A stretch of DNA of 36,469 nucleotides, taken from IMG/VR virus record IMGVR_UViG_3300024346_000229, positions 1 to 36,469 of that record; one strand, given 5' to 3'. Positions 1 to 36,469 of the stretch are shown here, in pieces (within the stretch, counting starts at the first letter, position 1; the number at the start of each line of letters is the position of its first letter). The stretch comes from a virus. The position numbers and the translations under genes are program-made. A model generated the notes under the pieces. That model saw only the letters and a list, made by a program, of their open reading frames with translations. It did not search any database and was not told the DNA's origin.

Positions 1-5
1 AAATA

Positions 6-3000
6 TTAAGCATACATTATCATATATATATTATATGGGTCAACAGGAGTGCCTGTATGTGTATAACACTCAATTTCTGCAATTCCCAGTATTGCAGAAA
101 CGGATGCTGTTGTGATATACGCACTAGTACCTGTATTTGAATGAGCACTGGCTTGTACAGACATGTATATAATACCAAAATTTGATAAGTTTACCGTATA
201 TTTACCCGTGGATGTACGACTTACCGATGCTATATTTAACCCTGCGGTTACTGTTACAACTCCTAAAAAATTGATATTGATAGTCACCATAGCCTTAATT
301 AATGCAAATGATGGTAATGTTTTATTAATGTTGAAAGTATTACTACTATTCCATATACCAGGTATACCACCATCTCCACCTAAAAAACTGTTATAAATAC
401 CATCTAAAGATATTCCACCTTTTAATTGTAGTGCATTATTAGATACCGATGGTAATGCATTAATTTCAACATAACGTTTTTGAGTAGAGCCTACACTAAT
501 ACCTGCTGAATTAATAGTAGTTCCTGATGTAAAAATTGCAATTTCCACATTTTTGGTTACAGTTGGATCATATGCAAAGGAAACATATCTATTATTGTTA
601 TCTGTTATACTACCACGTGCAGCACCACTATATCCAACTTCAATACCAATTGTATATGTAAATCCAATAGTAGTACTAAAACTAGCAGATAATAATTCAG
701 GTTCGAAAAACCAAAAATCTGAAACTGCTGTTTGGGTTGGTGTATAATTATCCCAACCATTCACAGTTCTTGATACAACACGAGATGAACCGACTATATT
801 ACCATTTTGTCTTACAACGAGTGAAAATGACAATGTTGCAAAACTATTATATCCCTTAGCTAGTACAAAAAATTCTCGTGGCTGTGTATATACAGTTGCT
901 GTGTACACATCAGTAGAAGGAGCTATATAAGTTGAAGATGTATTTATAGTATGTTTAGATACTGATGCTGAGTTATTTACGTATGTATTTACTCCATTTA
1001 TTGTAGGCACCGGTGTTGTATAATATAACATTTGTGATACTGTAAATGTTCTATTTGTAATGGATGACCCAACTATTACTGGTAATGTACTATTAGTATT
1101 AACATCCAATTTTACTTTTGAATTCGTATCCTTTAATGTTATTTGATTATTGGAAGAATCTAATGTTATATAGTTATTATTAGATTTCAATGTACCACCA
1201 TTAATATTCCATCCACCAATATTACCAGTTGGGGCTGATAAAACACCTTTAAATGTCGCAGTTCCTGCCGTTGATATGTAAAACTGTGGTGATGATATAA
1301 ATCCAGTAGATCCCATAGTTATAGAACCTGCTGTCGTAAATACTCCATTACTACCTTTTGTTCCACTATATATAGAATTTGAATCGATTGTCCATCCACC
1401 TAAATCTGCATTAGATGATGAAATACTACCACTAAAATATGCATCCCCAATGTTGGTAATTGCAAAGGTAGGGGTTGTGATACTACCACTAATTAAATCA
1501 ATTTCCATTCCAGTACTTGAATATGGAAATGTACCAGCTGTATAATTTTGTGATTTAATTATTCCTGTTGTAATATTATCACCGTTGATAACCGTTGTAC
1601 CTGGATTTGATCCACTTAAATTACTAAAAGTTACAATATCATTAAATTGTAATGAATTACTTGATGAAGTAAATGTTGGTACACCTACATCACTTAATGG
1701 GGATGATTCTAATACATTATAAACCGAAACCCAATATGTACCACCACCAGTAGCAATTGGTGGGGTTTTAGACCACCCACTCGTTAAATCGGTAAATGAA
1801 AAACCACTGAAATCATATAAAGATGCACTCGGTGGATTCGGTGATGGTGCACTTACAGAAGATGTATAATAATAAACATATCCTGATGTCGTTTTAACTC
1901 CACTAATACCATCAGCACCATCTGCACCAGTTTGTTGTGGATCAGACCAAGTTGATACTTGTGGTGGTAATGTATCACTTGTAAAAAATCGAGTACTTAT
2001 CCATATTGAATCACTTCCACTTGGTATTACACTTGACCATCCAATTGTTGTTGGTGTTGGTGAACTAAAACTACCACCCGTTGGTACTGTTGGTTGAGTT
2101 ACAGATCGAGTATATCCAACTCCGTTTACAATTCCTTGTCCATCCGAACCACTTGGCCCTATTGAACCACTTGGCCCAATTGAACCACTTTCTCCAGGTA
2201 AACCATCAGTTCCTTGAACAGCAACTCCAACATTGAAATTAACTATTTTTAATGGAAATCCAGTGCCCTCTGAATTGGTATATGATATATCAATAGTTCC
2301 ACTCGTACCACTTGCATTAGTTGGTGTATTTGGTGTAACAATTTCATTTGTATAAGATCCATTTGTTACTCCTGTAATTTTAAATTGATTATTAGTAAGT
2401 GTACCACTATTATAAATATAATCTCCACCACCCTCGTTAACTGAAATTGTTATATTACTCGGTGTTCCAACTGTGTTAAATAATGGATCTGAATTAACCG
2501 TTTGTGTTTGTGGTGTAACGAAAATACTTACAAGAGGGGATGCATTTTTTGATTTAGTATAACTAACTCGTTTTCTAACATCTACGGTTGTAGTATTATC
2601 ACCGGCTTTATAACGAAGTAACATATCTAATGATGCAACATCAGATGTCATATTAGAAATTCCATATGAATTTGTAGTAGGTGAAATTTCGTTTGGTGTA
2701 CAATCACTTCCTGTTATTGAAATTATATCAAATGTATTTCTATTAGTCAAACCATCATCATGAATGATTGTATTTGCACCAATATTTAAATATACAGTAC
2801 CATTTCCTTCCGCATAATCTAATGGTGTAATATATCCAGTTGAATCAGAATTAAATGAAGTCGCCTCATTTGATAAAATAACTGATAATCCATCAAAATT
2901 TATTACAGGAGAAATAGTTATTTCATCTGAAAAATTATTATTAAATTCATCGGAACCAGTGAATGAATATGTGGTTGCTGGGAATGATGTACCTGCATAT

Positions 3001-5225
3001 GATGCAGAATATTCTAATGAACTAATTGAATATAATTGAATACCACCTAAATCAGATACTAAATTTAAAGGTGGTGGTGTTCCACTTAAACTTGATGAAT
3101 TTGCAGTTATTGGTGTTATTAACGATGCCAAGTTTTTTCGTTTTACTTGAATTCTAATTTCTTGCCCACTTGGTTTAGAATTTAAAGAAGTTGGTTCGTA
3201 TATAAATTGATTTGCGTTAGAAGTTGAAAATAAATTTGGTGTATCTTCACCATCTTCAAATCGATAAATAGTTTCATATTCAGTAAATCCTGCAACTGAT
3301 GCAGTGAATGTTATTGATCCTACTGTAAATAAATCATCACTTCCTGTAAAATTACCAATCGTTAAAGTGGCTCCATTATCACTTACATTCGTTAATTCAC
3401 CAGGATATGTACCAATATATCCCACTTTTTCAATATATGTACCACTTTCATCGTATGCTCTCCAATCATATGAAACTGATCCTGTTATTAAACTTTTTGT
3501 GGTTTGAAACCCAACTTGTTGAAATATTGGATTTGCATATGATCCTGTTGTAAATCTAAATGCGGTTCTATCCGATGTAAATGTCATAGATTGGGCAGAA
3601 CCAGCTGGTGAAGTGTCATTTCCACCTGTAAAAACTTGTGAAGCATTAACATCAACTGGAATATAATTATTATTTATATCATAAAATTCAAATCTAAAAT
3701 CAAATGTTTCACTTGATAATTGTCTTGGAACATCTTGTATTAAGGAAAATTCATCAGGAGAAAATGATGTTTCAGATGATGCTCTCAAACTTACGTTTGA
3801 TATATACCAATCATCACCAACGAAATCAAACATAAGTTTTACATCACCACTAATTGATGAAATAATATTTTGATTAACGGTAACTCTCTGTAAGTATGTA
3901 TCTGAACTTGTTATATCTATAAAAGTTTGATCATTTGAACCAGAATTTATATATGCTCTTAATGTTTTTGCATCACTTGGTGTTCCATTAAAAACTACCT
4001 TAAATGATAATGTATATTCAACATCTTTTTCAATTGGAATTGTATTAACCGTTTCTAATCGTTGAATACTTCCTGATGTTGGGTTGTAATCTACGAATAT
4101 TGAATTTTGTAAGATTGTATTATTTAAACTTACAGGATGATCAATAGATGAAGTTACCCAATATGTATCTAATGTATTTTGTGTAAAATTACCAAAAGAA
4201 ACTTCATTTTCAGTACTTCCAGAAATATCTAATAATAATTCTGTGGATTCTAATTTTATATCTTGTATGAATTGATAATCACCAATTACATTTCTTGATT
4301 TTCGATACACTTTTACTCTAGCGACATCTCCAACAAAGGTTTTTAGACGTGATATTTTTATATCAGCAAACGATGAATTTATAGCAGAAGGTGTATATGT
4401 TTGATTTTCGGTATACTCAAATGTAGTTGTATATGATGATGATTCAAATGATTTTACAATATTATTTTCAGTATATGGAAAATCTACTAATACCTCTCTC
4501 TCATTTAATACCTCTTTTACGGTTGCAGAATAATTTAATGATGGAAACTCAACTATATGTTCATCAACCGAACTTGACCAAAATGAATTACCATCTGTTT
4601 TTAATTTATATGTAGTACCAGCTGTCCAATTTGATAAATTAGTTCCGTTTACTGGATATTCAGATATACCTCTTGAAATACCAGTTTGAGTTACAACTGG
4701 AATATTAATCTCAAATACTGGTTTTACAATTTCCTTAATTGTAACCAACGGCCTTTTGTAAAAACGAACTTTATCTTCATTAAACAACAATCTGTTTATT
4801 TTAAATTCCTTTTCCCATTTTACATTATATATACCATCCCATTCACTTGGCACTTTAACGGTTGTTCCATTTGAATTTATATATGATTTTGCCTCACCTA
4901 AAATAGTAATTTTACCAATACCAATAGGTGTGTCATTATATACATGAACAGCTACTAATATAGATGTACCCTCATAATATTCAGGAATACCACTCCCCGG
5001 TTCAAAATATACAGGATTTCCCTCTACATCTAGCACCTCTATCTTAATTTCGGTTGTCTCTTTTAAAAGTGGTGATCCCTCAATTAAAAATCCACATTTT
5101 CCACCTGTTAATGTTTCCTTAAATTCTGTTATTCTAAAATAATCGGAATTTGGGTTCGTATCATTGATAAATGTTTGATATTTTGATAAATTCAGTAAAG
5201 GTGAAAATTTCTTGATGATTGCCAT
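6..5225 (-). CDS. Giant tail fiber protein with collagen-like stretch
   Basis: A 1739-residue virion protein, most likely a host-contacting or central tail fiber. It is very rich in Ser, Thr, Asn and Gly with repeated beta-strand patterns. Around residues 1003-1032 there is a Gly-X-Y collagen-like run (GESGSIGPSGS), followed near 1235-1375 by LGGWTI and GGWNI repeats typical of phage fiber shafts that end in a distal domain. The first 900 residues read as serial Ig/carbohydrate-binding-like beta domains. It starts with MAIIKKFSP, 20 bases after a TATTTATA box, and is the last gene before the window edge. It has no signal peptide, as expected for a virion protein. Fiber identity rests on composition and the collagen and GGW repeats; the receptor is unknown. 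Confidence 0.75.
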   Translation of the reverse strand: MAIIKKFSPLLNLSKYQTFINDTNPNSDYFRITEFKETLTGGKCGFLIEGSPLLKETTEIKIEVLDVEGNPVYFEPGSGIPEYYEGTSILVAVHVYNDTPIGIGKITILGEAKSYINSNGTTVKVPSEWDGIYNVKWEKEFKINRLLFNEDKVRFYKRPLVTIKEIVKPVFEINIPVVTQTGISRGISEYPVNGTNLSNWTAGTTYKLKTDGNSFWSSSVDEHIVEFPSLNYSATVKEVLNEREVLVDFPYTENNIVKSFESSSYTTTFEYTENQTYTPSAINSSFADIKISRLKTFVGDVARVKVYRKSRNVIGDYQFIQDIKLESTELLLDISGSTENEVSFGNFTQNTLDTYWVTSSIDHPVSLNNTILQNSIFVDYNPTSGSIQRLETVNTIPIEKDVEYTLSFKVVFNGTPSDAKTLRAYINSGSNDQTFIDITSSDTYLQRVTVNQNIISSISGDVKLMFDFVGDDWYISNVSLRASSETSFSPDEFSLIQDVPRQLSSETFDFRFEFYDINNNYIPVDVNASQVFTGGNDTSPAGSAQSMTFTSDRTAFRFTTGSYANPIFQQVGFQTTKSLITGSVSYDWRAYDESGTYIEKVGYIGTYPGELTNVSDNGATLTIGNFTGSDDLFTVGSITFTASVAGFTEYETIYRFEDGEDTPNLFSTSNANQFIYEPTSLNSKPSGQEIRIQVKRKNLASLITPITANSSSLSGTPPPLNLVSDLGGIQLYSISSLEYSASYAGTSFPATTYSFTGSDEFNNNFSDEITISPVINFDGLSVILSNEATSFNSDSTGYITPLDYAEGNGTVYLNIGANTIIHDDGLTNRNTFDIISITGSDCTPNEISPTTNSYGISNMTSDVASLDMLLRYKAGDNTTTVDVRKRVSYTKSKNASPLVSIFVTPQTQTVNSDPLFNTVGTPSNITISVNEGGGDYIYNSGTLTNNQFKITGVTNGSYTNEIVTPNTPTNASGTSGTIDISYTNSEGTGFPLKIVNFNVGVAVQGTDGLPGESGSIGPSGSIGPSGSDGQGIVNGVGYTRSVTQPTVPTGGSFSSPTPTTIGWSSVIPSGSDSIWISTRFFTSDTLPPQVSTWSDPQQTGADGADGISGVKTTSGYVYYYTSSVSAPSPNPPSASLYDFSGFSFTDLTSGWSKTPPIATGGGTYWVSVYNVLESSPLSDVGVPTFTSSSNSLQFNDIVTFSNLSGSNPGTTVINGDNITTGIIKSQNYTAGTFPYSSTGMEIDLISGSITTPTFAITNIGDAYFSGSISSSNADLGGWTIDSNSIYSGTKGSNGVFTTAGSITMGSTGFISSPQFYISTAGTATFKGVLSAPTGNIGGWNINGGTLKSNNNYITLDSSNNQITLKDTNSKVKLDVNTNSTLPVIVGSSITNRTFTVSQMLYYTTPVPTINGVNTYVNNSASVSKHTINTSSTYIAPSTDVYTATVYTQPREFFVLAKGYNSFATLSFSLVVRQNGNIVGSSRVVSRTVNGWDNYTPTQTAVSDFWFFEPELLSASFSTTIGFTYTIGIEVGYSGAARGSITDNNNRYVSFAYDPTVTKNVEIAIFTSGTTINSAGISVGSTQKRYVEINALPSVSNNALQLKGGISLDGIYNSFLGGDGGIPGIWNSSNTFNINKTLPSFALIKAMVTININFLGVVTVTAGLNIASVSRTSTGKYTVNLSNFGIIYMSVQASAHSNTGTSAYITTASVSAILGIAEIECYTHTGTPVDPYNIYMIMYA
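2146..2190 (-). repeat. 18-base tandem repeats encoding the collagen-like run
   Basis: Two 18-base units, 2146-2163 and 2164-2181, differ at a single base, and half of a third unit follows at 2182-2190. On the coding strand each encodes a six-residue Gly-X-Y block (GSIGPS). They look like the product of slipped-strand duplication inside the fiber gene. Confidence 0.8.
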
Positions 5226-5245
5226 AGTATAATTCGTGTATATCC

Positions 5246-5254
5246 TATAAATAT
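5246..5254 (-). promoter_or_regulatory. TATTTATA box before the tail fiber gene
   Basis: On the coding strand the sequence is ATATTTATA, ending 20 bases before the fiber ATG. The same box at nearly the same distance precedes several other tail operons here. I infer a late promoter; no -33 element is obvious. Confidence 0.5.
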
Positions 5255-5264
5255 CTAATTTTAA

Positions 5265-5272
5265 TATTTATA
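5265..5272 (+). promoter_or_regulatory. TATTTATA box before the plus-strand RHH gene
   Basis: A TATTTATA sequence on the plus strand lies 25 bases before the ATG of the only plus-strand gene. With the minus-strand box at 5246 it forms a divergent pair 11 bases apart, so the two genes could be fired together. Confidence 0.45.
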
Positions 5273-5297
5273 ATTGAGAATCTAAAGAATTCTAAAG

Positions 5298-5450
5298 ATG
5301 AAAAAATACAAAATGATACAGGTAAAAGAAGAAACCCACTCCCTATTACAAAATTATTGTAAAGAGAATGGGTATACTATGAGTGGCCTCGTTCACAAAT
5401 TGATTATTGAACGAAGTATTCCTAAAAACGTATTATTTGTTAAAAAATAA
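5298..5450 (+). CDS. Small ribbon-helix-helix DNA-binding protein
   Basis: A 50-residue ORF (MKKYKMIQVKEETHSLL...). The N-terminal KMIQVKEETH segment fits a ribbon beta-strand followed by a helix (HSLLQNYCKENG), a turn (YTMSG) and a second helix (LVHKLIIERS). This is the Arc/CopG/MetJ ribbon-helix-helix layout at the usual size. It is the only gene on the plus strand and sits between the fiber and SbcDC genes. It is preceded by AAAG at -5 and a TATTTATA box at 5265. Its job is probably transcriptional repression, possibly of the flanking divergent promoter or of the nearby inverted repeat. The fold is likely; the target is inference. Confidence 0.7.
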   Translation: MKKYKMIQVKEETHSLLQNYCKENGYTMSGLVHKLIIERSIPKNVLFVKK

Positions 5451-5454
5451 TCAT

Positions 5455-5519
5455 TATATTGTTATTTTTATCTCAATAATACTATTATATGTGATTTTTG
5501 TGATATAAATAACAATATA
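5455..5519. repeat. Long inverted repeat between convergent genes
   Basis: The arms at 5455-5472 and 5502-5519 are complementary at 17 of 18 positions, separated by 29 bases. The element fills the gap between the stop of the plus-strand RHH gene and the stop of the minus-strand SbcDC gene. It may end transcription from both sides, or it may be an operator. It is entirely A+T-rich, so a classic GC-rich terminator stem is absent. Confidence 0.6.
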
Positions 5520-5520
5520 T

Positions 5521-8500
5521 TTAAAATTTCACATGTGAAAATCCATCTATTTTTTTCACTTCAATTAAATTATCAACCACATCACGCATTGAATCAATAT
5601 GTGATATTACCATTACAAAATCGAATTGAGTTTTAAGGTATGTGAATAGCATATACAATGATTGTAAATGTTCACTATCCAATGCACCAAACCCCTCATC
5701 AATTACAAGAAAGTTCGGTCTTGGTAAATTACATACATTGATTAGGGCTACACGAATTGCAATACCTGATATAAACCGTTCCATACCACTACATAACTCC
5801 AATGGCCATCTATTATCACCATATACAAGTGATGCATTGATATTTTTGCCCTCAATATCAAGTTGCATACCGAAATCTACGATTTGTCCAAGTATATTAT
5901 TTATCTCACCCTCAATCATTGGTAATGCCTTTTCAATCAACTCATATGATACACCATCTTTATTTAGAGCATTCAAATAATACTCATATAATTTAGATTG
6001 TTCCTCTAATTCTTTAACTTCTTTGATACGAGTTTGAATAACCAACTTTTGTGTTTCAATTGCAGATACTTTTCCATTTAAAGATAATAATTCGGTATTT
6101 AAACGTTTTTCCTTTGATTTAGTTTCTGTTAATGTATCTCTAACCGTTGATAATTCTTCTCTAATTAACTTATTTTTCTTGAATTGATCCTCGTTTTTAT
6201 AATATTCCTTGATTAATTCATTTTGTTGTGATAATTCGTTAGAATTTTTTATTTCATCGGTTTCAAGTGTAGATAAACGTGTAATTAAGCCAGCCAATTC
6301 ACGTTCTACTTTTGATTCTTTCGATTGAGTATCTTTTAATTCAGTCCACTGTGTTTCATAATCAGGAAGTAACTTAATCTTCTGTTTTAATTCATCATAT
6401 TCTTTTTGATGTTGTGATATTTCAGTTGCAAGTGAAATTAATGTAGATTCCCCACTTACTGTTGAATCTATCACACTTTTTGAATTTTCCAAACAAACAT
6501 CACAATCTGGATTATATTTATGCGATTTTAAATGTTCTAACTGTGAATTTGTTGATTCAAATTTAATATCCAATTTTTCAAGTTCGTTTTTAATCCGATT
6601 TAAACTCTGAATATCTTTTCGCTTACTAATCAACTCACTTTCAATTGTTTCTTCATCAAATGTATCTATAAGTTCATCTAATTGTACTTGTAATACCTCT
6701 AACTTACCAATACGTTCTTCAATTGTTTCTTTTGTAGAAATCAATTCAATTTCTTTATTAGTTAATTTGAGTTTTTGTTTTTCAAGCTGCTCAATATCAA
6801 TTATAGCAGAATTAAGTTTAATCAATTTACTATTAAGCTTAATAATTTCTTTGTTTAATTGTTCAGATTGACCAGATACTACATTTAATTCTATTTCCTT
6901 GAACTTATATTCGTTTTTATGTTGTATGTATTTAGTTTCATATGATGCCAATTGACTTGTAAAATCATCTTGTTTGAATTTTCTAATTAAAGTAGAATTA
7001 TCTTTATTTTCATCAGATGCAATTTGGTATAATTTATCAAACACATCAATTCCAATGAACTGTGATAATATTTCTTTACGTTCACTTTGTGATTTATCAA
7101 TGAAAAGTGCATTATTACCTTGTAACGATAATGTAGTTAATATGAAATCCTCAAATTTACCTAAATATTTCTCTATATTTTTATTAGTTTCTCTACGTTG
7201 TTCACCATTTAATGAGATTAATACACCATTATCATCTTTCCAGAAATTTACATCTACTTTAAGGTTTGTTTTCTTACGAGTCCACTTAGCAGTTCTTTCT
7301 ATATAATACTGAATACCATCGATTTCAAAATTAAACTTACAATAAAAACTATTTTTACGATTATTTAATATTTTTTGTGAAACATTCGTTCTTGACGTTT
7401 TATCGAATATACAAAATGATAATGCATCGAAAACCGCAGATTTACCAATCGCATTTGGTGCAAATATACCAATAATACCATGAGATTTTGTGAAATCAAT
7501 CTTATTATTCTCACCATATGAAAACATATTATCAAATTCAAAAGAAATTGGTGTCCAAAGTATATTTTCCGTGTGATTTGAATCATCTATACGTGAATTT
7601 ATATCAATATTGATATCTGTAATATGATTTAATTCATCATCTTCCAATAAGAACTGTCTTTCTAAATAATCTCGTATTAGTTGGTTCTGGAATGTTATAT
7701 CTTTAACATCACCAACGATATTTTTGTTTAATTTATGATTGGTTTTTAATTGACCTATTGTATCGGTACGTGTTACAGTTACTTCTGCTACTTTAAACAT
7801 ATGTTTTAGTTCAGTAATACGAAGTTTCATATCACTTGCAGTTGTATTGGTAAATCTCAATCGTAATCGTGGATTTTTCGGTAATTTAGTATCAATTTCA
7901 TCGTAAACCCATTGTGGAATTAAACCATCCACAACATCAATCGTTACAAATCCATAATCATTGTGAATATGATGTTCCGTATATGTACGTGACTTCACAT
8001 CCCATAATAAATAACCGTGTTTTTCAAGTAATTCACCATGATTTTGTTGTACCATCGAACCTGCGTAGGCAACCCAACGATAATGTTCACCAAAATCTTG
8101 TCTTTTGTGTATATCACCTAACATTGCCATATCAAATCCATCAAACATATCAACTGAAAATGAATTCGATGCAACCGTATATCCAACATCTGTTTGAGCT
8201 TTATTTACAGGCCCGTGAAAACAACATATTGTATTTTCACCTACTACATCTTTACCTAATGGCCAATTGTCCTTATGGTCTAATATAGAATATATTACCC
8301 ATGTTAGATTTTTAAATGGATATATTCCTGTATCTCGTAAATAATGTATTCTCGGGTTGTTTAAATTTTCAACAATTGGTGTAAGTACATCCAATCTATG
8401 TGAATTATTTAAATTACAATCGTGATTACCTGTTATAAGAAATGTTTCTCGTAATTTGGCACACTCTGTTAGCAACCAACTGATTTCCTGAACTAATTCT

Positions 8501-8694
8501 GGAGACATTTCAGTTTTGGCATGTGCAATATCTCCAGCAAGGTAAATAACAGAATTTTTTATATTATCTTGTTTAACTTGTTTGAGGAATTTTTTAAATA
8601 TCAATCGATATTCTTTGTGTCTTTGTAGATTTCGTATGTGTATATCTGCTAAATGATACACATGAGTAATATCATGTTGTGTTTCTTCAATCAT
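5521..8694 (-). CDS. Fused SbcD-SbcC (Mre11-Rad50, T4 gp47-gp46) recombination nuclease/ATPase
   Basis: One 1057-residue chain holds both halves of the DNA-end processing complex. The N-terminal metallophosphoesterase shows D17-I-H19, G54-D55, GNHD (89-92), FHG near 173 and GDIH near 193. The SMC-like ATPase half begins near residue 385. It has a Walker A APNAIGKS (near 411-418), long coiled coils, a CDVC zinc hook near 731, a CSGMER signature near 970, Walker B FLVIDEGFGALD near 1000 and a VISHID switch. The family makes 3'-tailed ends for recombination-dependent replication; in T4 the two parts are separate genes 47 and 46. The first Gly of Walker A is Ala. It is the last gene of the operon running from 9948. 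Confidence 0.92.
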   Translation of the reverse strand: MIEETQHDITHVYHLADIHIRNLQRHKEYRLIFKKFLKQVKQDNIKNSVIYLAGDIAHAKTEMSPELVQEISWLLTECAKLRETFLITGNHDCNLNNSHRLDVLTPIVENLNNPRIHYLRDTGIYPFKNLTWVIYSILDHKDNWPLGKDVVGENTICCFHGPVNKAQTDVGYTVASNSFSVDMFDGFDMAMLGDIHKRQDFGEHYRWVAYAGSMVQQNHGELLEKHGYLLWDVKSRTYTEHHIHNDYGFVTIDVVDGLIPQWVYDEIDTKLPKNPRLRLRFTNTTASDMKLRITELKHMFKVAEVTVTRTDTIGQLKTNHKLNKNIVGDVKDITFQNQLIRDYLERQFLLEDDELNHITDINIDINSRIDDSNHTENILWTPISFEFDNMFSYGENNKIDFTKSHGIIGIFAPNAIGKSAVFDALSFCIFDKTSRTNVSQKILNNRKNSFYCKFNFEIDGIQYYIERTAKWTRKKTNLKVDVNFWKDDNGVLISLNGEQRRETNKNIEKYLGKFEDFILTTLSLQGNNALFIDKSQSERKEILSQFIGIDVFDKLYQIASDENKDNSTLIRKFKQDDFTSQLASYETKYIQHKNEYKFKEIELNVVSGQSEQLNKEIIKLNSKLIKLNSAIIDIEQLEKQKLKLTNKEIELISTKETIEERIGKLEVLQVQLDELIDTFDEETIESELISKRKDIQSLNRIKNELEKLDIKFESTNSQLEHLKSHKYNPDCDVCLENSKSVIDSTVSGESTLISLATEISQHQKEYDELKQKIKLLPDYETQWTELKDTQSKESKVERELAGLITRLSTLETDEIKNSNELSQQNELIKEYYKNEDQFKKNKLIREELSTVRDTLTETKSKEKRLNTELLSLNGKVSAIETQKLVIQTRIKEVKELEEQSKLYEYYLNALNKDGVSYELIEKALPMIEGEINNILGQIVDFGMQLDIEGKNINASLVYGDNRWPLELCSGMERFISGIAIRVALINVCNLPRPNFLVIDEGFGALDSEHLQSLYMLFTYLKTQFDFVMVISHIDSMRDVVDNLIEVKKIDGFSHVKF

Positions 8695-8725
8695 AAATGA
8701 TAAATTGGGTTTATTACTACTATAA

Positions 8726-9664
8726 TTACAGATTTTTTAATTTTTGAGAAATTATATCACTATAATCAGTCAATTCTGTATTTCGTATAGTTTCTGTAAC
8801 ACTGGAAAACCCCATTTCCGAGGCATCCTTTTTTTGAGGTATTATGTTTCTTGTTCGTATTCCTTGTTGTGAGAAATAGTTAGTATAATGTAATGCCTGT
8901 TTCTGTGCATCCATATCTAACATTATGTATATATCACTAACTCCTGTTTCAAATATCTTTTTCATTAAAAGTTTTGGTATAAACTTACCGAATATAGGAA
9001 TTGCATTACGTTTTATTGACATTGCATCAAAAATTCCCTCTACCAATGTAATTGGCTCGTTCCAATTGATTTGATTTTCTAATGCAACTATATCCTTACT
9101 AACAGGTGGATTTTTGTATTTATAATCTTCATCATCATATATAGTTCTTGCTATAAAATAATTAAGTTTATTATTTTCATCATATGATGGTATTATCATT
9201 CTACCACTATATATCCCACTATTACAATAACCAATATTATAACGTATAATATCTGATTTGGTTATACCACGTTTTTTTGCGTAAATAAGAACGTGTTTGT
9301 ACAATGGGTCAAATCCTGTTGGTTCTTTTGTTAAAGATTTAAATTCTTCTGGTAACCGAAGTTCTATTTCAGATTCACCACTCGATTCCATTGTTATATA
9401 ATCATCACCGTAAATTTCTGTAATTTTTAGTAATGTATTATTTTCTACATTTAATCGTTTTAATAGTGAATATATACTTCTACCTTTAGCATCACATACC
9501 CAACAATGGAATTGTCCATTTTCAACATTCACATTCATTTTCTTTTTGTGGTGATGGCAGAATGGACAGAAATATATGTGTTCATCGATTTTCCCTCTAT
9601 CAGGAATACCAAGAACACTATTTATTATATTTAGTACTTTTTGTTTTTTGTGTAATGAAGGCAT
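8726..9664 (-). CDS. DNA primase (CHC2 zinc finger plus TOPRIM, T4 gp61-like)
   Basis: A 312-residue primase that makes RNA primers for lagging-strand synthesis. The zinc finger uses C33, C36, C54 and C57 (CPFC...CWVC). The TOPRIM core shows the conserved Glu in LVEGIFDAM near residue 205 and the DxD in IMLDMDAQ near 246. It is short compared with bacterial DnaG (about 600 residues) and lacks a C-terminal helicase-binding domain, as in T4-type primases. It lies 2 bases after the small gene ending at 9667 and 31 bases before SbcDC, so the three appear to be one operon. No helicase (gp41-like) is present in this window. Confidence 0.9.
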   Translation of the reverse strand: MPSLHKKQKVLNIINSVLGIPDRGKIDEHIYFCPFCHHHKKKMNVNVENGQFHCWVCDAKGRSIYSLLKRLNVENNTLLKITEIYGDDYITMESSGESEIELRLPEEFKSLTKEPTGFDPLYKHVLIYAKKRGITKSDIIRYNIGYCNSGIYSGRMIIPSYDENNKLNYFIARTIYDDEDYKYKNPPVSKDIVALENQINWNEPITLVEGIFDAMSIKRNAIPIFGKFIPKLLMKKIFETGVSDIYIMLDMDAQKQALHYTNYFSQQGIRTRNIIPQKKDASEMGFSSVTETIRNTELTDYSDIISQKLKNL

Positions 9665-9666
9665 AA

Positions 9667-9948
9667 TTATGGTTTACCGATATATTCAACTGTTAATGAT
9701 GCACCAATTGATAGTCTACCTATTCTAAATAATTGAGTAAATTGTTTATCTGATAGTTTACCATTTGGCATGTATTGTATTTTCAATAATCCTTTTAAAA
9801 AATTAACATCCCATTTTTTTATTTCACTGCACTCAATATCCCGTTTATCTGATAAAAGGAAATTCGTTAATTCTAACCAATTTTCTCGACATCCGATTTT
9901 CTCTAATGGTGGATATTCCCCCTTTGTAATATCATATACTTTTCCCAT
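9667..9948 (-). CDS. Hypothetical protein, first gene of the primase operon
   Basis: A 93-residue soluble protein (MGKVYDITKGEYPP...) that I do not recognise. It has no membrane segment, Cys cluster or nucleotide-binding motif. It starts 17 bases after a TATATTTA box and is followed after 2 bases by the primase gene, so it is probably translated with the replication genes. A role in replication or recombination is guilt by association only. Confidence 0.75.
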   Translation of the reverse strand: MGKVYDITKGEYPPLEKIGCRENWLELTNFLLSDKRDIECSEIKKWDVNFLKGLLKIQYMPNGKLSDKQFTQLFRIGRLSIGASLTVEYIGKP

Positions 9949-9965
9949 TCTTATAGTTTATTTTG

Positions 9966-9997
9966 TAAATATACGAAATTTAATTGGAATATCCTAA
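9966..9997 (-). promoter_or_regulatory. Early-type promoter of the primase/SbcDC operon
   Basis: On the minus strand TTAG (9997-9994) is followed by 20 bases and then TATATTTA (9973-9966), preceded by CG. The same TTnG-N20-TAnnTTTA architecture recurs at 11521, 12523, 34535 and 36214. It resembles the Bacteroidota -33 TTTG / -7 TAnnTTTG promoter. Confidence 0.6.
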
Positions 9998-10001
9998 TTA
10001 T

Positions 10002-10853
10002 TTACCAAAATTTATTAGGATTATAATTAATTGCAAGTATATGTTTTATTCGACTATCATCAGCTGATATTCTTCCTCTAACTTTAATAGAATATTTATA
10101 ATCATATGTTTCCACAATATAATCAGCGTATAAAGATTCCGTAAATTCATCTTTATTAATAATAATCATGTTATTAGATTTACTATTCTTAAACCAGTCA
10201 GCCACACGAATTTGATCATCTTTAGTAAACGAACCATCAGGTGAATATTTATTAAATTTAGTTGTATATGGTGGATCTAAAAACACAAAATCTCCCGTAG
10301 TTGCCGTTTTCACACAATTTTCAAAATCACCATTTAATATTGTAGTATTATCGAAAATATCTTGATATTCAGTATTCCAATCAATCCCCCTTAATTTTGT
10401 ATACCACCCGAATGGTACATTATATTCACCTTTAGAATTAAATCGATTCATACCACTAAATGATAATTGACGTAATATCCAAAATTGAATTGCCCTATCC
10501 ACATCATTATCAAAGTTTGAACTTCGGTAATAATAATATAATTCACCAGCGGTACTTTCAAATTGTTCTTTAGTAATACCCTCAAAATGCATCGTATTAT
10601 ACTCTTTTATTACACCTTGTAGTTTGGGTATTAATATATGTGAGTTTTCTTTTAATTGTGTATAAAAGTTATATATATCATACCACTTGTCATTTATAAC
10701 AGATGGTGTATGATGTATATTTAACCAAGCGGCGCCACCACCTACGAATGGTTCATAATATGTATTGATTTTTTCCGGCAGATATGATTTTATCTTTGGT
10801 AATTCTTTCGTCTTACCACCTGCCCACTTAAAGAATGGTTTCATATGTTTCAA
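10002..10853 (-). CDS. dam: D12-class (Dam-type) adenine-N6 DNA methyltransferase
   Basis: A 283-residue enzyme that methylates adenine using S-adenosylmethionine. It shows FFKWAGGK at the N-terminus (motif X), YEPFVGGGAAW (motif I, SAM binding) and FLDPPY (motif IV, catalytic DPPY). Length and motif order match phage and bacterial Dam/DpnM enzymes. Target specificity cannot be read here; GATC is the commonest for the class, but EcoRV-like and other targets occur. MKHMKPFF gives two possible ATG starts three codons apart. It lies 19 bases after the gene of a PD-(D/E)XK nuclease, suggesting a restriction-modification pair. Alternatively it is a solitary protective methylase, as in T4. Confidence 0.92.
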   Translation of the reverse strand: MKHMKPFFKWAGGKTKELPKIKSYLPEKINTYYEPFVGGGAAWLNIHHTPSVINDKWYDIYNFYTQLKENSHILIPKLQGVIKEYNTMHFEGITKEQFESTAGELYYYYRSSNFDNDVDRAIQFWILRQLSFSGMNRFNSKGEYNVPFGWYTKLRGIDWNTEYQDIFDNTTILNGDFENCVKTATTGDFVFLDPPYTTKFNKYSPDGSFTKDDQIRVADWFKNSKSNNMIIINKDEFTESLYADYIVETYDYKYSIKVRGRISADDSRIKHILAINYNPNKFW

Positions 10854-10872
10854 TCTTTTAATTGGTTATATA

Positions 10873-11478
10873 TTATAAATATGATGATTGTATTTTTTTA
10901 CCCAACTCTCTAAAAAATGAGTAATATGAGTTTTCATCAATATCCACATTAAGTATCCTAAATAAATCTTTAGGGTATGTTACATCTACATTATTTGTAT
11001 TACATTGTTTAATTTTAGAGTTATATTTTTTAGGAAGGCCACTTTCATCATATACAGCCCAAGTCATTAAAGAACTATCAATTGTATATCCCTTATATTC
11101 ATTTTTAAGATAATCACTAATAATTTTTATTTTATTATATGTAGCTGGTAGTTTTTCTGTATCTAATTCTAAATTTGATTTCAATTCTCTATAATAAACT
11201 ATTTTATTTTTAGTATCCATAAATAATAAATCAATATAATTTGATTTACCTTTACTAACATTTTTTATAACACCATCCGGTAAAATTTCCATACCACAAT
11301 CCTCTACAATAAATTTAAACCATTTTTCAAAATTTCTACCAACCTTAATATATAAAGAGGCAGTGGATGGTTGGCTACCAAATAATAAATAAGGTAATCC
11401 TCCTGGGTTAGATAATGTAGTAGTTTCTAAAATACTATCAATTATTTCTTCTGCTTTTTTTGTATATTTTGGAATCAT
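10873..11478 (-). CDS. Putative PD-(D/E)XK restriction-type endonuclease
   Basis: A 201-residue protein next to the Dam gene. The chain has Glu51 in a predicted helix (NFEKWFKF), Asp83 in a hydrophobic strand (YIDLLF) and Glu98-Leu-Lys100 at the end of the next strand (VYYRELKSN). This gives E...D-x14-E-x-K, the metal-binding core of PD-(D/E)XK nucleases. The size is typical of Type II restriction enzymes. From memory, the Type II enzyme MunI has the same D-x14-E-x-K spacing, but I see no wider similarity. The gene is led by a promoter cassette shared with another accessory gene. I infer cleavage of unmodified DNA; a Holliday resolvase or a host-genome-degrading nuclease is also possible. The sequence specificity is unknown. 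Confidence 0.65.
   Translation of the reverse strand: MIPKYTKKAEEIIDSILETTTLSNPGGLPYLLFGSQPSTASLYIKVGRNFEKWFKFIVEDCGMEILPDGVIKNVSKGKSNYIDLLFMDTKNKIVYYRELKSNLELDTEKLPATYNKIKIISDYLKNEYKGYTIDSSLMTWAVYDESGLPKKYNSKIKQCNTNNVDVTYPKDLFRILNVDIDENSYYSFFRELGKKIQSSYL
10874..10881 (-). promoter_or_regulatory. TATTTATA box before the methylase gene
   Basis: On the minus strand CATATTTATA overlaps the last codons of the nuclease gene and ends 20 bases before the methylase ATG, the same spacing seen at tail genes. The methylase could therefore be expressed separately from the nuclease. Confidence 0.4.
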
Positions 11479-11520
11479 AATTTAATTGTTTTAAGTTTTA
11501 TCTCTCTCTTTATTACATAG

Positions 11521-11552
11521 TAAATATACGAAAAAAATCCGAGATAAACAAG
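11521..11552 (-). promoter_or_regulatory. Early-type promoter of the nuclease gene (copy A)
   Basis: CTTG at 11552-11549, 20 bases, then TATATTTA at 11528-11521. The leader to the ATG at 11478 is about 35 bases and contains GAGAGAGAT, the nearest thing to a ribosome site here. Confidence 0.65.
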
Positions 11553-11565
11553 TTATTTCGGTTTT
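11535..11565 (-). terminator. Hairpin terminator ending the 124-residue gene
   Basis: On the minus strand CCGA pairs with TCGG, then after one mismatch ATAA pairs with TTAT around a 5-base loop, followed by seven T. It lies 10 bases after the stop of the gene at 11576 and overlaps the promoter of the next gene. Confidence 0.6.
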
Positions 11566-11575
11566 ATTTTTATAT

Positions 11576-11950
11576 TTAAAACGATAGTCCTTTTACAGAA
11601 TACGAAGTTGTTAATTTTCTATTTCCTTTCGGTCTACTTCTAAATGGAGCGATTGGTGAGTAATCAAACTGATGTGATTTCAACATTTTTAATAAATCAT
11701 CATAGTTTACAATTGAAACATCTTTGATTTCACAAGTCTTGATTTTTCTATTACTATCGTTGTTTCTCAATACAACGGTTTCACCAATTTCAAAATCATC
11801 TTTGTTAGATGAAAATACTAAAAATCCACTTGTGGTTAACCAAGCGTACATTTTATTTAACCAAAAATCATCATATATACCCCAATCATATTGAGTGTTT
11901 CCGTTTTCAATTCCTACTACGCCTATTGATAATACTGTTACTGTTTTCAT
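11576..11950 (-). CDS. Hypothetical accessory protein
   Basis: A 124-residue protein (MKTVTVLSIGVVG...) that I do not recognise. The first 11 residues are hydrophobic but are followed by acidic and aromatic residues (YDWGIYDDFWL), so a signal peptide is unlikely. The C-terminus is basic and Arg-rich (FRSRPKGNRK). It begins inside the upstream 57-residue ORF in another frame and ends just before a terminator. Genes in this position in phages are often host take-over or anti-defence factors; that is inference from place, not from sequence. Confidence 0.7.
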   Translation of the reverse strand: MKTVTVLSIGVVGIENGNTQYDWGIYDDFWLNKMYAWLTTSGFLVFSSNKDDFEIGETVVLRNNDSNRKIKTCEIKDVSIVNYDDLLKMLKSHQFDYSPIAPFRSRPKGNRKLTTSYSVKGLSF

Positions 11951-12080
11951 ATTTTATGTTTTTAAGTTCGTTTAATTCATCTATTTCAACCATCAATACT
12001 TCCTTTCTATCAACATCAGATGTGGTTTCATGTTCATACCACAACACAGTTAATTTTCTATTTATATCAATTTTTCTCAT
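11907..12080 (-). CDS. Small hypothetical protein overlapping the next gene
   Basis: A 57-residue ORF (MRKIDINRKLTVLWYEHETT...) that begins two bases after the leader of promoter cassette copy B. It overlaps the first 44 bases of the 124-residue gene in another frame. The first 40 residues look like a normal acidic protein (VEIDELNELKN); the last part, Ser/Asn/Arg-rich, is constrained by the overlap. I do not recognise it. It is supported by its ATG position after the repeated promoter. Confidence 0.55.
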   Translation of the reverse strand: MRKIDINRKLTVLWYEHETTSDVDRKEVLMVEIDELNELKNIKYENSNSIINRRSRN

Positions 12081-12134
12081 AACTCTCTCTCTTTATTACA
12101 TAGTAAATATACGAAGAAATTGTAAATTTGCAAA
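12081..12134 (-). promoter_or_regulatory. Early-type promoter, cassette copy B
   Basis: TTTG at 12134-12131, 19 bases, then TATATTTA at 12111-12104, and the leader CTATGTAATAAAGAGAGAG shared with copies A and C. The -33/-7 elements are the best match to a Bacteroidota promoter in the window. Copy B lacks the upstream hairpin of the other two copies. Confidence 0.7.
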
Positions 12135-12155
12135 ACATTAAATGTTAAAGTTTTG
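12131..12155. repeat. Palindrome overlapping promoter B
   Basis: CAAAAC and GTTTTG form the outer arms (12131-12136, 12150-12155), and AACATT/AATGTT (12134-12146) an inner palindrome. It covers the TTTG -33 element of copy B, so it could be an operator; chance in A+T-rich DNA is also possible. Confidence 0.35.
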
Positions 12156-12165
12156 TTAAAATTTA

Positions 12166-12480
12166 TTAGTATTTCCAAGTTGAAGATGCAACACTTCTCA
12201 ATTCACTTGTTAAATTACTTACCAAGTACTCCAACAATTCATCCCTTGATATTTTTACTACGAACTGCCTGTCAGTTTCACTTTTACCAACATTGTTTAT
12301 TACAGCTGTAACTAAATAATCATCACCATTTATGGAAACTGATGTATCGTATAAGGTAGGTCTACCTTTAAATTCAGTTGGAATTACTTTTCGTATTTTA
12401 TTAAAAGCTATTACTTTTAATTGGGATTCGAATAAATTACCATCTGCAGACTCAATAAAAATAACGGAATTTGTTTTCAT
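12166..12480 (-). CDS. Hypothetical accessory protein
   Basis: A 104-residue protein (MKTNSVIFIESADGN...). It appears to alternate beta-strands (VIFIES, SVSINGDDYLVTAVI, RQFVVKI) with a C-terminal helix (RDELLEYLVSNL). No catalytic or zinc motif is visible and I do not recognise the family. It is led by promoter cassette copy C, so it is a single-gene unit like the nuclease gene behind copy A. It may be a host take-over or anti-defence protein by position only. Confidence 0.7.
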   Translation of the reverse strand: MKTNSVIFIESADGNLFESQLKVIAFNKIRKVIPTEFKGRPTLYDTSVSINGDDYLVTAVINNVGKSETDRQFVVKISRDELLEYLVSNLTSELRSVASSTWKY

Positions 12481-12522
12481 AATTTAAATGTTTTAAGGTT
12501 TAACTCTCTCTTTATTACATAG

Positions 12523-12554
12523 TAAATATACGAAAAAAATCCGAGATACACAAG
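12523..12554 (-). promoter_or_regulatory. Early-type promoter, cassette copy C
   Basis: CTTG at 12554-12551, 20 bases, then TATATTTA at 12530-12523. It sits inside the terminator hairpin of the upstream gene, so termination and initiation are packed into one 45-base block. Confidence 0.65.
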
Positions 12555-12567
12555 TTATTTCGGATTT
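12537..12567 (-). terminator. Hairpin terminator ending the SegE-like gene
   Basis: On the minus strand AAATCCGA pairs with TCGGATTT (8 bases). After one A-C mismatch, ATA pairs with TAT around a 7-base loop, followed by a run of T. It begins 10 bases after the stop at 12578. Confidence 0.7.
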
Positions 12568-12577
12568 ATTTTTATGT

Positions 12578-13033
12578 TTATTCATCATCTATCGAACTTG
12601 CATCTTTTCTGAAATAAGTTCCGTTGATATTCGAATTATAATATTCATAATCAGTTTCTAATACACCTTTAACGAAAAGATATTTGGTTTCTAAATAAGA
12701 TAATTGTTTTTTTGCATATGCATATTGTAATATTTCACGTGTGAATGTAATACCTTTTTTGATGTCCTCATTTAAATCTTTATTAGAACCTGTATATATT
12801 TGCCAATCAGATTCCTTTTTCACCATTTCATATAATTTCTTACGTTTATCCGTTATAAGTTTAGATTCTTTTTTTCCGAACTTACGCTTCCTTACCGAAT
12901 ATAATGATTTTTTACCAATATATTTTTTACCATTTGATGTGACTATTAGATATACAAATCCAATTGCATCATCTGGCATATCAGTAACACCATTGACTGA
13001 TTTATTATTATATTTCCATTTTTCTATAACCAT
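12578..13033 (-). CDS. SegE-like GIY-YIG endonuclease
   Basis: A 151-residue protein with an N-terminal GIY-YIG core: GFVYLIVTSNGKKYIGKK near residues 26-43, with Lys/Arg-rich strands after it. The pattern SDWQIYTGSNKDL and the C-terminal LSYLETKYLFVKGVL match the SegE-like family of T4-type phages. Those enzymes cut DNA as free-standing homing endonucleases and spread their own gene. The ATG at 13033 is preferred to a TTG seven codons upstream because the conserved part starts just after it. Catalytic Tyr residues of GIY and YIG are present, but the downstream Arg and Glu cannot be assigned with certainty. It sits at the edge of the accessory island and ends at a hairpin terminator. Confidence 0.8.
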   Translation of the reverse strand: MVIEKWKYNNKSVNGVTDMPDDAIGFVYLIVTSNGKKYIGKKSLYSVRKRKFGKKESKLITDKRKKLYEMVKKESDWQIYTGSNKDLNEDIKKGITFTREILQYAYAKKQLSYLETKYLFVKGVLETDYEYYNSNINGTYFRKDASSIDDE

Positions 13034-13060
13034 GATTGTAATTGTTTTAGACAAGAATGT

Positions 13061-13078
13061 ATTACCCTTGTGAGTAAT
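13061..13078 (-). promoter_or_regulatory. Hairpin upstream of the SegE-like gene
   Basis: ATTACCC and GAGTAAT form a seven-pair stem (one G-U in the RNA) with a 4-base loop, 27 bases before the ATG at 13033. No T-run follows on the minus strand, so a terminator is unlikely; it may be a leader structure. Confidence 0.4.
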
Positions 13079-13102
13079 ATATTTTGTTTATGTAAGTTGT
13101 TA

Positions 13103-13285
13103 TTAGTATTTTACTGTACTGGAGTATGGTGTTTTACTAACAGCCCCACCACGTGAAGTATCAACAAGTGAATCGTTTCCAATCAAATCTTTTCCACCAT
13201 CAACCGTTAAAGGTGTTTTATCACTATTTTTTTTAATTTGGTCTTTGTATTCTGATTTTTCAAAAATGTCTATTAATGATGCCAT
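13103..13285 (-). CDS. Small hypothetical protein at the end of the tail block
   Basis: A 60-residue hydrophilic protein (MASLIDIFEKSEYKDQ...) with a short N-terminal helix and a Gly/Ser/Thr-rich, apparently disordered tail (SRGGAVSKTPYSSTVKY). It has no known domain. It lies last in the tail gene block behind a weak TATTTATA-like box, so a minor virion component is plausible. Its function is unknown. Confidence 0.65.
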   Translation of the reverse strand: MASLIDIFEKSEYKDQIKKNSDKTPLTVDGGKDLIGNDSLVDTSRGGAVSKTPYSSTVKY

Positions 13286-13304
13286 ATTGTATGTTCCTTT
13301 TTTA

Positions 13305-13312
13305 TATAAGTA
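13305..13312 (-). promoter_or_regulatory. Variant TATTTATA box before the 60-residue gene
   Basis: The coding strand reads TACTTATA, one change from the box, ending 19 bases before the ATG. The spacing agrees with the better copies. Confidence 0.35.
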
Positions 13313-13326
13313 TTAAAATATTTTGT

Positions 13327-14457
13327 TTATGTATCTAATCGAATTATGAAATTCAAATTATAATTCGGTAATTTTTTTATTGGTTTGGGTAATTTAGCAA
13401 CAGCAACCATATTTAAATGTTCATCATATAGACCAATCGTAGTGATATATGTTGATAAATATGAGCCTGTTGGATCGGTTGTACCGTATTCGAAAAAATC
13501 ATCCCAACTACCTGTTGTACTACCAATTGAACCAAGAAATTCACCCTTTTGTGAAATATCAGCAATTTCTTTTATAGTAACTTCACCCGCTGGAAAACTA
13601 TTTGTTTCTCCTGTTATTTCAAATTTATATGAATTACGTACATTTACATCAACTGCACTTGGATTTTGTGAAATATTAAATTCACCTTTTTCTGCAGTTA
13701 TTAGAACTTCTGTTTCGTATATAGTTTGTGTTGAACGATATGAAAGAGTATATGTAGTAAATGCTGGTACGTTTGTCAATACAATAAGACCATCATCATA
13801 AAATACATTTCCAATTTTATTAGATATAATTTCTTCGTTTGAGAATAATAATTCAACACTCAATGTTATAATTCCCAATTGTGCATCCCAAAAGAAAACA
13901 ACTTGTGAATCTGTAATATTATCGATTGTAAATACACCAATACCAGTCTGTGCATCAAAATATGAACATGTAACTTCATATGTAGCAATTCCATCACTAA
14001 AAACTAATAATTGAGTTTCTGCATCATATGATATCCAATTATACGTAGGATTTTTTGAAGTAATTCCACCCCAATAATTATCTACAAATATATCATCAAT
14101 ATCATCAATCGTTAATACAATACTACCTTTTTTAATTTCTTCACCATATTTTGATTGTGGTAATTGTATTATTGAAATACTATCACCTAAATTTCTCTCA
14201 AATACCCAATCTGCGGGATTTTTCATCAAACCATATTGTGTGAATAAATTCCCATCAGCTGAATAATATTTAGCCTTTATGGAATTATATAATGGATGAA
14301 CATACAATCCTTGACTTGTAGTAGATGTATCAACATCAAATAATCCAGATTCGTTAAACGCACCTACTACTGGAATATCAGCCTCTGTGATATACCACTC
14401 CTTATAAACTTTAAAGTTCTTATTTGATATATTCGATTTTGGAATAGTTTTAAACAT
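13327..14457 (-). CDS. Tail structural protein, paralogue of the next gene
   Basis: A 376-residue beta-rich protein with no signal peptide. Its C-terminus (YITTIGLYDEHLNMVAVAKLPKPIKK) closely follows that of the 403-residue gene product upstream (YITTVGLYSDSNELLAVAKTSQPIPK), and a preceding FNISQNP segment matches FNFSNNP there. This GLY...AVAK..PI ending occurs in tail or baseplate proteins of marine T4-like phages (my recall). The rest differs, so the pair shares an attachment domain with diverged outer parts. It has its own TATTTATA box and follows a strong terminator. The exact position in the tail is unknown. Confidence 0.7.
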   Translation of the reverse strand: MFKTIPKSNISNKNFKVYKEWYITEADIPVVGAFNESGLFDVDTSTTSQGLYVHPLYNSIKAKYYSADGNLFTQYGLMKNPADWVFERNLGDSISIIQLPQSKYGEEIKKGSIVLTIDDIDDIFVDNYWGGITSKNPTYNWISYDAETQLLVFSDGIATYEVTCSYFDAQTGIGVFTIDNITDSQVVFFWDAQLGIITLSVELLFSNEEIISNKIGNVFYDDGLIVLTNVPAFTTYTLSYRSTQTIYETEVLITAEKGEFNISQNPSAVDVNVRNSYKFEITGETNSFPAGEVTIKEIADISQKGEFLGSIGSTTGSWDDFFEYGTTDPTGSYLSTYITTIGLYDEHLNMVAVAKLPKPIKKLPNYNLNFIIRLDT

Positions 14458-14476
14458 AATAGTATCTTGCTCTCTA

Positions 14477-14484
14477 TATAAATA
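14477..14484 (-). promoter_or_regulatory. TATTTATA box before the 376-residue tail gene
   Basis: The coding strand reads AATATTTATATA, ending 19 bases before the ATG. It follows directly after the terminator at 14499, in the same arrangement as at 31642. Confidence 0.5.
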
Positions 14485-14498
14485 TTAGAAATAAAAAA

Positions 14499-14520
14499 AC
14501 CCAACTTTTTACGGTTGGGT
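14499..14520 (-). terminator. Strong hairpin terminator
   Basis: ACCCAAC pairs with GTTGGGT across an 8-base loop and is followed on the minus strand by seven T. It lies 26 bases after the stop of the 403-residue gene. It is nearly identical to the terminator at 31663-31686. Confidence 0.85.
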
Positions 14521-14545
14521 ATCGTGTTTTATATTTAAAGTTTTC

Positions 14546-15757
14546 TTAAAATGATAATTTAACTTTTATTAAAATTTCCTTATCAAATGATTTCGGAATT
14601 GGTTGTGAAGTTTTAGCAACCGCTAATAATTCGTTTGAATCACTATATAAACCAACTGTTGTAATATAAGTTTTTGGGTCATTCACAAATGATGGTTCAA
14701 CAAATGTTCCATCTGAACCAGTTACGAAAGTTGGGTTGTTTGAGAAATTATATTCTCTGTTAGTTGCTCTTACGAAATAATGAGCTGTTGATATATTTTC
14801 TGTTCTACGTGATTGTATATTTGAACCAAGTGCCATTGATTCGTATAATAATCTATGATTGTATTTTTCTGTATCTACTCCTACATCACCAGATAGTGAT
14901 ACACCTAATACTGTACCAATTTTACTACCTAATGCAGTTGGGTTTAATACTATAATTCCTTGGTCTGGATAAAATAATCCATATCCTTGTCCGGTTGTTA
15001 CATCAAATGTACTTGTTATGGTAGCTTCACTTTCCGTACCTAAATTTAATGTACCCTCTACGATATTAAATACTCTACCTGCCTTACCAACTGTGTCCGA
15101 GAATTTTTTACCACTATCATCAATGAATGTAAATGCACCAAGTGAACCACTCAATACCATTGAGAAGTTTCCTGGATCCATAGATTCTTTGTACCTTGAA
15201 CGTGAAACATTTACAACATAAATAGCATCTGAATCATAAGTTCCTGCTGATGAATCTGATACGAATGTAAAATATTCATCATCTTGATCTAATAACATAG
15301 AACGATATTGTGCATACGTTGCTTTTGTTGATAATGTAGAATCAACATTATTTGCAAGTGATACTGAACCTAATCCAGTTTTATTACCATATGCAACCGC
15401 TAATTGTACAGTTGAACCACTTGGATCACCATCATATACATTTAAATAATACGTTCCTGATGTTGACGTATCCTGTACAGAAGATGTAAAAAATGTTGTA
15501 AGACTTCCAGCATCACCACTAAAAAGACCAGTTGTTACAACTTCGGTTTTCCCAGTGATTTGATCAAACTCACCAAATCTCTTATATATTCCTGTATTTA
15601 TAGTTCCACCTTGTGCAGTAAGTTTGTCACCACCCGTTAGATAACTGTTTAAAATATCTACAATTTGTTCTGATGTTAAACTACCTTGATTTACTGATAG
15701 GTACGTTGCCAGTTGTTGTGATAAATTCGTTCCTGCTTGTCCTGTTATTTGTGCCAT
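14546..15757 (-). CDS. Tail structural protein with shared C-terminal domain
   Basis: A 403-residue protein. The N-terminal 60 residues are helical and Gln-rich (MAQITGQAGTNLSQQLATYL), followed by Thr/Ser/Gly-rich beta domains. The C-terminal part (TNREYNFSNNP..., YITTVGLYSDSNELLAVAKTSQPIP) is shared with the neighbouring 376-residue protein. I infer a sheath- or baseplate-associated protein or short fiber; enzymatic motifs are absent. Transcription of the unit ends at the 14499 terminator. Confidence 0.7.
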   Translation of the reverse strand: MAQITGQAGTNLSQQLATYLSVNQGSLTSEQIVDILNSYLTGGDKLTAQGGTINTGIYKRFGEFDQITGKTEVVTTGLFSGDAGSLTTFFTSSVQDTSTSGTYYLNVYDGDPSGSTVQLAVAYGNKTGLGSVSLANNVDSTLSTKATYAQYRSMLLDQDDEYFTFVSDSSAGTYDSDAIYVVNVSRSRYKESMDPGNFSMVLSGSLGAFTFIDDSGKKFSDTVGKAGRVFNIVEGTLNLGTESEATITSTFDVTTGQGYGLFYPDQGIIVLNPTALGSKIGTVLGVSLSGDVGVDTEKYNHRLLYESMALGSNIQSRRTENISTAHYFVRATNREYNFSNNPTFVTGSDGTFVEPSFVNDPKTYITTVGLYSDSNELLAVAKTSQPIPKSFDKEILIKVKLSF

Positions 15758-15781
15758 AATTTATTTTTCTAATATATTTTC

Positions 15782-15789
15782 TATAAAAT
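15782..15789 (-). promoter_or_regulatory. Weak TATTTATA-like box
   Basis: The coding strand reads ATTTTATA, ending 24 bases before the ATG of the 403-residue gene. It is one base off the box and could be chance. Confidence 0.25.
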
Positions 15790-15803
15790 CAGATTTCTAT
15801 TTT

Positions 15804-16457
15804 TTATTTTAGTTCTATTTTAATTTTACCATCATCCGATAACTTAGATACAACTGCTGAATTATATGTTTTAGATCCTACTTGGAATTCAATTTCAAGG
15901 TTTCTATAATTATGCATTTTAATTTGTTTGATAGCATTGTTTAATTGATCAACGGTATTAAATGCAACGCTTACAGGTGGGTGAAAGAACTCATGTATCT
16001 TTGAAAGTCTATCTTTCATTGATTTAGTTGTTTCAAGCGTTTTAAAGGTCTTATACATATAATCAAGATATACATCTAAACTTTCATATTTTTTCGCAAT
16101 TGTTTCAGCATTAGATTTATCTGGTCCCCAACTACCATTGCCGGTATTAAAATTAGGATATGTTCCATTTGTTGTTTCGTAAAACTTTTGTGCTGCTTTA
16201 TAAAATTCTTTTTCGTTGGGGAAATTTTGTTTTGAATTAAATCGGTTTTTCCCAACTTCATCAGCTTTATATTGTTGTATAAAATCTTCTAGTGATTTAG
16301 CTTTTATAGCTAAATCACTAAAATTAGGTCCTTTTCTATCTTGAATAAACCTACCATCTTCATTAATAATAGTACTATTTTCAAAGTTTTTTGATTTAAC
16401 TTTACCAATAGAAAATTTATTTTCTGATATATACTTTCTATAATCGAACTTTCCCAT
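15804..16457 (-). CDS. Hypothetical protein within the tail block
   Basis: A 217-residue, Lys-rich, mostly helical protein (MGKFDYRKYISENKFSIGKV...). It has an N-terminal region that could be disordered, a Gly/Asn-rich loop (YPNFNTGNGSWGP) and a beta C-terminus (LEIEFQVGSKTYNSAVVSKL). I do not recognise it. It sits 16 bases after the 209-residue gene, so it is co-transcribed with tail genes. Roles such as a chaperone or an assembly protein are equally possible. Confidence 0.7.
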   Translation of the reverse strand: MGKFDYRKYISENKFSIGKVKSKNFENSTIINEDGRFIQDRKGPNFSDLAIKAKSLEDFIQQYKADEVGKNRFNSKQNFPNEKEFYKAAQKFYETTNGTYPNFNTGNGSWGPDKSNAETIAKKYESLDVYLDYMYKTFKTLETTKSMKDRLSKIHEFFHPPVSVAFNTVDQLNNAIKQIKMHNYRNLEIEFQVGSKTYNSAVVSKLSDDGKIKIELK

Positions 16458-16473
16458 GTTTTATTTATTCTTT

Positions 16474-17103
16474 TTATGTTGGTTGAATATATGATACTGT
16501 TACTGGAATAGTCATACTACCACCCGTTTCATTACCATATACGGTAATTGTTGTTTTGATTGTTTGTGTAATATTAGGATTTGGTATGAACGTAAATTTC
16601 ATTCCAGTTTCAACTTGTGCAGTTGTACTAATTGAATCACCCAAGAAAATAGGAACAGTACCACTACCAGCAGCAATTCCTTCACCACTAACAACACCTG
16701 CGTTTTTATTTGCTAATACAATTGTATAACCAACTTGTGTATTTCCACTTGGTGAAGTTGTTGGTGACAACGATACTTGACCAGAAGTTTGATTTACTGA
16801 AATTGATGGTATACCAAATTCAACTTTAGGTATTTTTTTAGTTCCTTTTGGTAAAGTTACTAATTTATATCTAAGCACTTGTGTTTCATCTGGTGAAGCT
16901 TCTGTAATTGGAATTGATATAATAGCAGTATCATAGTATGCACTACCTTTAGGATGTGCTGGTTCATATAATGTATAATCAATTTCATCATCACCTAATG
17001 CAAATTGTGTAATGTTAAGTCCTGCACCTGATGCTAATTTTTCTCTACCTTTTTTGGTAAGAATTGCATCTACTGTGATTTCGGTATTGTCTAAATATGC
17101 CAT
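16474..17103 (-). CDS. Phage tail/baseplate structural protein
   Basis: A 209-residue protein. The N-terminus MAYLDNTEITVDAILTKKGR and the following ALGDDEIDYTLY are characteristic of a conserved structural protein in marine myoviruses (recall, not a search). The region after residue 90 is a Thr/Ser-rich beta domain with an Ig-like look. It is led by a double TATTTATA box and begins the unit that continues into the 217-residue gene. It is probably a tail tip or fiber adaptor; its function is not established. Confidence 0.75.
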   Translation of the reverse strand: MAYLDNTEITVDAILTKKGREKLASGAGLNITQFALGDDEIDYTLYEPAHPKGSAYYDTAIISIPITEASPDETQVLRYKLVTLPKGTKKIPKVEFGIPSISVNQTSGQVSLSPTTSPSGNTQVGYTIVLANKNAGVVSGEGIAAGSGTVPIFLGDSISTTAQVETGMKFTFIPNPNITQTIKTTITVYGNETGGSMTIPVTVSYIQPT

Positions 17104-17137
17104 AATATTTTTGTTTGTTTCTTTATTGTGTTCACTA

Positions 17138-17151
17138 TATAAATATAAATA
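17138..17151 (-). promoter_or_regulatory. Double TATTTATA box
   Basis: Two overlapping boxes (17138-17145 and 17144-17151) lie 34 bases before the ATG of the 209-residue gene, the longest such leader here. Confidence 0.5.
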
Positions 17152-17196
17152 ATTTAAAAATAAGTTTTTTTTTGTTATATTGTTATTTGATTATAA

Positions 17197-20100
17197 TTAG
17201 TCAACTTCCAATATCGGCTCCCCACTTCCTCTACCAATATCATTAACTTTCAGTATATTAGGATTCGTTGTGAATGTTTCAACGGCAGGTCCACCATCCA
17301 ATGTAGTTGCAGATGTTTGTTTTGAACCACGTGAATATGAATATTCTAATCCAGTTGTTACATCACCTGTATATCTAAAATGACTTGGAAAATAACCGTT
17401 TAACGGTATTACTTCCGTAATATTTCCATTTACAATTGGTGCGGTTTGATCAAAATCTAAAAATGTTACTTTATATTTGTAAAAAGTTGTTGGTACATAA
17501 TTCATACCCAAACTTGAATCACTCGGATTTATATTTTCAGGAATATTAACAACACTACTTTCTTGTATTCTATAAACTTTTTTACGTTCTTGTATACGAT
17601 TATTATCTTTATCTATATATGTACGAATAGTATTTCCATTCGAACCCCACAATCCAAATCCAGTTACATCAATGCTATCCACATCCATACCAATTTGTTG
17701 AAATTGTATAGATTCATATTCACCAACAATATTATCTTCTTCTTTTGTGTTAATATCAATTGAAACTAAACTATTCACACCCTCGAATGTAATTGAATCT
17801 CCTGTGTTTGGTATTTCACTATTATAAAAACTCGGTGTTGCATATAATGGTAAATCAGTTTCAGTATCAATCGTGGTTTCAAATTGTGTGTTAATTCCAC
17901 TTAAAGAAATTTCTTCGGATGTATCTATTTCAGCACTTTTATTTTCAAATGTAGATTCTTCATTTATATAATCAGAAATTACTATTGAAGTAGTTTTTGA
18001 TAATTCTTCACCAATCGGCTTTGTATGAGCATATTTACTTCTTTCTAATAAATGTGGTTCAATTAATAATCCTGATGAAACTTTAGATCTACCTGGAACT
18101 AATGATTCCAATGTTGTAAATAATGTTTGGTCAATATATCTTACTAATTGAATATATTCGTAAATATTTAAATTATATCGTTGGAAATAATAATTTCTTA
18201 ATTCATCTAAATTTTTGTATTTATCTGAATATTCATCACTTGGATCACCAATATAATTGTCAATATTAAATTGTCCTAATGACCGTAGAATATCCATGTT
18301 GATTTCTCTCATTGGTGAGAAAAATAACCCCAATTTACTTGAATCATTTGATTTTTGTAATGTAGATACATTTGATGTTGTACCAAAATGTAAATAATTG
18401 TTCAATGTTTGTGATTCAAATCGAACTTTATTACCATATCCAACTCCCATTGAAGGCACCATCGCTGTTACAGATCTTTCGTATGTAACGTAGTTATATG
18501 GATATTCTGGAATAGAATCAAATAGTGAACCAGTTACATAATCAGCTCCATATGTACGATTTATTGATACATTTTTAATCATTGGGTCAAGATTTCTATC
18601 TTTTGGATATTCAAAATCTAATCTTAATACCAAATCTTCGGTAGATGAAGAAACGTGATTTCCATCAATTGCATCTGGTAATAATGTATGATTTACAATT
18701 CGTGATTCATCCAATGGTGCTGTCCATAATCTGAATTCATCCATTGAACCTGAAAACCCTGAACCTAAATCAAGATCCGTTGGGTAATTCCATATACTAC
18801 TTCCAGTTGGAACTAATAATTGAGTATAACCCTCGTTTCTAATTCTTTCATTAAATCCTTCCTTTCCGTAAATATCATATACTTCATTATCACCAACTAA
18901 TGAACGGTTTATTACAACTTGTGTGTATTCATCATCAAAAATCGGGAAGAAATCAGTAGTAGATGTACCAACTAATGTTTTAAATTCCAATGCACCCAAT
19001 GAACCAGTACCTTGAAGTAGATTTAATTCCCATCCCTGTGTACTAATAAGTGTATGATCACGTTTAAATTCGGTATTGATACGTAATTCGATACTTTGAG
19101 GGTATTCGTTTGTACTTACACATCTATTCCATGGTATATCAATACGTGAATCATCATTAAATTTCAATGCCGCTGTTCTATCATCAAACGTGAATGCAGT
19201 TACACCACTTTCAGTTGGATCAACAGGACCACCGAACTCCATAATGGTTAACATTGAAGTTGGAATACCATAACACGACATTGCCGCGGTTAATGCTCGT
19301 TTAGTACCTTTATGTTTGTATAAATATGGTAAATTGTTTAGTAATCTTCTCCATATTTCTTGTTGTCTATCTTTTCCGGTCATTGCTGAAGCAGATGAAC
19401 CATCTTTATTTATACCAAATGCATATTCCCATAAATATTGAGATTTTACACCCATATCAGCATCCCAACCAAGTGATTCTAACATATGGTATATCAAATC
19501 ACTTGCCATACCATCTTCATATGTATTGGTCAACTGTTTTGATTTCGCAACACCCTTTATATAACTCCAAATAACATCAAAGTGTTGTCCAATCATATTA
19601 AAGAACAATATAAAGTCTTGTCCTTGTTCATCATTGATTATATGTTTAGGTATGTTGTTTACTAATATATTTTTGTTGTATTTATCATATTCTTTAGCAG
19701 AACCGATTATATTTATGTACCAATTTTGAACATCTATATCAGTTGAACCACTGATTGAACCTTGTCCTGCACCTGGGTAGGTTAAAGAACCACTTTCAAT
19801 ATACAACGTTTTTTCAAATGTATCAAATCCACGAATTACAGTACTAATTTTTTCATTAACACGTGATATTTCGTTAGTAACTGATAATGAACCTGTTGTG
19901 GCAATAGAACTACTTTGTAATGATTCTAATGTATTATTATATAATTCAATTAATTGGATTTTATAGAAGAAATTCTCAACTCTTTCAGTTGCTGATGAAT
20001 ATTTCACAAATTCTACCCAATTATATTCACTATCTGATAAATAATTGATATTTAATGAACTTAATGAAAATTCATTAGTACCGATATATGATTCAATCAA

Positions 20101-22089
20101 TTCAGTTGAACTTGTAGAACCACTTGCTACCAATTCATCAAGTATTTGGTATCCAATATCATCACCGATTTCTAAATTAAAGTTTGGTGAAAGTCTTGTA
20201 CAAGATTCAACTACCTCATTTGTTATAACAACTTGATCTAAAACAGGTAATGATTGTATTTTAGAAATCCATAGTTGTTGATTTGGTTGAAATGAATTTG
20301 GTAATGGTTCGTATAATTTTAATACGAGTGTTCGTACTTCATTTGTTTGGGTACGTATGCTAGTTTCTTCATTTTCTACCCAAGTTGAAAATGTATCTTT
20401 GTCAATTCCCCATGATGATATTAATTTATCATCACCATCACCGAAATGTACATAATGTGTTAAATATTTTGATGTTTCGGCATCAAATACTTTTGTATTT
20501 AGTTCTTGTTGAAATGCAATCTTTAAATCGGTAATTACTTGTGCACGTTTTAGTTTTAAATCACCTTTATCAAATATAATAGTAATTTTTTCCTCTTTAC
20601 CATGTACAATTTCATCACCTTCAATATTATATGGTACTAATATTAAATCAAATGTTAAAATATCGGTAGAATCATTGAATGTTTCATTTGCCTTTATTAA
20701 AATATCCTCTACGTTTAATATTCTTGCACCATTTGCTGCCTCGTGTGATACTAAAAATGAATCCGATACCTTTGTTACGTAAATTTTTATGTAATTGGTA
20801 TTGATTGATTGCCAACTTATTTGAAAATCTTCATCATATCCTCTAAAATCAGCTCCCTTTATATTATATGGGTAATTAATTTTAGTAATATCAGGTCCAG
20901 GTAAATAAGTTTTACTTACAACGTTTATATGTACTTGTTTTAACTCACTTTTTTTGGTTGGTGAAACTGCTTGTAAATAAACCGTATATTGGCCAACTCC
21001 GTTTGAGAAATCAGATGACTTAAATGTAAGAATACCGTTTGGATCTAATGTTCTTTGAACTGATCCAAGTGAATATAATACACTATTACTATCTGTTGAT
21101 GTATATGTTAGTGATACTGGATTTTCACCTGCGATATTAAATTCTAATGAATCAATATCAACTGAAACTGTGGGTAAATTTAAATCAGGTTCTAATCTAT
21201 CAACTGTTACATATATTTTAGTAATACCAGCTGTTAATTCTTTTTTGAAATCATCATCTATTCGAATACCTTTATCAATTCCTGGTGCAACAACGACATA
21301 ACTTGAACGATATGTACTTTTATCATCACCAAATTTTTCAAATTTTATATATGGTACACCTGATGTGTTATTTGTTGTAATGTTAAGTAATAATGAACTA
21401 CTATTAGTTACGAATCCTGTAACTCCATCCGAAGTCGTATATTTAACAACTCCCTCATTACTAACTGTACCAAATATTTCTACTTGGTAATTTGTTGGTG
21501 TAACCTCACCTATGTATTCAGATTTTGATGTTAAATTAAATTGCAGACTAATATTTGTTAAAATATTACTCGTAGATGTAGTAGAAATTTCATTCCAAAC
21601 ACCATCAATCAATTTAGATACTTTAATAGGATATATGGTTATTCCAGATACATCAGTTGCTCTATATGAACGAACTTGGTATTGTTCCGATAATATCATA
21701 TCGGTTTGTTTAACTTTGAAAATTTTCGCAGTTAAAAATTCTTTTGCATTAAATGATAATGTAGTTGTACAGTTATATCCAGTTTCAACATCATCGATTA
21801 AAATACTTGCATTACTTGGATTACTTGTAAATAATATATTTACTATATTATTAACCTCTACTGGAGAATAACCATTTTCTCTTAAAATACAAGTACCATC
21901 ATCTACTGTTGCTAATGGATTGTAATTATCGGCATTTGGGTTTGTGCAACCACGTGTGAATGTTACATTATAACTACCACCCCCGGATCCGCCACTACCA
22001 CCACCTGTATATCCATCAGGTAATAGAATATAACCATCTCCTGTTATATTTCCAGTAATGAAATTTTCTGTGTTATCTTGTAATGCCAT
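17197..22089 (-). CDS. Giant tail protein with Cys repeat, tail-I-like and LamG-like regions
   Basis: A 1630-residue virion protein. Residues 29-38 are a Gly/Ser linker, then one Cys repeat runs from G47 to C67 (GCTNPNADNYNPLATVDDGTC pattern). Serial Ig-like beta domains fill about 75-480. Around 900-945 the sequence RRLLNNLPYLYKHKGTKRAL resembles the tail protein I/baseplate family, in which a KGT precedes a short helix. A concanavalin/LamG-like domain follows near 965-1180 (SGSMDEFRLW). The last third is beta-rich. It is probably a baseplate-to-fiber connector with glycan-binding parts. The Cys repeat is also in the next gene upstream. No protease or hydrolase motif is visible. Confidence 0.75.
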   Translation of the reverse strand: MALQDNTENFITGNITGDGYILLPDGYTGGGSGGSGGGSYNVTFTRGCTNPNADNYNPLATVDDGTCILRENGYSPVEVNNIVNILFTSNPSNASILIDDVETGYNCTTTLSFNAKEFLTAKIFKVKQTDMILSEQYQVRSYRATDVSGITIYPIKVSKLIDGVWNEISTTSTSNILTNISLQFNLTSKSEYIGEVTPTNYQVEIFGTVSNEGVVKYTTSDGVTGFVTNSSSLLLNITTNNTSGVPYIKFEKFGDDKSTYRSSYVVVAPGIDKGIRIDDDFKKELTAGITKIYVTVDRLEPDLNLPTVSVDIDSLEFNIAGENPVSLTYTSTDSNSVLYSLGSVQRTLDPNGILTFKSSDFSNGVGQYTVYLQAVSPTKKSELKQVHINVVSKTYLPGPDITKINYPYNIKGADFRGYDEDFQISWQSINTNYIKIYVTKVSDSFLVSHEAANGARILNVEDILIKANETFNDSTDILTFDLILVPYNIEGDEIVHGKEEKITIIFDKGDLKLKRAQVITDLKIAFQQELNTKVFDAETSKYLTHYVHFGDGDDKLISSWGIDKDTFSTWVENEETSIRTQTNEVRTLVLKLYEPLPNSFQPNQQLWISKIQSLPVLDQVVITNEVVESCTRLSPNFNLEIGDDIGYQILDELVASGSTSSTELIESYIGTNEFSLSSLNINYLSDSEYNWVEFVKYSSATERVENFFYKIQLIELYNNTLESLQSSSIATTGSLSVTNEISRVNEKISTVIRGFDTFEKTLYIESGSLTYPGAGQGSISGSTDIDVQNWYINIIGSAKEYDKYNKNILVNNIPKHIINDEQGQDFILFFNMIGQHFDVIWSYIKGVAKSKQLTNTYEDGMASDLIYHMLESLGWDADMGVKSQYLWEYAFGINKDGSSASAMTGKDRQQEIWRRLLNNLPYLYKHKGTKRALTAAMSCYGIPTSMLTIMEFGGPVDPTESGVTAFTFDDRTAALKFNDDSRIDIPWNRCVSTNEYPQSIELRINTEFKRDHTLISTQGWELNLLQGTGSLGALEFKTLVGTSTTDFFPIFDDEYTQVVINRSLVGDNEVYDIYGKEGFNERIRNEGYTQLLVPTGSSIWNYPTDLDLGSGFSGSMDEFRLWTAPLDESRIVNHTLLPDAIDGNHVSSSTEDLVLRLDFEYPKDRNLDPMIKNVSINRTYGADYVTGSLFDSIPEYPYNYVTYERSVTAMVPSMGVGYGNKVRFESQTLNNYLHFGTTSNVSTLQKSNDSSKLGLFFSPMREINMDILRSLGQFNIDNYIGDPSDEYSDKYKNLDELRNYYFQRYNLNIYEYIQLVRYIDQTLFTTLESLVPGRSKVSSGLLIEPHLLERSKYAHTKPIGEELSKTTSIVISDYINEESTFENKSAEIDTSEEISLSGINTQFETTIDTETDLPLYATPSFYNSEIPNTGDSITFEGVNSLVSIDINTKEEDNIVGEYESIQFQQIGMDVDSIDVTGFGLWGSNGNTIRTYIDKDNNRIQERKKVYRIQESSVVNIPENINPSDSSLGMNYVPTTFYKYKVTFLDFDQTAPIVNGNITEVIPLNGYFPSHFRYTGDVTTGLEYSYSRGSKQTSATTLDGGPAVETFTTNPNILKVNDIGRGSGEPILEVD

Positions 22090-22106
22090 ATTCTCTCTCG
22101 GTTCTT

Positions 22107-23651
22107 TTATATAAATATAACATTATTTAAATTAGTTTTATCCAAACGAATTGATGGGTATGTTGTAATTAAATTATCATTCGTATTTATTGTTGGAAAA
22201 TTTTGTACTTCTTGTATTGGTGATATTACAATATCAGTTGGTATGAATTTAACTTCTTTTGGTTTTGGTATTGATCGTATATCTCCTATCAATTCCAACG
22301 GTTCTCCGGTATTATATGTTATTGTTATACTATCATATTCTACACCACTCCATTTACGTGCCCCACTGGAATCAAAATAATTTATTCTTCCAGTTGTTGA
22401 CCAGATGTAATACGTTTTAGTTGTTGTATAACTTTCTTCGAAAAATTTACAAGTGCCATCATCTTGTGTGGCTAATGGATTATAATTAACAGCCTTTCTA
22501 TTAGTACATCCTAAAATAGTCGCAACATTCTTTATTGGTGAAGTTGTAAATACACAACTACCATCATCTTCTTTTGCTAACGGATTATAATTCAATGCAT
22601 CTACATTCATACATCCTCTTACTATGGTAGTTACACTTTGTGGTAGTGTACTTTCATATATTGAATCTGATGATATAGATTTTAAAATATCATTTACTTC
22701 ATCCGCAGTAACTTGATCCTCCTTGGATAATATACTATTTTGTATAATATTTCGTTTTGGCAAACAATAATCAATAACATTATGTAATGTTGTTAATGCT
22801 GTATTCTTTATATCTTCTACTGCTAAATCGATTGGTGGAACTTCCTCTATAATGTTTCCATATTCAAGTGAATTGATATCATATACTCTATTTTGAAGAT
22901 AATAGTGCATAGCTTCCATATATTTTTCTTTAATTGTATTTAAAAATATATCAAATCCCTTTATACCAAATTCTGCGTTAATTAAATCAATATAAGTTTG
23001 ACCATCACTAACATTACCTTTTATTTTTAAAAAATTCTCTAATACAGTTTGTATGTTCAAATTTTCAATAAATTCTTCTACATATATAATTGTATCATCC
23101 CTAAATTCCTTCTCGTTCACATATATATTATATCGCGTACTTAAATCTTCCAATACAGTTTTATCATCATCTAACATTACTGGAAGTACTCGAATTTCAG
23201 TACGTGATGGTGAAATTTCATGTATCCATAATCTATCAAATGGTATGTTTTCAGATCCAACACGTCTATTTAATAAAGTAACCTGTGTTTTAAATATACC
23301 ATCAGTATAACCAGCCTCTTTTATCAATTTTTCTGCATCTATTACATATCTTCTTGATTCATTTTTCTTCGTAACATCAGGCACATCACTTATCATAAAA
23401 TATGATCTGATATTTTTATCATCTAAATAAATATATCGTACTAATTTACCAAATTCACCTTGTGGTAATTGATTATTATTTGAATCATATATAATAAATT
23501 CAATAACATCAGTTTTTCCATGGCGATACCAATGAGTACCATCCAAACCAAATAATGATTTTGATAATTCTCTCTCGAATATTTTTCTATCATTAGCAGA
23601 TAATAAATATCCTTTATCATCTATGATATCTTTAAATTGTTTTATTCCCAT
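22107..23651 (-). CDS. Baseplate/tail protein with two Cys repeats
   Basis: A 514-residue protein. The first 300 residues (WYRHGKTDVIEFIIYDSNN..., LLNRRVGSENIPFDRLWIHEISPSRTEIR) look like the N-terminal domain of a tail protein seen in myoviruses of Bacteroidota (recall). Two Cys repeats lie near residues 344-401: GCMNVDALNYNPLAKEDDGSC and GCTNRKAVNYNPLATQDDGTC, a spacing of about 35. The C-terminus is beta-rich. The repeats probably bind calcium or a glycan, by analogy with surface proteins that carry them. The gene lies 3 bases from the upstream coiled-coil gene. Confidence 0.7.
   Translation of the reverse strand: MGIKQFKDIIDDKGYLLSANDRKIFERELSKSLFGLDGTHWYRHGKTDVIEFIIYDSNNNQLPQGEFGKLVRYIYLDDKNIRSYFMISDVPDVTKKNESRRYVIDAEKLIKEAGYTDGIFKTQVTLLNRRVGSENIPFDRLWIHEISPSRTEIRVLPVMLDDDKTVLEDLSTRYNIYVNEKEFRDDTIIYVEEFIENLNIQTVLENFLKIKGNVSDGQTYIDLINAEFGIKGFDIFLNTIKEKYMEAMHYYLQNRVYDINSLEYGNIIEEVPPIDLAVEDIKNTALTTLHNVIDYCLPKRNIIQNSILSKEDQVTADEVNDILKSISSDSIYESTLPQSVTTIVRGCMNVDALNYNPLAKEDDGSCVFTTSPIKNVATILGCTNRKAVNYNPLATQDDGTCKFFEESYTTTKTYYIWSTTGRINYFDSSGARKWSGVEYDSITITYNTGEPLELIGDIRSIPKPKEVKFIPTDIVISPIQEVQNFPTINTNDNLITTYPSIRLDKTNLNNVIFI
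22110..22117 (-). promoter_or_regulatory. TATTTATA box before the giant tail gene
   Basis: The coding strand reads TATATTTATATA, ending 20 bases before the ATG and overlapping the last codons of the upstream gene. It would give separate expression of the giant tail protein. Confidence 0.5.
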
Positions 23652-23654
23652 GAT

Positions 23655-24686
23655 TTATTTTATAGTATATTCTCTACCAACGATTGCTCTAACAATACCT
23701 CTTGGATCCCATGTATCTTTTCTATCAACTTCTCTCCAATATTCTGCCTTTATGGTATGTACTTCTCCAAATGATGATGTAATCACAACCGCCCCTGTAA
23801 ATGTTCGTTTACGTTTACCGTTTGTATCATCTCTTTTTGGTTTCCACTTAAATTGTGCAAATCCTCTACCAGCAACCGTATCAACACGTGGCGGAATTGT
23901 TATTGTACTTGGTACTTCCAACCACTTAATTGCATCACCAGTTACTTTTAGAGTAAATACTGCTGGTGAATTTTCATTGAAATTATATAAGTTAATTGCA
24001 GAACCTTGTAATATTTTTACTTTATCATCATTATATGTTTCAATATATAATTGTTTATTATTTTCAACAACTTCAAATTGTGGTATTTTCCATCCAGTAT
24101 TTGATAATTGGTCATACGTTCCCTGAATACCATCAAGTACTTCGGATGAAGCTTGTCTTATTTGTGCGGCATCTACTTGTGCAGTAAGTTGTATAACCAA
24201 ATTATTCAACATTTCCAATTGTTGTTTCATAACTTCTTTCTGTGCCTGTAATCCTCTTACTTGGGCCTCTAATGAAACTCTTGCTATAGCTTCTTGAATA
24301 CCTTTTGTTATTGCATTTTGAAAATCTATCAATAATGAAGCATATCTATCATTGGCAGCTTGTGTTTCATTATTTGCAACCGCGGTTAGAATTTTTTCTG
24401 AATCAACAATTTGTTTATATTGTTCAATTTCTAATTTTAAATTTTCTATTATTCCAAGAGTCTCTTGCCAATTATCATAATAATTACTACCCGTAGTAAC
24501 TGCATCTAAATACCGTTGATTTAAATCATCAAATTTGGATTTTGCAATAGTTTCGATTTTTAGTTTAATCGGTTTCCCTATCAGTTCATCTACAACAACA
24601 TCTACTGCACGAACTAACTCACCATTTATATATGTTGGCTTTTCTACGTATCCAAATTGTTTTCCTGTAAATGTGTTATCTGGCAT
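23655..24686 (-). CDS. Coiled-coil tail protein
   Basis: A 343-residue protein. Residues about 40-200 are a long Gln/Ala/Leu-rich helical region (EAQVRGLQAQKEVMKQQLEML) with strong coiled-coil character, and the C-terminal 140 residues are a beta domain (VFTLKVTGDAIKWLEVPSTITIPPR) with a Lys/Arg loop. Such a trimeric stalk plus a beta head suits a fiber or baseplate peg. No enzyme motif. It is packed 3 bases from both neighbours in the baseplate operon. Confidence 0.65.
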   Translation of the reverse strand: MPDNTFTGKQFGYVEKPTYINGELVRAVDVVVDELIGKPIKLKIETIAKSKFDDLNQRYLDAVTTGSNYYDNWQETLGIIENLKLEIEQYKQIVDSEKILTAVANNETQAANDRYASLLIDFQNAITKGIQEAIARVSLEAQVRGLQAQKEVMKQQLEMLNNLVIQLTAQVDAAQIRQASSEVLDGIQGTYDQLSNTGWKIPQFEVVENNKQLYIETYNDDKVKILQGSAINLYNFNENSPAVFTLKVTGDAIKWLEVPSTITIPPRVDTVAGRGFAQFKWKPKRDDTNGKRKRTFTGAVVITSSFGEVHTIKAEYWREVDRKDTWDPRGIVRAIVGREYTIK

Positions 24687-24689
24687 TTT

Positions 24690-25709
24690 TTATTTTTCTA
24701 CTGTAAATGTTAATTTATCATCTAAAAAGTATTCTACTACTCCGTTTCTATCTGTTTTAATCTCAATATAATAACTTCGATTGGTTTCCCAATTTTTTAA
24801 GTTCAATTTAAAATAATTACCATTTTCATCACAACTAACTTTACTGTAATCACCAAATGGAATAATAATTTCATCTGTTTGTGCATCTCGTACTTGATAA
24901 TAAGTAGTTGAAGGTAAATAAGTTACATCATTATATGCATATTGATTGGTATATGTTTTCAATGGATATTTTTCTCTACCGAAAACTCGTATAAGTGGTG
25001 TTGATCCAACTTTATAGTGTGATTTAAGGTGTTTAAATGTTACTTTGATATCTTCCGATGTCAATTCAGGTAATGAACCAGTAGAGAACGTTGCATCATC
25101 CCAAGATATTCTTAATTTTGGTTGATATATTGTGTTTGTTTCTTTACTGAAATATTTTAATGATCCATAATCATTATTATTGTTTTCCTGTGTATCACTT
25201 AACTTTAACAAAAATCCATTATTATCTATAATACCATTTATCCATGCATCTATTATTACTGATACATCAATATTCAAATCTGTTGATTGGTAGAATAACG
25301 TTTGTGATGAAGTGTAATTATTAGAATAATCACTACCTGTAATTAGCCAATCGACATCAGTCATTCGTGAATTCCAAGTTACATTTTCGGTACTAATATC
25401 ATCAAATTTTGTTCCTATACCCATATCCCAAGATTGAGAAACAGGATATGCATAAATCGTATATTCAGTTGGAATCTCACTACTTTCAGTTTCTTTTAAT
25501 ACTAATTCAACATTAGATGCAGTAACATCCCCATTTAAAATAGATCCGGATAATTCATCCATATCAAATTTAATTAAAGAACGTGCAATATCCTTTTGAC
25601 CGAGAATATAGGTTTTATTTATTTCTAAAATTTCATCCCTACCTGTATTTTGGTCTGGTTGTAGTGAATATATCGTTGCATCTTTTAATGCGTTATAGTG
25701 TATGTACAT
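24690..25709 (-). CDS. Baseplate protein with DNRLRE/CBM96-like N-terminal domain
   Basis: A 339-residue protein. The N-terminal 200 residues (DATIYSLQPDQNTGRDEILEI..., ARSLIKFDM, YPVSQSWDMG, WITGS-type strands and VIIDAWING) follow the pattern of DNRLRE/CBM96 carbohydrate-binding domains: D-x-x-IY, then a LIKFD strand and a W-rich strand. The C-terminal third is a second beta domain. It overlaps the gp6 stop by one base, so it is coupled to the wedge gene. It could bind cell-surface glycans while attached to the baseplate; this is inference. Confidence 0.6.
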   Translation of the reverse strand: MYIHYNALKDATIYSLQPDQNTGRDEILEINKTYILGQKDIARSLIKFDMDELSGSILNGDVTASNVELVLKETESSEIPTEYTIYAYPVSQSWDMGIGTKFDDISTENVTWNSRMTDVDWLITGSDYSNNYTSSQTLFYQSTDLNIDVSVIIDAWINGIIDNNGFLLKLSDTQENNNNDYGSLKYFSKETNTIYQPKLRISWDDATFSTGSLPELTSEDIKVTFKHLKSHYKVGSTPLIRVFGREKYPLKTYTNQYAYNDVTYLPSTTYYQVRDAQTDEIIIPFGDYSKVSCDENGNYFKLNLKNWETNRSYYIEIKTDRNGVVEYFLDDKLTFTVEK

Positions 25710-27574
25710 TATGTTACCTTTCCTTGAATATCTTTACTTGGAAACTTCACTTCAAAAATTGATGGATCTAATGATGGATAAACCATTTTTCCTTTTGTAG
25801 CTTCCGTTATATTATATGAATGTCTTGAATACTCTCCTAAACATTTATTACTTATAACACACTTTGGTACTGATGAAACACCCTCAACTCCTGATATTAA
25901 CAATTCTAATTCACTTATGTTAATCGGCATATTAAAAGTCCAATTATCAATATTAAAATGTTCAGTAATTGTATTAATACATTTTACCAATACTTCTCGT
26001 CTATTATACCCACCATAAACACGGATTTCAAAATCAACTCCAACGTTTATAACAAATCCATCTATGATATTAACACCATCGGTCAATAATCTATGTTCGT
26101 TTAAGTATGTTTTTACATTTTCCTTAACAGCTTGGTTTAAAACCGATAATTTTTTATTATAATCGTAACCAAGTATGTATAAATTTAAAGAAAATGATTT
26201 ATTATCCTCAACTCCATATGGTATACAAAATGCCTTTGCAACACCACCGTATTTTGCAGGCATTGATAAAGTACGTACTTGATAATCTTTAGTAGTTACG
26301 GCTCTATTTTGTGATGCGAAATTTGCAAGTGCATTTTCACGTATTTCTTCAATAGTTTCAGCTCCTCTACCACCTGTTGCTGGTTCTTCGTTTTCAACTG
26401 CAATCGTTGATTTCATTGTATTGTATTCTATCAATTGTTGTGGTGTAAATGATTTTGCATCATCTTCAAACTCCACTCGTTGAATACGTGTTAAATCACC
26501 ACGCCTAACATTCGATTGAACACCACCACCAACTAAATATGTTACTGTTAATGTTGTATTCGCTGGTGCTTGGCCATATGAACGTGTTTTTAAGAAATTG
26601 GCTGGATCAAAAGATTCACCCAATCTATCAATTGATGAATTTAACCCAAGACCTACATTTTTAAAGTTCGGTATTAGTGTTTCATCTGATTGTGTTGAAT
26701 TGCCACCACCAAAAATCATTGTGGTTGTATTATCACTATTTATTTGTGTTGTAAATCGTCTTGATGTTTTTAAAAGTTTTAAAACATTAGGTACACTATC
26801 TTTATATGGTAATAAATCCGTTTCAGTTTGTTCAGAAATCGGATAATCTATATAAACCATTTCTTGTGCAAGATATGGAACTTCGTACCACTTATTTCCG
26901 TTACTATCTCTAACATCAACAATTTGTATTATATTTGTATCACTTATATTAATTTTAGAATATTGTGTAGGTGAATTAAATGATTGAGTTATTGTTTTAA
27001 CAGTACCAGAAATTGCCTTTACTCTTTTTTTGATTAAATATAAAGATGGTTCACTTGTAATTGAATTTACCTCATGTACTGTAATTTCACGAGAATCAGG
27101 ATCATTAAAATCTAATGATTCCGTTGTTCTAAATGTAGATGCAGTTTCAGTTGATTCTATTATCATACCCTCTTTTATCCGTAAATAAAAACGAGAATCT
27201 GGAACATTATCTTTACCAAATCCTACCGATGGCACTAATTGATAAACTGTAATAGTTGCTAATGCAGGTGTTGTAACCTTGGTTTTATATCCAAGATATT
27301 GTGCTAACCCAAGAACATTTTGTTTATCCTCTGCATACAACATCATTGATTCTTTTAATGAATCATCTATATAATATGAAAGTACATCACCTAAATATGA
27401 TGCCATTTCAATGAACATCATACCTGGAGATGCTTCATTAAAATCTGAATATGTTTTTGGAAAATATGTTTTCGCGTATTCAATTAAATTTGTACGAAAA
27501 CTCGCAAAATCTTTATTAAGATATTTTATATCTCTATTTTGATTACTTTTTTTTGTTATACTATTTAATGACAT
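25709..27574 (-). CDS. Baseplate wedge protein (T4 gp6-like, baseplate J family)
   Basis: A 621-residue protein that forms the inner ring of the contractile tail baseplate. The N-terminus (RDIKYLNKDFASFRTNLIEYAKTY...DFNEASPGMMFIEMASYLGDVLSYYIDDSLKE) and the central APANTTLTVTYLVGGG and REN.LANFASQNRAVT segments are hallmarks of gp6/baseplate J. T4 gp6 is 660 residues, so this is a full-length copy. It lies 3 bases after the gp25-like gene, the order seen in T4-like phages. It is structural with no catalytic site. Confidence 0.9.
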   Translation of the reverse strand: MSLNSITKKSNQNRDIKYLNKDFASFRTNLIEYAKTYFPKTYSDFNEASPGMMFIEMASYLGDVLSYYIDDSLKESMMLYAEDKQNVLGLAQYLGYKTKVTTPALATITVYQLVPSVGFGKDNVPDSRFYLRIKEGMIIESTETASTFRTTESLDFNDPDSREITVHEVNSITSEPSLYLIKKRVKAISGTVKTITQSFNSPTQYSKINISDTNIIQIVDVRDSNGNKWYEVPYLAQEMVYIDYPISEQTETDLLPYKDSVPNVLKLLKTSRRFTTQINSDNTTTMIFGGGNSTQSDETLIPNFKNVGLGLNSSIDRLGESFDPANFLKTRSYGQAPANTTLTVTYLVGGGVQSNVRRGDLTRIQRVEFEDDAKSFTPQQLIEYNTMKSTIAVENEEPATGGRGAETIEEIRENALANFASQNRAVTTKDYQVRTLSMPAKYGGVAKAFCIPYGVEDNKSFSLNLYILGYDYNKKLSVLNQAVKENVKTYLNEHRLLTDGVNIIDGFVINVGVDFEIRVYGGYNRREVLVKCINTITEHFNIDNWTFNMPINISELELLISGVEGVSSVPKCVISNKCLGEYSRHSYNITEATKGKMVYPSLDPSIFEVKFPSKDIQGKVT

Positions 27575-27577
27575 TTA

Positions 27578-28009
27578 TTATCCTCGTATTGTGAATGTTA
27601 TTTCATTGACTGTTATATTACTACCTACGGTAAAATTGATTTTTATATTTGCTATGTGATTATCTTTCATTTCATCACTCATTTGAACCTCAATTTCCTC
27701 AATATTAATATAAGGTAGCCAAAAATTCACACTTTTTGTAATTATTTCAGTAACTTCACTTTCCAATTCATCTGTCATTTGTTCAAATAAAAGTGACTGT
27801 AATCCAGTACCGAATTCTGGTTGCATTATTCGTTCACCTTTATTAGTAGTTAGTAAGTTTAGTAAATTTGCCCTTGCTTGTTCAAATGATGAATATGCAA
27901 GTTCAAAATAACCATCCGAACCTCTACGAATTGGTAATGTAATACCATACGCATAGTCGTTAAACTCCGTTGTATCTTTTACTACCTTTTTACCAATTAC
28001 ATATGCCAT
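27578..28009 (-). CDS. Baseplate wedge subunit (T4 gp25-like)
   Basis: A 143-residue protein of the GpW/gp25 family, which starts sheath assembly on the baseplate. Family signs are GITLPIRRGSDGYFELAY, FEQARANLLNLLTTNKGERIMQPEFGTGLQSLLFEQ and the C-terminal beta hairpin. In T4 gp25 is 132 residues. It stands directly before gp6, as in related phages and type VI secretion clusters. Gaps of 3 bases on both sides show tight coupling. Confidence 0.93.
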   Translation of the reverse strand: MAYVIGKKVVKDTTEFNDYAYGITLPIRRGSDGYFELAYSSFEQARANLLNLLTTNKGERIMQPEFGTGLQSLLFEQMTDELESEVTEIITKSVNFWLPYINIEEIEVQMSDEMKDNHIANIKINFTVGSNITVNEITFTIRG

Positions 28010-28012
28010 TGT

Positions 28013-28579
28013 TTACTTTCTTGTTTTGAACTGTTTTACTAATTCCGAATTATCACGATTTAATACTCTATCCAAATATGGTAATCCTGTTGTTACCCCC
28101 AAACCTGGTTTTTTACCTGTTGATTGTGTATTCATATCACCATAACCCATTTTAACTTTCATTTGTTCTCTCATACCATCAGCACCTACTGGAGCAATGG
28201 TTTTATCGAACTTCATTGTTGGCCATTCTTCCATTCCATTTACATTTTCGTTTAAAGATGGTCCTTCTCTAAATGGTTTTGTATTATTCAAAATCTCATT
28301 TAATACTGGATTACTACTCAATCTCTTTGTATTAACTGATTTTGGTTGTATATCCTCGTATTCATCTTGATGTGAATTAATACGAGATTCATCTAACATA
28401 TTACTTGCAAGTGAAAAAGGATCAATTTCCTCTACTATCTGTTTGGTTGATATTTTCTTTGTTTTTAATAATTCCTTTGTAACTTCTTCTTTAATTAAAG
28501 ATTTTAGCACAGGAATCTGTCTTTTCAGTTCTTGCTCAACTATTAATTTAATAATTTTTGCTAATTTTTTTGAATCCAT
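28013..28579 (-). CDS. Hypothetical protein, first of the wedge operon
   Basis: A 188-residue protein. The first 50 residues are helical and Lys-rich (MDSKKLAKIIKLIVEQELKR), followed by a polar disordered region and a Gly-rich C-terminal segment (KPGLGVTTGLPYLDRVLN). It has no known domain to my eye. It begins the unit led by the TATTTATA box at 28604 and lies 3 bases before gp25. A baseplate assembly role is plausible but unproved. Confidence 0.7.
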   Translation of the reverse strand: MDSKKLAKIIKLIVEQELKRQIPVLKSLIKEEVTKELLKTKKISTKQIVEEIDPFSLASNMLDESRINSHQDEYEDIQPKSVNTKRLSSNPVLNEILNNTKPFREGPSLNENVNGMEEWPTMKFDKTIAPVGADGMREQMKVKMGYGDMNTQSTGKKPGLGVTTGLPYLDRVLNRDNSELVKQFKTRK

Positions 28580-28603
28580 TTTTTTTGTTTATCTTTATTC
28601 TAC

Positions 28604-28611
28604 TATAAATA
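28604..28611 (-). promoter_or_regulatory. TATTTATA box of the wedge operon
   Basis: The coding strand reads CATATTTATA, ending 24 bases before the ATG of the 188-residue gene, inside a 57-base gap. It leads the unit that includes gp25 and gp6. Confidence 0.5.
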
Positions 28612-28636
28612 TGTAGTATTTAATTTTTATGTGTTG

Positions 28637-29953
28637 TTACACGTAGTATGATTTAATTCCAGGTTCATATTTCCCTTTATACATCGTTAATAATGATTTT
28701 CTATTAACAGTACGTTTGCAACTTATATGTAACCATATTGATTTACCATGTTCAAATATAATTTGATCAAATGGTGTGGTTTCAGCTACCCACTTTGCAA
28801 CCGATAGATATTGATTTGGTGTATACCCAGGAATTTGAATATCAACGGCTTCCCCTTTTTCGTGTTGAGAAACTTTTCCAACTAAACTCGGTTTTCCTCT
28901 AAATGCAGAATTTATTATCAGTGTTGGATATTTAACTTTCATAGGTTCTATGATATTTACCGCAAGATTTTTTAAATTACAAACAATTTCTTCTTTTGTT
29001 AATCCAACTTGATTTTTTAACTTATGTGGCCAAGTAGGATCGAGTGTTAAGTTTCTCAATTTCACATTTGGTGATAAATTATCATTGTATGTAAAATTCC
29101 CACCACATTCAATAGATGTTGCACTTTTGGTAGTATCATTTATCACAGTTTCAGTTGCATCAGCTTTTGAATCATAATCAGGAACATCGGCTGGTAGTTT
29201 TGATTTAAGTGAATTTATCACAGGCCCCATATCCTGACCATCATCATCCAATATATGTACACCTGCTGATGCTGTTACCACTGTTACTGATTCAATTGTA
29301 TTATTATCATCTGGTATAGTTTTTAATAATTCATCAACTTCAATTGGTTCTACTACACCAACCACCGGAACTTGTACAACTGTCGGTTGTGATGGTGGAA
29401 CTGTATATCCAATCCAATCTAAATATCCAGGTGCAACAAGTACTGGTACTCCAGAATACATTGATATGGTTACATACATGCCAGCCACCGTTGTAAGATG
29501 AATTGTCATACCAATGATTAGTGAATCTAAAAAAATACCTGTATTTGTAGTTGGTTGTTGTGTGCCCATTTCAGGAAACTTTCCTGGATTTGTAACCATT
29601 GCAGATGTGGTAGTGATATTTTGAAATGACCCATATGCAGGAATAATTGGTGGTGGAAAATTATTTAAAGTTGCACCAGTCCAATACCCAATCACACCCT
29701 TTCCAATATCATTTAATATACCGTGTAATCCTTTTTGTTTTTGTAATGCAATACTACACGCTAAAATAACCATTTGTTCCATTAACTCCACGTTTGGTTT
29801 TAATATTCCAACCGAGTTTATGGTTTGATATCCCCTACGTATGCACATATCATATTCTGTTGTAAGTTTTTTAGCAAAATCTTGATACGACTTAATCGAA
29901 CCCTGATTTTCCATATATGATAACATGTTTTGTTTGAAAATACCAAATGACAT
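28637..29953 (-). CDS. Tail protein with C-terminal M15-type peptidase
   Basis: A 438-residue protein. The C-terminal 100 residues carry a metallopeptidase pattern: INSAFRG, then SQHEKGEAVDI (HxxGxAxD, near residue 363) and IWLHIS (near 406). These are the zinc ligands of M15-family peptidoglycan endo/carboxypeptidases. The N-terminal 330 residues are a hydrophobic, Thr/Val-rich region that probably joins it to the tail. Placed among spike and wedge genes, it should open the cell wall during DNA entry, like gp5 lysozyme in T4. A separate lytic enzyme for release is not seen here. It abuts the spike gene with no gap. Confidence 0.8.
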   Translation of the reverse strand: MSFGIFKQNMLSYMENQGSIKSYQDFAKKLTTEYDMCIRRGYQTINSVGILKPNVELMEQMVILACSIALQKQKGLHGILNDIGKGVIGYWTGATLNNFPPPIIPAYGSFQNITTTSAMVTNPGKFPEMGTQQPTTNTGIFLDSLIIGMTIHLTTVAGMYVTISMYSGVPVLVAPGYLDWIGYTVPPSQPTVVQVPVVGVVEPIEVDELLKTIPDDNNTIESVTVVTASAGVHILDDDGQDMGPVINSLKSKLPADVPDYDSKADATETVINDTTKSATSIECGGNFTYNDNLSPNVKLRNLTLDPTWPHKLKNQVGLTKEEIVCNLKNLAVNIIEPMKVKYPTLIINSAFRGKPSLVGKVSQHEKGEAVDIQIPGYTPNQYLSVAKWVAETTPFDQIIFEHGKSIWLHISCKRTVNRKSLLTMYKGKYEPGIKSYYV

Positions 29954-31207
29954 TTATTCTGTGAAGTTTTTAGATGATAATATTTCTTTTAGTTTAGCCT
30001 TTATTTTACTAAAATCTGATTTATTGTTCGGCCCGACTAAAGTTGGTCCTGATGGTGTTGAGTAAACTTGTTGGTTTATCGCATCAATTATCTCACCCAT
30101 TATATCAATTAAAGTTTGTCCTCTTGCAAGTGGTTCTTTGGTTTCTTCGGTGTTTAAATATATATATCCCTTATCTCCTAAAATATATGTATTAAAATCA
30201 TTCGTTGTCAATCTAACATCACCATTGAAATCTAAATTTGCACCACCCTTTCCATTATCAATTGACATTATACCATCCGAAATAAATCCCCAATTACCTT
30301 TTGAATACACTATAAATTCAGATGATTTTGAAGATATGATAATTCGTTCCGAACTTAATAACATTTGGTCATATCCAGTTAATTCAGATGGATATTGTTC
30401 AAAATGTTCAGGTTTTGTTTCAAAATTAGTTGAACCACCATCATCGACTGTTCCAGGTTGAAATGTTAATTTATATTTACCTGATGTCATTGCAATTGTC
30501 GAACCATCACGATTTATATCTTCTTCGGTTAAATCGCCTTCTTTTAATTCATTTAAAGAAACCGAACTTTGTCTATTTCTAATTAAAATCGATGGTGAAT
30601 ATTTATTTTCTGCATTGTTATATCCACTAAAACGAATTGATTGTCCAAATCTACTTTGAATAATCTTATCACCCTCGTATAATTTTAATCTATTAACTGG
30701 ATTTGGTTCGAAATATTCACCAATTTTTGTATCTCTATCCGAATTTCCCTTTGAGTTTGTAATACCTGTTTGAGAAGTTTTACTATAATCAGATGAACCA
30801 ACATTTTCCTTTTCAGTTTCACTAAAAACCGATTTATTGTAGTTTTCAATTACATTCCCCAAATTCAATTCACCACGTGTAATCCGTTTGTAGTATGTAA
30901 CATTCCCTACTTTTATCAATTCAACTACCTCACCATTCAATGGTATATCAATACTCAATGAATCATATGGCGGATATAATGATAAATCCATTTCAGATGA
31001 ATTTGTATCATATAATGGACGAATTACACACCACCCTACTTTAGATGTATTAAGACCAGTTGAATACAGTTCAGAATCAGTTTCTTCCAATCTAATATGA
31101 TTATCATTTAAAATAATATCAATAACTATCCCAACATTAGAAGTTGTTAATGTTGGTATTTTATTTGTATTAGATGACCTAAATGATTTATTAACTCTTT
31201 CGTTCAT
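29954..31207 (-). CDS. Baseplate central spike protein (gp5/gpV-like)
   Basis: A 417-residue protein. The N-terminal 100 residues have an OB-fold-like pattern (TTSNVGIVIDIILNDNHIRL). The middle has EGDKIIQSRFGQSIRFSG and a SILIRNRQ strand seen in gp5/gpV spikes. The last 150 residues are a repeated short-strand region (SSERIIISSKSSEFIVYSKGN...GDVRLTTNDFNTYIL) that suits a triple-stranded beta-helix. No lysozyme domain is present; the M15 peptidase next door may replace it. Family assignment is by layout; a hub role is likely. Confidence 0.65.
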   Translation of the reverse strand: MNERVNKSFRSSNTNKIPTLTTSNVGIVIDIILNDNHIRLEETDSELYSTGLNTSKVGWCVIRPLYDTNSSEMDLSLYPPYDSLSIDIPLNGEVVELIKVGNVTYYKRITRGELNLGNVIENYNKSVFSETEKENVGSSDYSKTSQTGITNSKGNSDRDTKIGEYFEPNPVNRLKLYEGDKIIQSRFGQSIRFSGYNNAENKYSPSILIRNRQSSVSLNELKEGDLTEEDINRDGSTIAMTSGKYKLTFQPGTVDDGGSTNFETKPEHFEQYPSELTGYDQMLLSSERIIISSKSSEFIVYSKGNWGFISDGIMSIDNGKGGANLDFNGDVRLTTNDFNTYILGDKGYIYLNTEETKEPLARGQTLIDIMGEIIDAINQQVYSTPSGPTLVGPNNKSDFSKIKAKLKEILSSKNFTE

Positions 31208-31620
31208 TATTTTATCTTTTTGTCAATTTTCAATTCTTCAATATCGTGTTCTAAACCATCCACTCTACTTTCCTGTTCATCAGTGGCCTGTTTAATTGTT
31301 TTTTCAAAATCTTCTAATAATTGCAATTTTTCTTTTTCTGTTAAGAATCCACTATCATCTGGATTTTTATTATTAGAAGATACTATACGTTGTGCAATCG
31401 TAGCTAATTTAATTAGTGCATCATCATTACGTACCGATGAATCAACCAAATCTTTTATAATAGGGCCTATTGTTACCATATCACCGGCGTGGCGAATTAT
31501 TTTTCTCATATCTGCAATCAGTTCCGAAATCCTTTGTTTCTTTTGTATTTGGTTATCGTATATATCTTTAAATAACCCACTCAAACTTTTACCTGGGAAT
31601 AATTCAAAATCTTCTGTCAT
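31207..31620 (-). CDS. Hypothetical helical protein of the spike operon
   Basis: A 137-residue, almost fully helical protein (MTEDFELFPGKSLSGLFKDIYDNQ...) with an acidic, heptad-like C-terminus (ESRVDGLEHDIEELKIDKK). It is the first gene after the 31642 box and overlaps the spike start by one base, so it is translationally coupled to the spike. Similar small helical proteins precede spike genes in marine T4-like phages (recall). It may act in spike or hub assembly. Confidence 0.7.
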   Translation of the reverse strand: MTEDFELFPGKSLSGLFKDIYDNQIQKKQRISELIADMRKIIRHAGDMVTIGPIIKDLVDSSVRNDDALIKLATIAQRIVSSNNKNPDDSGFLTEKEKLQLLEDFEKTIKQATDEQESRVDGLEHDIEELKIDKKIK

Positions 31621-31641
31621 AATTACTGTGTTAGTTCAATA

Positions 31642-31649
31642 TATAAATA
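31642..31649 (-). promoter_or_regulatory. TATTTATA box of the spike operon
   Basis: The coding strand reads TATATTTATATA, ending 21 bases before the ATG. It lies directly after the terminator and shares about 30 bases of terminator-plus-box context with 14477-14520. Confidence 0.55.
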
Positions 31650-31662
31650 TAGTAAATAAAAA

Positions 31663-31686
31663 AACCCAACCTTTTCGGGTTGGGTT
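31663..31686 (-). terminator. Strong hairpin terminator after the sigma gene
   Basis: AACCCAACC pairs perfectly with GGTTGGGTT around a 6-base loop, followed on the minus strand by seven T. It separates the early sigma operon from the late spike operon. Confidence 0.9.
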
Positions 31687-31762
31687 CTGATTTACACAAT
31701 CATTTTAAATTGCGATTGTGTTTATAAATCTATAATTAAAAGGGTTTCCTTTTATATAAATA
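31663..31762 (-). ncRNA. Candidate structured small RNA
   Basis: Between the sigma-factor stop and the spike operon, a TATTTATA box (31755-31762) is followed on the minus strand by three hairpins. They are 31737-31754 (seven pairs, AAAC loop), 31694-31721 (ACACAATC with GATTGTGT, eight pairs, 12-base loop) and the terminator at 31663. No ORF with a fitting start fills it. A transcript of about 80 bases is inferred. The first hairpin overlaps the expected start site, so it may not be fully inside. A structured 3' end of the sigma mRNA is the alternative. Confidence 0.45.
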
Positions 31763-31783
31763 GAGTAAAATTAAAATTTAATA

Positions 31784-32521
31784 TTAATTATTTTCATCTG
31801 TCCAAAAATATTCTTCTTTATCTTCAATATTACCATGTTCTAAATATTCATTCAACATTCTTTTCTGATGTGTTTTCATAACATTCACTACTTTTGTAAT
31901 ATAATGTGTTTTACAATCGGTCATTTCCCTGATTAATAAATATAAATGTTTCTTATTAAAATTCTCAACATATTCACTCCTACGAAATAATTCAAGAATA
32001 GAATCTGCTATTTGTATATCTCTACGTTTAATAAAAACTTTGGTTAAATTTTTATCCCAATATTTTAACATTATTTCTTTAAATTCTCTAAATTCACCAC
32101 CTTCCTCAACTTCATAATGATCATTTTCAGGATTCCAAGTTTGTGGCATTTCACTTATAAGAGCAGTTTTTTTCCAATCTTTATAATTACCATTATTTAG
32201 TAAAATTAGATAGTTTTTCGCAACTATTGTAAAATAGGAAAATGCCCTACCCTTTCCCTCTTGAAACATATGAATTTTTTCTAACATATGTGAAACAACT
32301 TCATGTTGAATTTCACTTTTGGGTACATCGAAATATGAAAATTTAAATGTGTTCATTACGTTTTCCGCCATTTTTTCGAATGGGTATTTAATACCATCTT
32401 CATAAATTTTGTTCCGCATCTTTGGATCATCACAATTGTTATATGCTATAATAGCATCTTGTGCAGGTGTACCGAAGTACATTTTTGATTTTTTCTTTCT
32501 TGGTTTTTTTGGTATTGCCAT
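31784..32521 (-). CDS. Late-transcription sigma factor (T4 gp55-like)
   Basis: A 245-residue protein with the order of marine T4-like phage gp55: a Lys/Arg-rich N-terminus (MAIPKKPRKKKSKMYFG), EDGIKYPFEKMAENVMNTFKF, a region-2 core (HEVVSHMLEKIHMFQEGKGRAFSYFTIVAKNYLI) and a C-terminal Lys-rich helical part. In T4 it directs host RNA polymerase to late promoters, helped by the sliding clamp. It is the last gene of the early-type operon from 34496, so late genes would follow early ones in time. The TATTTATA boxes in the tail block are its likely targets; the T4 box reads TATAAATA, the reverse complement, which needs care. Confidence 0.8.
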   Translation of the reverse strand: MAIPKKPRKKKSKMYFGTPAQDAIIAYNNCDDPKMRNKIYEDGIKYPFEKMAENVMNTFKFSYFDVPKSEIQHEVVSHMLEKIHMFQEGKGRAFSYFTIVAKNYLILLNNGNYKDWKKTALISEMPQTWNPENDHYEVEEGGEFREFKEIMLKYWDKNLTKVFIKRRDIQIADSILELFRRSEYVENFNKKHLYLLIREMTDCKTHYITKVVNVMKTHQKRMLNEYLEHGNIEDKEEYFWTDENN

Positions 32522-32522
32522 C

Positions 32523-32792
32523 TTAAAATTTTTCGTTTAATTCCTCTATTGCAGTTTTGATTTCTCCAAATGCAACTCCAACTTCATCATCTTTTTCAAA
32601 CGATCCCTTTGTATCTAAATTTCTCATTACTAATAATGAATTTGTTATATGTTCTTTGGTCGATTTAAGTGTTTCAATTATATAATCTTCAAAAGAGTTT
32701 AATTTTCTAACTAAATTGAATATTCCATAACCCAACACTATATTCAGTACAATACTTATACCAAATAGTATGTATAATATAATATCTGTCAT
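32523..32792 (-). CDS. Small single-pass membrane protein
   Basis: An 89-residue protein with one N-terminal hydrophobic segment (residues 4-28, IILYILFGISIVLNIVLGYGIF), followed by a charged helical tail (SFEDYIIETLKSTKEHI... ELNEKF) with coiled-coil features. The gene lies one base before the sigma gene. A single-pass protein with a cytoplasmic or periplasmic tail could be a spanin-like, antiholin-like or take-over protein; no family is recognised. Confidence 0.7.
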   Translation of the reverse strand: MTDIILYILFGISIVLNIVLGYGIFNLVRKLNSFEDYIIETLKSTKEHITNSLLVMRNLDTKGSFEKDDEVGVAFGEIKTAIEELNEKF

Positions 32793-32794
32793 TT

Positions 32795-33310
32795 TTATGT
32801 TTTTTTATTTAAATGTGATCGTAATGCCAAGTTTGTAAACATTCCAGAAGGAATCCATTGGAAACCAGTACACTCAATCGATTCAAGTGGTGTATGTGAT
32901 GAAGTTAATAATCCATCAAAAAAGGCATTTGAATAGGGCTCTTTTTCAAAATCTTGGAATATTATACCACTTTGTTCAAATTTATACATCAACGATGTAA
33001 TATCGTTTAATTTGATATTTGGAACAACATAGTACATATCAGTTATATCACCTATTGAAGAATGTTTAAAATGTACATTTAATTTAAAAAACCCCAAACC
33101 AAGATTCTTTAATTCATGTTGTAATTTCTTATTTCTGGAAACATTTTCAGCTTGTGTATTGTTTACATCACGTGCGGTTAAAATACCACAAGTTTTCACT
33201 GATTTTTTTTCAATATATTGTGATATTATTTTAATTGAGGCTTCTGTTATAATAGATATATCATTACTTTTTAAAGCCTTTGAATAATCTTTTAGTGTAG
33301 TTTCTTTCAT
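32795..33310 (-). CDS. Hypothetical protein, weak DUF3293-like pattern
   Basis: A 171-residue protein. The segment CGILTARDVNNTQAENVSRNKKLQHELKNLGLGFFKL resembles the DUF3293 layout (ILTA..., then ENxxRNxxLxxEL...LG). The C-terminal half is mixed alpha/beta with SIECTGFQWIPSGMF. No function is known for that family. It is inside the operon (2 bases after, 6 bases before its neighbours). The resemblance is by eye and low-confidence. Confidence 0.65.
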   Translation of the reverse strand: MKETTLKDYSKALKSNDISIITEASIKIISQYIEKKSVKTCGILTARDVNNTQAENVSRNKKLQHELKNLGLGFFKLNVHFKHSSIGDITDMYYVVPNIKLNDITSLMYKFEQSGIIFQDFEKEPYSNAFFDGLLTSSHTPLESIECTGFQWIPSGMFTNLALRSHLNKKT

Positions 33311-33316
33311 TATATA

Positions 33317-33517
33317 TTAGTTTGGTTCATGGTTTGGAGTATCAAATGCATTTCTAATCGAAGCTTTTTGATATCCAATTGTTAATGCCAATCGTTCACA
33401 TATTTCTTTGAATTCATATATATTCATATCATCTGGAACTTCAATAGATACTTTGTTTATTTCTCGGTTATTTTCAGTATAATCGTTGGTTGTATATTTA
33501 AATGTTAATTTTGCCAT
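33317..33517 (-). CDS. Small hypothetical protein
   Basis: A 66-residue protein (MAKLTFKYTTNDYTEN...) with an N-terminal beta hairpin, then DMNIYEFKEICERLALTIGY, a helix. Size and layout fit a small ubiquitin-like or DNA-mimic-like fold, but nothing specific is recognised. It is in the operon between peptide deformylase and the DUF3293-like gene. Confidence 0.65.
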   Translation of the reverse strand: MAKLTFKYTTNDYTENNREINKVSIEVPDDMNIYEFKEICERLALTIGYQKASIRNAFDTPNHEPN

Positions 33518-33520
33518 AGA

Positions 33521-34147
33521 TTATAAAATTTCACATCCGTATTTCAACATTGGTAAAGCCTTTTTATATTTCATAAATTCAGTTTCACCAGAAGGCAATT
33601 TTAACATCACTCTTTCATTTCTACCGTATTTTTTAGGTGCAATAACAGTTGCAGAATATTTTCGTGATGAATCTGTCATTAAAATACCATCTAAATGATC
33701 AATCTCGTGTTGTACACATACACACTCTAATAATCCAGTATCACTGAAAAATTCTTCTGATGTTTTCCAATTTCTACCCTCTGGATATGTTGGAGCAAAT
33801 TCCACTCTACCTAAATTATCACATTCTACGGCAACCGTTTTATGTCTAACAGTTTTTACAGGTTTTTTCATTGATTTTTCATCGGATAGGCATTGTTCTA
33901 CATATGCAATTGTATCAGTTGAACGTTCAACTATACGTGGGTTTATTAAAACCAACGGATCTGGGCCAATAACATTTATAATACATGCACGTACATCCAA
34001 CCCAAGTTGATTGGCTGATAATCCTATGCCACCATGTTTAATTATTTCTGTTGTTAAAATTTTAGTAATATTTTCAATTTCTTCTGTTGATATATCTTTT
34101 ACAGGAATTGGGGCTTGTAGTAATCTTCTATTTTTAATTATTTCCAT
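33521..34147 (-). CDS. def: Peptide deformylase
   Basis: A 208-residue enzyme that removes formyl groups from the N-terminal Met of new proteins. All three motifs are present: GIGLSANQ (motif I), EQCLS with metal-binding Cys86 (motif II) and HEIDH with His147 and His151 (motif III). Motif I has Ser where Ala is usual. There is a roughly 20-residue insertion (YPEGRNWKTSEEFFSDTG) between motifs II and III and a C-terminal extension. Phage-borne versions are known, for example in cyanophages, and probably speed maturation of virus proteins. It sits 3 bases before the 66-residue gene in the early operon. Confidence 0.93.
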   Translation of the reverse strand: MEIIKNRRLLQAPIPVKDISTEEIENITKILTTEIIKHGGIGLSANQLGLDVRACIINVIGPDPLVLINPRIVERSTDTIAYVEQCLSDEKSMKKPVKTVRHKTVAVECDNLGRVEFAPTYPEGRNWKTSEEFFSDTGLLECVCVQHEIDHLDGILMTDSSRKYSATVIAPKKYGRNERVMLKLPSGETEFMKYKKALPMLKYGCEIL

Positions 34148-34161
34148 TTTATTTATTATTT

Positions 34162-34344
34162 TTACTGATTATCCATTGATCTCAAAAAATCTTCGGTTGT
34201 TGTTAATTCATCCCATTTTTCTTTACGTGATTTAAATCGATTTCTTCTTAATTCAAATACGAGTTTTCGAACTTCCGAACCAAATGACATATCATTTGGA
34301 AACATTTTCGAAAGTGTAATTAATGATTCTTCTAATGCTTTCAT
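34162..34344 (-). CDS. Small hypothetical basic protein
   Basis: A 60-residue helical protein (MKALEESLITLSKMFP...) with a Lys/Arg-rich middle (ELRRNRFKSRKEKWDEL). Its ATG overlaps the stop of the 51-residue gene in an ATGA arrangement, showing coupling. DNA or RNA binding is possible from charge only. Confidence 0.65.
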   Translation of the reverse strand: MKALEESLITLSKMFPNDMSFGSEVRKLVFELRRNRFKSRKEKWDELTTTEDFLRSMDNQ

Positions 34345-34496
34345 TTTGGTAGTGTATCTAAAATTTGTTGTAGTTTTTGAATACGGTATTTATCATTTAA
34401 AGTAATTTTAGTTTTTAACTTTAATTCCAATAATTCCTCGTATAATTTTTGTTTGTTTTGATCATTTAATGAGTCTGATGTAGTTTTTGTTGTCAT
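34341..34496 (-). CDS. Small hypothetical protein, first of the early operon
   Basis: A 51-residue ORF (MTTKTTSDSLNDQNKQKLY...), predicted to be helical with a Leu-rich heptad (LYEELLELKLKTK). It is supported by an ATGA stop/start overlap with the next gene and by its place 38 bases after an early-type promoter box. No family recognised. Confidence 0.65.
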   Translation of the reverse strand: MTTKTTSDSLNDQNKQKLYEELLELKLKTKITLNDKYRIQKLQQILDTLPK

Positions 34497-34534
34497 ATAA
34501 GTGCAGAATTTGTATAAGTATTCTTGTAGTTATA

Positions 34535-34566
34535 TAAAGATACGAAAAAAAAATGATATATCCTAA
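34535..34566 (-). promoter_or_regulatory. Early-type promoter of the deformylase/sigma operon
   Basis: TTAG at 34566-34563, 20 bases (including nine T and CG), then TATCTTTA at 34542-34535. It fits TTnG-N20-TAnnTTTA exactly and overlaps the helicase stop codon. Confidence 0.65.
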
Positions 34567-35987
34567 TGTTTTGTAATAGAATGTAATCTTTCTATTTCAT
34601 TTTTTATTTTAATGTTCCATTCTGACCAAGTAAAGTTCTCTAATAACCACTTTCTGTAATAAGGTGGTACGTGTCGTACTTCTTTTGTATTATATTTACC
34701 GAATGTCATGTATACCTTTTCAATATCACCACTTTCAGTTACAATCTTACCCAAATCTGTACCATCTTGTAATTTCAAACCAATTTCGTGCATTGGTAAT
34801 CCGGTAATCTGTTTTGTTCCCTCACCGTATAATTGCCAATCCTCATTTCCATTCGAATCCTTGGTCAACGCGTAATATAATTCTTCTACTCTACCAAAAC
34901 GCTTCACTGAACCTACGAAATCTACCACAAGACAATTTTCTTTAAGTGGGTGAATTCGAGTTCCCCTACCTACGAACTGATACCACCATGAAATTGAATT
35001 TGTTGGTCTACCAGTTATAATACAATCTAATTGTGGGTAGTCAAACCCAATGGTTAAAACATTTACTTGTACCACAACTCGTAAGCGTTGTGATTTAAAT
35101 TCTTCTATAATTTCATTCCTAAGTTTTTTTGGTGTACCACCATGAACCACGGATGCATTTGGTATTTTACCAGCAAGACGAGTTGCCTGTTCAATACTTG
35201 GAACGGCGATAAGTATGGATTTTCTTTCCCACACTTCATTTACTTTTTTGATTATCTGTTGTTCAATATTTTGATTTTCATATGCCTTTTCCATTGATTT
35301 AACAGTATATTCAGAACGTGTGGAATTATAAACTAATTTACCAGTATCGAAATCATATGATTGGTAATTTAATTTACTCCAATACCCAAGTTTAACAATC
35401 TCCTGTATTTGTGCAACATATAAGATGTGATTAAAAAAGTTTCCTTTTTTACTCCAATTGGTTAACATAACTAATTTTGAAATAGTTCCACCATCCGCCC
35501 CCATGTTAGATTGTAGTTTCAGTGGTGTTGCCGTTAAACCCAATACATGTGTTATACCTATACCCTCTACGAACCTACGTAATAGACCCGTTGCCTCTCT
35601 TGGATATCTATCACATTCATCAATAATAACCTTTGTTATACCGTGTTTTTTGAAATCTTGAGCAGCACTAATGATTGAACCAAGTGTAGAATATGTAACA
35701 TCACCAATTTCTTTGATACCCATCGATGCAGAAAAAATATTAGCTGTACCACCAAGATTTACGAACTTATTATAATTTTGTTCTAATAATTCTTTTGTTG
35801 GTTGAATAACAAGTACTTTATCTTGAATTCCCTTTGCAATAAAGGCAATAACAATCGATTTACCGAATGCAGTTGGAGCCACTATAATAGATGGTGCTAT
35901 TTTAGGTGTATTGAAAAATTCAATTCCTATTGTTACTGGATCTATTTGATTCGATCTAAGATTTATATTTTGTACTTTTTCTTCCAT
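34563..35987 (-). CDS. UvsW-like superfamily 2 DNA helicase
   Basis: A 474-residue helicase. Walker A is APTAFGKS (37-44), Walker B IIDECD (near 126), motif III LGLTATP (near 150) and motif VI VGRGTRIHP (near 336), with an intermediate VVQVNVLTIGFDYP. T4 UvsW (503 residues) remodels forks and D-loops during recombination-dependent replication. The C-terminal 100 residues after motif VI are unusual in content (HVPPYYRKWLLENF). It starts 25 bases inside the upstream 76-residue gene, in a different frame. Type III restriction-like helicases share these motifs, but no nuclease is attached. Confidence 0.85.
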   Translation of the reverse strand: MEEKVQNINLRSNQIDPVTIGIEFFNTPKIAPSIIVAPTAFGKSIVIAFIAKGIQDKVLVIQPTKELLEQNYNKFVNLGGTANIFSASMGIKEIGDVTYSTLGSIISAAQDFKKHGITKVIIDECDRYPREATGLLRRFVEGIGITHVLGLTATPLKLQSNMGADGGTISKLVMLTNWSKKGNFFNHILYVAQIQEIVKLGYWSKLNYQSYDFDTGKLVYNSTRSEYTVKSMEKAYENQNIEQQIIKKVNEVWERKSILIAVPSIEQATRLAGKIPNASVVHGGTPKKLRNEIIEEFKSQRLRVVVQVNVLTIGFDYPQLDCIITGRPTNSISWWYQFVGRGTRIHPLKENCLVVDFVGSVKRFGRVEELYYALTKDSNGNEDWQLYGEGTKQITGLPMHEIGLKLQDGTDLGKIVTESGDIEKVYMTFGKYNTKEVRHVPPYYRKWLLENFTWSEWNIKIKNEIERLHSITKH

Positions 35988-36193
35988 TCTGTTTTAAATT
36001 TGCCACCACATCCAATTTGTAAAAATTCTGCAGTTGCAGGTATTCCCAACATTTTTTTCTTTGGATTTATTAAAGATTCAATTAAATCATCTATTGTTTT
36101 ATTTTTAAAAACCTTCATACGAATCTTCGCGTTTGCTCTACTTGTATTTTTAAATACAACTACAAGTTCCACTTTTAGATATACTGATGCCAT
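35963..36193 (-). CDS. Small hypothetical protein upstream of the helicase
   Basis: A 76-residue protein. The ATG at 36193 (MASVYLKVELVV) is chosen over one 17 codons upstream, because a promoter box (36214-36221) lies within that longer ORF. It is basic at the C-terminus (KFKTEWKKKYKI) with a GCGGK segment. It overlaps the helicase start by 25 bases. No family recognised; it is probably co-translated with the helicase. Confidence 0.7.
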   Translation of the reverse strand: MASVYLKVELVVVFKNTSRANAKIRMKVFKNKTIDDLIESLINPKKKMLGIPATAEFLQIGCGGKFKTEWKKKYKI

Positions 36194-36213
36194 AACTTTA
36201 TTGTATATTACTA

Positions 36214-36245
36214 CTAATATACGAAAAAAATTTGGAATAACCAAA
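36214..36245 (-). promoter_or_regulatory. Early-type promoter of the helicase operon
   Basis: TTTG at 36245-36242, 20 bases ending in TTTTTTTCG, then TATATTAG at 36221-36214. It matches the other early-type promoters except for the end of the -7 element. Confidence 0.6.
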
Positions 36246-36268
36246 CTTTTTAAGTATTATTTTTAAAA

Positions 36269-36469
36269 TTAATATGTTTTTGTTGTAAAATCAGTAGGAT
36301 ATGGTGAATTATTACCTGGATTAGATTTATATTTCTGTAATAAAGTGTTAGTACCACCCTTATTATCAATCCAATATTTTTCTGCATTTCTATCACCTAC
36401 CCAACGTTCTGATTTTGACCAATTGAATTCTGGATGAAAATAATATGGTAATCCATTATAGGCATTTCT
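36269..36469 (-). CDS. C-terminal fragment of a hypothetical protein (truncated by the window)
   Basis: An open frame runs from the window edge to a TAA, 66 residues (RNAYNGLPYYFHPEFNWSKSERW...). It is aromatic-rich with W, Y and F clusters and ends in PYPTDFTTKTY. The start is outside the window. The function is not recognised. The stop lies 24 bases before the helicase operon promoter. Confidence 0.65.
   Translation of the reverse strand, partial: RNAYNGLPYYFHPEFNWSKSERWVGDRNAEKYWIDNKGGTNTLLQKYKSNPGNNSPYPTDFTTKTY

Follow-up and report, generated by a model that had tools for sequence, protein, structure and literature searches.

The question raised by this locus is whether a Dam-type methylase gene (M) and the small gene in front of it (R), both carried by a T4-like phage, make up a working restriction–modification (R-M) pair. 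R-M systems have been called 'nearly absent' from phages, with 9 found in 831 genomes and many methylases counted as solitary (PMC4176335). The DNA analysed, referred to as the window, is a stretch of 36,469 nucleotides (IMG/VR record IMGVR_UViG_3300024346_000229). Besides R and M, it codes for T4-like replication and baseplate proteins (a primase, an SbcC-like nuclease and a baseplate wedge protein), a gene content which, in the 36 kb fragment seen, fits a virulent phage, one that would have no lysogenic state in need of stabilising.

The methylase and the predicted nuclease

M (positions 10002–10844, minus strand) codes for a Dam/DpnM-type (D12) adenine-N6 methyltransferase of 280 residues. 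The open reading frame was called as 10002–10853 with a TTG start, the TTG at 10853 adding three residues; the true start is probably the ATG at 10844 (MKPFFKW...), since the methylase of the related locus L027 begins with MKPFFKW. The open reading frame list places both genes, on the minus strand, at the positions that a preliminary description had given. Its assignment of M to the Dam type, made from FVGGG and DPPY motifs, was borne out: both catalytic motifs are intact, M is a member of the TIGR00571 Dam family at 182.8 bits (cut-off 114.85), and matches were obtained to PF02086 (1e-39) and to the DpnM structure 2dpm (3e-36). The scarcity of GATC in the window (58 sites seen, 127.5 expected) was considered as a clue to specificity and dropped, as CTAG and CATG are even rarer.

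R (positions 10873–11478, minus strand) codes for 201 residues. In an alignment of 16 relatives, with 16–60% identity to the window R, the columns G47, E51, D83, E98, K100, D106 and K109 are invariant; E51, D83 and E98-x-K100, already picked out in the preliminary description, are on this conservation a real motif beyond chance. An AlphaFold2 model, fed with the 16-member alignment, reached a pLDDT of 84.8 and a pTM of 0.80. In order, it contains a helix at 39–60 including E51, a short strand at 64–65, a strand at 84–88 following D83, a strand at 93–100 including E98-x-K100, a helix at 109–127 and a strand at 132–139. The resulting alpha-beta-beta-beta-alpha-beta core is the one expected for PD-(D/E)XK nucleases, in the element order of that core.

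Structure prediction for 10873–11478, one of the checks proposed in the preliminary description, returned a PD-(D/E)XK fold. The majority of the top PDB fold matches belong to the PD-(D/E)XK superfamily, namely BstEII, Card1, VC1899, arenavirus endonucleases, the BspD6I small subunit, Kpn2I and XisH, with BstEII, BspD6I and Kpn2I being restriction enzymes; a few are proteins of other kinds, e.g. the Ulp1 protease. TM-scores of these matches were low (0.3–0.45), which supports the superfamily and not a close family for R, and RNA-cutting and CARF nucleases are among them, so that a restriction enzyme is unproven by the fold alone. In the viral fold library, the best match was an 'uncharacterised' protein of phage S-CAM8 (TM 0.76/0.82), and the protein placed before the methylase of phage STML-198 matched as well.

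Sequence profiles gave a similar picture. R was matched over residues 36–193 of 201 by phrog_26553 (8.8e-12), which has no function assigned. Pfam held no family for R, and the Hjc resolvase family PF01870 gave no match to the window R at E ≤ 1. Against the HinfI family (NF045831) R obtained 19.3 bits (5.6e-4), the cut-off for membership being 175 bits, and against PADLOC REase_II a weak match (2.2e-4); its relatives showed catalytic-core similarity to NF045831 and to REase_II PDLC03573/PDLC03491 of up to 5.7e-9. Searching PDB sequences with R, both as a single sequence and as a profile, yielded chance matches only. Scans with exact short patterns and one-sequence confirmation, a method that leaves room for distant cellular relatives, found no cellular copy of R in genome contigs (two alignments) or plasmids. 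Taken from sequence and model, R is predicted to be a PD-(D/E)XK nuclease with an intact restriction-type active site.

Linkage of the two genes and exchange of the nuclease

With R alone as query, M was found to adjoin R in 13 of 14 IMG/VR loci (12 times downstream, once upstream); in the remaining one the contig stops 77 bases past R. A second set, collected by M, comprised 85 loci (79 from the search, five earlier loci and the window). A PD-(D/E)XK-like open reading frame lies near M in 63 of these 85, a count that includes many near-copy loci and some nuclease families recognised by their motif alone (L074, L085); it stands directly before M in 59, after M in three and two genes before M in one. 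Within the clade of the window's M (17 rows), all 15 loci uncut by a contig end contain a nuclease. In the isolated phages S-WAM2, S-CAM8, STML-198 and KP179, a 'hypothetical' gene of 187–210 residues abuts or overlaps the 5' end of a related methylase gene, likewise in the order R then M. This order thus spans T4-like phages of Synechococcus, Salmonella and Klebsiella and many IMG/VR contigs, R being labelled 'hypothetical' there. T4-like phages with solitary Dam genes (RB49-like E26, S-H38, S-SSM5) served as controls: these genes had no comparable nuclease neighbour, and beside the methylase of phage Tribble no nuclease of R's kind was found.

Judged by these gene neighbourhoods, R and M are stably linked and travel together, and the pair is a recurrent, largely unannotated cassette in T4-like phages, not the exception among them for which the preliminary description had taken it. 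Some loci appear to carry further methylase genes. By eye, the translation after M in L101 (4397–4867) and L008 (6331–6804) showed another putative protein like a DNA adenine methylase, different from M, and in L009 (1384–2322) an unrelated methyltransferase-like frame was seen upstream of a reversed cassette, with M first. In Klebsiella phage KP179 (L007, 2501–4185), two tandem Dam-type genes follow the nuclease, of which one belongs to the R-M type and the other to the solitary T4 type.

The nuclease next to this methylase lineage is not always a relative of R. At least five partner groups were distinguished: HinfI-like enzymes including the window R; enzymes matching PADLOC REase_II PDLC03487 (1e-24 to 5e-8); the EcoO109I family (PF14511, 1.2e-7, above the cut-off); Hjc-like proteins in enterobacterial phages, those of KP179 and STML-198 matching archaeal Hjc PF01870 weakly and below the cut-off; and nucleases with SKxKSFN motifs. 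The predicted model of a third nuclease family (L022/L050) had a pLDDT of 51.8 and was not used, and matches of the D-family profile to M genes were ignored as an artefact of one M sequence inside a small profile.

When the nuclease labels were placed on the methylase tree, at least 19 changes were required, the minimum possible being 6. The M genes of the window and of L027, its closest relative by M, are sisters (100/99) with 76% identity; their nucleases are unrelated, an EcoO109I-family enzyme occupying the place of R in L027. Conversely, the R of L001 is 60% identical to the window R and its M merely 47% identical to the window M, and in L021, by M close to L001, the gene two places upstream codes for an EcoO109I-like nuclease. 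On the tree and the alignments, the nuclease is swapped while M and the control signals persist. A tentative proposal built on this, which we hold at somewhat less than even odds, is that in T4-like and related phages a constant Dam-type M marks the genome within a constant early/late layout, with an exchangeable slot for at least five PD-(D/E)XK families of presumably one specificity; repeated replacement would evade protein inhibitors made by hosts or rivals and leave the methyl mark unchanged.

Control signals and proposed working of the cassette

Directly before the promoter of R, a terminator-like hairpin (CCGAAATAACTTGTTTATCTCGG) with a T run behind it lies at 11539–11561 (minus strand). 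It is weak by shuffling (z-score −1.09) and was accepted as terminator-like because it is duplicated together with the promoter box and because a hairpin stands at the matching place in L027. The promoter-like site of R, TTG-N20-TATATTTAC at 11520–11551 (minus strand), has a −33/−7 pattern like that of Bacteroidota, whose promoters combine TTG with TAnnTTTG at this spacing; since R's promoter fits this pattern, a Bacteroidota host is likely for the phage. The preliminary description had called the R promoter repeated, and indeed the terminator-promoter block recurs nearly base for base at 12472–12602 (minus strand), before a gene of 104 residues ending at 12480, and the minus strand has four copies of the box CGTATATTTAC against an expectation of 0.01, every copy lying 25–50 nt before a gene start. 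The minus strand between 9667 and 12600 holds small genes annotated without function (93, 124, 104 and 57 residues), several with an R-type promoter box, and is probably an early accessory region. A gene for a SegE-type GIY-YIG homing endonuclease (12578–13054; PF19835, 9.9e-27) lies near the cassette.

The additional box ascribed to the methylase was also recovered. It reads ATATTTATA, lies inside the last codons of R (10874–10882, minus strand), 38 nt before the ATG of M, and is common to structural genes. It occurs in 7 of 29 upstream zones, with 0.18 expected and a maximum of 3 across 2000 simulations; the minus-strand sites (5254, 10882, 14485, 17146, 22118, 28612 and 31650) stand 28–43 nt before gene starts. 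Since ATATTTATA is shared by tail-fibre, structural and other late-looking genes outside the R region, it is read as a candidate late promoter element. Read on the opposite strand, the core of the box, TATTTATA, becomes TATAAATA, the core of T4 late promoters.

Both signals recur in L027 and L100, near-copy contigs of one phage, where a hairpin and TTG-N20-TATGTTTG precede the nuclease and ATATTTATA stands 37 nt before M, with an unrelated nuclease between. Because both are kept there, we infer that an early R and an early and late M would be the layout on either side of the nuclease exchange.

The reading preferred here, with a probability of about 0.78, is a type II-like phage R-M cassette in which R would be expressed early and M both early and late, and which would cut unmethylated host or competitor DNA. 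It was preferred because the PD-(D/E)XK fold prediction is joined by an R-then-M order conserved in distant T4-like phages, and because partner nucleases within the one methylase lineage match type II models (PF14511 for EcoO109I; REase_II at 1e-24). The same evidence supports the pairing of a restriction-type nuclease with the methylase in the preliminary description. M would methylate a short site in the phage DNA, perhaps GATC-like. Through the box that it shares with tail genes, M would be produced late, and progeny genomes would be fully methylated by the time of packaging. An infecting genome would then arrive already protected, and R could safely be made first from its host-type early promoter because of this late-made M. 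Unmethylated DNA in the infected cell, be it the host chromosome, a competing phage or a plasmid, would be cut by R, which would free nucleotides, silence the host and exclude rivals.

A working R-M pair might instead owe its maintenance chiefly to selfish stabilisation or to its use as a weapon on coinfecting phages, not to host DNA breakdown, a possibility that takes a considerable, though minor, share within the reading just given. The GATC R-M system of Marseillevirus spares host DNA, rival viruses being its proposed target, and its nuclease, too, is transcribed ahead of the methylase (PMC7253447). Repeated exchange of the nuclease likewise fits an arms race. On the other side, the cassette of STML-198 and KP179 adjoins denB and lies near ndd, both genes of host-DNA attack, although this part of the genome is likewise an accessory hotspot. 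Chloroviruses with adjacent R and M genes degrade host DNA early, presumably by packaged restriction enzymes (PMC7019647). Attack on host DNA is regarded as slightly more likely than exclusion of rivals to be the main selected role of the R-M cassette.

It is unlikely that R is a structure-specific nuclease of phage DNA metabolism (e.g. a Holliday-junction resolvase or a repair enzyme) whose position beside M is incidental or serves methyl-directed repair. The weak matches of archaeal Hjc to nucleases beside enterobacterial M genes point in this direction, as does a review of jumbo phages in which resolvase roles were proposed for uncharacterised restriction-fold proteins (PMC7824862), the accession of one of which neighbours a T4-like Dam gene. 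Against it speak the occurrence of R never without M wherever the contig continues, the presence of at least five nuclease families beside one methylase lineage, two of them matching type II models, and the solitary Dam genes of T4-like phages, which lack such a nuclease. That M alone is useful, as a shield from host restriction of the kind common among solitary phage methylases (PMC4190342, PMC4176335), and that R is a decaying remnant of an acquired bacterial R-M system is very improbable, given that the whole frame and every motif residue of R are intact and conserved at 16–60% identity in distant phages, that R retains its own promoter, and that pattern-based scans found no copy of the R family in bacterial genomes or plasmids.

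Relation to known systems

No description of the R-M cassette or of its nuclease exchange was found in the open-access literature. The linkage suggests that a methylase lineage counted as solitary is accompanied by nucleases so divergent that earlier searches missed them, overlooked partners including those of isolated cyanophages and of Salmonella and Klebsiella phages; a defence system regarded as 'bacterial' looks to be a weapon that phages use recurrently and that annotation has passed over. An old question becomes testable, namely whether lytic phages beyond T4 use methylation to distinguish their own DNA from that of the host, and restriction enzymes to destroy whatever is not theirs. 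If the cassette is what it appears to be, it would, in addition, offer new restriction enzymes of small size.

Among known systems, DpnII/MboI-type type II R-M systems likewise place a D12 adenine methylase, to which M is related through DpnM (3e-36), next to a PD-(D/E)XK nuclease. The window pair differs in being encoded by a T4-like phage, with the nuclease first, a host-type promoter for R and a late-type box for M, and R was not alignable to DpnII-type enzymes by the searches made. To the HinfI family and REase_II, R has weak catalytic-core similarity; it lies far under the HinfI cut-off, is about 60 residues shorter and has a Dam-type partner methylase, whereas M.HinfI belongs to another methylase class. 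Members of phrog_26553 (S-CAM8, S-WAM2) are homologous to R, and that of S-CAM8 shares the predicted fold and the place before a Dam-type methylase, yet they are annotated as hypothetical. Chlorovirus pairs (CviAII, CviJI etc.) resemble the cassette as virus-encoded, adjacent R and M genes; attack on host DNA is their experimentally favoured role, with packaged nucleases held responsible (PMC7019647), but they belong to viruses of eukaryotes, whose virions contain the nuclease. The Marseillevirus GATC system (mel_015/mel_016) is also virus-encoded, with its nuclease transcribed first (PMC7253447), and differs in that it belongs to an amoeba virus, leaves host DNA undegraded and has its methylase packaged.
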